A stretch of DNA of 64,000 nucleotides from Fulvivirga ligni (GTDB lineage Bacteria > Bacteroidota > Bacteroidia > Cytophagales > Cyclobacteriaceae): assembly GCF_021389935.1 (NCBI RefSeq), contig NZ_CP089979.1, forward strand, positions 248,001 to 312,000. Direction: 5' to 3'. The notes under the pieces were generated by a model that was not told the origin of the DNA, made no database searches, and saw nothing but the letters and a program-made list of their open reading frames with translations. Within the stretch, counting starts at the first letter, position 1. Each line of letters begins with the position of its first letter. The position numbers were made by a program, and so were the translations under genes. This document shows positions 1-64,000 of this stretch, piece by piece.

Positions 1-696
1 AAATCAGCCATCATGAAAAATGACCTGGCCCTACTTGATGTTATCGCTACATCTAACTGGGAAAGACCTATTTATCTGAATAACACATCAATGCAGCAAA
101 TAAGCATTGACTTAAGTCAGTATGCTATTCAGGAAGGTAACGCCTACCGTATATTACCAGTGAAGAATCCTAATCCAAGAATGGATTTTGTAGACACTGA
201 AATAATGTACGATAATTTGGTGAACAACTTCCAGTACAGAGAACTTGACAATCCGGATGTATATTATACTCAAGATTATAGAAACTTTGTACTCAACCAT
301 CGTACAAGCTTTAACACATTAGCTACGGCATTAATTAACGAAGGCAAAACTGAAAAAGCTAGAAAAGCTATCTTGTTCAGCTTGGAAACTATGCCGGATA
401 AAGCGGTTCCTTATGATTATACTGCTACACGTACAGTCGCTTTATTATTCGAAATAGGAGAAAAAGATAAGGCTTTGGAAATAGCAAAAACTATTGGTGA
501 CCGCTCTGTGGAAATGATCCAATACCTGACTCAGGAAGATATAGAGTTAGGCATGGAGCTTCAGCGTAATCTTTTAGTACTTGGTGAACTACAAAGAACA
601 TTAAACGAGTACGGTGAAGATGAACTAGCTCAGAAATATGAAGAAGTTTACAGCCAGATTGTAAGCGGTCTTCAGCTGAACAGAAGAAATATGTAG
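1..696 (+). CDS. DUF2723 family membrane protein, C-terminal part (5' end outside window)
   Basis: This is the 3' end of a larger gene. The frame is open through base 1, so the first Met (base 13) is probably internal. The visible part starts with a stretch of the form LLDVIATSNWERPIYL, typical of the region after the membrane domain in Bacteroidota DUF2723 (glycosyltransferase-117-like) proteins. The rest is a helical, TPR-like tail with no membrane segments, expected to lie outside the inner membrane. The substrate cannot be told from this piece. The gene ends just before a strong bidirectional terminator. The family call is from memory of the motif and is moderately firm. Confidence 0.7.
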   Translation, partial: KSAIMKNDLALLDVIATSNWERPIYLNNTSMQQISIDLSQYAIQEGNAYRILPVKNPNPRMDFVDTEIMYDNLVNNFQYRELDNPDVYYTQDYRNFVLNHRTSFNTLATALINEGKTEKARKAILFSLETMPDKAVPYDYTATRTVALLFEIGEKDKALEIAKTIGDRSVEMIQYLTQEDIELGMELQRNLLVLGELQRTLNEYGEDELAQKYEEVYSQIVSGLQLNRRNM

Positions 697-711
697 GCCA
701 CAGCCTACACC

Positions 712-746
712 AACAAAAAAGGCGAGCAATGCTCGCCTTTTTTGTT
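712..746. terminator. bidirectional rho-independent terminator
   Basis: A 7-bp GC-rich stem (ggcgagc/gctcgcc) with an AAT loop is flanked by an A-run on the left and a T-run on the right. It sits between two convergent genes ending at 696 and 764, so it can serve both strands. Confidence 0.85.
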
Positions 747-763
747 TTAATACCTTTTTAAAA

Positions 764-1537
764 TTACTTTTCCATAATGCAGAAAAGATCTAAAGATTCA
801 TCTGCATTGTCTGATAGAATATAATCTGTATGATGAATTTGGTTCACCAAACTATCATTACTGGTCTTCAGCTTATTTCTATTCACCCTATTCAAAATAT
901 CATAAGGAATTCTCAATAGAGGCGCTGGTAATCTGTACTGGAGATTCAAAACATCAAAACGAGTGATTTTCTGTACACTCTTTTTGTTCATCTCATAATA
1001 CTCCATCACCTTTTCATTTCCAGCTACACCTTTCATATCTACTTTAGAGAATATACTTTTAGCCAAAGCTTCTAATTCACCAGCTTTATACTCCCTGATA
1101 TGCCATGGATTTCTGGTAAGTGTTTTCTTAATATTGGGTGTGGTAATTAGGGCCTTTCCACCAGGCTTCAACACTCGTCTAATTTCTTCCAGGTATAACC
1201 TGTCATTCTTAATGTGCTCTATCACCTGAAAGCTGATGATAACATCAAATGAATTATCTTCAATTTTATTTAAAGGAGGAATATTATCCTGAATGAACTT
1301 CACGTCAGGGTACTCAGCGGTAAGCTGATCTATCACTTCCTTTATTTTATCTATAGCAGTATAGCTATCACATTTATCTTTTAATAAGGTTATTCCTCTT
1401 CCTTCACCGCAGCCAATTTCAAACAAATCACCTTTTACATAGTCTTCAGCTAAATAATATGCCTTTAATAATCGTTGATGAATAGGATTATCTGATGCTA
1501 TTTTGTCTGAAGCTATTTCCGTTGTATAAACACTCAT
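764..1537 (-). CDS. class I SAM-dependent methyltransferase
   Basis: A 257-residue soluble protein. Motif I is seen as EIGCGEGRG near residues 40-48, an acidic residue ends strand 2 (AIDK), and the later FDVIISFQVIEHI and LKPGGKALITTPN blocks match the methyltransferase-11/UbiG-like Rossmann fold. The substrate cannot be deduced. The C-terminal third is charged and has no recognised domain. It is a single gene, convergent with the DUF2723 gene and divergent from the GWxTD gene. SAM binding is well supported; the biological role is open. Confidence 0.85.
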   Translation of the reverse strand: MSVYTTEIASDKIASDNPIHQRLLKAYYLAEDYVKGDLFEIGCGEGRGITLLKDKCDSYTAIDKIKEVIDQLTAEYPDVKFIQDNIPPLNKIEDNSFDVIISFQVIEHIKNDRLYLEEIRRVLKPGGKALITTPNIKKTLTRNPWHIREYKAGELEALAKSIFSKVDMKGVAGNEKVMEYYEMNKKSVQKITRFDVLNLQYRLPAPLLRIPYDILNRVNRNKLKTSNDSLVNQIHHTDYILSDNADESLDLFCIMEK

Positions 1538-1668
1538 GTCATGAAAATTTACAACAAAGTAAACGAATTATAAACAAATACCTTTTACCCTGTTTTTATT
1601 TTAAACGGCAAAACATGTATATTCCCTGCCGCATCTATTAACCTAACCGTTTCCGATAGACATAAATT

Positions 1669-2838
1669 ATGCGCTCACTCATATTCATTTTCACATTCTT
1701 ACTGGTCTCCACTTATTTATTTGCTCAGAATACTATCCGTGATATTAATTTCTCATATAGGTATACCCCAAATTACGAGATAGAAGTCACCCAAAAGGCA
1801 TATAAGAAGCCTGACTTTGTGCAACTAGACTTGAAATTGCTGATTAACAAAGCGGGAGCGACTAAAGATGACTACACTTTCTCTTACTACACTACCACCT
1901 CAGTGCAGGCAGAGTTTAAAGCCGTTCCCCTGATACATGTAGACACAATCAACCATGTTGAGATAAAAGGAGGTCATATGCTCCACCTCAGCTTCCCAAA
2001 AGAAATAGATGGAGAGATTATAGTCACTGAAATCTTAAGCAGAATAAGTGGCAAGAGTTATTTCTACTATTCCAGACCTGCAGCTGATGTTAGTTATAGT
2101 AATTTATTGGCCAATAATTCTCTTAACGATTGGCTAGCCAATGGCATTTATAACATCTCCGCTTCTAATACATTGTATGCATATTATTATGATCAGGACT
2201 TTCCGATAGCGCGGCCTCCTATGCCAGTAAGCACTGACACTCCTGAAATGACCATGACCTATAAGTCTGTAGACAAAATAGATACTAATCAACTAGTTTT
2301 AGGAGAAAAAGGCCTTTATCTAATTCAAAAAGATACCACATCCTCTACCGGTCTTAGTTTTAGAGTTGAAGACAAATACTATCCCAAGTTAGTAAGGCTG
2401 GAAGATTTGATTACTCCACTTCGGTATATCACCACTAAAGAGGAATATGAAAGCTTATCAAGAGTGGATGGAGATAAGAAGAAGTTCGATGCATTTTGGC
2501 TTAGGCTTACTAATTCAAAAGACCGGGCTAAATTAATTATTAAGAAATTCTATGATCGCGTGGAAAGTGCTAATTACTTCTTTACCAGCTATAAAGAAGG
2601 GTGGAAAACAGATATGGGCATGATCTACATTATTTACGGGGCTCCGGATGCGGTAGAAGTGGCTGATGACGGTGAAACATGGATTTACAACGCTAGTCCG
2701 CAGCTTCCTAAACTGGAGTATAAGTTCCTAAATGCAGATAATATATTCTCTGATAAAAATTTTGTTCTAATTAGAGAGAAAAAACATGCGGCAAATTGGT
2801 ACAGAGCCATAGATTTGTGGAGAAAAGGAAGATTTTAG
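1669..2838 (+). CDS. GWxTD domain-containing exported protein
   Basis: A 389-residue protein with an N-terminal signal peptide (hydrophobic residues 4-19 ending AQ). The motif EGWKTDMGMIYIIYGAPD near residues 312-329 carries the GWxTD signature, and the following block ending in TWIY is also typical. GWxTD proteins are common in Bacteroidota and related phyla and have no settled function; the upstream part is probably beta-rich. The stop lies 4 bases before the start of the rlmB-like gene, so the two are probably one transcript. Family assignment is firm, role unknown. Confidence 0.85.
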   Translation: MRSLIFIFTFLLVSTYLFAQNTIRDINFSYRYTPNYEIEVTQKAYKKPDFVQLDLKLLINKAGATKDDYTFSYYTTTSVQAEFKAVPLIHVDTINHVEIKGGHMLHLSFPKEIDGEIIVTEILSRISGKSYFYYSRPAADVSYSNLLANNSLNDWLANGIYNISASNTLYAYYYDQDFPIARPPMPVSTDTPEMTMTYKSVDKIDTNQLVLGEKGLYLIQKDTTSSTGLSFRVEDKYYPKLVRLEDLITPLRYITTKEEYESLSRVDGDKKKFDAFWLRLTNSKDRAKLIIKKFYDRVESANYFFTSYKEGWKTDMGMIYIIYGAPDAVEVADDGETWIYNASPQLPKLEYKFLNADNIFSDKNFVLIREKKHAANWYRAIDLWRKGRF

Positions 2839-2842
2839 AATA

Positions 2843-3586
2843 ATGGAGAATCAAAAGGAATATATTTTCGGCACCAGAGCAGTTATAGAAAGCATTCAAG
2901 CTGGTAAAGAAATTGACAAATTAATGGTACAAAAAGGCCTATCTAATGAGCTCACTAAAGAGCTTATAACTGTGGCCCGTGCTCATAATATTCCTATCTC
3001 TCAAGTGCCTCTGGAAAAACTAAATAGAATTACCAGAAAAAATCACCAGGGAACCATTGCCTTCATTTCTGCAGTAAGATATGCCTCGTTGGACAATGTT
3101 ATCACAGAAGTATATCAGAACGGCAAGGAGCCATTCTTCCTCATTTTAGATAGAGTGACTGACGTAAGAAATTTTGGAGCAATAGCCCGTACTGCAGAGT
3201 GTTCAGGAGTCGACGCTATCATCATACCTAGCAAAGGTAGCGCTGCTATTAATAATGATGCCATGAAAACTTCAGCCGGAGCACTGAACTACATTCCAGT
3301 GTGTAGGGAAGATAACTTAAAAAACACAATCTCCTATCTGCAGCAAAACGGCATACAGATCGTGGCCTGTACTGAAAAGACAGACCACCACATTTATGAT
3401 GTTGATTTCAATCAACCCATAGCTATACTCCTAGGATCTGAAGAAAATGGAGTTTCACCAGAGTATTTAAAGCTGTGCGATTTTAAAGGAAAAATACCAA
3501 TGAGCGGAAAAATCGAATCATTAAATGTTTCAGTATCAGCCGGTATAGCTATTTATGAGGCAGTAAGACAAAAAAGCAAGAGCTGA
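2843..3586 (+). CDS. rlmB: TrmH/SpoU family 23S rRNA (guanosine-2'-O)-methyltransferase RlmB
   Basis: A 247-residue SPOUT methyltransferase. An N-terminal substrate-binding domain (about residues 1-76, with the typical KNHQG block) is followed by the knotted SAM domain with its three SpoU motifs: DRVTDVRNFGAIARTAE, LLGSEENGVSP and IPMSGKIESLNVSVSAGIA. RlmB methylates G2251 of 23S rRNA; assigning that exact target here is inference, since TrmH-family paralogues look alike. It starts 4 bases after the GWxTD gene and ends tail to tail with the guanylyltransferase gene. Confidence 0.85.
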   Translation: MENQKEYIFGTRAVIESIQAGKEIDKLMVQKGLSNELTKELITVARAHNIPISQVPLEKLNRITRKNHQGTIAFISAVRYASLDNVITEVYQNGKEPFFLILDRVTDVRNFGAIARTAECSGVDAIIIPSKGSAAINNDAMKTSAGALNYIPVCREDNLKNTISYLQQNGIQIVACTEKTDHHIYDVDFNQPIAILLGSEENGVSPEYLKLCDFKGKIPMSGKIESLNVSVSAGIAIYEAVRQKSKS

Positions 3587-3611
3587 AATTATAAAAATTC
3601 AGCTCCTTTTT
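3580..3611. terminator. possible terminator between convergent genes
   Basis: An inverted repeat (gagctgaa ... ttcagctc) with a 10-base AT-rich loop overlaps the stop codons of the convergent rlmB and guanylyltransferase genes. A short T-run follows on the plus strand and an A-rich run precedes it. The large loop lowers confidence. Confidence 0.45.
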
Positions 3612-4659
3612 GATCTTTTACATCGGCCACAAAATCTCTAAACTTAGCTTCTAAATCTTTTTTACAAATTAGAAGCACATTGTCGCACTCCGCTACTAAG
3701 TAGCCGTCTAGACCATGCGCAATGATTAATTTATCTTTAGGCCCTTTTACAATACTGTCTGTGGTTTCATAAAGCAGTGCATTAGCTTGTACCACATTAT
3801 TATCTCCTTGTTTATCAGACAATTCGTGTAGTGAGTTCCATGAACCAAGGTCTGACCAGCCAAACTCACCTAGTACTACATATACATTCTCAGCCTTCTC
3901 CATAATGCCATAGTCAATAGAAATGCTACCGCACTGGGCGTATGTGGTCTGAAGTACCTGATTTTCTTTTTCGGTATAGAAAACGTCATTCATTTCCTCA
4001 AAAACCTCGGCCATTTCGGGCAGACTCTTTTCAAACGCTGCTTTAATGGCTTTTACACTCCATACGAAAATCCCCGAATTCCATACGAAATCACCGCTTT
4101 CTATAAACTTCTCCGCGAGTGATCTCTCTGGCTTCTCAGTGAAAGTTTTCACCTTTTTTACTTCATCTGCAGATTGATGATACTGTATGTATCCAAAACC
4201 AGTTTCTGGCCTGTTAGGCTTTAGACCAATGGTAATGAGCTTATCCTGAGCAGAAGCCGCCTCCATGGCCACATTAATTACAGAGCGAAAGGCATCTTCA
4301 TTAAATATTACATGGTCGGCTGGAGCTACCGTGATAACGGCGTTCGGGTCTTTCTGAGCAATTTTATAAGAAGCATATGCCACACAGGGAGCTGTGTTAC
4401 GTCTCATCGGTTCTCTCAAAACCTGATCATCACCCAACTCAGGCAGCTGTAATTTTACTTGCTCAGCGTAAGTTTCATTGGTAACAATATATATTTTCTC
4501 TTTTTCTATTAAGGGCAGAAAGCGATCGTAAGTCATCTGTAATAATGACCTCCCTGTACCCAAAATATCTAAAAACTGTTTTGGGCGATTGTTACGGCTA
4601 TATGGCCAAAAGCGGCTACCAATTCCGCCCGCCATGATTACCAAGTACTTACTTTCCAT
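3589..4659 (-). CDS. manC: mannose-1-phosphate guanylyltransferase (GDP-mannose pyrophosphorylase)
   Basis: A 356-residue nucleotidyltransferase. The N-terminal signature GGIGSRFWP (residues 11-19) followed by RPKQFL is diagnostic of the mannose-1-phosphate guanylyltransferase family. Further marks are VAPADHVI, FTEKPE, the WNSGIFVW block and a late DYGIMEK motif. It makes GDP-mannose from GTP and mannose-1-phosphate for surface glycans. The protein lacks the C-terminal isomerase domain found in longer bifunctional ManC proteins. It follows the KdsD-type gene by about 24 bases on the same strand, so the two sugar-activation genes probably share a transcript. Confidence 0.92.
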   Translation of the reverse strand: MESKYLVIMAGGIGSRFWPYSRNNRPKQFLDILGTGRSLLQMTYDRFLPLIEKEKIYIVTNETYAEQVKLQLPELGDDQVLREPMRRNTAPCVAYASYKIAQKDPNAVITVAPADHVIFNEDAFRSVINVAMEAASAQDKLITIGLKPNRPETGFGYIQYHQSADEVKKVKTFTEKPERSLAEKFIESGDFVWNSGIFVWSVKAIKAAFEKSLPEMAEVFEEMNDVFYTEKENQVLQTTYAQCGSISIDYGIMEKAENVYVVLGEFGWSDLGSWNSLHELSDKQGDNNVVQANALLYETTDSIVKGPKDKLIIAHGLDGYLVAECDNVLLICKKDLEAKFRDFVADVKDQKGAEFL

Positions 4660-4683
4660 GAATGATGATAATATTTTTATTAA

Positions 4684-5652
4684 TTAAATAATTCCTTCTC
4701 GTAGCAGGTCATGAAGGTGCACAAAGCCCTCCACCTTTTTTTTGTCTAATATAACAATTTGACTAATACTATTTTGCTGCATAATGTTCAAAGCTTTCAC
4801 AGCAAATTCACCTTTTTCCATAGTTTTCACCCCAGTGGACATAATATTTTTAGCCACATCATTCATTAAATCAGTACCTCTTTCTATGGCTCTTCTAAGA
4901 TCTCCGTCAGTAATTATTCCCAACAATTCCCTCTCATCATTCACTACGGCCGTAGCACCCAACCTTTTAGAAGACATCTCCATGATCACATCCTTTACCG
5001 TGGTATCACTTTTCACCAATGGCAATTCATTATGGCTGTAAATATCATCTACTTTGAGATATAATTTTTTTCCCAGTGCCCCGCCAGGATGGTATTTAGC
5101 AAAATCATTACTTGAGAAATTTCTCAGCTCTAAAAGGCAAACTGCCAGGGCATCGCCCATTGCAAGGTGAGCCGTAGTGCTGGTAGTTGGCGCCAGATTA
5201 TTAGGGCACGCCTCCTCTCCTATGGTGGCGTTCAGTACATAATCACTCTGCTGTGCCAGATAAGAATCTACATTACTCACTAAACCTACCAGTTTTGCGC
5301 CGGTTCGCTTTATCAATGGTACTAGCACCTTAATCTCTGGCGTATTTCCGCTTTTAGAAAGACATATTACCAGATCGTCTTTTTGGATCATACCTAAATC
5401 GCCATGAATAGCGTCAGCAGCATGCATGAATAAAGCTGGTGTGCCTGTAGAATTGAAAGTAGCAACCATTTTATTGGCTATAATGGCACTTTTACCTACC
5501 CCGGTCACTACTACCCTACCGCTTAAATCAAATATCTCCCGTACACATTGTTCAAAATCATTATCGATAAAGTCCAATAATTTTTTTATAGCGTCAGCTT
5601 CATTTAGAAGTACCTTTTTCGCTATTTTTTGAATATTTTTTGTTACCTTCAA
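4684..5652 (-). CDS. kdsD: KpsF/GutQ-type arabinose-5-phosphate isomerase (SIS + two CBS domains)
   Basis: A 322-residue protein with an N-terminal SIS domain (GVGKSA at 51-56, the HAADAIHGDLGMI block near 77-89, then CLSKSGNTPE) and a CBS-domain pair from about residue 205 to the end (GIITDGDLRRAIERG is typical). The family converts ribulose-5-phosphate to arabinose-5-phosphate, the first step of Kdo synthesis for lipopolysaccharide. The length fits the family. A TAnnTTTG-type -7 element lies upstream on the minus strand. The specific reaction is inferred from family membership. Confidence 0.9.
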   Translation of the reverse strand: MKVTKNIQKIAKKVLLNEADAIKKLLDFIDNDFEQCVREIFDLSGRVVVTGVGKSAIIANKMVATFNSTGTPALFMHAADAIHGDLGMIQKDDLVICLSKSGNTPEIKVLVPLIKRTGAKLVGLVSNVDSYLAQQSDYVLNATIGEEACPNNLAPTTSTTAHLAMGDALAVCLLELRNFSSNDFAKYHPGGALGKKLYLKVDDIYSHNELPLVKSDTTVKDVIMEMSSKRLGATAVVNDERELLGIITDGDLRRAIERGTDLMNDVAKNIMSTGVKTMEKGEFAVKALNIMQQNSISQIVILDKKKVEGFVHLHDLLREGII

Positions 5653-5686
5653 TCTCCTTTTGTATTAGTGGTGTTGGAAAACGCTT

Positions 5687-5694
5687 CAAAGATA
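5687..5694 (-). promoter_or_regulatory. Bacteroidota -7 element (TATCTTTG) upstream of kdsD
   Basis: On the minus strand this reads TATCTTTG, matching TAnnTTTG, about 35 bases before the kdsD start. No convincing -33 TTTG is seen at 19-base spacing, so support is partial. Confidence 0.45.
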
Positions 5695-5813
5695 AAAAAA
5701 TCATGAATAAATGCCCATGTGGGTTTCTATACTGAGTTAAATCGGATATAGGATTAAAGTGCTTGTTAATAATTTAAAATACTGATGATTTAATTAACTC
5801 TTATCAAAAGATT

Positions 5814-7541
5814 ATGACGCTGGTTGAAGAGAAGGAAATTTTAAGGAGTAAGCTGAAAGAGATTTTTGGCTACAACCAATTTAGGGGGAATCAGGAGGCG
5901 ATTATTGAGAACATACTTAAGGGAAAGAACACGTTCGTAATCATGCCTACCGGTGCTGGTAAATCATTATGTTATCAGTTACCTGCACTTATCACAGATG
6001 GGCTGGCAATAGTAATATCTCCTCTCATTGCATTAATGAAAAATCAGGTAGATCAGCTAAATGCATTTGGCATCAACGCTCAGTTCCTGAACTCTACACT
6101 TTCTAAAGGTGAAATTAACCGAGTAAAAAGAGAATGTCTGGACGGATCTATTAAATTATTATACGTTGCTCCTGAGTCACTTACAAAAGAAGATAACATT
6201 GCCTTCCTTCAGAAAGCTAACGTTTCTTTTGTAGCCGTAGATGAGGCTCACTGTATTTCAGAGTGGGGTCATGACTTCAGACCTGAGTACCGAAGAATTA
6301 AAGAAATTATCGGATTATTAGGCAACTTGCCTATCATAGCACTTACGGCTACGGCCACTCCTAAGGTGCAAATGGATATTCAGAAAAACCTGCAGATGGA
6401 AAATGCAGATGTTTTCAAATCTTCATTTAACAGAACTAACCTTTACTACGAAGTTCGCCCTAAAAAACATGCTAAGAAGCAATTGATTCAGTTCCTTCAA
6501 TCTCATAAAGGCAAGAGTGGAATTATATATTGCCTCAGCAGAAAGAAGGTAGCAGAGATCGCAGAACTTCTAAATGTAAATGGATTTAAAGCTGCTCCAT
6601 ACCATGCCGGTTTAGAGCCCGCTGTAAGAGAAAAAAACCAGGATGACTTCCTAAATGAGAACGTCGACATAGTTGTAGCTACCATTGCATTCGGTATGGG
6701 AATCGATAAACCGGATGTAAGATTTGTAGTTCATTATGATGTTCCTAAGTCATTAGAAGGGTATTACCAGGAGACTGGTCGTTCAGGTCGTGATGGACTT
6801 GAGGGTCAATGTCTCATGTTCTATAGTCATAACGACATTAATAAGCTGGAGAAATTCAATAAAGACAAACCTGTGCAAGAGCGTGAAAACGCCAGAATAC
6901 TTCTACAGGAAATGTCTTACTACGCCGAATCTCCGGTATGTAGAAGACGCCAGCTACTGCACTACTTCGGTGAAGAATTTGAAGTAGAAAATTGCGAAGG
7001 CTGTGATAACTGTCTTACTCCTAAAGAAAGATATGAAGCACAGGATTTTGCTCAAATCGCTATTGAAGCGGCCATGGCCACTGAAGAAAGGTTTGGACTA
7101 AACCACCTGGTAGATGTAATCAGGGGTGTAGCTAACCAATATGTAAACTCATATAATCACGATCAACTAGAAGTATTCGGAAAAGGGAACCAGGAGACTC
7201 AGGATTTCTGGAAATCTGTAGTTCGCCAATCTCTGATCTATGAATTACTTCAAAAGGATGTGGATAACATCGGAGTACTTAAGGTATCAGACAAAGGTCG
7301 TGAGTTTTTAAAGCAGCCACAATCTATATTCTTTGCCAAAGATCATGAGTATCTTGATGCAGGAGGTGAAGAAGAAGAAAGCGAGAAAGTAACTCCAATG
7401 GCTGCCAATGCGCATGACCAGAAGTTATTTGATATACTCAAGGCCTTAAGAAAAAAGAATAGCACAGGAGAAAGAACTTCCTCCTTATGTTATTTTCCAG
7501 GACCCTTCTCTGGAAGAAATGGCCACTACCTACCCTACTAA
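5814..7541 (+). CDS. recQ: ATP-dependent DNA helicase RecQ, main part (frameshifted gene, 5' fragment)
   Basis: This frame encodes the complete helicase core of RecQ. Walker A MPTGAGKSLC lies at 44-53 and DEAH at 143-146 within the AVDEAHCISEWGHDFRPEY-like block. Motif VI (YYQETGRSGRDG) and the zinc-binding cysteines (CRRRQLLHYFGE ... CEGCDNC) follow. True homology stops at about residue 548 (base 7457), where the frame changes; the last 27 residues are out-of-frame sequence. The downstream fragment at 7519-8007 continues the protein in the +1 frame. Joined, the gene would encode about 730 residues, the usual length in Bacteroidota. It is either a real mutation splitting the HRDC domain or a one-base sequencing error next to an A-run. 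The core could still have helicase activity. Confidence 0.9.
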   Translation: MTLVEEKEILRSKLKEIFGYNQFRGNQEAIIENILKGKNTFVIMPTGAGKSLCYQLPALITDGLAIVISPLIALMKNQVDQLNAFGINAQFLNSTLSKGEINRVKRECLDGSIKLLYVAPESLTKEDNIAFLQKANVSFVAVDEAHCISEWGHDFRPEYRRIKEIIGLLGNLPIIALTATATPKVQMDIQKNLQMENADVFKSSFNRTNLYYEVRPKKHAKKQLIQFLQSHKGKSGIIYCLSRKKVAEIAELLNVNGFKAAPYHAGLEPAVREKNQDDFLNENVDIVVATIAFGMGIDKPDVRFVVHYDVPKSLEGYYQETGRSGRDGLEGQCLMFYSHNDINKLEKFNKDKPVQERENARILLQEMSYYAESPVCRRRQLLHYFGEEFEVENCEGCDNCLTPKERYEAQDFAQIAIEAAMATEERFGLNHLVDVIRGVANQYVNSYNHDQLEVFGKGNQETQDFWKSVVRQSLIYELLQKDVDNIGVLKVSDKGREFLKQPQSIFFAKDHEYLDAGGEEEESEKVTPMAANAHDQKLFDILKALRKKNSTGERTSSLCYFPGPFSGRNGHYLPY

Positions 7542-8007
7542 CGAAGCTGAACTAGCTCAAGTAAATGGAGTAGGAATGGGTAAGGTTCAAAAATTCGGAA
7601 AAGAATTTCTTAAGACTATCAATAAGTATGTTGATGATAATGATATAGTTACGGCATCTCAGGTAGTAGTAAAATCTTCAGTGAATAAATCTAAAATGAA
7701 GATTTTCATCATCCAGCAGATTGATCGTAAAATTGATTTAGATGAAATAGCTGAAACTAAAGGCATCACTTTCGATCAGTTATTAGATGAGATAGAACAC
7801 ATTTGTTATTCAGGTACTAAGCTAAATCTTGATTATTATATAGATGAAATTTTAGACGAAGAAAGACAGGAAGATCTATACGACTATTTCCTAAATGCTG
7901 AAACTGACAGCATTGAAGACGCTTTGTCTGATGAAGATAATGAAGAATATTCTGAAGAAGAATTGAGATTAATGAGAATTAAGTTTCTCTCAGAATATGC
8001 TAATTAA
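7519..8007 (+). CDS. recQ: RecQ C-terminal HRDC and tail region (frameshifted gene, 3' fragment)
   Basis: This fragment overlaps the end of the 5' recQ fragment in the +1 frame. Reading this frame back to base 7459 gives IAQEKELPPYVIFQDPSLEE directly before its first Met, so the Met at 7519 is probably not a true start. The first part is the rest of the HRDC domain (TNEAELAQVNGVGMGKVQKFG). The tail is acidic, with runs of Asp and Glu, as in Bacteroidota RecQ. Alone it has no catalytic motif. It should be read as part of one gene spanning 5814-8007. Confidence 0.85.
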   Translation: MATTYPTNEAELAQVNGVGMGKVQKFGKEFLKTINKYVDDNDIVTASQVVVKSSVNKSKMKIFIIQQIDRKIDLDEIAETKGITFDQLLDEIEHICYSGTKLNLDYYIDEILDEERQEDLYDYFLNAETDSIEDALSDEDNEEYSEEELRLMRIKFLSEYAN

Positions 8008-8026
8008 CCCTAAATAACCCCTAATG

Positions 8027-8053
8027 AAAGGCCGCTTAACAGCGGCCTTTTGC
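8027..8053 (+). terminator. rho-independent terminator after recQ
   Basis: A 10-bp stem aaaggccgct/agcggccttt with a TAAC loop ends in a short T-run, 20 bases after the recQ stop. Confidence 0.8.
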
Positions 8054-8104
8054 ATTTATATGCATTTCATATTCCAAACCTTACTTTAGGCCTAAATAAT
8101 TTCA

Positions 8105-8112
8105 TAATTTTG
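8105..8112 (+). promoter_or_regulatory. Bacteroidota -7 element (TAATTTTG) upstream of purD
   Basis: Exact match to TAnnTTTG, 23 bases before the purD ATG and just after the recQ terminator. The -33 region has no clear TTTG. Confidence 0.55.
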
Positions 8113-8135
8113 GCGCTACATTAAACCCATTTAGA

Positions 8136-9425
8136 ATGAACATACTAATTCTTGGTAGCGGTGGAAGAGAATATACACTAGCTTGGAAAATAGCTCAAAG
8201 TGTAGACTGTGATAATCTGTTTGTGGCTCCTGGCAATGCAGGTACAGGACAAATAGCCAAAAACGTAGATATAAATGTAAATGATTTTGATGCTATTGCC
8301 TCTTTGGTAATAGATGAAAATATAGAGCTGGTTGTAGTAGGCCCTGAAGACCCATTAGTAAATGGTATCAGAAACTATTTTCAACAACATGAGCAACTCA
8401 AAAATATATCCTTCATTGGCCCTGATAAAACAGGAGCTCAACTAGAAGGGAGTAAAGATTTCTCTAAAGCTTTCATGGAAAAGCATAATGTGCCGACAGC
8501 AAAATCTAAAACTTTTACTGTAGAGACATTACCTGAAGGCCTGGCCTATCTGGATACTTGCAGCATGCCAATAGTTTTAAAGGCGGATGGCCTGGCTGCA
8601 GGAAAAGGAGTGCTTATTTGCCAAAGCCTACAAGAGGCTAAAGACTCACTAACCACCATGCTGGCCGACAAGCAATTTGGAGCGGCGAGTGAGAAAGTAC
8701 TTATAGAAGAGTATTTAGATGGTATAGAACTTTCTGTGTTTGTACTTACTGACGGTGAAAATTATGTTCTTCTACCTGAAGCTAAAGATTATAAAAGAAT
8801 TGGTGAAAACGACACTGGCCTTAATACAGGTGGAATGGGAGCTGTATCACCAGTGAGCTTTGCTGATGATGCATTTCTTCAGAAAGTAAAATCTAAGGTG
8901 ATTAATACTACAGTTGCTGGACTTAAAAAAGAAGGAATAGACTATAAAGGTTTCATCTTTATCGGCCTGATGAATGTAGACGGTGAACCTTATGTTATTG
9001 AATATAATGTAAGAATGGGTGATCCTGAAACTCAAGTAGTGTTCCCTAGAATTAAAAATGACATAGTTGACCTGTTTACAGCGGCAGCAGAAGGCAACCT
9101 CAAAAATTATAAGCTGGAGATTGCTGATGAGTATGCTACCACAGTAGTTTTAGTGGCAGGTGGATATCCTGGCAGCTATGCAAAAGGTAATGAAATAACC
9201 GGATTGGCTGACACTAATGATGCTTTGGTGATTCATGCTGGCACTAAGCAAGATGACTATAAAGTGCTTACTAACGGTGGCCGTGTAATAGCTGTGACCG
9301 GTATGGCAAATACCCTTGAGGAAGCCCTAAAAAAATCGTACACTGCTGTAAATCAGATCAAATGGCAGGATATGTACTTCAGAAAAGACATTGGAAAAGA
9401 TATTTTAGCCCTACGAATAGATTAG
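8136..9425 (+). CDS. purD: phosphoribosylamine-glycine ligase (GAR synthetase)
   Basis: A 429-residue ATP-grasp enzyme that joins glycine to 5-phosphoribosylamine in purine synthesis. The N-terminal domain starts with ILGSGGREYTLAWKI. The ATP-grasp core shows VLKADGLAAGKGV and EEYLDGIELSVF, and the metal-binding NVRMGDPETQVVFPRI block follows. Length and domain order are normal for the family. It has its own promoter-like element and no gene partner in purine synthesis nearby, so purine genes are dispersed in this genome, as far as the window shows. Confidence 0.95.
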   Translation: MNILILGSGGREYTLAWKIAQSVDCDNLFVAPGNAGTGQIAKNVDINVNDFDAIASLVIDENIELVVVGPEDPLVNGIRNYFQQHEQLKNISFIGPDKTGAQLEGSKDFSKAFMEKHNVPTAKSKTFTVETLPEGLAYLDTCSMPIVLKADGLAAGKGVLICQSLQEAKDSLTTMLADKQFGAASEKVLIEEYLDGIELSVFVLTDGENYVLLPEAKDYKRIGENDTGLNTGGMGAVSPVSFADDAFLQKVKSKVINTTVAGLKKEGIDYKGFIFIGLMNVDGEPYVIEYNVRMGDPETQVVFPRIKNDIVDLFTAAAEGNLKNYKLEIADEYATTVVLVAGGYPGSYAKGNEITGLADTNDALVIHAGTKQDDYKVLTNGGRVIAVTGMANTLEEALKKSYTAVNQIKWQDMYFRKDIGKDILALRID

Positions 9426-9477
9426 TATGCTATATTCTTTATCTTTAATGTGTATGATTGAACATAAACTGTAAGCT

Positions 9478-10647
9478 ATGGCGGGATGTAGTTCTTGCGG
9501 ATCCGGTGGTGGAAAGGCGGCAGGGTGTAACAACAATGGCGGCTGCCAAACCGGAGGCTGCAATAAAATGAATGTTTTTGACTGGTTGTCTAATATGGAT
9601 TTACCAGTAGTAGATAAATTTGATATAATAGAAGTTAGGTTTAAGGGTGGTCGTAAAGACTTTTTTCAAAACTCTGAGAACCTGGAACTCCACACTGGAG
9701 ATGCTATTGTAGTAGATGTGCCTAATGGTCATCATATTGGCCATGTTTCATTGCAAGGAGAGCTGGTAAGGCTTCAGATGCAAAAGAAAAAAATCGGTCA
9801 GGAAGAAATACGCAAAGTATACCGACTTGCACATCAAAAAGATCTTGAAAAGTATGAAGAGGTACAAAAAAGGGAAATGCCCACACTGTACCGAACCAGG
9901 CAAATCATAGATGAGCTTAAGCTAGACATGAAGCTGTCAGATATAGAATATCAGGCAGATAACAGCAAGGCCACCTTCTATTACTCAGCTGATGACAGAG
10001 TTGATTTTAGAGAACTCATTAAGCACTTAGCTGGTGAATTTAAAATCAGGGTAGAAATGCGACAGATCAGCCTAAGGCAGGAAGCCGGCAGGCTGGGAGG
10101 AATTGGCTCTTGCGGAAGAGAGCTATGCTGCTCTACCTGGCTCAGCGATTTCAAGAGTGTATCTACCAGTGCAGCGCGATATCAAAACCTTTCTCTTAAC
10201 CCCAGTAAGCTTTCAGGCCAATGTGGTAGACTAAAATGCTGTCTCAACTATGAGCTAGACACCTACATGGAAGCCCTGAAAGACATCCCTGAGCTAGAAA
10301 AGCCCCTACTAACCGAAAAAGGTGTGGCTAAGCTTCAGAAAACGGACATTTTCAGAAAAATCATGTGGTTCGGATATGATGATGAAAACACTTGGCATCC
10401 TATTGATGTTGAAAGGGTTAATGAAATCATTAAGCTGAATAGCAAAGGAAAAAAACCAGCGTCACTGCAAGAAGATGATGTTCCCGGTCAGGGAGAGCAC
10501 TTCTCGCTTAACAGTGATCTGGAAAAGATGGACAAAAAGTTCAAGAAAAAATCTGGCGGTCCTAAAAAGAAAAGCGGCAACAATAACAGAAACAGAAACA
10601 AAAGAAGGAACAACCGCAAACCAAGTAGCAATAGAAACAATAAATGA
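9478..10647 (+). CDS. ricT: PSP1 domain-containing protein (RicT/YaaT-like)
   Basis: A 389-residue protein. The N-terminus is Cys- and Gly-rich (five Cys before residue 30), as often seen in Bacteroidota homologues. The PSP1 core follows and ends with the conserved Cys blocks SCGRELCCSTWL and SGQCGRLKCCLNYE. In Bacillus the RicT relative is part of an Fe-S complex affecting RNA maturation; that role here is inference. The last 35 residues are almost all Lys, Arg, Asn, Gly and Ser, suggesting nucleic-acid binding. The stop overlaps the gldH start by 4 bases (ATGA), so the two are translationally coupled. Confidence 0.85.
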   Translation: MAGCSSCGSGGGKAAGCNNNGGCQTGGCNKMNVFDWLSNMDLPVVDKFDIIEVRFKGGRKDFFQNSENLELHTGDAIVVDVPNGHHIGHVSLQGELVRLQMQKKKIGQEEIRKVYRLAHQKDLEKYEEVQKREMPTLYRTRQIIDELKLDMKLSDIEYQADNSKATFYYSADDRVDFRELIKHLAGEFKIRVEMRQISLRQEAGRLGGIGSCGRELCCSTWLSDFKSVSTSAARYQNLSLNPSKLSGQCGRLKCCLNYELDTYMEALKDIPELEKPLLTEKGVAKLQKTDIFRKIMWFGYDDENTWHPIDVERVNEIIKLNSKGKKPASLQEDDVPGQGEHFSLNSDLEKMDKKFKKKSGGPKKKSGNNNRNRNKRRNNRKPSSNRNNK

Positions 10648-11123
10648 CACGTATCGCATTTATCATTATAATTATTTTTCTAGGAGCCCTTACTGCATGT
10701 GATGATAGCAGGGTGTATGAAAAAAACTCAGACTTAGAAAATAAAGAATGGATAGCAGACTCAACAAAGGCATTTGAGTTTGAAATTAAAGACTCCACAA
10801 TTAGCTATAATATTTACTACAATATTCGGAATACAGTTTCTTACCCATTTCAAAACATCTACGTGCAGTACGCACTTAAGGATAGTACAGATAAGGAACT
10901 GGATTCGCAGTTAATAAATAATAATCTCTTCGATGCAAAAACAGGTAAACCATATGGAGATGGCCTGGGAGATGTTTTTGATCATCAATTTCCTATTCTT
11001 GAAAATTACAATTTCAAAAGTAATGGCAAATACACTGTAACTTTACAGCAGTTTATGCGCAGAGATACATTGCCTGAAATAATTTCGGCAGGAATAAGAG
11101 TAGAAAGAGCAACTGTAGACTAA
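10644..11123 (+). CDS. gldH: gliding motility lipoprotein GldH
   Basis: A 159-residue lipoprotein with a hydrophobic signal and a lipobox ending at Cys19 (GALTAC). The body (VYEKNSDLENKEWIADST..., then FQNIYVQYALKDS and GLGDVFDHQFPILENYNFKSNGKY-like blocks) matches the GldH family of Bacteroidota gliding/type IX secretion-associated lipoproteins. Its position right behind a PSP1 gene is a known neighbourhood for gldH. GldH is needed for gliding in Flavobacterium; whether this strain glides cannot be told from one gene. The 4-base overlap with the upstream gene supports this start. Confidence 0.8.
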   Translation: MTRIAFIIIIIFLGALTACDDSRVYEKNSDLENKEWIADSTKAFEFEIKDSTISYNIYYNIRNTVSYPFQNIYVQYALKDSTDKELDSQLINNNLFDAKTGKPYGDGLGDVFDHQFPILENYNFKSNGKYTVTLQQFMRRDTLPEIISAGIRVERATVD

Positions 11124-11129
11124 TTTAAG

Positions 11130-12470
11130 ATGAGAATAATTATTGCCGGTGCTGGTGATGTAGGTTTTCACCTGGCTAAGTTATTAGCCTATGAAGAACA
11201 AGATATCATTCTTATTGATATGGACGGGGACAGACTACGGCAAGCAGCCAGTAGCTTAGATGTGGGCACCATCAAAGGCAGCAGTACTTCCTACACCATT
11301 TTAGAGGAAGCTGATGTGGCCAATGCAGATCTTTTGATCGCTGTAACGGCCTCAGAAGAAACTAACCTTACTACAGCAATTATCGGCAAGCATTTAGGTG
11401 CAAAAAAGACAATCGCCCGAATTCAGAACGTTGAGTATCTTTTAAATAAAGAAAAACTTGACCTTCAAGATCTGGGTATTGATGAAATCATCTCTCCGGA
11501 ATCTTTAGCCGCGAAGGAAATTAAGCGTTTGCTTAAGGAAATAGCCTTAACAGATACCTTTGACTTTGATGAAGGAAAATTATCATTAGTAGGTGTAACT
11601 GTAGACGAGAACAGCAAGCTCAAGGATAAAACCCTCATTGAAGCTGCGCATCTCAATCCAAATCAAAATTTTGTTACAGTAGCCATTCTGAGAAATAATC
11701 AAACCATAATTCCTCATGGCCACAACAAATTTATTGAAGGAGATCACGCCTATTTCATAGCTCAGCCAGACGGTATAAACACTGTTCTTCAGCTCTCTGG
11801 AAAACAAAAGCAGGAGATCAAAAATATTATGATCCTGGGTGGTAGCAAGGTGGGCTTTCATGCTGCCAAAAGGCTAAGCAGGAAGTTTAACGTAAAACTT
11901 ATCGAGCGAGACAGGGAAAAGTGTCATGAGCTGGCAGATCAGTTAAGAAATGTAATGGTTATTTGTGGTGATGGAAGAGATGTAGATCTTTTACAGGAAG
12001 AGGCTATTGAAGAAATGGATGCATTTATTGCCGTTACGGGTAATTCTGAAACTAACATTATATCCTGTCTGGTTGCGAAAAACAATAACGTTAAAAAGAC
12101 CATTTCACTAGTTGAGAATATTGATTATATACACCTCTCTCAAAATATTGGTGTAGATACCATGATCAATAAGAAGCTGATCGCTGCCAACTTTATCTTC
12201 AGATATATAAGAAAAGGTGATGTTATATCACTGACCAGTATTCACGGTGTGGACGCTGAAATCTTAGAATTTATAGTAAAAGCAGGATCTAAAATTACCA
12301 CCCGAGAGATCAAAGCACTGGAGTTTCCTCCTGGAGCCATCATAGGTGGAGTGGTAAGAAATGGCGTAGGCTATACTACCATGGGAGATTTTCAATTCAG
12401 GCCGAAAGACAGAGCAGTGGTATTATGCAGACCTGAATGTATCCATGCAGTGGAAGAATTTTTCAAGTAA
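11130..12470 (+). CDS. trkA: Trk system potassium uptake protein TrkA
   Basis: A 446-residue cytosolic regulator with two RCK (TrkA-N/TrkA-C) units. The first begins IIIAGAGDVGFHLAKLL and the second begins near residue 231 with IMILGGSKVGFHAAKRL. Each is a Rossmann fold that binds NAD(H) or nucleotides to gate the TrkH channel. It starts 6 bases after gldH and is followed after 31 bases by trkH, so trkA-trkH form an operon. Length matches the two-unit TrkA of Gram-negative bacteria. Confidence 0.95.
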   Translation: MRIIIAGAGDVGFHLAKLLAYEEQDIILIDMDGDRLRQAASSLDVGTIKGSSTSYTILEEADVANADLLIAVTASEETNLTTAIIGKHLGAKKTIARIQNVEYLLNKEKLDLQDLGIDEIISPESLAAKEIKRLLKEIALTDTFDFDEGKLSLVGVTVDENSKLKDKTLIEAAHLNPNQNFVTVAILRNNQTIIPHGHNKFIEGDHAYFIAQPDGINTVLQLSGKQKQEIKNIMILGGSKVGFHAAKRLSRKFNVKLIERDREKCHELADQLRNVMVICGDGRDVDLLQEEAIEEMDAFIAVTGNSETNIISCLVAKNNNVKKTISLVENIDYIHLSQNIGVDTMINKKLIAANFIFRYIRKGDVISLTSIHGVDAEILEFIVKAGSKITTREIKALEFPPGAIIGGVVRNGVGYTTMGDFQFRPKDRAVVLCRPECIHAVEEFFK

Positions 12471-12501
12471 TCCTTTATATTGAACAGGGAAAAACAGCTC
12501 A

Positions 12502-13956
12502 ATGCGTTTTAACATAAAACTAATACTGAACATACTAGGAATACTCTTAGTCTTCAACGGTGTGTTCATGCTCTTATGCGTGCCTTTCTCTCTTTATTAT
12601 CGAGAAAGCTGGTGGCACCTCACCGCCTCAGGGTTTATTACTGCAGCTGTTGGAGGTCTTATGGTGCTGGGCACTCATAAAAACACTAACAAGGAGCTAA
12701 AAAAGAAAGATGGGTACTTAATCGTTACATTGGGCTGGCTCATTATGTCATTCTTTGGAACCATCCCTTACCTCCTTTCCGAATCAATTCCTGACCTTAC
12801 AAATGCTTTCTTTGAAACTATTTCAGGTTATACTACTACAGGTGCGTCTATTCTAAATAACATAGAAGGGGTTCCTAAAGGCATTCTTTTCTGGAGAAGC
12901 CTTACCCAATGGATCGGCGGAATGGGAATCATCGTTTTGGCCGTTGCTATACTTCCTATATTAGGTATTGGCGGTATGCAGCTTTTTGTAGCTGAAGCTC
13001 CCGGAATTTCACCTGATAAAATGAAACCCAGAATAAAAGAAGTAGCCAAAAGGCTCTGGTTCATTTATTTGGGTTTAACCGCTGCTGAAACTTTACTCCT
13101 GGCACTAGGCGGAATGACTTTCTATGACGCCATCAACCATTCATTAACAACTATGGCTACCGGTGGCTTTTCTACAAAAAACGCCAGTGTAGCCTACTAT
13201 GAGTCTGCTTACATTCAATATGTAATCATCATATTCATGTTTTTGGCTGGCACTAACTTCACCATCACCTATTTCGGGTTGAAAGGCAAGTTTAGAAAGG
13301 TGTGGGATAATGAAGAGTTTAGAAACTATCTCTATATCACGGTAATTCTATCTGTATGCATTTCTTTCTTTGTATTCTCCTCCAAATGGGAAGGCTTCGA
13401 AAAATCATTTAGAGATTCATTATTCCAAGTAGTTAGCGTAATTACCACTACTGGATTCGTTAGTGCAGATTACACGGCTTGGGCACCATTTTTAACTATA
13501 ATTTTCTTTCTCCTCATGTTTACCGGCGCCTCAGCAGGTTCTACAGCAGGTGGAATAAAAATAGTAAGACACACCTTGCTCTTCAAAAACTCTTTCCTGG
13601 AAATGAAGAGACAACTACACCCATCAGCCATTATTCCTGTAAGACTAAACGGTATGGCTGTTAGTAGGGACATCACGTATAATGTCCTGGCTTTCATTAT
13701 GATATATCTATTAGTATATGGTGTAGGTGTATTCCTTTTATCCTTTACCGGAGAAGAATTTGACACCGCGCTTGGTGCAGTTGCTACCTGTTTGGGTAAC
13801 ATAGGACCGGGGCTTGGAGCTGTAGGACCGGTGGATAATTTTTATAACATCACACCTTTCGGTAAATGGTTATTGTCATTCCTTATGTTACTGGGTAGAC
13901 TAGAGCTCTTCACTGTATTGATGCTATTCAATAAGAACTTCTGGCAGAAGTATTAA
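12502..13956 (+). CDS. trkH: Trk potassium transporter, channel subunit TrkH
   Basis: A 484-residue inner-membrane protein with about ten hydrophobic segments arranged as four M1-P-M2 repeats. Selectivity-filter-like turns are visible as TTTGASIL, MATGGFST, TTTGFVSAD and CLGNIGPG, each providing the central Gly. It carries K+ and works with the TrkA just upstream. Domain order and length are normal. Confidence 0.95.
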   Translation: MRFNIKLILNILGILLVFNGVFMLLCVPFSLYYRESWWHLTASGFITAAVGGLMVLGTHKNTNKELKKKDGYLIVTLGWLIMSFFGTIPYLLSESIPDLTNAFFETISGYTTTGASILNNIEGVPKGILFWRSLTQWIGGMGIIVLAVAILPILGIGGMQLFVAEAPGISPDKMKPRIKEVAKRLWFIYLGLTAAETLLLALGGMTFYDAINHSLTTMATGGFSTKNASVAYYESAYIQYVIIIFMFLAGTNFTITYFGLKGKFRKVWDNEEFRNYLYITVILSVCISFFVFSSKWEGFEKSFRDSLFQVVSVITTTGFVSADYTAWAPFLTIIFFLLMFTGASAGSTAGGIKIVRHTLLFKNSFLEMKRQLHPSAIIPVRLNGMAVSRDITYNVLAFIMIYLLVYGVGVFLLSFTGEEFDTALGAVATCLGNIGPGLGAVGPVDNFYNITPFGKWLLSFLMLLGRLELFTVLMLFNKNFWQKY

Positions 13957-14044
13957 ACCCGTTCATTTGAGACATTCACAGGATTGATCTCTATCTTTGA
14001 ACTCAAATTTCTGAAAAGTGTTTTGCAACTAAAACGTAATTGAA

Positions 14045-14953
14045 ATGGCTTTTTTATTCACAGATTTTGAAGGTTGGAAAAAATACACCGAGAAGCATGA
14101 CATGAAGCTTTTCGAAACAGTATTAGAATACGAAGAAGATCAAAAAGGAAGGTCTGTCAGTGAGATTCAGGCTGGTTTACAAAGGGCCTATCAGGTGATG
14201 AAAGAGGCCGTTGAAACAGGACTTACCGAGGATATGAGCTCCAGATCTGGCATGATCAATAACGGAGCAAAAAAGGTTTTTCAACATGACAAAACCGTAC
14301 TTTCGAAAGAATTTCAAAACCTAATATCAAGAGCACTTGCTGCTAAAGAAGTAAACTCATGCATGGGCAGAGTGGTAGCCGCTCCTACTGCTGGAGCTTC
14401 AGGCATTCTACCCGGCACGCTATATACTTTACAGGAAATCCATAACCTGGATGATGACAAAATCATAGAAGGCTTACTTGTAGGAGCTGGAATAGCCTTA
14501 ATCATTGAACAAAAGGCATCACTAGCCGGAGCTGTTGGTGGTTGCCAGGCAGAAACGGGAAGTGCGGCGGCTATGGCATCCGGAGCTATAGTTTATTGCC
14601 TTGACGGCTCTATCGATCAGATATTTAATGCAGTAGCCATTACCATTCAGTGTATGCTTGGCTTAGTTTGCGATCCTGTGGCAGGACTTGTAGAAGTACC
14701 TTGCGTGGTTCGAAATGCAAGTGCGGCTGCCATAGCAAACTCATCTGCTCAAATGGCTCTGGCCAACCTAAGCGGCGTGATTCCTGTGGATGAATGTGTG
14801 GATGCCATGGGTGAAGTAGGCCAAAGCATGGAAAGTAAATACAAGGAAACTGCTCTTGGAGGTTTGGCTGCTACGCCTACCGGTCAAAAGATTTCTAAAT
14901 CTGTACTGATTCAAGACATAGAAATGCTGCCTGACGAAGACAGTAAAGACTAA
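14045..14953 (+). CDS. sdaAA: L-serine dehydratase, iron-sulfur type, alpha domain
   Basis: A 302-residue protein matching the alpha domain of Fe-S dependent L-serine ammonia-lyase, which makes pyruvate and ammonia from serine. The block SCMGRVVAAPTAGASGILPG carries one cluster Cys; further Cys lie in GLVCDPVAGL and VEVPCVVRNA. The length fits a split alpha subunit, but no beta-domain (SdaAB) gene is adjacent. The beta part may be elsewhere, or this is a single-domain form. It ends two bases from a convergent membrane-protein gene. Confidence 0.88.
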   Translation: MAFLFTDFEGWKKYTEKHDMKLFETVLEYEEDQKGRSVSEIQAGLQRAYQVMKEAVETGLTEDMSSRSGMINNGAKKVFQHDKTVLSKEFQNLISRALAAKEVNSCMGRVVAAPTAGASGILPGTLYTLQEIHNLDDDKIIEGLLVGAGIALIIEQKASLAGAVGGCQAETGSAAAMASGAIVYCLDGSIDQIFNAVAITIQCMLGLVCDPVAGLVEVPCVVRNASAAAIANSSAQMALANLSGVIPVDECVDAMGEVGQSMESKYKETALGGLAATPTGQKISKSVLIQDIEMLPDEDSKD

Positions 14954-14955
14954 TT

Positions 14956-15411
14956 CTATTGCATAAAGCTGGGTAGTATCTGAGCACCGAAAAAGTGGAT
15001 GATGCTAGAAAAGAAGCAGGCCCAGAAAATCGCACTGAGCAGCATTACAAAAATGATTTTTTCCTTCGGAGTGCCCATACTACTCAAAAGTATAGTGCCT
15101 CCTATGGGGGTAAAGATTATAGGCGTTAAGGCAGCAACGCCAATAATTCCGTACTTCTTCCAAATAGTAACGAACCTGCGACTGCGCTTACTAAATTTTC
15201 GCTTTTTCCTAAAGAAACGTGGAAACACTTTTTCTCTTAAAAGCTTTCCTAAAAAAGTGAAAATGAAAACGGAACACATCATTCCTGTAATGGTAATGAG
15301 AATAGTAGAAAGCAAGCTAAAACCACCGGCAAACCCCAATGTTGGGCCCGCAATAAATTTTAGCATGGTAAGTAAAATAATGGTTACTACTTTCAGAATC
15401 TCCTCTTGCAT
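14956..15411 (-). CDS. small multi-drug export-like integral membrane protein
   Basis: A 151-residue protein with about four hydrophobic segments and a very basic cytoplasmic loop (RFFRKKRKFSKRSRRF). The block YGIIGVAALTPIIFTPIGG resembles the putative small multi-drug export family, for which transport has not been well shown. The stop of the antiporter and this start lie close together on the minus strand (2-base gap), so they are probably co-transcribed. Family call is tentative; the membrane topology is clear from the sequence. Confidence 0.6.
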   Translation of the reverse strand: MQEEILKVVTIILLTMLKFIAGPTLGFAGGFSLLSTILITITGMMCSVFIFTFLGKLLREKVFPRFFRKKRKFSKRSRRFVTIWKKYGIIGVAALTPIIFTPIGGTILLSSMGTPKEKIIFVMLLSAIFWACFFSSIIHFFGAQILPSFMQ

Positions 15412-15412
15412 C

Positions 15413-16369
15413 TTAGATGATCACAGTATAGGTGTACACTACGTACAAAACTAATAATATAGCCCCTGAGATTCTACCTACTGAGCGTTTATATAACATC
15501 ATCGGTAATAAAATAAGTGTAACGATGAGCATGGCTACCATATCATGATGTATGATCTGCTTACTCACATGTATATCCTGGATGATACTGGTAATACCGA
15601 GTATAGAAAGGATGTTGAAGATGTTTGACCCCATGAGATTACCCAGGGCTAAATCTGTTTCTTTTTTTACAGAGGCCACAATAGCTGTAACCAATTCAGG
15701 CAAGCTGGTTCCCAGAGCTAACACAGTAATGCCAATTACCCTTTCGCTCACACCAAGTGAAGTAGCCATAGATTTGGCACCACCTACAAACCATTCTGCA
15801 CCGAAATATAATCCCAAACAGCCTAGAGCAATTCTGAAAATATCTTTCCACAAACTTCTGGAGGGAGCAGGCACATCCACATCGGCCTCTTCCAAGCCCA
15901 TTTTTGCTTTTGTCTCCCTACGAGATTTTCGAATGATAAAGACGGTGTAACCAATAAGAAGAATGAGAAATATTATTCCTTCATAAGTTTTTATCATGGC
16001 TACGTCTTCCTTCACCACAAAGTATAGTAGCAGTGAACTACCCATAGTTACAGGCCAATCAATCTTTATACTGTCAGCCTGTACTTTTATAGGACCTATA
16101 ATTGCGGTGATACCCAGAACCAAACCAAGATTACAAATATTAGATCCCACCACATTACCCATGGTCATGTCCGGGCTACCATCTAATGCTGCTTTTATGC
16201 TTATAAGAAGTTCTGGCGCTGAAGTTCCAAAGGCTACAATAGTAAGCCCAACCACCAGTGGAGAAATGTGCGATCTTAAGGCTATGCTGGAGGCTCCTCT
16301 CACTAGCAAATCTCCTCCTACTATAAGGATGAAGAGCCCGACTATAAGCATTCCTATTTCTACTAGCAT
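15413..16369 (-). CDS. calcium/sodium antiporter (CaCA family, YrbG-like)
   Basis: A 318-residue inner-membrane protein with about ten segments in two inverted halves. Each half carries an alpha-repeat: AFGTSAPELLISI in the first and ALGTSLPELVTAI in the second. Each repeat is followed by a GN(V/L)xGSNIxN block (GNVVGSNICN and GNLMGSNIFN). These hold the ion-binding residues of Na+/Ca2+ exchangers. Ion specificity is inferred. It lies just downstream of upp (9-base gap), probably in one minus-strand transcript with upp and the small membrane protein. Confidence 0.9.
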   Translation of the reverse strand: MLVEIGMLIVGLFILIVGGDLLVRGASSIALRSHISPLVVGLTIVAFGTSAPELLISIKAALDGSPDMTMGNVVGSNICNLGLVLGITAIIGPIKVQADSIKIDWPVTMGSSLLLYFVVKEDVAMIKTYEGIIFLILLIGYTVFIIRKSRRETKAKMGLEEADVDVPAPSRSLWKDIFRIALGCLGLYFGAEWFVGGAKSMATSLGVSERVIGITVLALGTSLPELVTAIVASVKKETDLALGNLMGSNIFNILSILGITSIIQDIHVSKQIIHHDMVAMLIVTLILLPMMLYKRSVGRISGAILLVLYVVYTYTVII

Positions 16370-16378
16370 GAAACCTAT

Positions 16379-17023
16379 TTACAATTTTGGACCAAAACAA
16401 AGATCACCAGCATCACCTAAACCGGGAACGATATAAGCTTGTTCATTCAGCTTCTCATCTACTGCTGCCGTCCAGATAGTATGATCCATTTTTAAATTCT
16501 GCGAAATATAGTCAATTCCCTCCGGTGCAGCAACCGCTGCCGCAATGTGTATATGAGATGGCTTCCCGCTCATAGCCAGGGTGTTAACTGATGTTAGCAA
16601 TGATTTTCCTGTTGCCAACATAGGGTCCACCAGTATCACAGTTTTGTTGTCTAAAGAATTAGTCGCTTTATACTCTAAGGTGGCTTCTATTTCATCTCCA
16701 TCCTCTACCCGATAAGCACCAATAAAACCAACATCAGAAGTATCAAAAACTTCCATAAACCCATCCAAAAATGGAGTTGCGGCTCTCAAAATTCCAATGA
16801 TTACCGGCCTTGAATTAATCAGATCTATACTTGTATCAGAAAGCGGCGTAGTTACCTGAGTTGCTTCATATTGAAGACTCTTAGATATTTCATAAGCCAT
16901 GATCATTCCTAACCTTTTTAAGTTATTTCGGAATTTCAATCGGTCCTTTTGAATATCTTTATGCCGCATTTCATACAAAAAATGATTGATTGCGGACGGT
17001 GAGTTGTTGAGGATATTTAACAT
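16379..17023 (-). CDS. upp: uracil phosphoribosyltransferase
   Basis: A 214-residue enzyme converting uracil and PRPP to UMP (pyrimidine salvage). The PRPP motif is VILVDPMLATGKSL, and the C-terminal GLGDAGDLCFG block binds uracil. The ATG at 17023 is chosen because a further 12 residues are available only from a TTG at 17059, and homologues start close to this Met (MLNILNNSPSAINHFL). It heads the minus-strand group upp, antiporter, small membrane protein. Confidence 0.92.
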   Translation of the reverse strand: MLNILNNSPSAINHFLYEMRHKDIQKDRLKFRNNLKRLGMIMAYEISKSLQYEATQVTTPLSDTSIDLINSRPVIIGILRAATPFLDGFMEVFDTSDVGFIGAYRVEDGDEIEATLEYKATNSLDNKTVILVDPMLATGKSLLTSVNTLAMSGKPSHIHIAAAVAAPEGIDYISQNLKMDHTIWTAAVDEKLNEQAYIVPGLGDAGDLCFGPKL

Positions 17024-17141
17024 GCAGCGATACTGTGTATTCGGGGTTTCAGTATTCAAAACTTTGAATATAGGTAAAATTAAAAAATATACACATCTTA
17101 CCCCTCTTAAATAAAATTATATATCAATATTAACCTTTTTT

Positions 17142-18056
17142 ATGGAGCTTCTTCATACCCTATGTAAAATTCACTCTCCTTCTGGAAACGAAGGACCGAT
17201 TAAAAAATTTTTACTGGACTACATAAATAAAAATAAAAGCACCTGGAAACAGGTTCCTGAAGTGTATGCTGATGATGAGGAGCTCCAAGATTGTATCATC
17301 CTAAAATTTGGCAATCCTAGAACTGCAGTTTTTGCACATGTAGACTCCATCGGATTTACGGTTAGGTACCAAAACCAACTTGTGCCAATAGGTGGACCAG
17401 ATGCTCAGAGTGGATACAAACTTGTAGGTGAAGACAATTTCGGCCCAATAGAATGCGAACTTGAAGTAAATAAAGATCATCAGCTCTTTTATAAGTTTGG
17501 CCGCCCTATAACTACCGGCACAGATCTCACCTTTAAATGTGAGTTTGATGAAACAGAAGAATATGTCACCTCCTGTTACATGGATAACCGCTTAGGAGTT
17601 TATAATGCGCTAAAACTAGCTGAGGACCTGACAGATGGCGTTATAGTATTTAGCACCTGGGAAGAGCATGGTGGTGGTTCAGTACCATTTCTGGCAAAAT
17701 TCATCTATGAAAACTGGAAAGTAAGACAAGCTTTAATTGCTGATATAACCTGGGTTACTGACGGCGTGCATCCAGGAAAAGGTGTGGTAGTCTCTATGAG
17801 AGATAGAAACATCCCGAGAAAAGCCTTCATTAACAAAATATTAGAAAATGCCACAGACTCTGGCATCGATTTCCAGCTGGAAGTAGAAGGCAGTGGCTCC
17901 AGTGACGGCAGAGAGTTACAGACATCGCCCTACCCTTTTGACTGGTGCTTTATAGGCGCTCCGGAGGAAAATGTACACTCTCCATATGAGAAGGTTCATA
18001 AACATGACATTTCCTGTATGATTGACATGTATAAATACCTCATGAAGGTACTTTAG
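17142..18056 (+). CDS. M42-type metallo-aminopeptidase
   Basis: A 304-residue protein with the metal-ligand order of the M42/M28-like clan: AHVDSIG (His, Asp), CYMDNRLG (bridging Asp), TWEEHGG (Glu pair), ADIT (Asp) and ENVHSPYE (His). It starts with KIHSPSGNEGPIK, also typical. Such enzymes are cytosolic di-zinc aminopeptidases; deblocking or glutamyl specificity cannot be read from the sequence. It is somewhat short for M42 (usually about 340-360 residues). It is followed by a terminator-like hairpin before hpt. Confidence 0.8.
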   Translation: MELLHTLCKIHSPSGNEGPIKKFLLDYINKNKSTWKQVPEVYADDEELQDCIILKFGNPRTAVFAHVDSIGFTVRYQNQLVPIGGPDAQSGYKLVGEDNFGPIECELEVNKDHQLFYKFGRPITTGTDLTFKCEFDETEEYVTSCYMDNRLGVYNALKLAEDLTDGVIVFSTWEEHGGGSVPFLAKFIYENWKVRQALIADITWVTDGVHPGKGVVVSMRDRNIPRKAFINKILENATDSGIDFQLEVEGSGSSDGRELQTSPYPFDWCFIGAPEENVHSPYEKVHKHDISCMIDMYKYLMKVL

Positions 18057-18097
18057 AGCATAAAAATAGAGGTCATTACTATTTAAAATTTAATTTT

Positions 18098-18105
18098 TAT
18101 ATTTG
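18098..18105 (+). promoter_or_regulatory. Bacteroidota -7 element (TATATTTG) upstream of hpt
   Basis: Exact match to TAnnTTTG, 39 bases before the chosen hpt start. The predicted transcription start falls inside the adjacent hairpin. No clear -33 box is seen. Confidence 0.5.
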
Positions 18106-18108
18106 CAG

Positions 18109-18136
18109 GCCTTTTGGAAACAAAAGGCTTTTTTAT
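18109..18136 (+). terminator. terminator-type hairpin between the M42 gene and hpt
   Basis: A perfect 8-bp stem (gccttttg/caaaaggc) closed by a GAAA tetraloop is followed by six T. It lies 53 bases after the M42 stop and 8 bases before the hpt ATG. It starts only four bases after a promoter -7 element, so transcripts from that promoter would begin inside it and escape termination. Confidence 0.7.
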
Positions 18137-18143
18137 TCACACT

Positions 18144-18671
18144 ATGATTATCAAGGACAAAGAATTTGTAAAGTATATCAGTGCTCAAGACCTTACCGGC
18201 AGGATTAAAGAGCTGGCAAGTGCTATAAACACTGACTATGAAGATAAGCGCCCCTTGTTTATAGCCATACTTAATGGCTCATTCATGTTCGCGGCAGATT
18301 TGTTGAAAGAGGTAGATGTAGCTTGTGAAATCTCCTTTGTTAAGGTAGCCAGCTATGAAGAGATGGAAAGTTCTGGAAATGTAAAACAACTCATCGGCCT
18401 TAACGAACCTATCTTTAACAAAGATGTTATCATTATCGAAGACATAGTTGATACAGGTAGAACCATATCTAAGATATTAGATGAGTTTCTTTCTCTGGGA
18501 GCTAATTCTGTAGAAGTGATCACTCTTTTACAAAAACCAAACTCCAATGAATTAGGTGACAAGATCAAATATATTGGTTTTGATATCCCTGATGCGTTTG
18601 TTCTGGGCTACGGCTTAGACTATGACGGTTTGGGAAGAAACTTAAAAGACATTTATCAACTGAAGGTCTAA
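18144..18671 (+). CDS. hpt: hypoxanthine phosphoribosyltransferase
   Basis: A 175-residue purine salvage enzyme. The PRPP-binding motif is VIIIEDIVDTGRTI, preceded by the AILNGSFMFAADLL substrate block. The start at 18144 (MIIKDKEFV) is preferred over an in-frame ATG at 18114, because the extra ten codons lie in a terminator hairpin and homologues begin near this Met. It is followed by adk after 39 bases and obgE, probably one operon. Confidence 0.92.
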   Translation: MIIKDKEFVKYISAQDLTGRIKELASAINTDYEDKRPLFIAILNGSFMFAADLLKEVDVACEISFVKVASYEEMESSGNVKQLIGLNEPIFNKDVIIIEDIVDTGRTISKILDEFLSLGANSVEVITLLQKPNSNELGDKIKYIGFDIPDAFVLGYGLDYDGLGRNLKDIYQLKV

Positions 18672-18710
18672 TACCTTTATTTCCGTTATATTTAAGTAAA
18701 AATTCAACTC

Positions 18711-19295
18711 ATGTTAAATATAGTATTATTCGGCCCTCCCGGTGCAGGAAAAGGCACGCAAAGCGAAAACTTAATTAACAAATACAACCTTACTCACATT
18801 TCTACAGGTGATTTATTTAGAAAACACCTGAAAGAAGGGTCCGATTTAGGCAAGCTTGCCCAAAAATATATGGATGACGGCTTCTTAGTCCCTGATGAAG
18901 TAGTTATCGGCATGGTTGACGACAAGATAAAAAACACACCAGACGTAAACGGCTTTATTTTCGACGGTTTCCCAAGAACTGTAGCTCAGGCTAAGGCTTT
19001 AGATGAGCTTATGAGTAATAAAGGCACCCCTATTTCTGGCATGATTGCGTTAGAAGTTCCTTTCGAAGAGCTGAAAACAAGATTATTAGAAAGAGGAAAA
19101 GTTTCTGGCCGTGTAGATGATCAGAACGAAGAAAAAATAGACAACAGAATTAAAGTTTATTTAGACGAAACTTTACCTGTTTCTGAATATTACAAAGAAC
19201 AAGATAAGTTTAGCGCTATAGACGGTGTAGGTAGCATAGATGGAATCTTTGAGAAGATTTGTGAAGTGGTAGATTCATTAAGTGTAGAAAAATAA
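18711..19295 (+). CDS. adk: adenylate kinase
   Basis: A 194-residue enzyme that interconverts AMP, ADP and ATP. The P-loop is GPPGAGKGTQ at the N-terminus; DGFPRT and the LLERGKVSGRVDD block follow. The lid is the short form without the four zinc-binding Cys, which explains the length of 194 instead of about 215. It sits between hpt and obgE, with 6 bases to the obgE GTG. Confidence 0.96.
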   Translation: MLNIVLFGPPGAGKGTQSENLINKYNLTHISTGDLFRKHLKEGSDLGKLAQKYMDDGFLVPDEVVIGMVDDKIKNTPDVNGFIFDGFPRTVAQAKALDELMSNKGTPISGMIALEVPFEELKTRLLERGKVSGRVDDQNEEKIDNRIKVYLDETLPVSEYYKEQDKFSAIDGVGSIDGIFEKICEVVDSLSVEK

Positions 19296-19301
19296 GCCTG
19301 C

Positions 19302-20294
19302 GTGTCATCATCAAACTTTATTGACTACGTAAAATTTTGCTCCCGCTCCGGTGCGGGAGGTGCTGGTTCGGCGCATTTCCGTAGAGAAAAGCACGTACCT
19401 AAAGGTGGACCTGATGGCGGTAACGGTGGTCGTGGTGGCCATATCATTGTCAGAGGGAATGCCCAACTATGGACTTTACTCCATCTAAAATATAAGAAGC
19501 ACGTAATAGCCAGCGATGGTAAACCCGGCGAAGGTGGCAAAAGAAGTGGTGCCGAAGGAGAAGATATTATCCTTGAAGTACCTCTCGGCACTGTGGCCAA
19601 AGATGCTGAAACAGGAGAAATCCGTTTTGAAATAACTGCTGACGGTGAAGAGAAAATCCTGACAGAAGGTGGACGCGGTGGTTTAGGAAATGAGAATTTC
19701 AAAACCGCCACTAACCAGGCCCCTCGCTATGCGCAACCTGGAGAAAGCGGCCAGGAAGAATGGATTATCCTGGAATTAAAACTACTGGCCGATGTAGGTC
19801 TGGTAGGCTTTCCAAACGCGGGTAAATCTACTCTCCTTTCTGTTTTGTCAGAAGCAAAACCTGAAATTGCTGACTATCCTTTCACCACACTTACTCCTAA
19901 CCTGGGTGTGATTCCATACAGAGATTATAAATCTTTTGTAATGGCTGATATACCAGGAATCATTGAAGGGGCTGCTGAAGGTAAAGGGCTAGGCATCAGA
20001 TTCCTACGGCACATAGAGAGAAACTCCATACTTCTTTTTATGGTACCTGCAGACGCCAAAGATGTAAAGGAAGAATACGAAGTACTTTTAAAAGAGCTTA
20101 AGAAATACAACCCTGAGCTACTGGACAAAGAGCGTCTTCTGGCTGTTACTAAATCAGACATGCTAGATGATGAACTAATAGCTGAAATGAAAACCGAACT
20201 TCCTGAAGGCATCCCTCATATATTCATTTCTTCCGTGGCTCAAAAAGGCCTGCTAGAGCTTAAAGACATGCTCTGGAAATCCCTGAATAAATAA
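19302..20294 (+). CDS. obgE: GTPase ObgE/CgtA
   Basis: A 330-residue GTPase linked to 50S ribosome assembly and stress control. It has the Gly-rich Obg domain (about 1-158, with [11 protein letters not shown] and [11 protein letters not shown] blocks) followed by the G domain: GFPNAGKST (G1), [11 protein letters not shown] (G2), DIPGIIEGA (G3) and TKSD (G4). It lacks the C-terminal OCT domain, as usual in Bacteroidota. The start is a GTG; the next residues SSSNFIDYV match the normal N-terminus of the family. Confidence 0.95.
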
Positions 20295-20377
20295 TTGTGT
20301 CATAATGTCATAGATTACTGTTTGGCAGCATAATTGTCCAACACAGTAATATTCATTAAGAAAGAACTACATTAACC

Positions 20378-20974
20378 ATGAAAAAGGAGAAAATAGATAA
20401 AAACGAGACAGAAGAAAACGTTAAATCAGGCACCGAAACGGCAGAGGTGAATGAAGCTCCTGACAATAAAGAACAAGAAGCTACTGAAGCTAGCACTGAT
20501 GAAGACAATACGGCAGATGCTGAATTGGAGCGTTTAAAAAGTGAATTAGCGGAAAGCAAAGATAAATATTTGAGGTTATACTCTGAGTTTGAAAACTATA
20601 GAAGAAGAACTTCAAAAGAGAAATTAGACCTGGTACAAACGGCTAATGAAGATTTAATGCAGGCATTATTGCCAGTTATGGATGATTTTGAAAGAGCAGA
20701 AAAATCCTTTGATGACGAAAGCACAAATCTTGACTCCGTAAAAGAAGGTATTGGTCTTATCTCAAATAAATTCAAGAAAACGCTGGAGCAAAAAGGCCTT
20801 AAACCTATGGAAGGTAAAGAGGGAATGGAGTTTGATTCAGAATTACATGAAGCAATTACACAAATACCCGCTCCTAAAGAAGAGCTGAAAGGCAAAGTGG
20901 TAGATGTAATTGAAAAAGGATATTTATTAAAAGAAAAAGTTATTCGCTACGCCAAAGTGGTAGTAGGCAATTAA
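20378..20974 (+). CDS. grpE: nucleotide exchange factor GrpE
   Basis: A 198-residue co-chaperone that releases ADP from DnaK. The first 60 residues are very acidic and low in complexity, followed by a coiled coil (ELERLKSELAESKDKYLRL) and the conserved EFENYRRRTSKEK block. The C-terminal beta domain ends KEKVIRYAKVVV. It is followed 27 bases later by dnaJ; dnaK is about 13 kb away on the same strand. Confidence 0.95.
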   Translation: MKKEKIDKNETEENVKSGTETAEVNEAPDNKEQEATEASTDEDNTADAELERLKSELAESKDKYLRLYSEFENYRRRTSKEKLDLVQTANEDLMQALLPVMDDFERAEKSFDDESTNLDSVKEGIGLISNKFKKTLEQKGLKPMEGKEGMEFDSELHEAITQIPAPKEELKGKVVDVIEKGYLLKEKVIRYAKVVVGN

Positions 20975-21001
20975 TATTTTCTTTAACAGAGACTAAATAA
21001 T

Positions 21002-22129
21002 ATGGCGACGAGAGATTTTTACGAGATACTAGGTGTAGATAAATCTGCTTCACAGGATGAAATAAAAAAGGCTTACAGAAAAGTAGCCATTAAATTTCAC
21101 CCTGATAAGAACCCAGACAATCCGGAAGCGGAAGACAAGTTCAAAGAAGCAGCCGAAGCCTATGAAGTATTAAGCAATCCAGAAAAGAGGCAGCGATATG
21201 ACCGATTCGGACATGCTGGCATGAACGGCGGTGGCGGTTTTGGCGGCGGTGCTGGTGGCATGAACATGGACGATATATTCTCTCAATTCGGTGACATATT
21301 TGGAGGTGGAGGCGGAAGCCCATTTGATAGTTTCTTTGGTGGCGGTGGCGGCCGAAGACGTCAAAGAAAAGGTTCTAACCTTAGAATAAAGCTTAAACTT
21401 ACCCTTCAGGAAATTGCCGAAGGTGTAGAGAAAAAAATAAAAGTAAACCGATTAGTTAAGGCTGATGGTGTTACTTTCAAAACTTGTGGCACCTGCCAAG
21501 GAACTGGTCAGGTAAGAAAAGCTGTAAATACCATGCTGGGACAAATGGTATCTACAAGCACCTGCCCTACTTGTGGTGGATCAGGACAGCTGGTAGATCA
21601 AAGACCTCCAGGTGTTGACAGCTCAGGTTTACAGTCTAAAGAAGAAGTAATCAGCATTAAAATTCCTGGCGGTGTAGCTGACGGCATCCAGCTTTCTATG
21701 TCAGGAAAAGGTAACGAAGCTCCTGGTGGAGGCATTCCTGGCGACCTTTTAATCGTTGTAGAGGAGAAGGAAGATGATCAGCTGATTAGAGAAGGAAATA
21801 ATGTGATCTTTGACTTATACATCAGCTTTGTTGATGCTGCCTTAGGAACGTCTGTAGAAGTACCAACAATAGGTGGTAAAGCAAGAATAAAGATAGATCC
21901 AGGTACTCAAAGTGGTAAAATCTTGAGACTCAGAGGAAAAGGTATTTCAGACCTAAATGGTTATGGCAAAGGAGATCAGCTGATTCATGTGAACGTATGG
22001 ACTCCTAAAACATTAAGTTCTGATGAAAAAGCTACCTTAGAAAACCTTCGGGATTCGGATAACTTTAAACCAAAGCCAAGTAAGAGCGATAAGAGTATCT
22101 TCGGAAAGATGAGAGAATTCTTTGAATAA
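21002..22129 (+). CDS. dnaJ: chaperone DnaJ with a reduced (two-motif) zinc region
   Basis: A 375-residue Hsp40. The J domain has HPD at 33-35, and a Gly/Phe-rich linker spans about 72-118. Only two CxxCxGxG motifs are present (CGTCQGTG 162-169 and CPTCGGSG 188-195), where standard DnaJ has four. The C-terminal substrate domains follow ([13 protein letters not shown], later [10 protein letters not shown]). It forms an operon with grpE and ends before a good terminator. The reduced zinc region is seen directly; its effect on substrate handling is unknown. Confidence 0.93.
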
Positions 22130-22149
22130 TCTCATATAGCATAAAATTG

Positions 22150-22181
22150 AAGGGGCGATGTAAGATATTGCCCCTTTTTTT
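22150..22181 (+). terminator. rho-independent terminator after dnaJ
   Basis: Stem aaggggcgat/attgcccctt (one G-T pair), 7-base loop, then a T-run of seven or more. It lies 20 bases after the dnaJ stop. Confidence 0.88.
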
Positions 22182-22238
22182 ATGAAAAATTTTTAAGTCT
22201 TCTGTAACTCAAGCCTTTAAACACCGTATTAACTCTTC

Positions 22239-23129
22239 ATGCGGAGAAGACTTTTTTTATTAGGTGTTGGCCTTATCAGTGCTACAACTTCGTTTTCACA
22301 GATAAAGAAGCAGTTTTCTGTCGATGATGACAGTAAAATTGAAAAGGTAGAACTGAATTTTAGTATGAAGAGCGGTAGCTGTATCGTAAAACCGAGCATC
22401 AACTCTCAATTACTAAATGTATATACAAATCAGAAAGAGGACAATTACTCACACACGTATAATAAATCTACTGAAAACGGCATTTGCAATGTCAACCTTC
22501 ATTTAGACGGCAATAGGTCTGAAGGTTTAAGCCAATCTATCTCCTACCGCATGTTCGGGGGCTCTGATGACAATGATCAGAAACTCTGGAAAGTTTACCT
22601 CAAAGAAGAAAGACCATACGATTTATTACTCAAATATGGTATCGGTCAGGCCAACATAGACCTTTCAGGCCTTTCCGTAGAAAAATTAAAAGTTTATACA
22701 GGCAGTGCAGACATTAATATTGGTTATTTATCTGGTAAAGATAATGCCGTAGTTATGGATACCTTTTATGTAAAGGTAGATTTAGGCTCTGTAAATGTAA
22801 AGCAGCTCAATTTATCAAAATCAAAGCATGTAGTAGCTGATATCGGCTTTGGAAACTTGCTGCTAGATTTTAGCGATAAACCACAAGTAGCCAGCACCAT
22901 TAAAGGTAGTGTAGGCGCAGGAAACCTTCTCATCATGCTGCCTGAAGATAACATCCCCGTTATTGTAACAGTAAATGACTCCTGGCTTTGCCGAGTGAAA
23001 CTCACTAAAGCATTCAAAAAACTAGATGATAATACTTTTGTAAACGAAGCCTATGACGCTGATGCCAAAAACCTGCTTAGCTTTAATTTAGATGTAAGCA
23101 TGGGTAGCATCGTCTTTCAACAGAAGTAG
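22239..23129 (+). CDS. exported protein of unknown function, beta-rich (LiaF/adhesin-like C-terminal part)
   Basis: A 296-residue protein with a signal peptide (MRRRLFLLGVGLISATTSFSQ) and no later membrane segment. The second half is a run of short beta strands with Gly/Asp turns (LKVYTGSADINIGYL, VKVDLGSVNVKQLNL, GSVGAGNLLIMLP), like the repeated-strand folds of putative auto-transporter adhesin head and LiaF-type C-terminal domains. No function can be assigned. It stands alone between dnaJ and an ABC exporter pair. Confidence 0.65.
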   Translation: MRRRLFLLGVGLISATTSFSQIKKQFSVDDDSKIEKVELNFSMKSGSCIVKPSINSQLLNVYTNQKEDNYSHTYNKSTENGICNVNLHLDGNRSEGLSQSISYRMFGGSDDNDQKLWKVYLKEERPYDLLLKYGIGQANIDLSGLSVEKLKVYTGSADINIGYLSGKDNAVVMDTFYVKVDLGSVNVKQLNLSKSKHVVADIGFGNLLLDFSDKPQVASTIKGSVGAGNLLIMLPEDNIPVIVTVNDSWLCRVKLTKAFKKLDDNTFVNEAYDADAKNLLSFNLDVSMGSIVFQQK

Positions 23130-23303
23130 TTCACCGTCAGCCCAATTAATCTTCATTTAGTTATTTTTAAAACCGCTTAATCAAGGTTTGTAGGTCTTTC
23201 TATTTTATTTTCTGAAGTTTAAGAAAAGTTTTTCTTTAAAAGTGTAATATTATTTTCACTTTGGAGACTAACACCAAGACATCAATCTTAAACTTGAAGT
23301 ATA

Positions 23304-24218
23304 TTGGAAGCACTAATAGCAAAGAACATCACCAAAAAATATGCTGAACACACAGCATTGGATGATGTGAGTATCAGTATTTCTCCCCAACGCATTTATG
23401 GATTGTTAGGCCCCAACGGCGCCGGCAAAACCACCCTGATCAGAATTATTAATCAAATAATAGCAGCTGATGAAGGTGAAGTACTTGTGCATGGAGAAAA
23501 ACTCAGCCAAAAACATATAGCCATGATCGGCTACTTACCGGAAGAACGTGGCCTTTATAAAAAGATGAAAGTTGGCGAGCAGCTAGTTTACCTTGGCCAA
23601 CTTAGAGATCTTTCCAGAAAAGACGCCATCTTAAAAAGTAAAGCCTGGACCAAAAAACTAGGCATTCATGACTGGTGGGATAAAAAGATAGAAGACCTTT
23701 CTAAAGGTATGGCTCAGAAAATTCAGTTTATCTCTACTGTACTACATGAGCCTAAACTGATCATTCTAGATGAACCATTTTCAGGCTTTGACCCTGTTAA
23801 TGCAAACCTCATAAAAGATGAAATACTAGAGCTGAGAGAAAAAGGAAGCACCATTATTTTTTCCACTCACAGAATGGAATCTGTAGAGGAGTTATGTGAT
23901 GATATAGCACTGATCAATAAATCCAAGCTCATATTATCTGGCACTAAAAAGGATATTAAAAACTCTTACAGGTCCAGCACCTACATAGTAGATCACAAAG
24001 GGCCGATCCAAGGACTACCTGCGGAATATATTATTAAAGGCGAAACTTCTTTAGATGATGGCTTACTTCAAACCATAGTACAAATGCCTAAAGAGTATAG
24101 TCCAAACCAATTACTCTCTACTATGATCGGCACTACAGAAGTGCATTCATTCGTAGAAAAAATACCAAGTGTAAGTGAAATATTTATCTCATTAGTAGAA
24201 GGAGGCAGCCATGAATAA
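23304..24218 (+). CDS. ABC transporter ATP-binding protein (NatA-type)
   Basis: A 304-residue ATPase. Walker A is GPNGAGKTTL, the signature is LSKGMAQKIQFI and Walker B is KLIILDEPFSG, followed by the H-loop STHRMESVEELCD. The C-terminal extension resembles NatA of sodium or peptide exporters. The start is a TTG at 23304: an in-frame stop lies only 9 bases upstream and no ATG occurs before Walker A. Its end overlaps the permease start by 8 bases, so the two work as one exporter. The substrate is unknown. Confidence 0.88.
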   Translation: MEALIAKNITKKYAEHTALDDVSISISPQRIYGLLGPNGAGKTTLIRIINQIIAADEGEVLVHGEKLSQKHIAMIGYLPEERGLYKKMKVGEQLVYLGQLRDLSRKDAILKSKAWTKKLGIHDWWDKKIEDLSKGMAQKIQFISTVLHEPKLIILDEPFSGFDPVNANLIKDEILELREKGSTIIFSTHRMESVEELCDDIALINKSKLILSGTKKDIKNSYRSSTYIVDHKGPIQGLPAEYIIKGETSLDDGLLQTIVQMPKEYSPNQLLSTMIGTTEVHSFVEKIPSVSEIFISLVEGGSHE

Positions 24219-25503
24219 AATGTTTTTAATATTACAAAGAGAGTTTTTAAGTAGGGTAAAGAAAAAATCTTTCCTACTTACCACTATTCTGGTTCCCTTA
24301 ATTTTCCCTTTGCTTATTGGAGGAATAGTTTACCTAATAAGCAAGGAGGAATCCAATGCTAAAATAAAAACTGTAGAGGTACTGGATGAAAGCGGCAGCT
24401 TTAACATGGACAGCCTTAGCAAATACAAGTTCACACCTGTAACTGGCGATATAGAACAGGCTAAAACAGCATTTAAAGAAAGTGATGATTTTGCACTTCT
24501 CTATATCCCTAGCTATGACATTGAAGATCCCCAAGGATTCACGCTATATTCTAAAAGCAATACTCACTTCAGTATTATAAACGATTTAGAAGATAAAATT
24601 AGAGAATCGATAAAAGAAAAAAAGCTAGAAGCCTATCAGGTTGATCCTCAAATTTTAGAGAAACTTAAAACTAAAGTCAGTCTTAAGTCCCTAAACATCA
24701 GCGAAGACGTTGAAGAGGAAAGCAATGGAATGCTTTCTCTGGCCATTGGATACGGAACAGGATTTCTCATTTACATTTTCATGTTTGCCTACGGTGGACA
24801 AGTAATGCAAGGGGTAATTGAAGAAAAGAGTAATAAGATTGTAGAAGTAGTTGTCTCAACAGTAAAACCCTTTCATCTTATGATGGGGAAAATTCTGGGT
24901 GTTGCTGCTGTAGGTTTATTTCAGGTATTGATTTGGATAGTGCTTATGGGAACTATCTATTTAACCGTAACTAGCATCCTGGGATTAGAAATGCCACAAG
25001 CTGATCAAATATCTCAAGCCTCTGAAATGGCCGCTCAGTCATCACAAGGCGCCAAATTCATGCAAACAATGGCTTCCATTCCAATAGCTCAAATCATATT
25101 TACATTTATATTTTTCTTCCTAGGTGGATATTTACTTTATGGCTCTCTATTCGCAGCAGTTGGCTCAGCAGTAGATACTCCAGCTGAGGCTCAGCAATTC
25201 ATGATGCCTATTATGCTTCCTTTAATTATAGGAATCGTGGGCATGAACAGTGTAGTTTCTAATCCTGATGGAGCAGTAAGCTTTTGGCTTTCAATTATAC
25301 CATTCACCTCACCAATTATTATGATGGGTAGAATTGGCTTTGGTGTGCCATGGTGGGAGCTTGTACTCTCTATGGTCCTGCTAATAGCTGGTTTCATTGG
25401 TACGGTGTGGCTATCAGGCAGAATATACAGAGTAGGTATATTAATGCATGGAGTTAAAGTGAATTACAAAACTTTAGCTAAGTGGTTTATGATGAAGAAC
25501 TAA
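24211..25503 (+). CDS. ABC-2 type permease (NatB-like)
   Basis: A 430-residue inner-membrane protein. One N-terminal segment (residues about 19-40) is followed by a large extracytoplasmic domain (about 41-165) and five or six further segments. The EEKSNKIVEVVVSTVKP block between segments is typical of ABC-2 permeases of the NatB type. It overlaps the upstream ATPase gene by 8 bases. The substrate is unknown; Na+ export is only the name-giving example. Confidence 0.88.
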   Translation: MNKMFLILQREFLSRVKKKSFLLTTILVPLIFPLLIGGIVYLISKEESNAKIKTVEVLDESGSFNMDSLSKYKFTPVTGDIEQAKTAFKESDDFALLYIPSYDIEDPQGFTLYSKSNTHFSIINDLEDKIRESIKEKKLEAYQVDPQILEKLKTKVSLKSLNISEDVEEESNGMLSLAIGYGTGFLIYIFMFAYGGQVMQGVIEEKSNKIVEVVVSTVKPFHLMMGKILGVAAVGLFQVLIWIVLMGTIYLTVTSILGLEMPQADQISQASEMAAQSSQGAKFMQTMASIPIAQIIFTFIFFFLGGYLLYGSLFAAVGSAVDTPAEAQQFMMPIMLPLIIGIVGMNSVVSNPDGAVSFWLSIIPFTSPIIMMGRIGFGVPWWELVLSMVLLIAGFIGTVWLSGRIYRVGILMHGVKVNYKTLAKWFMMKN

Positions 25504-25527
25504 AATTAGTCTTTCAATAAATGTCTA

Positions 25528-25559
25528 AACCGGATAGTGTTTTCTATCCGGTTTTTTTT
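25528..25559 (+). terminator. rho-independent terminator after the ABC-2 pair
   Basis: A 10-bp stem aaccggatag/ctatccggtt, 6-base loop and T-run of eight. It overlaps a possible upstream in-frame start of the histidine kinase gene, which argues against that start. Confidence 0.9.
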
Positions 25560-25580
25560 ATTTTAATTTTCCATGTTCAT

Positions 25581-26804
25581 ATGGCAAATAAAGGCACATC
25601 TCCGGGCGCAGAATTTTACTACGACAAATCAAAGCTTAAATGGATTGTTCTGTCGGTTTCACTGGTAATTAGTATTGCCTCCATTTATTACACTGACATA
25701 CTCATTGACCAGCTTAAGGATAGAGAAAGGAAACAGATAGAGCTGTTTGCCAGAGCTTTAGAATACTCTGCCAATCAACCACTGGAAAGTGAAACCTACT
25801 TTTTTGTAACGGATCAAATCTTGTTTCAAAACAATTCTATACCGACCATTTTAGTTACTGAAAACGGAAAAATCAGCGCCGCCAAAAATATTGATATAGA
25901 CTCCTCTAAAACTCAGGTACAGATTAATAAAGTGCTTTACACTGAGCTGGAAGAAATGCGTGAAAGCTATGAACCGATTGAAATCCAACTTCGCGATGAT
26001 AAAACCGATGAAGTATATGGCATTCAATATGTTTATTATAAAAATTCCTTCCTCCTCAATCAGCTAATGTACTACCCTTACATTCAGCTTGGGGTTATAG
26101 CCATTTTCGGTTTTATAGCTTACATGGCTTTTAATTATTCTAAAGCTGCCGAACAAAATCGTGTATGGGTAGGGCTTGCTAAGGAGACTGCTCATCAGCT
26201 GGGTACTCCTATCTCATCACTCATGGCCTGGGTAGAATACTTTAAAGATCAAGCTTCAGCTGAAGACAAAGTACTGCTCAACGAGTTGGACAAAGACATA
26301 TATAAGCTTCAAATCATTACGGAGAGATTCTCAAATATTGGGTCGGCGCCAGTGCTTACCGAAGAAAATATAGAAACCATTATCAGGTCCACTATAGCTT
26401 ATTTAAAGCCTCGAATTTCATCCAAAGTGAATATGAGAGTGGATGCCATATCTCCGAATATTATGGCCATAGTAAACCCACCTCTTTTTGAGTGGGTTAT
26501 TGAAAACCTCTGTAAAAACGCAGTAGACGCTATGGGAGGTGTTGGCTCGCTAAACATCCAGATACTACGTGGCAGTGACTACAGAGTATTTGTAGATATT
26601 GAAGACACCGGAAAAGGCATTCCAAAATCCAAAATAAAACAGATTTTCAATCCGGGTTTTACCACCAAACAACGCGGCTGGGGCCTTGGACTAACCTTAG
26701 CCAAGAGAATCATAGAAGTTTATCACGAAGGAAAGATTTTCGTGAAAAATTCCGAAGAGAATAAGGGCACCACCTTCAGGGTAGTTCTGCGCACTGACTC
26801 CTAA
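25581..26804 (+). CDS. membrane-bound sensor histidine kinase
   Basis: A 407-residue kinase. Membrane segments lie near 20-40 and 165-185, enclosing a periplasmic domain of about 120 residues. The phospho-acceptor is His205 in the block KETAHQLGTPISSL. The catalytic domain has N-box NLCKNAVDAMGG, DTGKGIP and GWGLGLTLAKRI. The start at 25581 is preferred over an ATG at 25521, because the 20 extra codons fall in a terminator hairpin. No response regulator is adjacent, so it is an orphan in this window; the signal is unknown. Confidence 0.9.
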   Translation: MANKGTSPGAEFYYDKSKLKWIVLSVSLVISIASIYYTDILIDQLKDRERKQIELFARALEYSANQPLESETYFFVTDQILFQNNSIPTILVTENGKISAAKNIDIDSSKTQVQINKVLYTELEEMRESYEPIEIQLRDDKTDEVYGIQYVYYKNSFLLNQLMYYPYIQLGVIAIFGFIAYMAFNYSKAAEQNRVWVGLAKETAHQLGTPISSLMAWVEYFKDQASAEDKVLLNELDKDIYKLQIITERFSNIGSAPVLTEENIETIIRSTIAYLKPRISSKVNMRVDAISPNIMAIVNPPLFEWVIENLCKNAVDAMGGVGSLNIQILRGSDYRVFVDIEDTGKGIPKSKIKQIFNPGFTTKQRGWGLGLTLAKRIIEVYHEGKIFVKNSEENKGTTFRVVLRTDS

Positions 26805-26842
26805 ATATTAGGTATCAAGGCTTTTATTGTATTAAAAATAAG

Positions 26843-26873
26843 TTTGATTTATGTAGATTAAAGCTTAGTTTTG
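26843..26873 (+). promoter_or_regulatory. Bacteroidota sigma-A promoter upstream of atpD
   Basis: TTTG at 26843-26846 and TAGTTTTG at 26866-26873 are separated by exactly 19 bases, matching TTTG-N19-TAnnTTTG. The atpD ATG follows 49 bases later. Confidence 0.75.
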
Positions 26874-26916
26874 CGGACTGAAATTATAGAGGCACTAAAT
26901 CATTTCTATCAAATAA

Positions 26917-28428
<1,512 letters not shown>

Positions 28429-28442
28429 TATAAATCTTTAAT

Positions 28443-28466
28443 AGGTGCTCTTTAAGGGCACCTTTA
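28443..28466 (+). terminator. weak hairpin between atpD and atpC
   Basis: Stem aggtgctc/gggcacct with a TTTAA loop (one G-T pair) and only three T after it. It may be an intercistronic attenuator or an mRNA-stabilising element and not a full stop. Confidence 0.4.
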
Positions 28467-28487
28467 CCACATAACTGTAGCAGTAAA

Positions 28488-28745
28488 ATGTTATTAGAAA
28501 TAGTTACTCCAGCCAAAAAAGTATTCGAAGGTAGTGTTACCATAGCTACATTTCCAGGTGTAGATGGTTCATTCCAGGTTTTAAATGACCACGCTCCTCT
28601 AGTGAGTACTTTAGAGGAAGGGAAATTATCTTACAAAACTTCTGGTGGAAAAGAAGGCAGCATCACTATCACTGGTGGTGTAGTAGAAGTTCTTAATAAT
28701 AAGATTGTAGTATTAGCTGATGGTTTGGTGGAAACACCTGCTTAA
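28488..28745 (+). CDS. atpC: F1Fo ATP synthase subunit epsilon
   Basis: An 85-residue protein covering the N-terminal beta-sandwich of epsilon (IVTPAKKVFEGSV, FPGVDGSFQVLNDHAPLVSTL). The C-terminal two-helix inhibitory domain is missing, which is usual for short epsilon subunits in Bacteroidota. It is the last gene of the atpD-atpC unit and is followed by a terminator. Confidence 0.93.
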   Translation: MLLEIVTPAKKVFEGSVTIATFPGVDGSFQVLNDHAPLVSTLEEGKLSYKTSGGKEGSITITGGVVEVLNNKIVVLADGLVETPA

Positions 28746-28770
28746 AGGTTAATAACAAAAAATATAAATG

Positions 28771-28801
28771 AAGCTCTGGATGAAAATTCAGAGCTTTTTT
28801 A
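28771..28801 (+). terminator. rho-independent terminator after atpC
   Basis: Stem aagctctg/cagagctt, 10-base loop, then a T-run. It lies between convergent atpC and the small membrane-protein gene ending at 28799. Confidence 0.8.
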
Positions 28802-29101
28802 TTTCCTACCGGTCATGCGCCTGAACATACGCTTCTCAAAAGCCCAGAAAAACTGGAACTGACCAAATATAAATCCATATATCAAAAGGATAATATTATA
28901 GATTGGGAAGATGAGGATATAGTAAGTAAGGGTAAACACCCAGGTACGTTCACTTTCTGGAACAATTAAATTGAGTATGGGAGCTTTCAGAAAGAAAACA
29001 GTGAAGCCAGTACAAGCAAAAACCACTAGAATGAGAATAGCCCTGACAGTATTTACCTGCCATCTGTTCTCTAATCTATCTAGCCATTGAGGTTTTTTCA
29101 T
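28799..29101 (-). CDS. small conserved membrane protein of unknown function
   Basis: A 100-residue protein with two strong hydrophobic segments (about residues 18-40 and 55-80) and a basic C-terminus (FEKRMFRRMTGRK). The N-terminal block PQWLDRLENRWQVN is found in small Bacteroidota membrane proteins of unknown role. The ATG at 29101 overlaps the stop of the pseudouridine synthase gene (ATGA) and is preferred over an upstream Met at 29122. Translational coupling suggests co-expression, not shared function. Confidence 0.7.
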   Translation of the reverse strand: MKKPQWLDRLENRWQVNTVRAILILVVFACTGFTVFFLKAPILNLIVPESERTWVFTLTYYILIFPIYNIILLIYGFIFGQFQFFWAFEKRMFRRMTGRK

Positions 29102-29778
29102 TTCCCCCCAAATAAACCCCAAATTTGATCTTTAGGCAAGGGAGCGGTTATATTTAAAGGTTCTTTTTTTACCGGATGCTCAAAGCTTACAAAACGACTG
29201 TGCAGATAAATATCATTACTATGGGCCTTGTCTCCTCCATACTTCAAATCACCAAGTATATTACAGCCAATTTTAGCCAGCTGAACTCTTATTTGATGCG
29301 GCCTACCAGTTTGAAGAGTGATCTCAAGCATATAATATTCAGCCACTCGGCCGATAAGTTTATATGACAAAACGGCCTGTTTGGCTCCACTTACCTTTTT
29401 ATTGAAGGCAGAAGTTTTATTGATTTTAGTATTTTTCTTCAGCCAATGAGTAAGCTCATCCTGAGTTTGTGGCGGTCTATGTGTAGTGATAGCCCAGTAT
29501 GTTTTTTGAATATCTCTTTCTTTGAAAATTTTATTCATCCTTTCCAAAGCTTTAGAGGTTCGCGCTAAAACTACTGCCCCGCTAACAGGCCTATCTAAAC
29601 GATGTACCACGCCTAGAAAAACATCGCCAGGCTTATTATATTTCTTTTTGATGTACTCTTTAGCATCATCCCCCAGGGTTAAATCCCCAGTTTTATCTGC
29701 CTGAACAAGCTCACCCCCCTGCTTATTTATGATAAGCAGGTGATTATCTTCATATAAAACATTCTTAGAATCTAGCAC
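29098..29778 (-). CDS. RluA-family RNA pseudouridine synthase
   Basis: A 226-residue enzyme that isomerises uridine in RNA. The catalytic Asp62 lies in HRLDRPVSG (59-67). The QTGRPHQIRVQL block and the LGDLKYGG block are also typical. It lacks the N-terminal S4 RNA-binding domain, so it belongs to the short RluA/RluC-like type and the exact target base cannot be told. It starts 6 bases after prfC ends on the same strand. Confidence 0.9.
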   Translation of the reverse strand: MLDSKNVLYEDNHLLIINKQGGELVQADKTGDLTLGDDAKEYIKKKYNKPGDVFLGVVHRLDRPVSGAVVLARTSKALERMNKIFKERDIQKTYWAITTHRPPQTQDELTHWLKKNTKINKTSAFNKKVSGAKQAVLSYKLIGRVAEYYMLEITLQTGRPHQIRVQLAKIGCNILGDLKYGGDKAHSNDIYLHSRFVSFEHPVKKEPLNITAPLPKDQIWGLFGGK

Positions 29779-29783
29779 AGCTC

Positions 29784-31364
29784 TTAAAATTCAGAAGTAA
29801 AATGAAACTCTATGTCAGGGAAGTTATCCTGCACCATGGTAAGCCATGATCTTGATTCAGCCATAAATACCCACTTACCGTCCTTATCCTTAGCGATATG
29901 TCTGAATTTGGATTTTATAAATTCGTTGAGCTGCTTTTTATCTTTACTACTAATCCAGCAAGCTTTGTAAAGATTCATCGGCATGAAATCACAAGATGCT
30001 CCATACTCATTTTTCAGCCTGTGCTGGATTACCTCGAACTGTAATGCTCCCACGGTACCAACCACCTTTCTAGCCCCAAGCTCATAAGTAAACAGCTGAG
30101 CTACACCCTCTTCCATCAGCTGATGTAATCCCTTATCAAGCTGCTTGGTCTTCATAGCATCCTTATTGATCACCTCTTTAAAAATCTCGGGCGAGAAACT
30201 AGGAATTCCTTTGTACATACCCTTTTCACCTTCCGAAATGGTGTCTCCAATCTTCAGGTTTCCAGTATCATAAAGACCAACAATATCTCCTGGCCAAGCT
30301 TCCTCCACCAATTCCTTTTCCTGAGCCATGAATGCGGTAACATTAGAAAATCTAATTTTCTTATCAGTTCTCACGTGATAATAGTTGGTACCTCTTTCAA
30401 ACTTACCCGCACAGACTCTGATAAAAGCGATACGGTTCCTGTGGTTTGGGTCCATGTTAGCATGGATTTTAAAGATGAAGCCAGAGAATTTATTTTCATC
30501 AGGCTCTATTAAACGCTCTTCAGTTTCTCTGGACTTAGGCGCAGGAGCCAATTCTATAAAGCAGTCTAAAAGCTCTTTAACACCGAAATTATTAACAGCA
30601 CTACCGAAAAATACCGGAGCTACATTTCCTGCCAGATATTCATTCACATCAAACTCTGGATATACTCCTTCTATTAGCTCTACATCCTCTCTAAGCTGAG
30701 CGGCATAATTCTCACCAACCTCCTCATCTATGCGAGGGTCATTAATATCTGCAATTTGAATACCGTCGCCCTCCACCTTTGTTTTACTAGCCGTAAAAAG
30801 ATGCAAGCTTTTATTAAACAAGCTGTATACACCTTTAAAAGTCTTACCCATACTTATAGGCCAGCTTAAAGGACGAACCTTTATATTAAGTTTTTCTTCT
30901 ATTTCATCTAAAAGATCATAAGGATCACGACCTTCCCTATCTAGTTTATTAATGAAGCAGAGCACAGGCGTATTTCTCATTCTACACACCTCCATTAGCT
31001 TCTCAGTCTGAATCTCTACCCCCTTCACGCAGTCTATTACCATGATCACGCTGTCAACTGCCGTAAGTGTGCGGTATGTATCTTCAGCAAAATCCTGGTG
31101 ACCAGGAGTATCCAGCAAATTGATTTTCTTGCCGTTATAATTAAATCCCATCACAGAGGTGGCCACTGATATACCTCTCTGCTTTTCTATCTCCATCCAG
31201 TCAGAGCGGGCATGCATCTTAATCTTATTAGACTTTACCGCACCAGCAGTCTGAATAGCACCTCCAAATAAAAGTAGCTTTTCAGTAAGTGTGGTTTTTC
31301 CGGCATCCGGGTGACTGATAATTCCAAAGGTTCTGCGCTTCTCTATTTCTTCTTTCAGTGCCAT
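29784..31364 (-). CDS. prfC: peptide chain release factor 3
   Basis: A 526-residue GTPase that recycles RF1 and RF2. G1 is [14 protein letters not shown] (residues 17-30), the switch region includes [14 protein letters not shown]3 is DTPGHQDF and G4 is [10 protein letters not shown]. The C-terminal RF3 domains have the [14 protein letters not shown] block. Length is normal. The pseudouridine synthase and a small membrane protein follow in a minus-strand unit. A -7-like element (TATCTTTG) sits 30 bases upstream. Confidence 0.97.
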
Positions 31365-31694
31365 GGGCTAATTCTATAATTTGAATTGATCTGCAAAGAT
31401 AGATATTTCATAGAATCTTGGCAGGAACAGCATTAAATATATAAGATGTACTATCATATAATGGCCGATGGAAAAAACTACGCTTAAGCCATGATGATTG
31501 AATACTCAGATTAAGGAACAATTAGCCACCATTACCACACCAGAGGGTAACTTGCAAATTATTTTATAACCTGAAATTTCATAAGGGTTACTAAATTAAA
31601 ATTACTAGTATAAAGCTTTGACTAGCAGTTACTTAACTCGCAAGCTCAAACATTTTTTAAAATAAAATATCCTAAAAAAACACGTATTTTTACA
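31365..31694. other. 330-base intergenic region between divergent prfC and the first collagen-like lipoprotein
   Basis: AT-rich and without a credible reading frame. On the minus strand it holds TATCTTTG (31394-31401), a likely -7 element for prfC. On the plus side TATTTTTA at 31685-31692 is a 7-of-8 match to the -7 motif but lies almost on the start codon. Nothing else is seen. Confidence 0.5.
31394..31401 (-). promoter_or_regulatory. Bacteroidota -7 element (TATCTTTG) upstream of prfC
   Basis: Exact TAnnTTTG match on the minus strand, 30 bases before the prfC ATG. No clear -33 TTTG. Confidence 0.45.
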
Positions 31695-32375
31695 ATGAAA
31701 AAACTTAGTTATTTATTTTTCGCATGTTTTATCTCTTTATCGTTAATGAATTGCGCTGAAGATGGTGAACCTGGACCAGCTGGTAAAGATGGAGTTGATG
31801 GCATTGATGGAGTAGATGGAGTTGACGGTGTAGATGGACAAGATGGAGAAGGTTTTGAAGAACTAACAAAAGATGGCTCTATCATTCTTTATTTTGATGG
31901 TACGAGACCTGATGGCATTGAATTTGAAGATTCTGTAGTATTTACATACTCTAATGATATTCCAAGTACAGTTGAACTGATTGAAGATGAAGAAGAAGGA
32001 ACTTATTATGAAGTAGAATTAACCAAATTCACAACTCCAAGTTTGCCATTTTTTGAAGGAGGCGGGTATTTCGACTTCTTCTATAAGACCACTGACCTAA
32101 GTAATAACGCAGATTTCTCGCTTGATGGCTTATATTGGAACTCAACAGTAACTACCTCTGATAATAAAGCATTTAGAGTTACTGGCGGTATAGAAGGAGA
32201 ACTAGATCTCACTATTACTGACTATAATTATGATGAAACTACTGGCCGTATTCAGTTTGGATTCTCATTTGTTTTAGACGATAATATGAACTCTACATAC
32301 CATGAACTTAATGTTACTGGTAAAGTTGATGTTAACCTTTATGAAATAATCTACCCAGAAATGGGTCCAATGTAA
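31695..32375 (+). CDS. lipoprotein with collagen-like Gly-X-Y tract, copy 1
   Basis: A 226-residue lipoprotein with a lipobox ending at Cys20 (LSLMNC). Residues 24-53 are ten Gly-X-Y triplets, mainly GVD. The remaining 170 residues form an acidic, beta-rich domain beginning GFEELTKDGSIILYFDGTRPDG. The same architecture recurs in the next two genes, which makes this the first of a tandem family. It is probably anchored to the outer membrane and surface-facing. No function is known to me; a short Gly-X-Y tract of this size could form a trimeric stalk, which is inference. Confidence 0.75.
   Translation: MKKLSYLFFACFISLSLMNCAEDGEPGPAGKDGVDGIDGVDGVDGVDGQDGEGFEELTKDGSIILYFDGTRPDGIEFEDSVVFTYSNDIPSTVELIEDEEEGTYYEVELTKFTTPSLPFFEGGGYFDFFYKTTDLSNNADFSLDGLYWNSTVTTSDNKAFRVTGGIEGELDLTITDYNYDETTGRIQFGFSFVLDDNMNSTYHELNVTGKVDVNLYEIIYPEMGPM
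31764..31853 (+). repeat. 9-base repeat tract encoding ten Gly-X-Y triplets (copy 1)
   Basis: Ten in-frame 9-base units (ggn-nnn-gan mostly) coding GEP, GPA, GKD and then mainly GVD. It lies directly after the lipid-anchor Cys. Confidence 0.85.
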
Positions 32376-32783
32376 TTTGGAACAAAATAGTAACCAAAAA
32401 GACTGCCCTCTGGCAGTCTTTTTTTGTTTACGCCATGTAGTATTTAAAATTATTTAAATATTCTCTCGCCCCCTTTGCATCAATGCAATCCCTTCTTACT
32501 CTGTGGTCACATCACAAATCATCTTTTAAATATAATTTAGGGCAACCATTATCTAACTACTATTCTTCACCAGGCCCGAATCGCTCTCATAGAGCTCTTT
32601 TTCAATGACATATATTTTGAATAATTCACACATGTCATTGCATCCATATTAAATATTACATCTACAACTTCCACCTAAATTCGAGATTCTTAATAAGCAG
32701 AAGATAGCTAATTTCAATATAGCCCTTAACTGATCATGTTCAGCCCATTTTGAAAATCAATTAGCAATTAAATGTTTACAACA
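32376..32783. other. 408-base intergenic region between lipoprotein copies 1 and 2
   Basis: It starts with a strong terminator (32396-32425). The rest is AT-rich with several stops in every frame. No tRNA, hairpin pair or clear TAnnTTTG promoter was found; TAATTTAG near 32533 is only a partial match. Confidence 0.5.
32396..32425 (+). terminator. rho-independent terminator after lipoprotein copy 1
   Basis: Stem gactgcc/ggcagtc with a CTCT loop, flanked by five A and seven T. Confidence 0.9.
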
Positions 32784-33443
32784 ATGAGAATCATTAACTA
32801 CCTTTTTTTAGCATGTATTATAGTATTTTCTTTCGGGAGCTGCGCAGAAGATGGCGATGTGGGACCAGCCGGAGCGGATGGCACTAATGGAACAAACGGC
32901 ACTAATGGCACCGATGGTGAAGACGGTATGGATGGTGCTGGCTTCGATGAATTAACTAAATATGGAAATATCATGATATACCTGGATGGTACGAGACCAG
33001 ATGAGGTAGCATTTAAAGATACTTCCAATTTCCGATTCGTACCCATTGAAGATATCTCTTCTGAAAATGTTGTATCCATATCAGAGTCAACCTATTCCTT
33101 TAGAGCTATGCGCTTCCTTAGTGCTCCTGATGATGTATTTCAGTATTCCGTAGCCAGACTAATCATGACCGTCGAAGACGGAGAAACACTGTCTTTCCCA
33201 AATTTCAGCTTGGAAATAGGAAAAGATGTGGTTACTACAGACTTTAAAGTTTTTGGCATTTACGATACCTACAGTTCTTCCAGTTATACAGATTTGGTTA
33301 TTGAAGATTATAGCTATACGCCAAGTACTGGCACAATGCAATTCTCATTTTCATTTAATGTCACCGGAGCAAATAATGACACTGGAAATGATTTGAATGT
33401 ATCAGGAGAGGTAGAGTTAGTGGTGCTTGAATACATTAATTAG
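32784..33443 (+). CDS. lipoprotein with collagen-like Gly-X-Y tract, copy 2
   Basis: A 219-residue lipoprotein, paralogue of the flanking genes. With the ATG at 32784 the lipobox Cys is residue 20 and the Gly-X-Y tract starts at residue 24, exactly as in copy 1; a start at 32772 would add four residues. The tract has ten triplets rich in GTN. The C-terminal domain shares with copy 3 the blocks TKYGNIMIYLDGTRPDEVAFKD, RFLSAPDD and TTDFKVF. Copies 2 and 3 are closer to each other than to copy 1. Only about 55 bases separate it from copy 3, so these two are probably co-transcribed. Confidence 0.75.
   Translation: MRIINYLFLACIIVFSFGSCAEDGDVGPAGADGTNGTNGTNGTDGEDGMDGAGFDELTKYGNIMIYLDGTRPDEVAFKDTSNFRFVPIEDISSENVVSISESTYSFRAMRFLSAPDDVFQYSVARLIMTVEDGETLSFPNFSLEIGKDVVTTDFKVFGIYDTYSSSSYTDLVIEDYSYTPSTGTMQFSFSFNVTGANNDTGNDLNVSGEVELVVLEYIN
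32853..32942 (+). repeat. 9-base repeat tract encoding ten Gly-X-Y triplets (copy 2)
   Basis: Ten in-frame 9-base units coding mainly GTN, following the lipid-anchor Cys by three residues. Confidence 0.85.
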
Positions 33444-33498
33444 TCTTCCAAACCTATTTCCAATTAGTGATAGAATTTTCAATTTAAAAGAAACCAAA

Positions 33499-34167
33499 AT
33501 GAAGAATCATTTTTATATAATTATAATAATAGCCATGTGCATGTTCATGGCGTGTCAGGACGGTGAAGTAGGGCCAGCAGGACCAGATGGAGCCAACGGG
33601 ACCAATGGCACTAACGGCACTAATGGTTTAGACGGTCAAGATGGAGAAAATGGTGAGGGTTATGATCAAATAGCCAAATATGGAAATATTATGGTTTATT
33701 TAGACGGAATGACACCTGAAGATGTAGTGTTTAAGGACACCTCAAATTTTAAATTTGCCTCAATTGGTTATTTACGCACTTATAATATAATTAATATTGG
33801 CGAAACAAGTAGTTCCATTAGCGTATATCGCTTTTTAAGCACGCCTGATGATATATACCAAGCATCGAGAGTCACTGTATCTGCAAATATTACAGAAGAA
33901 GATGGTAACTTCACGTTTGAAAACTTTTCAATTTTCTTCTTCAAAGATATTGTGACTACAGATTTTAAAGTTTTTGATATAGCCAATACCTTTAATAGTT
34001 CTACTTATACCGATCTAGACATTTCTAATTATAGTTATGATCCATCTACAGGTTCATTACAATTTACATTTTCGTTTAATGTAAGCGGTTCAAATAATGC
34101 CACTGGCAACGACCTTACCGTCTCAGGTGAAGTGGACATTATAATACTCGAGAATTTGGATTTATAA
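33499..34167 (+). CDS. lipoprotein with collagen-like Gly-X-Y tract, copy 3
   Basis: A 222-residue lipoprotein with a lipobox ending at Cys19 (MFMAC) and eleven Gly-X-Y triplets from residue 22. The C-terminal domain is a clear paralogue of copy 2 (IAKYGNIMVYLDGMTPEDVVFKD, RFLSTPDD, TTDFKVF, FSFNVSGSNNATGNDL). The ATG at 33499 is chosen because it gives a proper lipoprotein signal; the longer frame from 33427 would begin with a TTG inside the previous gene. A terminator follows. Function unknown, probably a surface-exposed protein. Confidence 0.75.
   Translation: MKNHFYIIIIIAMCMFMACQDGEVGPAGPDGANGTNGTNGTNGLDGQDGENGEGYDQIAKYGNIMVYLDGMTPEDVVFKDTSNFKFASIGYLRTYNIINIGETSSSISVYRFLSTPDDIYQASRVTVSANITEEDGNFTFENFSIFFFKDIVTTDFKVFDIANTFNSSTYTDLDISNYSYDPSTGSLQFTFSFNVSGSNNATGNDLTVSGEVDIIILENLDL
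33562..33660 (+). repeat. 9-base repeat tract encoding eleven Gly-X-Y triplets (copy 3)
   Basis: Eleven in-frame 9-base units, with GTN three times in a row in the middle, close in sequence to the tract of copy 2. Confidence 0.85.
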
Positions 34168-34194
34168 ATTTCGATCTTTATATAACTCAATACT

Positions 34195-34222
34195 GCCGCT
34201 TCAACTACGGAGCGGCTTTTTT
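34195..34222 (+). terminator. rho-independent terminator after lipoprotein copy 3
   Basis: Stem gccgct/agcggc with a 10-base loop and six T, 27 bases after the stop. Confidence 0.8.
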
Positions 34223-34345
34223 GTTCCCTTCTGTCAGCACCTTCTGCCATACTGTCAGCGTCTTTGATTTGGCACAACCATTGATAAGTTGTTATTACGA
34301 AATAAAAATAGAAATTATTAATTCATAAATAAGGACTTAATTATC

Positions 34346-36277
34346 ATGGGAAAAATTATTGGAATTGACTTAGGTACTACCAACTCTTGCGTGGCCGTGA
34401 TGGAAGGTAATGAGCCTGTAGTGATCCCTAATAGCGAAGGAAGAAGAACTACTCCTTCTATAGTAGCTTTTCTTGAGGATGGAAAAGGTGAAAGAAAAAT
34501 AGGAGATCCTGCTAAGAGACAGGCCATCACTAACCCTCATAACACTGTAAGCTCTGTAAAGAGATTTATGGGTAAGAAATTCTCTGAAGTAAGCGAAGAG
34601 AAGAAATCTATGTCTTACCAGGTAGAAAAGGGAAATAATGATGTTGTTCGCGTAAAAATTGGCGACAGAAACTATACACCTCAGGAAATTTCAGCTATGA
34701 TTCTTCAAAAGATGAAATCTACAGCTGAAGATTATCTGGGAACTGAGGTTAAAGAAGCGGTAATTACTGTACCTGCTTACTTTAACGATGCTGAAAGACA
34801 AGCTACTAAAGAAGCTGGTCAGATAGCTGGCTTAGAAGTAAAACGTATTATCAACGAGCCTACTGCTGCTGCTCTTGCTTATGGTCTTGACAAAAAAGAT
34901 CAGGACATGAAAATAGCAGTGTATGACCTTGGTGGTGGTACATTTGATATATCTATTCTTGAACTTGGTGACGGCGTATTTGAAGTAAAATCTACTAACG
35001 GAGATGTTCACCTTGGTGGTGACGACTTTGACCAGAAAATTATTGACTGGTTAGCTCAAGAGTTCTTGAATGACGAGAACATAGATCTTAGAAAAGATCC
35101 TATGGCTCTACAGAGACTTAAAGAAGCTGCTGAGAAAGCTAAAATTGAATTATCTAGCTCTACAGAAACTGAAATTAACTTACCATACATTATGCCTGTG
35201 GACGGTGTTCCTAAGCACTTGGTAAGAAAATTAACCAGAGCTAAATTCGAGCAGATCTGTGATGATCTTATCAGAAGATCTATGGATCCTTGTAAAGCTG
35301 CTCTTAATGATGCTGGAATGACTGCTTCTGATATTGACGAAGTAATCTTAGTAGGTGGTTCTACCAGAATACCTAAAATTCAGGAAGAGGTAGAGAAATT
35401 CTTCGGTAAAAAACCTTCAAAAGGTGTTAACCCTGATGAGGTAGTAGCTATCGGAGCATCTATCCAAGGTGGTGTTTTAACTGGTGAAGTAAAAGATGTC
35501 CTTCTTCTAGATGTAACTCCGCTTTCATTAGGTATCGAAACTATGGGTGGTGTGTTCACTAAGTTAATCGAAGCTAACACTACTATACCTACTAAAAAGT
35601 CTGAAGTATTCTCTACAGCTGCTGATAACCAGCCTTCAGTGGAAATCCACGTATTACAAGGTGAGAGATCAATGGCTAAGGATAACAGAACTATTGGTAG
35701 ATTCCACCTGGATGGTATTCCACCAGCTCCAAGAGGTGTGCCTCAAGTAGAAGTTACATTCGATATTGATGCTAACGGTATCATGAATGTATCTGCTAAG
35801 GACAAAGGAACTGGTAAAGAACAAAAAATCAGAATCGAGTCATCTTCAGGTCTTACTGATGAGGAAATCGAGAAAATGAGACAAGAAGCTCAGGCTAACG
35901 CTGATGCTGATAAAGAGGCAAAAGAGAAAATTGATAAAATCAATGCTGCTGACTCTTTAATCTTCCAAACAGAGAAGCAATTAAAAGAGTATGGTGACAA
36001 ACTTTCTGATGATAACAAAGGCAAAATTAACTCTGCCCTTGAAGAATTGAAGAAAGCTCACCAATCTCAAGACCTTGCGGCTATTGAAACAGCTATGGAA
36101 GGATTGAATAAAGCATGGGAAGGTGCTGCTCAAGAGATGTATGCTGCTACAGGCGGTCAGCCAGGTGCTGATGGAGCTGGAGCTGCAGACGGAGCACAAG
36201 GACCTGAGGCTGAAGCTGGTGCTGACAGTGATGTTTCGGATGTTGAATTCGAAGAAGTAGATGACAACAAAAAGTAA
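34346..36277 (+). CDS. dnaK: chaperone DnaK (Hsp70)
   Basis: A 643-residue Hsp70. The ATPase domain starts [18 protein letters not shown] and contains [15 protein letters not shown] and [17 protein letters not shown]. The substrate domain starts at about residue 390 ([16 protein letters not shown]). The C-terminus is low in complexity and ends acidic ([10 protein letters not shown]). It works with GrpE and DnaJ, coded 13 kb upstream. A terminator follows. A weak promoter-like pair (TTTG, then TAAGTTGT) lies near 34263-34292. Confidence 0.98.
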
Positions 36278-36298
36278 TCTACTGATAAACATAGATCG

Positions 36299-36328
36299 AA
36301 AAAAGGGGCTAGTTAGCCCCTTTTTTTG
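36299..36328 (+). terminator. rho-independent terminator after dnaK
   Basis: Stem aaaaggggct/agcccctttt with an AGTT loop and a T-run of seven. Confidence 0.92.
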
Positions 36329-36451
36329 TGCCTAAAAATCAACTCATCGGCGTATAATCACACTCATCCTGCAAATAACTCCCTCCATAGTAATGCACAT
36401 ACAAAAGGCTCTCCCTAAAGCGTTTACAAAGAAAATTAATCACAAAAAATA

Positions 36452-37342
36452 ATGATGAAGACGAGAATTTTAAGCTTAGTATTTATTGCATCAATCTTCT
36501 CTACATTTATAGCCTGTAACAAAGATGAAGAGATTGATGGCAGAGGGAAAGCAAATATCTATCTTACAGATGCACCAATTGATGACGCCAATATCGCAGG
36601 GGTAATTATTTCAGTAAGCAGTATAGAAGTAAATGGTCCTGCAGGATGGCAAATTATAAAATCATTTGACGAGCCATTACCTGTTGACCTTTTAAGCTAT
36701 CAAAATGGCGAAAAGCTTCTGATCTCAGAAGAAAAATTAGATGCCGGGACCTACAGCGCATTAAGATTAAACCTTAACATACCACTTGAAGGGGAAGGAG
36801 AACCTTCTACGCCTAGCAGCTATGTACTATTTGCTGATGGCACATCCAAATCGCTTTATCTTCCAAACGATAATGCTCAGGAAGAATACAAGGTAGCAGG
36901 AAGCTTTACTGTACCTATGAATGGAGTAACTAATCTCACCCTTGATTTTGACGTGAGAAAAGCACTTGTGAAAAACTCACAAAGTGAGGCTTATATGCTG
37001 AAACCTACCATCAGATTAGTGTCAGCAGAAGAAGCTGGCACCATTCAGGGAGTTCTTACAGAAAACATTGATGTTCATCATGCTGTGGTTTTCGCCTACC
37101 CTAAAGAGACATTCTCTAATGGTGAAATCATTAAACCAAAAGCCAATAACTTAAGGTTTGCTAATGCGGCTTCCAGCACTGTGGTAAATGACAATAATCA
37201 ATTCACCTTAGCCTTTATGAACAAGGGCGACTATGACTTATACGTTGTAGGATATGATGAATCTGGAAATTTTGAAGGTATAATTGGTGCTTACTATGGT
37301 TTGAATGTAGCTGCCATGAGCATTACAGAGATCGAATTATAA
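36452..37342 (+). CDS. DUF4382 domain-containing lipoprotein
   Basis: A 296-residue lipoprotein with a lipobox ending at Cys22 (FSTFIAC). The body opens with the DUF4382 mark GKANIYLTDAPIDDANIAGV, then SSIEVNGPAGWQII and PVDLLSYQNGEKLL. This family of exported beta-rich proteins is widespread in Bacteroidota and has no known role. It stands alone between two terminators. Two tandem ATGs at 36452 and 36455 give alternative starts of no consequence. Confidence 0.85.
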   Translation: MMKTRILSLVFIASIFSTFIACNKDEEIDGRGKANIYLTDAPIDDANIAGVIISVSSIEVNGPAGWQIIKSFDEPLPVDLLSYQNGEKLLISEEKLDAGTYSALRLNLNIPLEGEGEPSTPSSYVLFADGTSKSLYLPNDNAQEEYKVAGSFTVPMNGVTNLTLDFDVRKALVKNSQSEAYMLKPTIRLVSAEEAGTIQGVLTENIDVHHAVVFAYPKETFSNGEIIKPKANNLRFANAASSTVVNDNNQFTLAFMNKGDYDLYVVGYDESGNFEGIIGAYYGLNVAAMSITEIEL

Positions 37343-37383
37343 GACAAAATCATAAAGAAAGACAATAATTCTTCCTTTTAATT

Positions 37384-37413
37384 AAAAAAAAGCCTCTTAA
37401 TGAGGCTTTTTTT
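37384..37413 (+). terminator. rho-independent terminator after the DUF4382 gene
   Basis: Stem gcctc/gaggc extended by flanking A-run and T-run pairs, with a TTAAT loop. Confidence 0.88.
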
Positions 37414-37426
37414 ATGCGAATCATAT

Positions 37427-37434
37427 TAGTTTTG
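37427..37434 (+). promoter_or_regulatory. Bacteroidota -7 element (TAGTTTTG) upstream of lysC
   Basis: Exact TAnnTTTG match, identical to the atpD -7 element, 26 bases before the aspartokinase ATG and directly after a terminator. No good -33 TTTG. Confidence 0.55.
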
Positions 37435-37460
37435 CACGCAAATATTAAAAATATCACAAA

Positions 37461-38777
37461 ATGATTATCTACAAATTTGGAGGAACATCGGTCGGTTTAC
37501 CCGAACGAATGCACACAGTGGCAGACCTCATTACAGCAGATAATGAACCTAAAATAGTGGTTTTATCAGCTGTATCCGGCACTACAAATTCTTTAGTTGA
37601 AATTGGCGAATTACTTCTTGCCAAGAAACAGAAGGAGGCCAAGGATAAGGTGGGTAATCTTAAGAAACACTACGATCAATTTATAGACAATTTATATTCT
37701 ACAGAAGAAGGTAAATCTAAAGGAACCGAGCTTATTCATAGCTTCTTTAATGACATAGATGCTCTGACAAGTATTCCTGACTTCAATGAAGGTAATAACA
37801 AAACATTATTGGCCTTTGGTGAAATTATGTCTACCAACCTTTTTCACCAATACTTACTTGAGGCTGATATAGATAACGCTCTTTTGCCGGCTCTTGATTT
37901 CATGAGCATTGATGAAGATGCTGAGCCAAGAATTGACAGCATTTCTACCGAGCTTAAAAAAATATTAGACAGCCAGGACAAGAAGCAAATCTATATTACA
38001 CAAGGATTTATTTGTAGAAACCACGAAGGTAAAACAGACAACTTACAAAGAGGTGGCAGTGACTACACAGCTTCCCTCGTAGGTGCAGCTATAGCAGCCA
38101 AAGAAGTACAAATTTGGACTGACATAGATGGTATGCATAATAATGACCCTAGAGTGGTAGACAGCACGTTCCCTATTTCAGAGCTTAGCTTTGATGAAGC
38201 TGCCGAGCTTGCATATTTCGGGGCTAAAATATTGCATCCATCGTCTATTCTACCTGCTCAAAAATTTGGTATTCCTGTAAGACTTAAAAGTACTCTTAAC
38301 CCTGAAGCCGCTGGAACGGTAATACACAACACAACCGGCAGTGCAGATATAAAGGCTATAGCCGCTAAAGATGGTATTACGGCCATAAAGATTAAGTCTA
38401 CGAGAATGCTATTGGCACATGGCTTCTTGAGAAGATTGTTTGAGGTATTTGAAAAATATAAAACTTCAATAGACATGATCACCACTTCAGAGGTGGCTGT
38501 ATCCGTAACTATTGACAATGCCTCTCACCTTCAAGAAATTGTAGATGAGCTTTCAAATTTCGGCTTTGTAGAGGTAGATAATAACCAAAGTATTGTTTGT
38601 ATAGTAGGAAGCATGCTCACCAATAAGCAAGGAGCCTTAAAGAAAATATTTGATTCTCTGGGTGACCTGCCTATTAGAATGGTGTCTTATGGTGGCAGCA
38701 AAAACAACGTATCCATTCTTATTGACAGTAAATTTAAGACAGATGCATTGGTGAAGCTAAATACTATCTTCGCTTAA
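37461..38777 (+). CDS. lysC: aspartate kinase (monofunctional)
   Basis: A 438-residue enzyme for the first step of Lys/Thr/Met synthesis. The N-terminal kinase signature is IYKFGGTSVG. The block RGGSDYTASLVGAAIAA and WTDIDGMHNNDPR follow. Two ACT domains occupy about residues 300-438, the site of feedback control. There is no fused homoserine dehydrogenase. It ends before a bidirectional terminator shared with the convergent antiporter gene. Confidence 0.93.
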   Translation: MIIYKFGGTSVGLPERMHTVADLITADNEPKIVVLSAVSGTTNSLVEIGELLLAKKQKEAKDKVGNLKKHYDQFIDNLYSTEEGKSKGTELIHSFFNDIDALTSIPDFNEGNNKTLLAFGEIMSTNLFHQYLLEADIDNALLPALDFMSIDEDAEPRIDSISTELKKILDSQDKKQIYITQGFICRNHEGKTDNLQRGGSDYTASLVGAAIAAKEVQIWTDIDGMHNNDPRVVDSTFPISELSFDEAAELAYFGAKILHPSSILPAQKFGIPVRLKSTLNPEAAGTVIHNTTGSADIKAIAAKDGITAIKIKSTRMLLAHGFLRRLFEVFEKYKTSIDMITTSEVAVSVTIDNASHLQEIVDELSNFGFVEVDNNQSIVCIVGSMLTNKQGALKKIFDSLGDLPIRMVSYGGSKNNVSILIDSKFKTDALVKLNTIFA

Positions 38778-38796
38778 GCAGATACTTTAATAAATT

Positions 38797-38832
38797 AAAA
38801 AGGCCATTTGATTCATTTCAAATGGCCTTTTT
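38797..38832. terminator. bidirectional terminator between lysC and nhaD
   Basis: A 13-bp stem aaaaaggccattt/aaatggccttttt with a 10-base loop. It lies between convergent genes and has A-run and T-run at its ends. Confidence 0.9.
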
Positions 38833-38855
38833 AATTATATTTTACTCCTAATCTT

Positions 38856-40376
38856 TTATATAAAGGCAAAGAATACCAGCCATACCAACACCAATAGAGG
38901 AAGAAGAAACGGGATCGAAAATCTTATTATATATCCAAAGAATGAAGGCATTTTAATACCTATTTGCTCTGCAATAGACTTCACCATAAAATTAGGTCCG
39001 TTACCTATATATGTAAATGCTCCGAAGAACACTGCAGCAATGGATATAGCTTTGAGGTCTAGCACACTATCATGAAAAACGCCTCCATTAGCAAAATCCA
39101 CTACTTGAGAAATATTACTTATATCACCACCTTGAGAAGCCATTGCCGCCGTCAGGAAATTTAGGTAAGTAGGGGCATTATCTAAGAATCCAGACAACAT
39201 GCCAGTACCCCAATATAATGTATTATGACTAATTAACTTAGATCCTTCCGGAGATGCCGCAAAACCACTCACTATCTCCAATGCAGGCATCATAGTACCA
39301 AAAATACCAATGAAGATAAAGGCCACTTCTCTTATGGGTTCGAAGCTAAATTCATTCCCATCTATAGCCCTTTTATTTGCAAACTTGTAGGAACAGAATG
39401 CAACTCCAAGCATGATAATTTCTCTTAGAAATGAGAACTTTTGACCATCATAATGAATGGCAGGCACCCAGCTTATAACATTAGGATCCAGAAATACGGA
39501 ACCAATAACCACTGCCAGCCAAACGAAATTTCTAAAGCCTACCAGCTTAATTTTGTTGGTATAAGTTATCTCTTCATCAGAAAGGCCATAATTAGATTTG
39601 TTTCTCCTATCTAAAATATAAAACGCCACTAATAATAGTACCAATGCAAATAACCAGGCAACTATGTTATGCTCTAAAGTCCAGAAGAACGGTATTCCTT
39701 TTAAGAATCCCAGGAACAATGGAGGATCTCCAATTGGTGTTAATGAACCACCAATGTTACTTACCGAGAAAATAAAGAATATGATATGATATGCTTTTAT
39801 TCTGGTCTTGTTCAATCTGATGTACGGCCTAACCAAAAGCATTGATGCACCGGTAGTCCCAATCAGGTTAGCCACAATAGCGCCCACAAATAGCAATATA
39901 ACATTGGCCATTGGCGTAGACTTCTTGTCGATATCAATCATGATACCACCTGAGGCGATGTATAGCGATGCCAATAATGCTATGAACTGAACATATTCTG
40001 CCAAAGCGTGTATCGGTGCATGTGTATTATGAAGCCCAAAGAGGTAGTACAAAACCACCAGTACTGCCAGTGCAATGGCTACTATTGGATAGTTTTTATG
40101 CCAAAGGTGCTCATAAAACAACGGCCCAGTGGCTATCATTAACAATAGGATAACGAAAGGAATTATGGTCCAGCCCGGAGGTGCGTGATGAGCTGCCTCT
40201 GCATGCCCTTCTCCATGGCCTTCTGCGTGTTGAGCCTGCCCATGTTTCTCTTCTTCCTGAACTATTTCTGAGGTAGTGGTTTCTGATACCTTGGCGGACT
40301 CACTAGCGCCAAAGGAAGATAACGAGGCAGTAAATAAAAATAAAACCAGTAATAATCTTAAAAGCGCTTTACTCAC
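38856..40376 (-). CDS. nhaD: NhaD-type sodium:proton antiporter with a His-rich N-terminal segment
   Basis: A 506-residue membrane protein with about twelve segments. Blocks such as SNIGGSLTPIGDPPLFLGFLKG, SGFLDNAPTYLNFL and GNGPNFMVKSIAEQ are typical of NhaD in the ion-transporter superfamily. It exchanges Na+ for H+ at the inner membrane. A signal-like first segment (residues 1-24) is followed by a stretch of about 25 residues with six His and several Glu, just before the first transport segment; this may sense pH or bind metal (inference). Confidence 0.9.
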   Translation of the reverse strand: MSKALLRLLLVLFLFTASLSSFGASESAKVSETTTSEIVQEEEKHGQAQHAEGHGEGHAEAAHHAPPGWTIIPFVILLLMIATGPLFYEHLWHKNYPIVAIALAVLVVLYYLFGLHNTHAPIHALAEYVQFIALLASLYIASGGIMIDIDKKSTPMANVILLFVGAIVANLIGTTGASMLLVRPYIRLNKTRIKAYHIIFFIFSVSNIGGSLTPIGDPPLFLGFLKGIPFFWTLEHNIVAWLFALVLLLVAFYILDRRNKSNYGLSDEEITYTNKIKLVGFRNFVWLAVVIGSVFLDPNVISWVPAIHYDGQKFSFLREIIMLGVAFCSYKFANKRAIDGNEFSFEPIREVAFIFIGIFGTMMPALEIVSGFAASPEGSKLISHNTLYWGTGMLSGFLDNAPTYLNFLTAAMASQGGDISNISQVVDFANGGVFHDSVLDLKAISIAAVFFGAFTYIGNGPNFMVKSIAEQIGIKMPSFFGYIIRFSIPFLLPLLVLVWLVFFAFI

Positions 40377-40526
40377 TAATTTGAATTTTTTCTACAATTA
40401 CTTTAAATAATAGGATTTTTTCAAGTGAAATACAGTACATCCGAATATACAATTCTCAAAGGTATGTAATCTAATGAAAATCCTCTGTTCTTATAAATTA
40501 ATTAGAGGTTAAAAATTTATAAGCGG

Positions 40527-41768
40527 TTATACCAACAGACTAAGTGCACTTTCAAACGAAGTTTTTGCTATTTCAGTCTTTTTGCTGTTTAGCTCATAAG
40601 TTTTCATAAGAGCTTTTTTTATACATTCAGAGGTATCTGAGAAAATATCTTCATCTTCCAGGCCTACTTCATTCTCCATAAGATACGCAAAAACTCTGGC
40701 CATGCCACAGTTAGCAATGAAGTCTGGTATTACCGAAAAGTTACTATCAGCATATAAGCCGGTTGGCCCAAAAAATATTTCAGGGTCGGCAAAAGGCACA
40801 TTAGCGCCACATGAAAACACCTCAAGCCCGGAATTGATCATTCTCTCCACCTGATCACGAGTGATTAAACGGGAAGCTGCAGCAGGAATGAATACTTCAA
40901 ACTCCAAATCCCAGATTTTCTCATTAATCTCTTCAAAAGAAATTAATTCCGGAGACACCAGCTGATTGCCTTTTCTATTTAAGAACAATTCGGTTATCTC
41001 TTCATGACTAAACCCTTCTTGGTTCATAACCCCACCATTTCTATCAATAACACCTACCACTTTTACTCCCATCTGAGATAGGTAAAACCCAGCTGCGGCA
41101 CCTACATTACCCCAACCCTGGATTACAGCTCTTTTTGCAGTAACGTCACCACCCCAAATAGTGTAATAATGTTTGATAGCCTCAGACACACCATAACCCG
41201 TGATCATATCGGCCACGGTATATTTCTTCTTTATGTTTGGAGAGTAACTCTCATTTTCCAACACTTTGATCACTCCTTGTCTTAATTGACCAATCCTATT
41301 AATGATCTGAGCTTCTGTTGGCTGAAAATGTCCGTGAAATACACCTTCCTGAGGATGCCAAACACCCACATCTTCTGTGATAGGTATCACCTCGTGAATT
41401 TCATCTACATTTAAGTCTCCTCCTGTACCGTAATAATATTTTAATAGTGGTTTTACAGCGGCATACCATCTTTCTAAAACTCCTTGTTTACGGGGATCTT
41501 CAGGGTCAAAGTTAATCCCTGATTTAGCGCCCCCTATCGGCGGACCTGATACGGTAAACTTCACCTCCATGGTTTTAGCCAGTGACACTACCTCATTCTT
41601 ATCCAAGCCCTTGCGCATTCTGGTTCCTCCGCCAGCTGCTCCTCCTCTCAAAGAGTTGATCACTACCCAGCCTTCGGCCTCCGTTTCACTATCGCTCCAC
41701 TCAAAGACTATTTCCGGTCTCTTATTTTCAAATTTCTCTAATAATTCTTTCATAGCATCCAATTTCAT
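40527..41768 (-). CDS. Glu/Leu/Phe/Val family amino-acid dehydrogenase
   Basis: A 413-residue NAD(P)-dependent oxidative deaminase. The glycine-rich substrate block GGAAGGGTRMRKGLDKNEV and GPPIGGAKSGINFDP (catalytic Lys) are clear, as is GWGNVGAAAGFYLSQMGV in the Rossmann domain. Which amino acid is used cannot be told; glutamate is most common. A TAnnTTTG-type element lies just upstream on the minus strand, so it may be transcribed apart from the lanthipeptide/anmK unit that precedes it. Confidence 0.88.
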   Translation of the reverse strand: MKLDAMKELLEKFENKRPEIVFEWSDSETEAEGWVVINSLRGGAAGGGTRMRKGLDKNEVVSLAKTMEVKFTVSGPPIGGAKSGINFDPEDPRKQGVLERWYAAVKPLLKYYYGTGGDLNVDEIHEVIPITEDVGVWHPQEGVFHGHFQPTEAQIINRIGQLRQGVIKVLENESYSPNIKKKYTVADMITGYGVSEAIKHYYTIWGGDVTAKRAVIQGWGNVGAAAGFYLSQMGVKVVGVIDRNGGVMNQEGFSHEEITELFLNRKGNQLVSPELISFEEINEKIWDLEFEVFIPAAASRLITRDQVERMINSGLEVFSCGANVPFADPEIFFGPTGLYADSNFSVIPDFIANCGMARVFAYLMENEVGLEDEDIFSDTSECIKKALMKTYELNSKKTEIAKTSFESALSLLV

Positions 41769-41775
41769 GAGGCCT

Positions 41776-41783
41776 CAAATCTA
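41776..41783 (-). promoter_or_regulatory. Bacteroidota -7 element (TAGATTTG) upstream of the amino-acid dehydrogenase
   Basis: Exact TAnnTTTG match on the minus strand, 7 bases before the ATG, implying a near-leaderless transcript if used. No clear -33 box. Confidence 0.4.
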
Positions 41784-41798
41784 AGGAAAAGAAAGGAC

Positions 41799-42869
41799 TC
41801 ACTTAAACCCCACACTCACACCTCCACAAGTATCCTGGCTTGCACCGGTAACGCTAGACAAACAGTTTGATTGCCCTGTCACTTTTAAAACGCCCAAAAA
41901 AGCAAAAATCAACGCCTCTTTAAAGCCAATCACTTCTTTATTGGGAATTATCACTTCGGTATTCTTGCCAGAATGAAAGTTTATTCTCTCTATTAAATAA
42001 TTGTTAAATGCTCCACCACCTGTAATCAGGAGCTTAGTATTGGGCTTGGAGATTGTGCGAGCTATTTGAATGGCAAAATTCTCAACACAGGTGGCTAAGA
42101 GGTCTTCGTTAGTGTATCCCTTTTGCTCTAGCAGTGGAAAAAAGTTCTTCTCCATCCATTCGAATCCTAATGATTTAGGAGCGGACGCTGAATAAAATGG
42201 CAAATCATTCAAAACCCTCAACAACGAATCATCCACCTGTCCTGATCGAGCGAGGCTCCCCTCATGATCATATGATTTACCAAACCGGGCCGCAAGATGA
42301 TTTAAAGCCATATTACAAGGTGAAATATCAAAGGCTATTCTATCTCCATCATTTTCATAAGAAATATTAGCAATGCCCCCCAAATTAAGGCAGTAATCAT
42401 AATCAGCGAAAAGCAGTCTGTCCCCGATTGGCACCAATGGAGCTCCCTGTCCACCATGAGCAACATCTAATGACCTAAAATCACCAATAACCGGCAATCC
42501 TGTTTTAGCAGAGATATCATTTATATTTCCAATTTGTAAAGTAAAACCATTTTCAGGCTGATGAAATACGGTATGCCCATGAGATGATATAAAATCGACC
42601 TCTAATTCATATTTATCAACAAATTCTTGCACCGACTTACCAATATAATTACCCAAATCATGATCAAGCTGAGTGAGTTGCTGGCCTGAAAGTGTAGTGC
42701 TTTCCATCAACCTTTCAATCATCTCCTGCGGATACTCTAAGGTTTCTGCTTGAATAATTTTAAAGCTCCATTGATCATCCAACTGAAATTGGCAGTAGCA
42801 AATATCCAGACCATCAAGAGAGGTGCCGGACATTAGACCTATTACTTTAAAATGAGTTTTATTTTTCAT
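41799..42869 (-). CDS. anmK: anhydro-N-acetylmuramic acid kinase
   Basis: A 356-residue sugar kinase of peptidoglycan recycling; it converts 1,6-anhydro-MurNAc to MurNAc-6-phosphate. The signature GLMSGTSLDGLDICYC lies at residues 11-26. The blocks SSHGHTVFHQP, LNLGGIANISY and FDISPCNMALNHLA are also typical. Its ATG overlaps the stop of the LanC gene by 4 bases, so it is probably transcribed and translated together with the lanthipeptide enzymes. Function from family is firm; the reason for this coupling is unknown. Confidence 0.93.
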   Translation of the reverse strand: MKNKTHFKVIGLMSGTSLDGLDICYCQFQLDDQWSFKIIQAETLEYPQEMIERLMESTTLSGQQLTQLDHDLGNYIGKSVQEFVDKYELEVDFISSHGHTVFHQPENGFTLQIGNINDISAKTGLPVIGDFRSLDVAHGGQGAPLVPIGDRLLFADYDYCLNLGGIANISYENDGDRIAFDISPCNMALNHLAARFGKSYDHEGSLARSGQVDDSLLRVLNDLPFYSASAPKSLGFEWMEKNFFPLLEQKGYTNEDLLATCVENFAIQIARTISKPNTKLLITGGGAFNNYLIERINFHSGKNTEVIIPNKEVIGFKEALIFAFLGVLKVTGQSNCLSSVTGASQDTCGGVSVGFK

Positions 42870-44779
42870 CTTTCTACTACTAACATTCCTGATAAAAGGT
42901 ATTGTTTAATTTGAGCTAATGCAGCACTTTCCACTTGCACCCTTTCATCCTCATTATTTACTTCACATAAGTTAACAACATTCTTAATTACTATTCCAAT
43001 TTTAGAAGGTAGAAGAAAATTTTTTATAACTGCATGAGAGAATTCATCTAAGAAATATTCATGAACCCCCAAAGGCCCTGGCGCTAATAAGGCATATTCA
43101 CCGTCCACAGATTCAGCTTCAGGGTAATCAGCAAGCTCATTATCATCTGGAATTTTCAGAACAGCACCCAGTAAATCTTTGTCACTGAGTAGTAATGATT
43201 TATTATTTTCTATCTCCACAATTGCTTTTAAATGTCTGTAAGCATCACTTCGATCTTTGCTATCCAAGCTCAATTTTAACAGGTCATAACTCCATTTGGA
43301 CTTAACAGATGCATCTAAATTATCTGAAACAACCGCCAACTCATCAGTTACATACTTCAAAAAACTTATGTTGAAATTTGGCTTGACCAGCTTGATAAGA
43401 AAAGAACCTGATAACGGAAAACATCTATTAAATAATCTTTCAAACAGCTGGTCTTTAGTTAATGATAAAATACCTCCAGCATTTTCACCAAAAACCTTTG
43501 ATAATTCAGGCTTTAAAATAGTAGGACTGCTTATCTTACCTTTTGACACCAATAGATAAAAATATCCAATTCCGGCATCACCCATGAACAAACTAATATC
43601 GGTTTTATCTTTGGCAAATGCATAACCAGAATTATAATAGCCATATTGGTTGTACGAATCCAAGCTCCTTTTTGCAACCTTCTCAACTAACGAATAATAC
43701 TCATTTGCATTATTGAACCTATCTAACTCCATCAAAAATAAAGCATTGCCTCCACCTCCATGACACAAAACAAAGCAACCCGGCAAAGCATTAATATTTT
43801 CAAGGCTCTCCACTGTTTTAGTTGCAGCGCGATTTAGATCTCTTAAATAATCAGATTTCCCCAATACCTGAAAGGCCTTAATTCTGGAAAGTCCAACCCC
43901 CGGAGCACCATGACACCATGCGATCATATCCTTTTCCTGAAAGAAAAATCCTTTATTACCATCGAGATATTCCTTTTTTTGAATCTCAAAAGATTCGTTA
44001 TCGTAAAAACCATTTCTTAAATCTGGCCAATTATTTATCTCATGCTTAAAATGACTATTTTCATAGGCAAAGGCCTGTGTTGCGATATAATAGAAGGTAT
44101 CATTTTGAAAGTACTTGCCGAGCTCCAGAAAAACATAGCCTACTCCTGCTACTCCATGAGAAAAGCCACATAATCCTTTGCTGGCCTTTGCATTCCTATC
44201 CCAATAAAAACCTTCCTCATGTACATTGATTCGGTTGACCAAGTGCTGAACATAGATCTTAATTTTCTCTAAAACTAAATCATTCTTAGTTGTTGCATGA
44301 ATATGCAAAAGACCTAACAATGTGCCTGAAATGCCATTGATAAGATCATCTACTATGGGCTTCTCATCTAAAAAAGTATCACAATCTTTTATTAAGCTTA
44401 ACGCCTTCTGGCTATATTCCGGATTGCCCAAATATTCACCAATTTCAATCAAAGTGGAAGCCACCCCCACTCTACCCGTGTAAAATGAATAATATTTTGT
44501 TGGGTGTTTCGCACAGTAATCCAATAGCCAATCAACCCCTTTAATTACAGCTTCTTGGTATCTATTATAGTTAGTTTCTTTATACAATTCTAAAAGAAAA
44601 TAGATGATACCAGAAACTCCAGAATAAAGACTTTCAGAAGCACTGTATTCCATCTCATTGTGATCTAACAGACTAAGTGTTTCCCAACTGAATCCTTTTT
44701 CAGTGATCTCAACTTCATCCAACAGCCGGTCAGCTATGGCTATAGATGCCTTTAAATATTCATTATCTCTTATTTTCAT
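42866..44779 (-). CDS. LanC-family lanthionine synthetase (cyclase) with C-terminal extension
   Basis: A 637-residue protein. Residues 1 to about 415 form the LanC alpha-toroid. The acid/base His208 lies in GLCGFSHGVAGVGY, and the zinc ligands are Cys289 (AWCHGAPGVG) and Cys339-His340 (LCHGGGGN), the same pattern as NisC. It would add Cys thiols to dehydro-residues of the precursor to form (methyl)lanthionine rings. About 220 residues follow that ordinary LanC proteins (about 400 residues) lack; the last 70 look like a small winged-helix or recognition-type domain (inference). Its start overlaps the upstream elimination-domain gene by 4 bases (ATGA). Confidence 0.9.
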   Translation of the reverse strand: MKIRDNEYLKASIAIADRLLDEVEITEKGFSWETLSLLDHNEMEYSASESLYSGVSGIIYFLLELYKETNYNRYQEAVIKGVDWLLDYCAKHPTKYYSFYTGRVGVASTLIEIGEYLGNPEYSQKALSLIKDCDTFLDEKPIVDDLINGISGTLLGLLHIHATTKNDLVLEKIKIYVQHLVNRINVHEEGFYWDRNAKASKGLCGFSHGVAGVGYVFLELGKYFQNDTFYYIATQAFAYENSHFKHEINNWPDLRNGFYDNESFEIQKKEYLDGNKGFFFQEKDMIAWCHGAPGVGLSRIKAFQVLGKSDYLRDLNRAATKTVESLENINALPGCFVLCHGGGGNALFLMELDRFNNANEYYSLVEKVAKRSLDSYNQYGYYNSGYAFAKDKTDISLFMGDAGIGYFYLLVSKGKISSPTILKPELSKVFGENAGGILSLTKDQLFERLFNRCFPLSGSFLIKLVKPNFNISFLKYVTDELAVVSDNLDASVKSKWSYDLLKLSLDSKDRSDAYRHLKAIVEIENNKSLLLSDKDLLGAVLKIPDDNELADYPEAESVDGEYALLAPGPLGVHEYFLDEFSHAVIKNFLLPSKIGIVIKNVVNLCEVNNEDERVQVESAALAQIKQYLLSGMLVVER

Positions 44780-45777
44780 TGAATCACTTTAAAACTTTCA
44801 GACATTAGATAGGCAAGATAACCTTCATCTTGGTTTTTGATTCCAAGTCTATTATTGGTCATATGTATGAAGCTATCATATACTGACCACAGCCTTTTAT
44901 TCTGTTCAGAGATTTTAAGAGTTTTATACAGTTCGAAGAGATTTGGATAAGAAAAACTCTCAGAATCTACCTCACCAATCATCTCTTTAGTAATTTGTTG
45001 ATTCGAGATTACCCAATCATTCAAAAAATCTTGTTCAAAATCTTCATTCTTCTTTAAGGCGTGCCATATGGTTTCAACATATGGAATCAAAACATTCTTT
45101 TGAGCGGCTAAATTAGACTTAAAGGCGTTCAGCGTATACTCTTTGCGCTTATCTAATTCCTCTTTCGTGATATTTTTATCGTAAACATGATAGGCCCTGG
45201 GAAACCAATTTTGAAAAACCTGATTGAAAAATAACTGCGCCTCAGATTCATTCATTCCTGCCGCATAAGCAAAACTTAAATGCAACTGAATACCTGCTCC
45301 CAATATGCTTGAATAGTCCCAATCCTTGTAATTATCTCTCAGTATACCTAATACGACAGAAGATGACGCCTGAAACTGTTTCTCAGCAATAGGTAGTAGA
45401 GAGCTACCACCGTACCTTACTGTTTCTGGTTCATAAGGCAGGTATTGGATAGAATTATTATCATACCAGCCAGCCATATCATGGGCATTATAATCATTTC
45501 TGTGGGAGGGGTACTTCCTAAGATAGCTGTTAATGTGACCTGACAATAAAGGCTTTAAGAACTTACCAAAAGCATCTTTGTCCGCCTTTAGCCTTAGTCT
45601 AATATGAGGTCCTTTTTCCCAGTATCTTATAAAAAAAAACTGATCGATAGAGTTCTGAAATTCGTCACTCATTATCAGGGGCGATAAGCTTTCTGTAAGA
45701 AAATTTTCCCAAGGCTCTGAATAATAGATATGCACTGCCATCCATTCTTTTTCCACATCTGGTTTATACACCCTCAT
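44776..45777 (-). CDS. lanthipeptide dehydratase, separate elimination domain (SpaB_C/thiopeptide-type)
   Basis: A 333-residue protein with the marks of the C-terminal glutamate-elimination domain of LanB: WMAVHIYYSEPWENFL near the N-terminus, RYWEKGPHIRLRL at 51-63 and YLPYEPETVRYGG. In nisin-type LanB this domain is fused to the dehydratase; here it is its own gene, as in pinensin-type clusters. It would remove glutamate from glutamylated Ser/Thr to give Dha/Dhb. The ATG at 45777 is chosen because it gives a normal N-terminus and starts one base after the stop of the upstream dehydratase gene; a longer frame would overlap that gene. Confidence 0.9.
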   Translation of the reverse strand: MRVYKPDVEKEWMAVHIYYSEPWENFLTESLSPLIMSDEFQNSIDQFFFIRYWEKGPHIRLRLKADKDAFGKFLKPLLSGHINSYLRKYPSHRNDYNAHDMAGWYDNNSIQYLPYEPETVRYGGSSLLPIAEKQFQASSSVVLGILRDNYKDWDYSSILGAGIQLHLSFAYAAGMNESEAQLFFNQVFQNWFPRAYHVYDKNITKEELDKRKEYTLNAFKSNLAAQKNVLIPYVETIWHALKKNEDFEQDFLNDWVISNQQITKEMIGEVDSESFSYPNLFELYKTLKISEQNKRLWSVYDSFIHMTNNRLGIKNQDEGYLAYLMSESFKVIQ

Positions 45778-45778
45778 A

Positions 45779-48547
45779 TTAATTATTAGTATACCATTGC
45801 ACCACAAACTCCGTAACAAACCTTTCATTATCAATCTGAAGCATCTGATTCTTACCTGGGAGAATTTCAACAACACGAAGATTTAGCGGCACTTTTTTAA
45901 AAAGCTTTTCTAATAGGTTCACAAATAATGGATTTCTGAAATCAATATATTGAGGCTTATAATCATCCTTGGTTATTTTCTTTCTAGCCTCTTCATCAAT
46001 ATCCTTATTTGTGCCTAATCTATCCTGATTTACATGTATAAAAACTTCATCAGGAATTTGCTGCTCCTTTCTCCATAAATTAACTGCTCTAAAATAATCC
46101 CAGTCGGAGTCTAAAGGTTGGCGAAACGGCAGTAACTCCTTTGGAATACCCCAGGTTTTTCTTTGTAGAACTATCCGCTCTTCAAAGACAATCCTGGGAT
46201 AAATCTTTATTTTATTGTCATTTTGCTCCGCTTCACTTAGCTGATTAACATAATTGTTGAGACTGTAAGGATGAGTCTGTTCGGAGGGTGTAAATTTTTC
46301 TAAGAGTTGAAATAACTGTGACCTACCGCTCTGCCCCTGAAACCCTAAATCAAAGACATACAATTTCTTATTTGTCGATTTCTGAATTAGTTCTAAAGCC
46401 TCAATCTGGTAATTGTATACAACTGCGAAATCGGTAATTGGGATCTGCATTTCTTCCACCAGTGAATTGTGACTACCAGGCATCCAGACTTCATAAGGCA
46501 TTAATGGGGGATGCAAATTCGCGTTGAAATAAGAGGCATCACAGTTTTCTAACATAATTGCCTCTTCATTTTGTAATATCTGATTAAATGTCCTGAGTTC
46601 ACCTGTAAGGTCTTCATCAAAGACATGGAGAAATCTGCTGTACATTTTACCATAGCCAGGAAAACTACCGTTTAACACAGCTCTTAATTGATCATTTTCA
46701 TAATAAAACTGAAGAAAAGCACCGTAGGAATTAGCCTGACCTCCAGTGTCAGAAAATTTATTTAACTCATTTACTTTCCTTAAAACATCCAGACCAACAT
46801 GTACTTCTTCCTTTCCTATTCGCTGCTTCTTTAATTCCTCAGTAAAGCTCCTCCTCCAATCTTCGATAAGTTGACTTCTGACCTTAATTGACGCAACTTC
46901 GGACATTTCTCCACCCTCTTTTTTCTCTTTATCAGGCCTTTTAATGTCTCTGAAATAGTCTTCATAAAAAGTTAGAACATCCACTTTCTCCTTTGCACCA
47001 TACTTTTTAAGAAAGTAAGCCATCATTCTATCTTTCTCGTTTTTATATGAGTTGAACAACCTCATATGATTTAGTAACTGTTGGAAAGGTTGTATCAGCT
47101 CAGAAACCTCGCCTTGTTCAAAGGTTATTTGACTATCACGAGTTGTATCTTCATAAAAGAGCTGTTCAGGTTTAAAACTAAAAATAGTTGAAGCCCGATG
47201 CTTAAATTCGAAATCTCGCTCTGTTATAGTTGCACCTTCACTATTCTGACTTTTATCAAGAGTAGTTTCTCTCCATTTTTTTTCCAGTTCTTCTAATGGT
47301 TTTCTTTCATCTTCGGGCAATTGGGCCGCTTTATGAATTTTAAAGCAAGCTTCTCTGATTTCGTCAAACGCTTCCTGTAGTATTTCTTTCCGTTCAAATA
47401 CTCCAGCCTTCTCATATTTAAGGGCCAGGCTTCGCAAAGACTTTAATGCCTCAATCAAATCTGATATAAAGGGCACTGACTCTCCCCACAACGATAGTTT
47501 TTCTACTAGCTTAACATCCCAATCTGGGTCTATGCCCGAAACCCCAATGTTATACTCCAAAAGTCCGTAATTGATAAGCTGATTAATATAGTCTTCCAAT
47601 TCTTCAGGTGCTGCATCAACGTCACTTTGAAGGACGGTTATCAATGCCTCAAACTTGAATCCTTCTTCCTGGGAATCAACTGTTTCAATGATGTGGCTTA
47701 CTAAAGGATTTTGTGGCATCCTTTGAAAGGATTCAACATTATTGCTATTCGTCAGGTATAAATAATGATCCTCATTGCTCTGTATTGTAGGGTTAGTTCT
47801 CAACAACAAGTTTAAATAGGCCTCCCTGTATTGTTTCAGAAGATCCGATATGTATTTAAATAGGTAGTTATTTAACCTTATATGTGATATAACCTGAGCT
47901 TCAGAAGTTACTCTTACCTTTTTATTTATTATGTCTGCATCTAAATGAACCTGAGATAGATTTGTAAATGTGCTAAATGGAGAGGTTTTAGTGTAAATCC
48001 TGGATAGATACTGAAGCAAGCTACTCTCCACCTGTAGCTCCTTTTTCCTTGTAATTTTACCCTTTTGATATGCTGAAATCCTGTCTAAGAGATTCTTGCT
48101 AGATAAGAGAAGTCCTTTTTGAAAAGTTGAAGAAGAAACCAGGCGCTTTAAGATCGATTTCGCTGCTTCATTTTCATTTTGATAGATATTTTCACCTTCC
48201 TTCTCTACTCTTTTAATATTATCTATCAGCGCGAGGTATTCTGATAATTTCCCTGCTAATACTGGTGTTAGTGCCAATAGAGCCTTATCTATTTTGCTTT
48301 TTTTTAACTTCCTGCCATTATAAATATCTCGTCTTAGATTTTGTACACTATTCTGATCTTCAGAACTTTCACTGTTACTGATGAAGGCAAAAAGATCATC
48401 ACATAAGACAGACTTGGTTTCTTCCCTTTTAACCTCTAAAAGTGTTAACCGATTTATCTGCTCTGTTAAATATGGGAAATTAAATGATTCCCACTCTTTA
48501 TAAGGAGCACCTCCTATTCTTAATAGTGCTCTCGGAAATAACTTCAT
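45779..48547 (-). CDS. class I lanthipeptide dehydratase, glutamylation part (LanB N-terminal type)
   Basis: A 922-residue protein of the lantibiotic dehydratase family. The block SRIYTKTSPFSTFTNL (182-197) corresponds to the conserved (S)RxxxRxTPFGxFxG region of LanB. The part ending with WGIPKELLPFRQPLDSDWDYF and YKPQYIDFRNPLFVNLLEKL matches the end of the glutamylation domain. It would use glutamyl-tRNA to activate Ser/Thr of the precursor. A highly charged insert (about residues 380-560) is larger than usual. The elimination domain is absent and is supplied by the next gene. It starts 39 bases after the HlyD gene ends. Confidence 0.9.
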   Translation of the reverse strand: MKLFPRALLRIGGAPYKEWESFNFPYLTEQINRLTLLEVKREETKSVLCDDLFAFISNSESSEDQNSVQNLRRDIYNGRKLKKSKIDKALLALTPVLAGKLSEYLALIDNIKRVEKEGENIYQNENEAAKSILKRLVSSSTFQKGLLLSSKNLLDRISAYQKGKITRKKELQVESSLLQYLSRIYTKTSPFSTFTNLSQVHLDADIINKKVRVTSEAQVISHIRLNNYLFKYISDLLKQYREAYLNLLLRTNPTIQSNEDHYLYLTNSNNVESFQRMPQNPLVSHIIETVDSQEEGFKFEALITVLQSDVDAAPEELEDYINQLINYGLLEYNIGVSGIDPDWDVKLVEKLSLWGESVPFISDLIEALKSLRSLALKYEKAGVFERKEILQEAFDEIREACFKIHKAAQLPEDERKPLEELEKKWRETTLDKSQNSEGATITERDFEFKHRASTIFSFKPEQLFYEDTTRDSQITFEQGEVSELIQPFQQLLNHMRLFNSYKNEKDRMMAYFLKKYGAKEKVDVLTFYEDYFRDIKRPDKEKKEGGEMSEVASIKVRSQLIEDWRRSFTEELKKQRIGKEEVHVGLDVLRKVNELNKFSDTGGQANSYGAFLQFYYENDQLRAVLNGSFPGYGKMYSRFLHVFDEDLTGELRTFNQILQNEEAIMLENCDASYFNANLHPPLMPYEVWMPGSHNSLVEEMQIPITDFAVVYNYQIEALELIQKSTNKKLYVFDLGFQGQSGRSQLFQLLEKFTPSEQTHPYSLNNYVNQLSEAEQNDNKIKIYPRIVFEERIVLQRKTWGIPKELLPFRQPLDSDWDYFRAVNLWRKEQQIPDEVFIHVNQDRLGTNKDIDEEARKKITKDDYKPQYIDFRNPLFVNLLEKLFKKVPLNLRVVEILPGKNQMLQIDNERFVTEFVVQWYTNN

Positions 48548-48586
48548 TTGAAATGGTTAGGTGATTGGATAGTTTAGAAAAATGGA

Positions 48587-49882
48587 TTAATCCATTCTAT
48601 TTAGAATGGCCGAAAACTGGCTAAATACTCTTTCTATTAACCTCTTATCCTCCGTGATAATATCGGCTGTTCCTTGCATTTCCTGCTTAAAAGCCAGCGT
48701 CTGATTATAGTTACTGGTTAACCCATTAGGAAGACTTATTCTAATATTATAGGTATCATCTCTTGGCACTAACGCAATAGACTCTACTTTACCCACAAGC
48801 ATTCCATACTCGTTTGAAGGATAGTTATCTACTTTAATATTAACACGCTGGCCAGTCTTTATTTTACCTGAACCCATTATGGGCATAGAAACATTTCCGA
48901 TAACTTCTTCTGAAAGTGGAATTACTGTCATCACCTCTTCACCGGCCTGTACATACTGATTATCACTCCAAAATTTAGAGAATGAAACCTTTCCCGGCAT
49001 AGGACTGATTAATAGATACTGTTGTTTCCATGCAATTAATTCACTTTCAAGGCGCTCGTAGCTAACTATAACATTGGCCTTAAACTGATCAATCTCTTGA
49101 ACTTCTTTTAATTGCAATTCATCAATTTGTGAACGTAGTTCTGCTATTTGGATACTATTCTGAATAATTGACGACTGTAAATTTTCTTTATTTCTTTTAC
49201 TGGCCAGATAGTTAGATTTAGACTTATTCATTTCGGGCTTAGTACCCGCACGCTGTTTATAAAGTAAAGAATCATCTTGATAGATACTTTCTGCTATTTC
49301 TATTTCATTCTCTGCTAATCCTATTTGATCATTAAGACCCGCATTGAGCTTTTCATAATATTTCATTCGCTTACTAAGCGCCGTTCTTTGATTTTCATAA
49401 AAAGAAATAGAAGTAAATCTTTTAGCATCTTCCACTGCCGAAGTGAAGGAAAAATAAATATTTTGTAAAGAGCCAACATTTAAAGATTGATCTAATTGAG
49501 CTGCTTTATCAACAAAGTTATAATTGTAGACATCACTTTTAATTTCTTTCAAATGCTGTTCAAGCGCCATTACATCAGCATATGACGCAGGATTTTCTAT
49601 CACACCGAGGATCCTGTCCTCTTCTATAGTTTGTTTATCCTCGGTCAATAACCGAAGCTTACCTGCTGATCTGGATACTAAATGAACCGGGGGTGTTTCT
49701 GAGGTGAGTACTAACCTGGCACTTGCTGTATCAGGGTATTTGATAAACCAGCTAGATATGATGATTACACCCAACACAATAAAAATTACTGTAATTCCCC
49801 AACGGATTAACCAGTGAGGTATATGACTTAATATCTCCTGAACCTCTTCACTTCTTACTCTGATATTATCAGTATTAGGCAT
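48587..49882 (-). CDS. HlyD-family periplasmic adaptor (membrane fusion) protein
   Basis: A 431-residue protein with one membrane anchor at about residues 26-46. A lipoyl/barrel part follows (LVSRSAGKLRLLTEDKQTIEEDRILGVIEN), then a long coiled-coil hairpin (about 100-270) and a second half-motif near 285-330 (LISPMPGKVSFSKFWSDNQYVQAGEEVMTVI). It links an inner-membrane ABC exporter to an outer-membrane channel. The partner is the C39 ABC transporter two genes upstream; a TolC-like channel is not in the cluster. The gene begins right after a hairpin with T-run that follows the precursor gene. Confidence 0.9.
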   Translation of the reverse strand: MPNTDNIRVRSEEVQEILSHIPHWLIRWGITVIFIVLGVIIISSWFIKYPDTASARLVLTSETPPVHLVSRSAGKLRLLTEDKQTIEEDRILGVIENPASYADVMALEQHLKEIKSDVYNYNFVDKAAQLDQSLNVGSLQNIYFSFTSAVEDAKRFTSISFYENQRTALSKRMKYYEKLNAGLNDQIGLAENEIEIAESIYQDDSLLYKQRAGTKPEMNKSKSNYLASKRNKENLQSSIIQNSIQIAELRSQIDELQLKEVQEIDQFKANVIVSYERLESELIAWKQQYLLISPMPGKVSFSKFWSDNQYVQAGEEVMTVIPLSEEVIGNVSMPIMGSGKIKTGQRVNIKVDNYPSNEYGMLVGKVESIALVPRDDTYNIRISLPNGLTSNYNQTLAFKQEMQGTADIITEDKRLIERVFSQFSAILNRMD

Positions 49883-49905
49883 AAACGCTAGTCTTTTATT
49901 TACGC

Positions 49906-49937
49906 AAAAAATTAGGGCAATTAGAAATTGCCCTAAT
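49906..49937 (-). terminator. terminator/attenuator between precursor gene and HlyD gene
   Basis: On the minus strand a perfect 12-bp stem (attagggcaatt/aattgccctaat) with a 3-base loop is followed by six T. It lies 8 bases after the precursor stop and 23 bases before the HlyD ATG. Its position suggests partial termination, leaving more precursor than enzyme mRNA. Confidence 0.85.
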
Positions 49938-49944
49938 GAATATC

Positions 49945-50193
49945 TTAATTACATGGGCTGCAATGTACAGGTTCTCCTGTATCGCAAGGTCGATGAGTAT
50001 ACCAGGCATTAGGGTTACAAGAAGCGTATGTGCCGCCTCCGCCGCCTCCGCCACCTACAGGACATCCCGCCCAGCCATCAGTGCAGCCATATGTAACATA
50101 ACCTCCTTTAATTGTTTCTGCCTCGTCCTTCAAGTCCTCCGTAATGAAACTTTTTACTTTTAAATTCTCAATCTTTAATTTTTTACTTTTCAT
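49945..50193 (-). CDS. lanthipeptide precursor peptide (pinensin-like leader, Gly8 core)
   Basis: An 82-residue peptide. Residues 1-31 are a charged leader (start MKSKKLKIENLKVKSF) ending in a double glycine (TIKGG), the cut site for C39 peptidases. The KLKxxNLKVKSF block resembles leaders of pinensin-type Bacteroidota lanthipeptides. The 51-residue core has six Cys (core positions 6, 13, 28, 39, 47, 50), seven Ser/Thr (3, 7, 24, 27, 35, 41, 48) and eight consecutive Gly (16-23), and no Lys. The ATG at 50193 is chosen over one 12 codons upstream because the leader then starts like its family. The gene sits between the C39 ABC transporter and the HlyD gene. Ring pattern and activity are unknown. 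Confidence 0.85.
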   Translation of the reverse strand: MKSKKLKIENLKVKSFITEDLKDEAETIKGGYVTYGCTDGWAGCPVGGGGGGGGTYASCNPNAWYTHRPCDTGEPVHCSPCN

Positions 50194-50298
50194 GTCTATA
50201 AAATTTAATTGAATAATTATTTCATTCAATTTAACACAAAAAGGATTAATATTACAATAACATGATAATAGATTAAAATATTGTTAATCAGAAGTTTG

Positions 50299-52485
50299 TC
50301 ATTGCCCTAGTTCTAATTGATTCTTTACTAACTCATAATATGCTCCCTTTTTATCTGCAAGCTCATTATGGGTACCGCTTTCTTCTATTCTTCCATTATT
50401 CAAAACAATTATCTGATCAGCATTTTTTACTGTGCTTAACCTATGTGCCACCACTATCACAGTTCTGCCACTGAAGAATTCGTCCAAATTCTTCATTATT
50501 ATTTTTTCGTTATTGGCATCCAAAGCATTTGTGGCTTCATCAAAGAAGAGATAGCGAGGGTTTTTGTAAACGGCTCGAGCTATTAAAATTCTTTGGCGCT
50601 GTCCTTGACTTAGCCCATGACCGTCACTACCAATTTTAGTATTATACCCCAGAGGCAATACTTTTATGAAATCCTGAATATTTGCAACTCTGGTGGCATA
50701 AAGCAATTTTTCTTTGTCAATTATTTCATCATTCACTGCAATGTTTTTTGCTATTGAATCTGAAAAGATGAATCCATCTTGTAAAACAGCACCACATTCT
50801 TCTCTCCACATTCTATTACCATAATTGCTCAGATTAATATCTCCCAGTTTGATCTCTCCTTGAGTTGGCTCATAAAACTTTAAGAGGAGCTTGATCAAAG
50901 TAGTTTTTCCACTTCCACTAGCTCCTACAATGGCTGTTATCTTGCCCTCTGGTATATTAAAGCTCACATCATCTAAGACATTCTCAGAATGAGGACCTTT
51001 ATACTGGAATTGAACATTTTCCAACTTCAGCGAAAGATCTTCAGGAAATATATCCACCTTTTTATCATCTTCATCTTCCTCATCTTCCTGATTATGAATT
51101 TCACCCAGCCTTTCGAGACTAATTTTGGCATCTTGAGCTGTATGTATAAAACTAACAAGCTGATTCAAGGGCGCATTTAACTGGCCTATGATATATTGTA
51201 TGGCCAGCATCATACCCATTGTAATTTCACCGGTCACCACTGCCTTCGCAGCCAAAAACGTTATTAAAATATTTTTTAACTCATTAATGAAAAATGAGCC
51301 CGCCTGTTGGTATTGATTTAGTGCTAGCCCCTTTATACTCACCTTGAATAATTTTGCCTGTATCCTTTCCCACTCCCATCTCTTTTGTTTCTCGCTATTA
51401 TGAAGTTTAATCTCTTGCATGCCAGTTATAAGCTGTATCAGGCTGCTTTGATTAATTGACATTTGATCAAATCTTTTATAATCAAGATTTCGTCTTTTCT
51501 TCATGAATATTAAAATCCACATAACATAAAAGCCGCTTCCAATAAGGAACACCCAGAATATCCTTAAGTCATAAATAGCTAGCACTACTCCAAAAATCAG
51601 GAGGTTAACGAATGAAAACAGAACATTTAAAGTAGTTGATGTAAGAAAAGCCTCTATTCTACTATGATCACCTATACGCTGTAAAAGATCACCGATCATT
51701 TTAGAATCAAAAAATGATAATGGCAACCTCATCAGTTTTATCAAAAAATCGGAAAGAATCGAAATATTGATTCTAGTACCCAAATGCAATAAGATCCAAC
51801 CTCGTATAAACTCCACTGCTGTACGGCTAAAAAATAACATTAGCTGTGCAATTAAAATCAGAGTTACAAAATTTAAATCCTGATTGGCAATACCAACATC
51901 CACAATGGACTGTGTGAGAAATGGAAATATTAATTGAAGAATACTTCCTAATATCATCCCTAAGAATAGTTGGACGATAAATTTCTTGTATGGCCTTAAA
52001 TATTTAAATAAGAATTGAAATCCCGAGCGATTTACCTTTTCTCCGTCCGCCTCATAAAAACTTGGTGAAGGCTCCAAAAAAAGCACCACACCAATTTCCG
52101 AATTCTTTTCGGAATCACTAAGCCACCCATCAAGGAATTCTTGCTTACTAAGTTTCACTAAACCATGTGCCGGATCTGAAACCAAAACCTTATTCTTTCG
52201 GAATCCATATACCACAATAAAATGCCTCTGTCTCCAATGAGCTATAAATGGAGTGGGAGCCTCTTCTTGAAGTTTATCAAATTGTATTTTAGCTGCCAGT
52301 GTACGAAACCCTATTGACTCAGCAGCATCACTTATACCAAGTAAAGAAACCCCCTCGCGCGTTAGATGGCTTTTCTCCCTTAATGACTGTAAGGAGTAAT
52401 TTTTGCCATAATGCTTAGCTACAATTCTAAGGCAAGTAGGACCGCAGTCCATGGTATCTAACTGTCTGTAATTTGGAAATCGCAT
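50299..52485 (-). CDS. C39 peptidase-containing ABC transporter (bacteriocin processing and export)
   Basis: A 728-residue exporter. The N-terminal C39 protease has Cys14 (DTMDCGPTCLR), His88 (QRHFIVVYGF) and Asp104 (SDPAHG), the expected triad for cleavage after double glycine. Six membrane segments span about 165-430. The ATPase follows, with GASGSGKTTLIKLL (Walker A), LSQGQRQRILIARAV (signature), FFDEATNALD (Walker B) and the VVAHRLSTV H-loop. It would cut the leader off the modified precursor and pump the product out with the HlyD protein. It is the first gene of the cluster; 105 bases separate it from the precursor gene. Confidence 0.95.
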   Translation of the reverse strand: MRFPNYRQLDTMDCGPTCLRIVAKHYGKNYSLQSLREKSHLTREGVSLLGISDAAESIGFRTLAAKIQFDKLQEEAPTPFIAHWRQRHFIVVYGFRKNKVLVSDPAHGLVKLSKQEFLDGWLSDSEKNSEIGVVLFLEPSPSFYEADGEKVNRSGFQFLFKYLRPYKKFIVQLFLGMILGSILQLIFPFLTQSIVDVGIANQDLNFVTLILIAQLMLFFSRTAVEFIRGWILLHLGTRINISILSDFLIKLMRLPLSFFDSKMIGDLLQRIGDHSRIEAFLTSTTLNVLFSFVNLLIFGVVLAIYDLRIFWVFLIGSGFYVMWILIFMKKRRNLDYKRFDQMSINQSSLIQLITGMQEIKLHNSEKQKRWEWERIQAKLFKVSIKGLALNQYQQAGSFFINELKNILITFLAAKAVVTGEITMGMMLAIQYIIGQLNAPLNQLVSFIHTAQDAKISLERLGEIHNQEDEEDEDDKKVDIFPEDLSLKLENVQFQYKGPHSENVLDDVSFNIPEGKITAIVGASGSGKTTLIKLLLKFYEPTQGEIKLGDINLSNYGNRMWREECGAVLQDGFIFSDSIAKNIAVNDEIIDKEKLLYATRVANIQDFIKVLPLGYNTKIGSDGHGLSQGQRQRILIARAVYKNPRYLFFDEATNALDANNEKIIMKNLDEFFSGRTVIVVAHRLSTVKNADQIIVLNNGRIEESGTHNELADKKGAYYELVKNQLELGQ

Positions 52486-52621
52486 TGATATGATATGACC
52501 TAACGAACCCTGAACTTACAAATTACTTTCACTTTTTCTATATTTTTTTTCAATTCATTTAGTCCAGAATCTTTAACTATCTTAGCTTTAAAGTCCCGTA
52601 TAAATTCAAATAAATATTCCT

Positions 52622-53329
52622 GTGAATCTCATAGTTGATTTTGGTAATACTTCCATTAAAGCTGCAATTTTTGATGGAAAGAATCTTGTTCGAACATATT
52701 CTGACATTTCACCTCAAAATCTCAAAATGTTAAACGATGAAAATAATCTGGAGCATGTAATAGTTAGTAGTGTCACAAAAAGTGAACAGGAAATAAAAGA
52801 AGTCTTAGAACGTGACCTAATATATCTATCAAGCTCTTTACCCCTCCCCTTTCAAATAAACTATAAAACGCCACAAACCCTGGGGTTAGACAGAATTGCC
52901 GGTGTAGCCGGTGTACAAGAGTTATTTCCTAATGAGAATGCTTTGGTTATAGACATGGGAACCTGCATAACCTATGATTTTATAGATGCTAACTCTGTAT
53001 ATCACGGTGGTGGTATTTCACCAGGTATGAAAATGAGATTCAAGGCCTTGCATAATTTTACAGCCAAACTACCGTTGATAGAACCTGAAGAAGACGTTGA
53101 GCTCACCGGGCAATCTACCAAAGAGTCTATTTTAAGTGGTATAATATACGGCATTTCGGCCGAAATAGACGGAATTATTCGGATGTATAGTGACAAATGT
53201 GCACATTTGCGGATTATAATTTGCGGTGGTGACGCCAAATTCTTTGAAAACAAGCTTAAAGCAGGCATATTTGCAGCCCCTGAATTAGTACTCATGGGCT
53301 TAAACAGGATATTACTTTACAATGCATAG
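52622..53329 (+). CDS. coaX: type III pantothenate kinase
   Basis: A 235-residue kinase that phosphorylates pantothenate in coenzyme A synthesis. The N-terminal block LIVDFGNTSIKAAIFDG, then LGLDRIAGV and VIDMGTCITYDFID are the three marks of CoaX. The start is a GTG; no ATG fits. It is divergent from the C39 transporter gene and overlaps the next gene by 8 bases, starting a long plus-strand run of envelope genes. Confidence 0.93.
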   Translation: MNLIVDFGNTSIKAAIFDGKNLVRTYSDISPQNLKMLNDENNLEHVIVSSVTKSEQEIKEVLERDLIYLSSSLPLPFQINYKTPQTLGLDRIAGVAGVQELFPNENALVIDMGTCITYDFIDANSVYHGGGISPGMKMRFKALHNFTAKLPLIEPEEDVELTGQSTKESILSGIIYGISAEIDGIIRMYSDKCAHLRIIICGGDAKFFENKLKAGIFAAPELVLMGLNRILLYNA

Positions 53330-54611
53330 ATTAAAATCAGGAATTTTATTCACAGCTATCATCTGTGTTTTCTCATCTGTAGCGTGGGGGCAGGCATCAA
53401 AATCACCCATAACATCTAAAGGTATAGGCGATGTTTATAATATGGGACTCATTCACAATAAGGGGATGGCTGACATAGGAATTAGTAATGGTAGTTATTG
53501 GTATTTAAATAACCTTAACCCTGCCTTACTTCCGTATAACTCCCTCACTATCTTCACTGCGGGTATGGCCGGCGAACAGAGAACTGTTAGCAATGGCATT
53601 GCTTCTGAAACCAATAGCGGTGGTAATCTTGAATTTCTTGTACTTGCTCTTCCTATGAAGCCTGGTAAATGGACATCATCTATTGGCCTTATGCCTTACT
53701 CTAATGTAGACTATGAATTTAGCTACTCAGGAACTGTAGCTGGTAATGACACATTAAATGCTACTATCACTGAAAGAGGATCTGGAGGGTACAATCAGGT
53801 TTTCTTTTCTAATGGTGTGGCTATAAACAAAAGCTTTAGTGTAGGTTTAAGAGCTGCTTACATTTTTAGTAGCATCGAAAAAGAATCATTGGCCAGCATT
53901 GACAATATTGGGCCCGGAGTAAGCTTCACTCCAAACTTTCTTAATCGTGTAAGTGTTTCTGATTTCATGTTCGGAGCAGGTGTCGCTTACAGAAAAGATT
54001 CCATATTCAATAATAGAATTCGCTTGAACATAGGACTTACCTATGATTTCAAAGGAGATTTGAATGCAAAAAAATATGTAGCCAGAGAACAAACTGTAAG
54101 CGGAGTTCCTGTTACTTCAGATACGCTTGACAGCCAGAGAGGAAGTATTGTTATCCCTCATTCTTTTGGCGCTGGGATCTCATTTACAAATGGCTATAAA
54201 TGGACCGTAGGTGCAGATGTAAAAATGCAGCAATGGTCTGACTATAAGAGCTTTGAAGGTGGAAACGATAATTTAGCCAATTCTTTCAAAGTAGGGTTAG
54301 GAGGAGAATATACTCCAGACTACTCATCAGTAAATAGTTACCTAAAAAGAGTGACTTACAGACTAGGTGTTAGTTATGAAGATACACCTTATGTAATTGG
54401 TCAGGATTTGACGAACGGCAAGCAACTTAAAGATTTTGGCATTAATTTTGGCTGGTCATTACCAGTGGGCCGTTTGTCTAGTTTAGATTTCGCCTTCAAG
54501 GTAGGTAAAAGAGGCAGTGTATCAGATAATAGCATTGAAGAAGATTACTACCAGGTGCATTTAGGCTTTAACTTCAATGACCAATGGTTTGTTAAAAGAA
54601 AGTATGATTAA
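53322..54611 (+). CDS. outer-membrane beta-barrel protein of unknown function
   Basis: A 429-residue protein with a signal peptide (cut near SVAWGQA). The rest shows alternating-hydrophobic strands, NPALLPYNSLTIF near the N-terminus and a C-terminal strand of the form YYQVHLGFNFNDQWF, as expected of a barrel similar to OmpP1/PorV-type proteins. The 8-base overlap with coaX and the downstream TPR and lptC genes place it in an envelope-related cluster common in Bacteroidota. Ligand or partner is unknown. Confidence 0.7.
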   Translation: MHRLKSGILFTAIICVFSSVAWGQASKSPITSKGIGDVYNMGLIHNKGMADIGISNGSYWYLNNLNPALLPYNSLTIFTAGMAGEQRTVSNGIASETNSGGNLEFLVLALPMKPGKWTSSIGLMPYSNVDYEFSYSGTVAGNDTLNATITERGSGGYNQVFFSNGVAINKSFSVGLRAAYIFSSIEKESLASIDNIGPGVSFTPNFLNRVSVSDFMFGAGVAYRKDSIFNNRIRLNIGLTYDFKGDLNAKKYVAREQTVSGVPVTSDTLDSQRGSIVIPHSFGAGISFTNGYKWTVGADVKMQQWSDYKSFEGGNDNLANSFKVGLGGEYTPDYSSVNSYLKRVTYRLGVSYEDTPYVIGQDLTNGKQLKDFGINFGWSLPVGRLSSLDFAFKVGKRGSVSDNSIEEDYYQVHLGFNFNDQWFVKRKYD

Positions 54612-54626
54612 GTAATAATTTTAAAA

Positions 54627-55928
54627 ATGATGAAAAGTAAGATAATGAAGCGCATCTTTTTATTAGCGGCTATTTGTTTTCAAACGTATCTTGTTCAGGC
54701 GCAGTGTGAAGGCTGGAATTGGCCAGAAGATAAAGCTACGGCAGAAGAGAAAAACGTTCTTTATACAGATGCATTAAGAAATGACAATTTTAAAGGAGCT
54801 AGAAAACCACACGCATGGTTATTACAGAATGCTCCTAAATTAAATACCTCTATTTATATCAATGGAGAAAAAATATACAAAGGTTTAGTAGAAGCTACTC
54901 CTGAAGGTGATGCTCAAGATGTGTTAATCGATTCTTTAATGATCATCTATGATCTAAGAATGACTAACTGTGGTGAAGAAGCTGATGTAACTGCAAGAAA
55001 GGCTTACTCATTCTACAGATATAACATCAAGAAAAAAGATAAGCTGGAAGAAGTAATGACTCTTTTCGACAAGGCTTATGAGCTTAACGGAAACGATATT
55101 CCATATTACATGCACGTACCTTATATGAGTGCTGTTGTTTACAACAAAAAGTACTTAGATAATCTTAACGACATGCAAATCTTGGAGCGTTATGACAAAA
55201 TCATGGAAGTGGTTGATTACCAAATTAGTCAAGGAGGAAAGTACAAAGACAAGCTTGAAGATTACAAAGGTAAAATCGACGGTCTTTTAGTTAGCATTAT
55301 TGATGTTGATTGTGATTTCGTAAGAAAAAATCTAGCTCCTAAATTCGAGGCTAACCCAACTGACCTTAAATTAGCTAAGAAAATATTCGCTTTCATGCTT
55401 AACGGTAAGTGTACTGACGATCCTTTATGGTTACAAGCTGGTATGGTTATTCAGGAAAAAGAGCCAAACTTTGGTCTAGCTAAAAACTTAGGTATCAAGT
55501 TTAAAGATTCTGACAAAGCTAAAGCTGAGAAGTACTTCAACATGGCTTTAACTTTAACTGAAGATCCTGCTGATAAAGCTGATATGTATATCCAGTTAGG
55601 TTCAATTAAAGGTGGCGGAGCTGCTATGGAAATGTATCAAAAAGCATTATCTGTAGATCCTAATAATAAAGATGCATATAATGCCATGGGTTATGCTATC
55701 TACCAAAGCTTTAACAGCTGCAAGCAAGAGAAAGACCCTGTGGTTGATAGAGGAGTATTCTTATTAGCTTATGACTTCTTCTCTCAGGCTGGAAACTCAA
55801 AAATGATGCAGTCTACAAAAGAGCAGTTCCCATCTACTGAAGAGATCTTTACTTTCAACCACAAGAAAGGAGAGTCTTTATCTGTAGGATGTTGGGGCAG
55901 ATCTACTACAATTAGAAGTAGAGACTAA
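54627..55928 (+). CDS. exported tetratricopeptide-like repeat protein
   Basis: A 433-residue exported protein. The signal peptide follows a second Met (MKRIFLLAAICFQTYLVQAQ), so the true start may be 54645. The body is helical with TPR-like units, clearest near the end (KAKAEKYFNMALTLTEDPADKADMYIQLG, AMEMYQKALSVDPNNKDAYNAMGYA). It lies 15 bases after the barrel-protein gene. TPR proteins usually mediate protein contacts; no partner can be named. A hairpin separates it from lptC. Confidence 0.8.
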   Translation: MMKSKIMKRIFLLAAICFQTYLVQAQCEGWNWPEDKATAEEKNVLYTDALRNDNFKGARKPHAWLLQNAPKLNTSIYINGEKIYKGLVEATPEGDAQDVLIDSLMIIYDLRMTNCGEEADVTARKAYSFYRYNIKKKDKLEEVMTLFDKAYELNGNDIPYYMHVPYMSAVVYNKKYLDNLNDMQILERYDKIMEVVDYQISQGGKYKDKLEDYKGKIDGLLVSIIDVDCDFVRKNLAPKFEANPTDLKLAKKIFAFMLNGKCTDDPLWLQAGMVIQEKEPNFGLAKNLGIKFKDSDKAKAEKYFNMALTLTEDPADKADMYIQLGSIKGGGAAMEMYQKALSVDPNNKDAYNAMGYAIYQSFNSCKQEKDPVVDRGVFLLAYDFFSQAGNSKMMQSTKEQFPSTEEIFTFNHKKGESLSVGCWGRSTTIRSRD

Positions 55929-55953
55929 CATTTATAAATGACATTCATTCACA

Positions 55954-55988
55954 AGGCCATGAATTTCTTTTTCATGGCCTCTGTTTTT
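55954..55988 (+). terminator. possible terminator after the TPR gene
   Basis: A 10-bp stem aggccatgaa/ttcatggcct with a 7-base loop, followed by CTGTTTTT. The T-run is weak, so some read-through into lptC is likely. Confidence 0.65.
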
Positions 55989-55996
55989 ATATAGCC

Positions 55997-56536
55997 ATGA
56001 AGATAAAACTGTACTTAGCCCTTTTACTAGCAGCAGGTTTACTTTTTGCCTGCGGTGACAGTGAAAAAAGTGCCGAACAACTGAAGCCCTACGAAGGCCC
56101 TATGCAGGAAGCTGAAGACCTGGAGCTATTTTACAGCGAATCTGCCACCTTGAAAGTAAAGCTTATCACAGATAAGCTACTTGAATACGCCAGTGGAAAT
56201 CGTGAGTTTCCAGAGGGCATGTATATGGAGTTTTATGATGAAAATGGCGTGCTCACCTCCACATTCAAGGCTAACGAAGCAGTTTATTATAAAGAAGAGA
56301 ATAAGTGGAGAGGCCGTGGCGATGTGCAATTAAAAAATATTGAGAACAAACAAGAGCTGGACACCGAAGAATTATTCTGGAAGCCTGATGAAGAAAAGAT
56401 GTTTACTGATAAATTTGTAACTATTAAACTTCCAGACCAAACCGTGTATGGTACTGGCCTGGATGCTAAGCAAGACTTCTCAGACTATACCATATTAAAG
56501 CCTGAGGGCGTATTTTCAGTAGATAACAATGAATAA
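55997..56536 (+). CDS. lptC: LPS export protein LptC (lipoprotein form)
   Basis: A 179-residue lipoprotein with a lipobox ending at Cys19 (GLLFAC). The rest is the beta-jellyroll of LptC/OstA-like proteins: FYSESATLKVKLITDKLLEY, then MEFYDENGVLTSTFKANEAVYYKEENKWRG-like strands and VTIKLPDQTVYGTGLDAKQDFSDY at the end. In Bacteroidota LptC is often a lipoprotein, unlike the membrane-anchored Escherichia form. It belongs to the bridge moving lipopolysaccharide to the outer membrane. It overlaps the next gene by 8 bases. Confidence 0.88.
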   Translation: MKIKLYLALLLAAGLLFACGDSEKSAEQLKPYEGPMQEAEDLELFYSESATLKVKLITDKLLEYASGNREFPEGMYMEFYDENGVLTSTFKANEAVYYKEENKWRGRGDVQLKNIENKQELDTEELFWKPDEEKMFTDKFVTIKLPDQTVYGTGLDAKQDFSDYTILKPEGVFSVDNNE

Positions 56537-56711
56537 ACTAGCACCTGTTTTAATTTTTTCCGCATGCGTTGCCTTATTTATTATTGGCATACATCAGGTA
56601 ATGACTGTAGGATTTATGGGCGCATATTGGATTTTTATGTTATGTTTAAGTCTTTTATTTTTATATAAACTTCTAAAAGACAAGAACAGTAAAGATAAGA
56701 CCTCTAAATAA
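56529..56711 (+). CDS. small two-segment membrane protein of unknown function
   Basis: A 60-residue protein with two hydrophobic segments (about 5-22 and 30-48) and a basic, Lys-rich tail. It overlaps the lptC end by 8 bases and is followed by the CNNM gene after 3 bases, so it is almost surely translated as part of this operon. Small proteins of this form recur at this place in Bacteroidota. No function is known. Confidence 0.7.
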   Translation: MNKLAPVLIFSACVALFIIGIHQVMTVGFMGAYWIFMLCLSLLFLYKLLKDKNSKDKTSK

Positions 56712-56714
56712 TCC

Positions 56715-58001
56715 ATGGACGTTGCCATTTTTGTACCCATTGCCTTAACCCTTTTATTCTCCGCATTCTTCTCAGGAATAGAAATAGCCTTTGTTTCTGC
56801 GGATCGCCTGCACATAGAGCTGCAAGGCAAAAAAGGTTATAGAACCGGCAAGATACTTAACAAGTTTGTTAACAACTCCAGCCGTTTTATTGGCACCACA
56901 CTTATCGGAAATACCATAGCTCTGGTAATCTACGGTATTTTCATGGCCAAACTTTTAGATCCGATCATACTTAATTTGCTTTCTGGCTACTTCTTTTATA
57001 ATGAAATAACAGCATTGGTTTTACAGACCATTGCTTCTACGCTTATTGTGTTGCTCACAGCAGAGTTCCTGCCCAAGAGTATATTCATGATTAACCCCAA
57101 CTGGCTATTATCTATTTTTGCCTTCCCCATGTATGCCATTTATTGGGTTATGGGGCCAATTGTTTGGGCTATTGTATCCTTATCAAAATTTATTTTCACG
57201 GGAATACTCGGTCTTGAATACTCGGAAGACCGCCCTACCTTCAGACTTACAGACCTCGATAATTATATTAAAAACACCATTCTTTCTGATGAAGAAACGA
57301 ATGTAGAGGTAGACACCAAGATATTTAATAACGCCCTGGAGTTTAAAACTATCAGGGTGCGTGAATGTATGATCCCACGTACAGAGATCATAGCCATAGA
57401 CATTGAAGATGAGATTGAAGACTTAAAATCTGCCTTCATAGAAAGTGGCCATTCAAAAATTCTGGTTTATGAAGATTCTATTGATAATGTAATTGGTTCA
57501 TGCCATTCATTAGAATTATTTAAAAAACCTAAAAACATTAGAGATATCCTTACACCAATTCTCATTGTACCTGAAACCATGCTGGCTAATGAATTAATGA
57601 TTCAGTTTATTAGTGAAAGAAAGAGCCTGGCCCTTGTGGTAGACGAATTTGGAGGTACCTCAGGCATAGTGAGTATAGAGGATATTATAGAAGAAATATT
57701 TGGGGAAATACAGGACGAACATGATGACGAAGACTGGGTAGAACAGATGCTAGATGAGCATAACTACCTTTTAAGCGCCAGACATGAGATTGATTACCTC
57801 AACGATAAATATAACTGGAATCTACCAACAGGTGACTATGAAACAGTGGGAGGACTGATATTATCTATAACAGAAGATCTCCCTCAGCCTGGTGATAGTG
57901 TATCCGTACCACCATTCAACTTTTCCATACAATCTACCAATGACATACGAATTGAGATCGTAAAACTTACATTGGATATTAAACATACTGAAAATAAATA
58001 A
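56715..58001 (+). CDS. CNNM/CorC family transport protein (hemolysin-like)
   Basis: A 428-residue protein with an N-terminal CNNM domain of about four membrane segments (FFSGIEIAFVSADRL at the start), then a CBS pair (about 200-320, with VRECMIPRTEIIAID) and a C-terminal CorC/HlyC domain. The block VVDEFGGTSGIVSIEDIIEEIFGEI is diagnostic. Family members have been linked to Mg2+ or Co2+ efflux; the old name hemolysin is not a proven function here. It follows the small membrane protein by 3 bases. Confidence 0.92.
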   Translation: MDVAIFVPIALTLLFSAFFSGIEIAFVSADRLHIELQGKKGYRTGKILNKFVNNSSRFIGTTLIGNTIALVIYGIFMAKLLDPIILNLLSGYFFYNEITALVLQTIASTLIVLLTAEFLPKSIFMINPNWLLSIFAFPMYAIYWVMGPIVWAIVSLSKFIFTGILGLEYSEDRPTFRLTDLDNYIKNTILSDEETNVEVDTKIFNNALEFKTIRVRECMIPRTEIIAIDIEDEIEDLKSAFIESGHSKILVYEDSIDNVIGSCHSLELFKKPKNIRDILTPILIVPETMLANELMIQFISERKSLALVVDEFGGTSGIVSIEDIIEEIFGEIQDEHDDEDWVEQMLDEHNYLLSARHEIDYLNDKYNWNLPTGDYETVGGLILSITEDLPQPGDSVSVPPFNFSIQSTNDIRIEIVKLTLDIKHTENK

Positions 58002-58020
58002 TATGGGGCGAAAAACGTAG

Positions 58021-58051
58021 TTTGATTTTAGTTGGATACTATGTAAATTTG
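58021..58051 (+). promoter_or_regulatory. Bacteroidota sigma-A promoter upstream of ppiD
   Basis: TTTG at 58021-58024 and TAAATTTG at 58044-58051, 19 bases apart, match TTTG-N19-TAnnTTTG. The start codon is 31 bases downstream. Confidence 0.75.
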
Positions 58052-58082
58052 CGCCTCTTTAAAATGAACGTATTATACAGAA

Positions 58083-60170
58083 ATGGCATTAATCAACACG
58101 CTGAGAAACAAAATGGGCAAAGTTGTAGTAGGGTTCATCGCTCTAGCTATACTTGCATTTATCCTTGCTGATGTTTTTAGCAAAAACTCACGATTCTTTG
58201 GAAATAGCTCTCAAATAGGTGAAATAGCCGGTGAGAACATTGACCTTAAAGAATTTCAGAACCTCGTTCAACAACGTGAAGCTGAATACAGCATCCAGTA
58301 TAACAGACAGCCTACTGAAAGAGACAGACCTCTTTTAAGAAACCAGGCTTGGCAGCTTCTTATCAACAAGTATGCTTTCAACAAGCAATACGATGAAGTT
58401 GGCTCTGAGGTTACTAGTGATGAGATCTGGGATATGATCCAAGGTGAGAATCAAGACGCTCAGGTTAAAAACTTCTTCACTAACCCACAAACAGGTGAGT
58501 TTGATAGACAATTGTTCTTAAACTTCTATCAAAACTTAGATCAGCAGCCGCCGATGTACCAAAACTACTGGGCCATCATTAAAAAGAACCTAAGACCGGG
58601 TAGAGAAAGAGTAAAATACGAAAACCTTATCATTAAGGCTGACTATATTACTGACGCCGAGGCTGAAATGGAATACCATGCTCAGAACGATGTGGCTGAA
58701 GTAAAATATTTATATGTTCCTTTTTATGCCGTAAGTGATTCTTCAGTTTCTGTTTCTGACAGCGATCTTAAAGACTATTACAATAAAAACAAAGAGAAAT
58801 ATAAGTCAGAGCACACCAAGAGCTTAAAGTATGTAGCTTTCCCTATTGTGCCATCTGCAGAAGATACTGCTTTTGTTAAAGATGAGTTAATGACTCTTAA
58901 ATCTGAATTCAAAGCAAGTAAGAATGACTCTATCTTCGCTGGAACTACCACTGACGGACAGACTTTCTTTGGATCTTACCACTCTGGTATACTGCCTAAA
59001 GAACTTCAGGCTAACGAAGGAAACTTAACAGAAGGCGATGTAAGAGGTCCATATATCACTCCAAACGGATATGTACTTTACAAAGTATCTTCTATCTATG
59101 ATGACACCGTATCTTACGCTAAGGCTAGCCACATCTTAATTAAAGGAGATGATGATGAAGCTAAGCAAAAAGCTCAGAACTTATTAAACGAACTTAAGGG
59201 TGGAGCTAATTTCGCTCAGCTAGCTAGAGAAAATAGTGAAGATGGTAGCGCAAGCAGAGGTGGAGACCTTGGCTGGTTCCAAACTGGTAAAATGGTTCCT
59301 GAATTCGAAGATGCAGTTTTCTCTGCTACTGAACCAGGCTTAGTAAACCGTCTTATCAAAACTACTTACGGATACCACATTATTGATGTAACTGAAGCTA
59401 AGACTAACAAAGCATATAAAATAGCAAGAATTGACAGAAGCGTACTTGCTAGTGATGACACTAGAAATGTGGCCTTCAGTAAAGCGGATATTTTCGCTAC
59501 TAACGTAGATGACCTTGACTCATTCGAATCTACAGCTAAAAATGATTCTTTAGCGGTTATGCCTGCTAATCAATTAGCCCCGAATGACAGCCGTATCGGT
59601 GCGTTAGGTGATGCAAGAGAAATAGTGCAGTGGTTATTCAGAGATGCTTCTACAGGAACAGTTTCTCAAGTATTTGAGCTTGAAGATGACTACGTAGTAG
59701 CTGTAATGACTGGCGAAGTAGAAGAAGGATATAAAGATGTTTCTGATATCAAAACTGAGCTTACTGCAGCCGTTAAAAAAGAGAAAAAAGGAGAGCAAAT
59801 CATTAGCAAGCTTAAAGGCTTAAGCGGTAGCCTTGACGAAATGGCTTCTGCTTATGGTGCTGATGCTAACGTTTACACTTCAAGCGATCTTAAACTAAAT
59901 GTTAACTCTTTACCTAACGTTGGTTTTGATCCTGTAGCTGTAGGTAAAGCGTTCTCTTTAGAAAATGGCGAAACTACTGCTCCATTTGCTTCTGAGAATG
60001 GTGTTTTAGTAATCAAAATGGAAAGCAAGACAGTGGCTCCAGAAATTGCTGATTACTCGTCTTACAAAAACCAATTGCAACAAAGCACTCAAAACAGAAC
60101 TGCTTTCAACATTGGTGAAGCCATTAAAGATGATGCTGACATAGAAGACAATAGATATAAATTCTATTAA
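58083..60170 (+). CDS. ppiD: PpiD-type periplasmic peptidylprolyl isomerase/chaperone
   Basis: A 695-residue protein with an N-terminal anchor at about residues 12-29 and a SurA-like N-domain. One PPIC (parvulin) domain spans about 343-445 (KASHILIKGDDDEAKQKA, then GGDLGWFQTGKMVPEFEDAV and YGYHIIDVTEA). It faces the periplasm and assists folding of exported proteins. It is somewhat longer than Escherichia PpiD (623). It has its own strong promoter and a terminator, so it can be regulated apart from the upstream envelope genes. Confidence 0.93.
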   Translation: MALINTLRNKMGKVVVGFIALAILAFILADVFSKNSRFFGNSSQIGEIAGENIDLKEFQNLVQQREAEYSIQYNRQPTERDRPLLRNQAWQLLINKYAFNKQYDEVGSEVTSDEIWDMIQGENQDAQVKNFFTNPQTGEFDRQLFLNFYQNLDQQPPMYQNYWAIIKKNLRPGRERVKYENLIIKADYITDAEAEMEYHAQNDVAEVKYLYVPFYAVSDSSVSVSDSDLKDYYNKNKEKYKSEHTKSLKYVAFPIVPSAEDTAFVKDELMTLKSEFKASKNDSIFAGTTTDGQTFFGSYHSGILPKELQANEGNLTEGDVRGPYITPNGYVLYKVSSIYDDTVSYAKASHILIKGDDDEAKQKAQNLLNELKGGANFAQLARENSEDGSASRGGDLGWFQTGKMVPEFEDAVFSATEPGLVNRLIKTTYGYHIIDVTEAKTNKAYKIARIDRSVLASDDTRNVAFSKADIFATNVDDLDSFESTAKNDSLAVMPANQLAPNDSRIGALGDAREIVQWLFRDASTGTVSQVFELEDDYVVAVMTGEVEEGYKDVSDIKTELTAAVKKEKKGEQIISKLKGLSGSLDEMASAYGADANVYTSSDLKLNVNSLPNVGFDPVAVGKAFSLENGETTAPFASENGVLVIKMESKTVAPEIADYSSYKNQLQQSTQNRTAFNIGEAIKDDADIEDNRYKFY

Positions 60171-60193
60171 TCGTTCATAATATTAAAGAATTG

Positions 60194-60222
60194 AAAGCGG
60201 GGACATTATCCCCGCTTTTCTT
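60194..60222 (+). terminator. rho-independent terminator after ppiD
   Basis: A 10-bp stem aaagcgggga/tccccgcttt with a 5-base loop and a T-run, 24 bases after the stop. Confidence 0.9.
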
Positions 60223-60247
60223 ATTTTAGAGCTAAGGTAATTTCACC

Positions 60248-60511
60248 ATGAAAGATGATTCAATACAATCGTTCAAAGAAAAATTAGACAAGGAGTACGA
60301 GTGGCCTGCCATATACATGTTTAAGTTTATAGCTCCAAAGGCCAAGATAGATGAGTTGAGAGCCCTGTTTGCTCATCACGACCTTAAAGAAAAAGAATCC
60401 AGCAATGGAAACTACATCAGCATCACCGCTGAGCTTATGATGCCCTCTAGTGACAGTATTATTGATTACTACATAAAGGCAAATAAAATAGAAGGGATAA
60501 TTGCCCTTTAA
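60248..60511 (+). CDS. DUF493 family protein (YbeD-like)
   Basis: An 87-residue protein of the DUF493 family, recognised from YEWPAIYMFKFIAP at the start, the GNYISITAELMMPSSDSI strand block and a final helix. Members adopt a small ferredoxin-like fold and may regulate other enzymes; the role is not settled. No signal peptide, so cytosolic. It starts a run of short, closely spaced genes. Confidence 0.85.
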   Translation: MKDDSIQSFKEKLDKEYEWPAIYMFKFIAPKAKIDELRALFAHHDLKEKESSNGNYISITAELMMPSSDSIIDYYIKANKIEGIIAL

Positions 60512-60544
60512 ACATACCTTATCATTACCTGTTATTTTTAAGTA

Positions 60545-61249
60545 TTGAAGCACAGAATATTTCTCATAGGTATAATAGTAATCGCTGCCTGCCAAAGTAA
60601 GGAGACCAAGAAAACTGAAACGGTAGTTGTTACTCAAGATTCAGTTAAAAATGAGCAGCAAGGCTCTGACTTTAACATGGAGTCTTTTCAAAATATGGTG
60701 AACTCCTATGAGTCACCGGATAGAGGCGAATGGCAAAACCCACAGTTGGTTTTAGATAAATTTGGTAATCTATCAGGTAAGACAGTAGCAGATATTGGAG
60801 CGGGAACTGGCTATTTTTCTTTTAAAATGGCCGAGCTCAATGCTTCTGTAATTGCCATAGATATTGATGACCGATTTCTGAACTATATCGATGATAGAAA
60901 ATCTGAATTAGATAATAGCTTGGGTGAACGAATTCAAACCAGACTTTCGAAAGAAGAGGATCCGCTATTAAAAAAGGGGGAAGTAAATGGCGCACTTATG
61001 GTGAACACCTATTATTTCATTAGTAACAGAGTGAGTTATTTGAAGAAAATCCTTGAAGGCTTAAAACCTCAGGGTGCCCTGGTTCTAGTGGATTATAAAA
61101 AAGGTGAAATGCCGGTGGGGCCGCAAGAGACCAACAAGATTGATGAAAACACTGCTATTGATGAATTGAAAGAAGCTGGGTTTGATCCAATTGAATTAGA
61201 TGAGAGTAGCCTTCAATACCAGTATATTATTACAGCAACCAAACCATAA
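60545..61249 (+). CDS. lipoprotein-like class I SAM-dependent methyltransferase
   Basis: A 234-residue protein. The N-terminus is a lipoprotein signal with a lipobox ending at Cys16 (VIAAC), then a charged linker. From about residue 50 it is a Rossmann methyltransferase: motif I is [17 protein letters not shown] and the acidic end of strand 2 is [14 protein letters not shown] enzyme outside the cytoplasm would lack its cofactor, so either the lipid anchor is not used or SAM is replaced. The start is a TTG; no ATG lies close upstream in frame. Confidence 0.78.
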
Positions 61250-61253
61250 TATT

Positions 61254-61484
61254 ATGTGGAAAGAAGAAGATAACAAGCTAAAGAAAACCTTTGAGTTTGA
61301 GGATTTTGTGACAGCTTTTGGATTCATGTCAAAAGTGGCCATAGTGGCAGAGAAAATGAATCACCACCCAAACTGGTCTAATGTGTATAATACTGTTAGC
61401 TTTGAGCTAAATACGCATGACGCCGGAGATAAAGTGACTGAAAAAGATCATAAACTGGCCAGCGAAATAGATAAACTAGCATAA
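61254..61484 (+). CDS. 4a-hydroxytetrahydrobiopterin dehydratase (PCD/DCoH)
   Basis: A 76-residue enzyme that dehydrates the 4a-carbinolamine formed by pterin-dependent hydroxylases. The active-site block is [20 protein letters not shown], and the C-terminal [12 protein letters not shown] helix is typical. The ATG at 61254 gives a slightly short N-terminus relative to eukaryotic forms; an upstream start at 61200 would overlap the previous gene. It is followed 6 bases later by rsmI. The substrate-producing hydroxylase is not in the window. Confidence 0.88.
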
Positions 61485-61490
61485 AAAATA

Positions 61491-62174
61491 GTGGAGGAAA
61501 GTAGCACTCAACTTTATTTAGTACCTACACCTATCGGTAATCTTGATGATTTTACATTTAGGGCAGTTAAAATTTTAAATGCTGTAGATGTAATACTGGC
61601 TGAAGACACCCGAACTAGTGGTAAGCTTTTAAAGCATTATGATATATCAAAGCCGCTACAGAGCTACCATATATTTAATGAACATAAAACTGTAGACAAA
61701 CTGGTAGAGCGTCTGGAAAATGGAGAAACCATGGCGCTGGTTACAGATGCTGGCACACCTAGCATATCTGATCCGGGCTTTCTTCTAGTGAGAGAGTGCT
61801 TAAAGGCCGGCATCAAACTAGAATGTTTACCTGGTGCTACGGCATTTGTGCCCGCCCTGGTAAAATCTGGCCTTCCTTCAGATAAGTTTGTATTTGAAGG
61901 ATTCTTACCTCACAAAAAAGGAAGAAAAACCAGGCTGGAATTTCTAGCTACGGAAGACAGGACCATTATTTTATATGAGTCTCCACACCGATTACTCAAA
62001 ACCATAGACCAACTAACCGAACATCTAGGGGCAGACCGCCAGGCATCAGTATCCAGAGAGCTCACCAAGCTCCACGAAGAAACCGTGAATGGAAGCCTCG
62101 AAGAAATTAAAGTTCATTTTTCACAAAAGCCTGTTAAAGGTGAAATTGTAATTATAGTCGATGGAAAATCCTAA
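61491..62174 (+). CDS. rsmI: 16S rRNA (cytidine1402-2'-O)-methyltransferase
   Basis: A 227-residue tetrapyrrole-methylase-fold enzyme. Diagnostic blocks are LYLVPTPIGNLDDFTFRAV, ILAEDTRTSGKLLKHY, LVTDAGTPSISDPGFLLV and the FEGFLPHKKGRKTRLEFL region. It methylates the ribose of C1402 in 16S rRNA. The start is a GTG; it is the only start close to the conserved N-terminus. It overlaps the next gene by 14 bases. Confidence 0.94.
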   Translation: MEESSTQLYLVPTPIGNLDDFTFRAVKILNAVDVILAEDTRTSGKLLKHYDISKPLQSYHIFNEHKTVDKLVERLENGETMALVTDAGTPSISDPGFLLVRECLKAGIKLECLPGATAFVPALVKSGLPSDKFVFEGFLPHKKGRKTRLEFLATEDRTIILYESPHRLLKTIDQLTEHLGADRQASVSRELTKLHEETVNGSLEEIKVHFSQKPVKGEIVIIVDGKS

Positions 62175-62937
62175 GGTTAGAATCTGGATATTAGCCCCTC
62201 TTTCTTTATCTCTGCTGATCATCAGCCAACTTGCGAATAACTTAGCATTTTTATCTCTGCTAAGCATTGCTCCACTTTTCGCCATTTTCAGTGAATTTAA
62301 AGAGAGCAATAATGCCCCATGGGGAAGCTACCTGACGATAATCTTAATATTGATTATAGGCTTCGGCTGCTGGGCATTCTCATTTGCCAAAGCGGATATT
62401 GTTACTTTTGCGTATGGAGCCGGTTATGGCGCTGTAGCCTCATTAGCCTTTTTAATTTTTATTTTCACGAATAAATACGCCAAGAATAGGCTGGGTCTTT
62501 TTACCGTCATTATTTATTGGCTGGCTCTGGAATACCTTCTGTTACAGATTAATCCGCAGTTTTCTCAGTTTTTCTTAGGCTCTATTTTCAAACACGATAC
62601 TTACCTCATTTCATGGGACTTATATACTGGTCTTCAGGGAGTTACTGTTTGGATATTATTAGTAAACCTCCTCTTCTACTTTGCCTTATTTAAAGGTTTG
62701 GCCATATTTAATGTACAAATTCGTTGGCTTAGCATTATCTATACATTGATAATCATAGTGATTCCCTTTTCATTAAATATATCATCAGAAGCCATAGTTC
62801 CAGAAGATCTTATTAGCGGCACGGCACAAGCTAAGCAACTAGCAGGCAATGGAGAATATTTAGGGAAGACCGCAGCATGGGTAAGTGTATTAATGATTTT
62901 ATACAGCTTCGTAAAAAGAAAAACCAAAGATGACTGA
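62161..62937 (+). CDS. integral membrane protein resembling the membrane domain of apolipoprotein N-acyltransferase, no nitrilase domain
   Basis: A 258-residue protein with about seven hydrophobic segments. SQLANNLAFLSLLSIAPLFAIF near the start and LISWDLYTGLQGVTVWILLVNLLFYFAL later resemble the membrane part of Lnt. The roughly 250-residue nitrilase domain that carries the catalytic Glu-Lys-Cys of Lnt is missing, and the protein ends with a basic tail, so it is not a sequencing break. It overlaps rsmI by 14 bases and the IMPase gene by 8. Function unknown; the Lnt resemblance is my reading of short motifs. Confidence 0.6.
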   Translation: MENPKVRIWILAPLSLSLLIISQLANNLAFLSLLSIAPLFAIFSEFKESNNAPWGSYLTIILILIIGFGCWAFSFAKADIVTFAYGAGYGAVASLAFLIFIFTNKYAKNRLGLFTVIIYWLALEYLLLQINPQFSQFFLGSIFKHDTYLISWDLYTGLQGVTVWILLVNLLFYFALFKGLAIFNVQIRWLSIIYTLIIIVIPFSLNISSEAIVPEDLISGTAQAKQLAGNGEYLGKTAAWVSVLMILYSFVKRKTKDD

Positions 62938-63730
62938 TTTAAGCACACTTTTAGAGCCTACCAAAACTTTAGTAAAGCAAGTAGGTGCGTTCATAAGAAA
63001 AGAAAGTGAAGACTTCAAACTAGCTGATATTGAGCACAAAGGCTTTAATGATCTGGTGTCTTATGTGGATAAGGAGGCTGAGAAAAAATTGGTTGCTGGC
63101 TGTAAGGAAATTCTTCCAAGTGCAGGTTTTATTACTGAAGAAGGCACCGAAACTGAAAGACAAGATGAATTTAACTGGATTATAGATCCGCTTGACGGCA
63201 CCACCAACTTCACCCACGGCCTGCCAATTTATGCGATTAGCTTAGCGCTCATGCGGCACGACAAAATTGTTATGGGCATCGTTTATGAGATTAATAAAGA
63301 CGAGTGTTTCTATTCGGTAAAAGGAGAAAAGGCCTTTTGTAATGAAAAGGAGATAAACGTATCCCCCATAAATCACCTAAACGACAGCCTTCTGGCCACC
63401 GGCTTCCCCTATTATGACTTTGACTATATGAATAAATATCTCAAAATATTAAATGAGCTCATGCAAACTACTCATGGCTTAAGAAGAATGGGCAGTGCAG
63501 CGGTAGACTTAGCTTATGTAGCCTGTGGCAGATTCGAAGGTTTCTTTGAATATAATCTCAATGCATGGGATGTAGCCGCCGGAGCATTTTTGGTGCAGCA
63601 AGCAGGAGGAAAAGTAAGTGATTTTAAAGGAGATGATGATTACATTTTTGGCAGAGAAATCTGTGCAGGGGGAACCACTCACGAATCTTTGTTAAAAGTA
63701 ATTCGTAAACATTGGGAGGCGAAGAACTAA
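62930..63730 (+). CDS. inositol monophosphatase family protein
   Basis: A 266-residue Mg2+-dependent phosphatase. Metal ligands are seen in ITEEGTE (Glu70-Glu71), IIDPLDGTTNFTHG (Asp86, Asp89) and AWDVAAGAFLVQQAGG near residue 215. Members act on inositol phosphates, but bacterial SuhB-type proteins also have other substrates or RNA-polymerase roles, so the substrate is open. It overlaps the preceding membrane protein by 8 bases and is followed by a small Cys-rich membrane protein. Confidence 0.92.
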   Translation: MTDLSTLLEPTKTLVKQVGAFIRKESEDFKLADIEHKGFNDLVSYVDKEAEKKLVAGCKEILPSAGFITEEGTETERQDEFNWIIDPLDGTTNFTHGLPIYAISLALMRHDKIVMGIVYEINKDECFYSVKGEKAFCNEKEINVSPINHLNDSLLATGFPYYDFDYMNKYLKILNELMQTTHGLRRMGSAAVDLAYVACGRFEGFFEYNLNAWDVAAGAFLVQQAGGKVSDFKGDDDYIFGREICAGGTTHESLLKVIRKHWEAKN

Positions 63731-63756
63731 TATTTTATTAAGACAGTTTTACTCAC

Positions 63757-63918
63757 ATGGTGCAACAAATTATCATAGGTCTATTATTCTTAGGCGCTCT
63801 TATTTACCTGGGAAACTTGTTATATAAACATTTCAAAGGAGACGCCGGATGTTCTAAAGGTTGCGGTTGTGATTCTCCAGTGCATCAAATGCAAAAATCC
63901 AGAGGGAATTCTAATTAA
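63757..63918 (+). CDS. small Cys-rich membrane protein (FeoB-associated type)
   Basis: A 53-residue protein: one membrane segment (about residues 4-23), then a short basic turn and a cluster CSKGCGCDS near residues 32-40. This is the pattern of FeoB-associated Cys-rich membrane proteins, small proteins often found beside ferrous iron transporters; a role in iron handling is inference. No FeoB is visible here, though it could lie beyond the window edge. The gene follows the IMPase gene by 26 bases. Confidence 0.7.
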   Translation: MVQQIIIGLLFLGALIYLGNLLYKHFKGDAGCSKGCGCDSPVHQMQKSRGNSN

Positions 63919-63949
63919 ACGAACTAGTATTTAGCTATTGTTAAAACAA

Positions 63950-63981
63950 AAAGCCGCTCTAAATCTAATTAGAACGGCTTT
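63950..63981. terminator. terminator hairpin near the right edge
   Basis: Stem aaagccg/cggcttt plus tctaa/ttaga with one mismatch and a 6-base loop. The T-run (TTTTTGTTTT) is on the minus strand, suggesting it also ends a convergent gene beyond the window. Confidence 0.7.
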
Positions 63982-64000
63982 AAGATATACTAAACTAAAA

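Follow-up and report, generated by a model that had tools for sequence, protein, structure and literature searches.

A pinensin-type class I lanthipeptide cluster in Fulvivirga ligni whose LanC cyclase ends in a predicted RiPP recognition element

We identified a pinensin-type class I lanthipeptide gene cluster in Fulvivirga ligni that is an insertion between the host genes anmK and coaX. The cluster is intact and occupies positions 42866 to 52485 of the window, the whole 64,000-nt stretch that was analyzed (NZ_CP089979.1, 248,001-312,000, forward strand); all coordinates are window positions. Its LanC cyclase carries a 220-residue C-terminal tail beyond the cyclase domain, and the end of this tail is predicted from structural models to fold as a RiPP recognition element (RRE). 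We give a probability of roughly 0.8 to the explanation as a whole, in which an intact pinensin-type cluster has a LanC tail that would hold the leader as an RRE and exports its product through a C39 transporter. This reading is based on the genes, their catalytic residues, purifying selection, and the predicted fold and the distribution of the tail, all taken from sequence or models. The features are as follows.

41799..42869, minus strand: anmK (anhydro-N-acetylmuramic acid kinase), host gene outside the pathway, border of the insertion
42866-44779, minus strand: lanC, whole gene, 637 aa (PF05147, 6.9e-58)
42866..43162, minus strand: predicted RRE/PqqD-like domain of the LanC tail, residues 540-637 and stop codon (AlphaFold, Foldseek)
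43172..43474, minus strand: helical part of the LanC tail, residues 436-536 (AlphaFold models; no family recognized)
43529..44779, minus strand: LanC cyclase domain, residues 1-417 (PF05147; Cys289/Cys339/His340 and His208)
44776..45780, minus strand: separate LanB elimination (glutamate lyase) protein, 334 aa (PF14028, 2.2e-43)
45779..48547, minus strand: LanB glutamylation protein, 922 aa, Glu-tRNA dependent by family (PF04738, 2.7e-35)
47552..47779, minus strand: LanB residues 257-332, aligned by the LanC tail, putative RRE (hhalign)
48587..49882, minus strand: HlyD-type adaptor, 431 aa (PF13437, 9.6e-11)
49905..49937, minus strand: hairpin (12-bp stem) and T run directly after the precursor gene
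49945-50193, minus strand: precursor gene lanA, 82 aa, ATG at 50193
49945..50100, minus strand: precursor core, 51 aa and stop codon (from sequence; conserved in relatives)
50101..50193, minus strand: precursor leader, 31 aa, C-terminal KGG (NF038180 leader_pinensin)
50299..52485, minus strand: C39-peptidase ABC exporter (PCAT), 728 aa, C39 domain at about residues 5-121 (PF03412, PF00664, PF00005)
52622..53329, plus strand: coaX (type III pantothenate kinase), other border of the insertion

Cluster site and layout

The six genes run on the minus strand in the order C39 ABC exporter, precursor, HlyD adaptor, glutamylating LanB, separate eliminating LanB and LanC, exactly as claimed in an earlier sequence-only reading of this DNA and with support from Pfam and NCBIfam. 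Of 15 genomes in the genus, 7 have an empty anmK-coaX site, and Fulvivirga sediminis has the same cluster at the same site. Searching for border repeats of an inserting element gave imperfect repeats only; none flanks the insert among the best 20 of 29 direct and the best 25 of 35 inverted repeats. The anmK start codon overlaps the lanC stop by 4 bases, and anmK is therefore probably co-transcribed with lanC. Neither this overlap nor the LanC tail was mentioned in the sequence-only reading.

Compared with the sister species, dN/dS is 0.047-0.146 for the six cluster genes, ratios that are rough because dS (0.8-1.2) is near saturation. A pseudogene or partial cluster was rejected on the low dN/dS and the intact residues. 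No regulator or immunity gene was recognized among the six genes. A TPR sensor kinase adjoins four related clusters. A scan for sigma-70-type promoters gave 50 sites compared with 41.8 expected, and a Bacteroidota promoter pattern matched 5 times in the window and 0 times inside the cluster (3.97 expected).

Precursor peptide and biosynthetic proteins

The precursor leader matches the NCBIfam family NF038180, leader_pinensin (5.5e-11; 42.2 bits, cut-off 24), and is the sole match above cut-off in the genome. As the leader exceeds the pinensin cut-off, this kind of cluster is already known. The leader begins MKSKKLKIENLKVKSFIT and ends KGG; where LKIENLKVKSFITEDL is set against the literal LxLxKx5L pattern of Walker et al., the hydrophobic spacing is kept, but the position of the Lys does not agree letter for letter. 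KGG comprises precursor residues 29-31, the catalytic triad of the cognate C39 domain is intact, and cleavage after the GG is predicted from sequence.

The core contains six Cys, five Thr and two Ser residues and an eight-Gly linker. The sequence-only reading had not recognized this core, and while the leader falls in a known family, the core has no match in Pfam or NCBIfam. It recurs in other species, with all six Cys and seven Ser/Thr sites kept in the two closest, and dN/dS for the whole precursor is 0.072 relative to the sister species. Judged from these sequences, the core is under purifying selection and its family is new. Its calculated mass is 5151.06 Da without modification, and would be 5043.00 Da after six dehydrations or 5024.99 Da after seven.

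The hairpin that follows the precursor gene has a folding energy of -14.6 kcal/mol (z -4.39; 0 of 200 shuffles equally good). The corresponding hairpin in the sister species scores less well (z -1.79; 8 of 200 shuffles equally good) and is seen in the centroid only, being absent from the minimum-energy fold. The element may act as a partial terminator that separates lanA from the genes after it. Terminator-like sites over the whole region are not in excess (6 compared with 6.5 expected).

The residues that the sequence-only reading named, Cys14/His88/Asp104 in C39 and His208/Cys289/Cys339/His340 in LanC, are correct. The exporter matches PF03412 at 6.4e-35, and its Walker A motif and LSQGQ signature are intact along with the C39 triad. 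The HlyD adaptor matches TIGR01843 at 2.8e-27, under the cut-off of that model. Genome-wide, we found 30 TolC-family domain matches across 16 reading frames.

LanB matches PDB entry 6ec7 (7.4e-18), and its residues R10, R183, K187, S189-T193, R785 and R796 are invariant in all 19 aligned sequences. The elimination protein aligns to TbtD and MibB, with TbtD the best PDB match; H59, R61, R63, E119, H306 and R311 are invariant in 22 of 22 aligned sequences and R122 is nearly so. For H59, R61, R63, E119, H306 and R122, a role in glutamate lyases is reported from work on NisB. The gene for this protein starts at an ATG overlapping the lanB stop, where a mechanical ORF list had used an earlier GTG.

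In LanC the LANC_like (PF05147) match spans only residues 48-416 of 637. The four named residues are invariant in 32 of 32 sequences of one alignment; in another, 4 of 14 rows have lost the Cys/Cys/His set and form a sub-group without zinc ligands. The best NCBIfam match is the LanM model, under its cut-off. In one genome with nearly the same core (G309), the lanC reading frame is broken.

Pinensins are antifungal class I lantibiotics of Chitinophaga pinensis. The assignment of the present cluster to this Bacteroidota type of class I is borne out by the pinensin-family leader, split LanB, C39 exporter, zinc-ligand LanC and low dN/dS. It shares with the pinensins the leader family, a split LanB and a LanM-like LanC lineage (the pinensin LanB is described as split in the portion of PMC7268733 consulted); however, the core is unlike any Pfam or NCBIfam entry. 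The same portion of that paper (Walker et al. 2020) describes Bacteroidetes clusters with GG leaders, C39, split LanB and LanM-like LanC as frequent in the phylum. Novelty, as put forward in the sequence-only reading, holds for the core and was overstated for the kind of cluster. Family I_17, or the Bacteroidetes GG-leader LanAs, resembles the present cluster in GG leader, C39, split LanB and LanM-related LanC, but a C-terminal extension of LanC or an RRE is not mentioned in those sections. A search for the pinensin cluster by name gave no Chitinophaga-named locus among 61 titled loci, and the chitinocin paper, in its accessible part, reports no lanthipeptide. The remark that few Bacteroidota lanthipeptides have been characterized was overstated: from what is available of PMC9993889, two more of class I, ChmABC (Chryseobacterium OV715) and RuiABC (Runella limosa), were made in E. 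coli with Chryseobacterium GluRS/tRNA-Glu.

The C-terminal tail of LanC

The AlphaFold model of LanC has a mean pLDDT of 93.0 over the whole protein. The end of the tail is predicted to consist of three strands (548-551, 562-568, 571-577) followed by three helices (579-586, 594-605, 610-630), with an extra short strand (540-542) ahead of them. The top Foldseek match of the tail is PqqD 5sxy (E 0.0046, probability 1.00), and the solved RREs 5sxy, 5ehk, 6jx3 and 5v1v rank 1, 2, 3 and 6 (probability 0.95-1.00, E 0.0046-0.36), though no match reaches E 0.001. Probabilities are 0.99 for the lasso leader-binding 6jx3, 0.96 for the MibB dehydratase and 0.95 for 5v1v. The PqqD family (PF05402) is matched by 4 of 32 tails, at best at 1.9e-5; the tail in the window is not among these and has no Pfam match above cut-off, and its sole PDB profile match is a lasso PqqD-family chaperone (E 0.029). 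Because Foldseek and Pfam indicate PqqD/RRE, we rejected the view that the tail is another cyclase or an elimination domain of LanB type.

By the definition in the part of PMC12710340 consulted, the modeled fold and order of elements resemble those of PqqD, TbiB1, lasso B1 and LanB RREs. However, here the domain is fused to the cyclase, behind a helical domain, and no RRE-fused LanC turned up in the literature searched. According to the text available from PMC12241602, the class I systems known so far have their RRE in LanB. We infer from sequence that LanB residues 257-332 are LanB's own RRE; hhalign aligns the LanC tail to them with a P-value of 0.03 and a probability of just 1.7%.

Of 37 uncut LanC-type relatives, 33 carry the tail, as against 0 of 30 short LanC-like frames recognized near other LanBs in the sampled Bacteroidia, a contrast drawn from a LanB-centered sample of loci with a complete LanC frame recognized. 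A leader-like small ORF was found at only 16 of 33 tailed loci, some of which are short contigs, compared with 0 of 18 LanM-like loci. Weak single-sequence matches to the tail in two genomes (G245 and G065) gave none with the tail profile (L052, L053) and were set aside. Five Bacteroidia genomes (L216, L217, L223, L224, L229) pair a LanB frame of 735-753 aa with an elimination protein in its own frame (284-319 aa); among these a LanC was recognized in the L216 stretch alone, where it has 417 aa and no tail. That split LanB as such accompanies the tail was therefore rejected. Three LanCs occur in Runella limosa, one with the tail (L101, 653-aa frame) and two without it (418 and 399 aa); the 418-aa protein adjoins a fused LanB of 1116 aa.

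Proposed maturation and alternative readings

The steps below, from the chemistry to leader binding by the tail and export, are inferred, as would be any antimicrobial or signaling activity of the product. LanB would bind the leader and load glutamate from Glu-tRNA onto Ser/Thr residues of the core, and the separate elimination protein would strip the glutamate to leave dehydro-residues. The zinc LanC would then add Cys thiols to these residues to form rings. Its tail most likely binds, as far as the model indicates, the same leader as LanB, in which case two enzymes would each hold the leader during ring formation, either handing the peptide on or sharing it. The C39 domain would cut after Gly-Gly, and an ABC-HlyD-TolC path would export the 51-residue product. 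The poor profile match between tail and LanB, the Foldseek E-values, the failure of the window's own tail to match PqqD in Pfam, the modest conservation of the expected binding face, the tailed loci at which no leader-like ORF turned up, the absence of a recognized regulator or immunity gene, the broken lanC in G309 and the sub-group that has lost its zinc ligands weigh against this reading.

If LanC carries its own RRE, class I maturation in this lineage would use two leader-binding domains. We see about an even chance that pinensin-type cyclases are a distinct kind of LanC with an RRE of their own, and that the leader is handed over from dehydratase to cyclase or bound in a single complex that includes the split LanB. 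Nisin maturation is not known to proceed by C39, and NisC (2g02, about 400 residues) leaves no room for a tail of this kind. NisB forms a single chain, while LanB here is split. The division of labor between LanB and LanC is nevertheless alike, and LanB and LanC of nisin hold the precursor alternately, as stated in the available part of PMC8546558. Two leader-binding domains would give a physical basis for this alternation, which in nisin was inferred from pull-downs.

It is less probable, though a serious competitor, that the cluster works but the tail has only a structural role or provides a docking site for LanB, the elimination protein or the exporter, with LanB alone holding the leader. 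The expected leader-binding face (beta3 and alpha3) has conservation of 0.39 and 0.40, not clearly higher than the 0.27-0.43 of the rest of the tail, which leaves special conservation of this face unsupported and agrees with docking, as does a helical half without a match that could be the real interface. Some LanB-fused RREs are also possibly vestigial according to the RRE-Finder authors (PMC7470986, in the part consulted). However, Q623, G631 and L577 in the RRE part are well conserved, and both the presence of the tail in nearly all uncut relatives and the small ORFs of shared-leader type at tailed loci argue for leader binding.

We consider it improbable that the cluster is silent or a relic that yields no product under natural conditions. 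The missing regulator, set beside the sensor kinase of related clusters, and the broken lanC of one relative would fit this, but all six genes are open, dN/dS is low, if rough, and the catalytic residues are intact. Very unlikely is a product other than a lanthipeptide, with the elimination-domain homologue acting as a thiopeptide-type pyridine synthase. This protein does exceed the NCBIfam cut-off for TIGR03891 (104.5 bits, cut-off 48.45) and has TbtD as its best PDB match; however, its PF14028 match is stronger (149.7 bits) and its lyase residues are conserved as described above. A thiopeptide cluster was rejected, since the six proteins include no second eliminating protein or YcaO but do include a LanC that keeps its zinc ligands.

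Substrate recognition is less clear for LanC than for LanB, and a LanC with an RRE-like tail opens this matter to direct test. Heterologous production could readily be attempted with the new core family, which comes from a genus that has been little explored. The tail may also mark pinensin-type clusters, as in the LanB-centered sample it separated them from the short LanCs that are more common in Bacteroidia.

Gene set and insertion site

The six genes lie on the minus strand at the positions and in the order reported by the sequence-only reading, which also named the active-site residues correctly. Pfam and NCBIfam back the identities of the C39/ABC exporter, the HlyD adaptor, LanB (glutamylation), the separate LanB elimination protein and LanC. 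Pfam gives no match for the precursor. In NCBIfam the pinensin-family leader model NF038180 scores 42.2 bits (cut-off 24); the precursor is the only match above cut-off in the 6.52-Mb genome. The cluster is a member of a published kind. The elimination protein (334 aa) starts at an ATG overlapping the lanB stop, and lanC overlaps the host gene anmK by 4 bases. None of the six cluster genes was recognised as a regulator or an immunity gene. TPR-histidine kinases (TPR_12, HisKA_3, HATPase_c) are encoded near four related clusters, and none is beside the window's cluster.

TPR-histidine kinase genes near related clusters (locus, coordinates)
L041, 4494-6485
L036, 1714-3744
L040, 3506-5293
L037, 12139-14133

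Among titled relatives, Fulvivirga species are the nearest. In F. sediminis (loci L035/L070) the corresponding site is occupied by the same cluster, with six proteins 69-91% identical to those of the window. All 15 genomes of the genus have anmK. In two (the window's genome and F. sediminis) the cluster separates anmK from coaX, and in seven anmK directly adjoins coaX without a cluster; the remaining six have another neighbour or a contig end in the short stretch around anmK. Because the site is occupied in 2/15 and empty in 7/15, and three of the empty-site genomes (G297, G303, G309) carry a related cluster elsewhere, the cluster was most likely acquired there as one block. No border repeats were found among the matches listed. 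Between the window's genome and F. sediminis, dN/dS is 0.047-0.146 for the six cluster genes (precursor 0.072), ratios that are rough because dS in these genes is 0.8-1.2; four of five neighbour genes give 0.03-0.11 and the fifth has saturated dS. In genome G309, lanC is split into two overlapping frames (L041 13005-14947), with the tail in the second and a stop inside the match, by natural loss or assembly error; the precursor core of that cluster is nearly identical to the window's.

Precursor and modification enzymes

The precursor consists of a 31-residue leader ending in KGG and a 51-residue core, YVTYGCTDGWAGCPVGGGGGGGGTYASCNPNAWYTHRPCDTGEPVHCSPCN, with six Cys, five Thr and two Ser. A Ser or Thr lies N-terminal of every Cys, which would allow as many as six rings. 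The six Cys and seven Ser/Thr sites are all kept in genomes G301 and G309, with a Gly linker of 7 or 8. The precursor of G322, from another genus of the family, is 59% identical and retains the six Cys together with the pattern Y-T--C--GW-GC ... SC-PN--YTHRPCDT ... HC-PC; its Gly linker is interrupted, its leader ends in KAG and the last Ser is Glu. In a fifth copy (G327) the core pattern is retained except for one Cys and one Thr, and no in-frame leader is recognisable. Across the family, the precursor matches at E 0.001 in 8/196 genomes, those not named above mostly through the leader or Gly stretch. Gly-rich linkers also recur in otherwise dissimilar cores of the same leader family (L040 1454-1681, L040 987-1202, L107 14319-14588). 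Directly after lanA is a hairpin followed by a T run (z -4.39 in the window and a weaker -1.79 in the sister species), which may favour expression of the precursor over that of the enzymes.

Among PDB entries, LanB best matches the lantibiotic dehydratase domain protein 6ec7. Residues H59, R61, R63, E119, H306 and R311 of the elimination protein are kept in 22/22 aligned sequences, and it aligns with MibB across the HIRLR and YEPETVRYGG stretches; the catalytic roles of the invariant residues are presumably those known from NisB work. For export, the genome has 30 matches to TolC-family domains in 16 reading frames.

In NCBIfam, LanC scores highest against the LanM model, at 253 bits (under the cut-off of 304). 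This agrees with Walker et al. 2020 (PMC7268733), who report an apparent relationship to LanM cyclases for the Bacteroidetes class I LanCs that accompany pinensin-family precursors. The zinc ligands are invariant in all sequences of a 32-sequence alignment, selected by us, and are lost in 4/14 rows of another. These four rows are LanC-like proteins of L045, L046, L047 and L048 (genomes G304, G300, G367 and G308), with WCHG changed to WAHG or WTHG and CHG to ANG, TNG or LQG. In L046-L048 the precursors share a nearly identical core, HPTHTE-TD-HETCTCD, in stretches that also encode C39, HlyD and both LanB proteins. Judged by sequence, the four are candidate zinc-free cyclases or pseudo-cyclases of class I-like clusters.

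A putative RRE at the end of LanC

The LANC_like match stops at residue 416 of the 637-aa LanC. AlphaFold models the whole protein from the 32-sequence alignment with mean pLDDT 93.0 and pTM 0.92, and the tail alone with pLDDT 89.9. In the whole-protein model, helices at 436-536 are followed by strands at 548-551, 562-568 and 571-577 and then helices at 579-586, 594-605 and 610-630; this strand-helix order behind residue 536 is the one that defines an RRE in PMC12710340. With the tail-alone model, Foldseek ranks PqqD 5sxy first (E 0.0046, prob 1.00), ahead of MibB and of lasso proteins that bind leaders; ThcOx and MccB are also among the ten best. All E-values stay above 0.001, and the matches include interspersed non-RRE chains, some methyltransferases among these reaching prob 0.82. 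Pfam PqqD matches 4/32 tails (best 1.9e-5), the window's own having no match, and the tail profile has a single PDB match, a lasso PqqD-family chaperone (E 0.029). With hhalign the tail aligns to LanB residues 257-332 at a low probability of 1.7% (P 0.03); this is where LanB's own RRE should lie.

The predicted fold suggests that the tail binds the leader. The nisin precursor is bound alternately by NisB and NisC (PMC8546558), and in MadB the leader binds to the RRE of LanB (PMC12241602). Here LanB and LanC are proposed each to grip the leader through an RRE of their own; once rings had formed, C39 would cleave behind GG and export the peptide. Against leader binding by the tail, its beta3/alpha3 face is no better conserved than the rest. 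The available portions of PMC7268733, PMC7470986, PMC12710340, PMC10352776, PMC9486935 and PMC12241602 contain no description of a LanC-RRE fusion, and none is evident in the literature titles and abstract openings listed; the fusion may be known elsewhere.

Distribution of the tail

Alignment to LanC gathered 61 loci, 18 LanM-like and 43 LanC-type (six cut by a contig end). The tail is present in 33 of the 37 uncut LanC-type loci and absent from four, a description rather than an independent test because 31 of the 33 (all except L104 and L107) built the tail profile. It occurs in 0/18 LanM-like loci, and in 21/22 uncut LanC-type loci whose stretch encodes LanB as two separate proteins. A leader-like small ORF was found in 16/33 tailed loci versus 0/18 LanM-like loci.

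In a less biased survey, LanB (PF04738) was found in 46 of 395 Bacteroidia genomes. We examined 60 stretches: 56 at LanB sites of the other 45 genomes, two at tail matches away from LanB and two from Runella limosa. In the LanB stretches the LanC profile, built from pinensin-type LanCs and weak for others, recognised 30 LanC-like frames that are complete and 372-451 aa long, all tailless (27 stretches), and three tailed LanCs of 632-676 aa (3 stretches); it recognised no complete LanC in the other 26. Two of the tailed LanCs (L255, L256) are on contigs already in the profile and L250 is new, as is L258 (668 aa) from the tail-match stretches. All four come from genomes with a pinensin-type LanB (L250, L255, L256, L257). 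Of the three LanCs of R. limosa, one carries the tail and two lack it. The tail profile matches 6/395 genomes of the class, the window's own included. Searching with the window's tail as a single sequence gave matches in 3/296 genomes of the phylum: the window's own, plus two weak ones that the profile did not confirm.

In genome G099 a tail-like domain sits on an open 541-aa frame (L259 8496-10118) in which a cyclase domain was not recognised, possibly a switch of partner. In an Ignavibacteria MAG (L095 5905-20648), sixteen small ORFs lie near one tailed LanC and combine one conserved leader type with highly divergent Cys-rich cores, which suggests a single machine serving many substrates, as in the prochlorosins.
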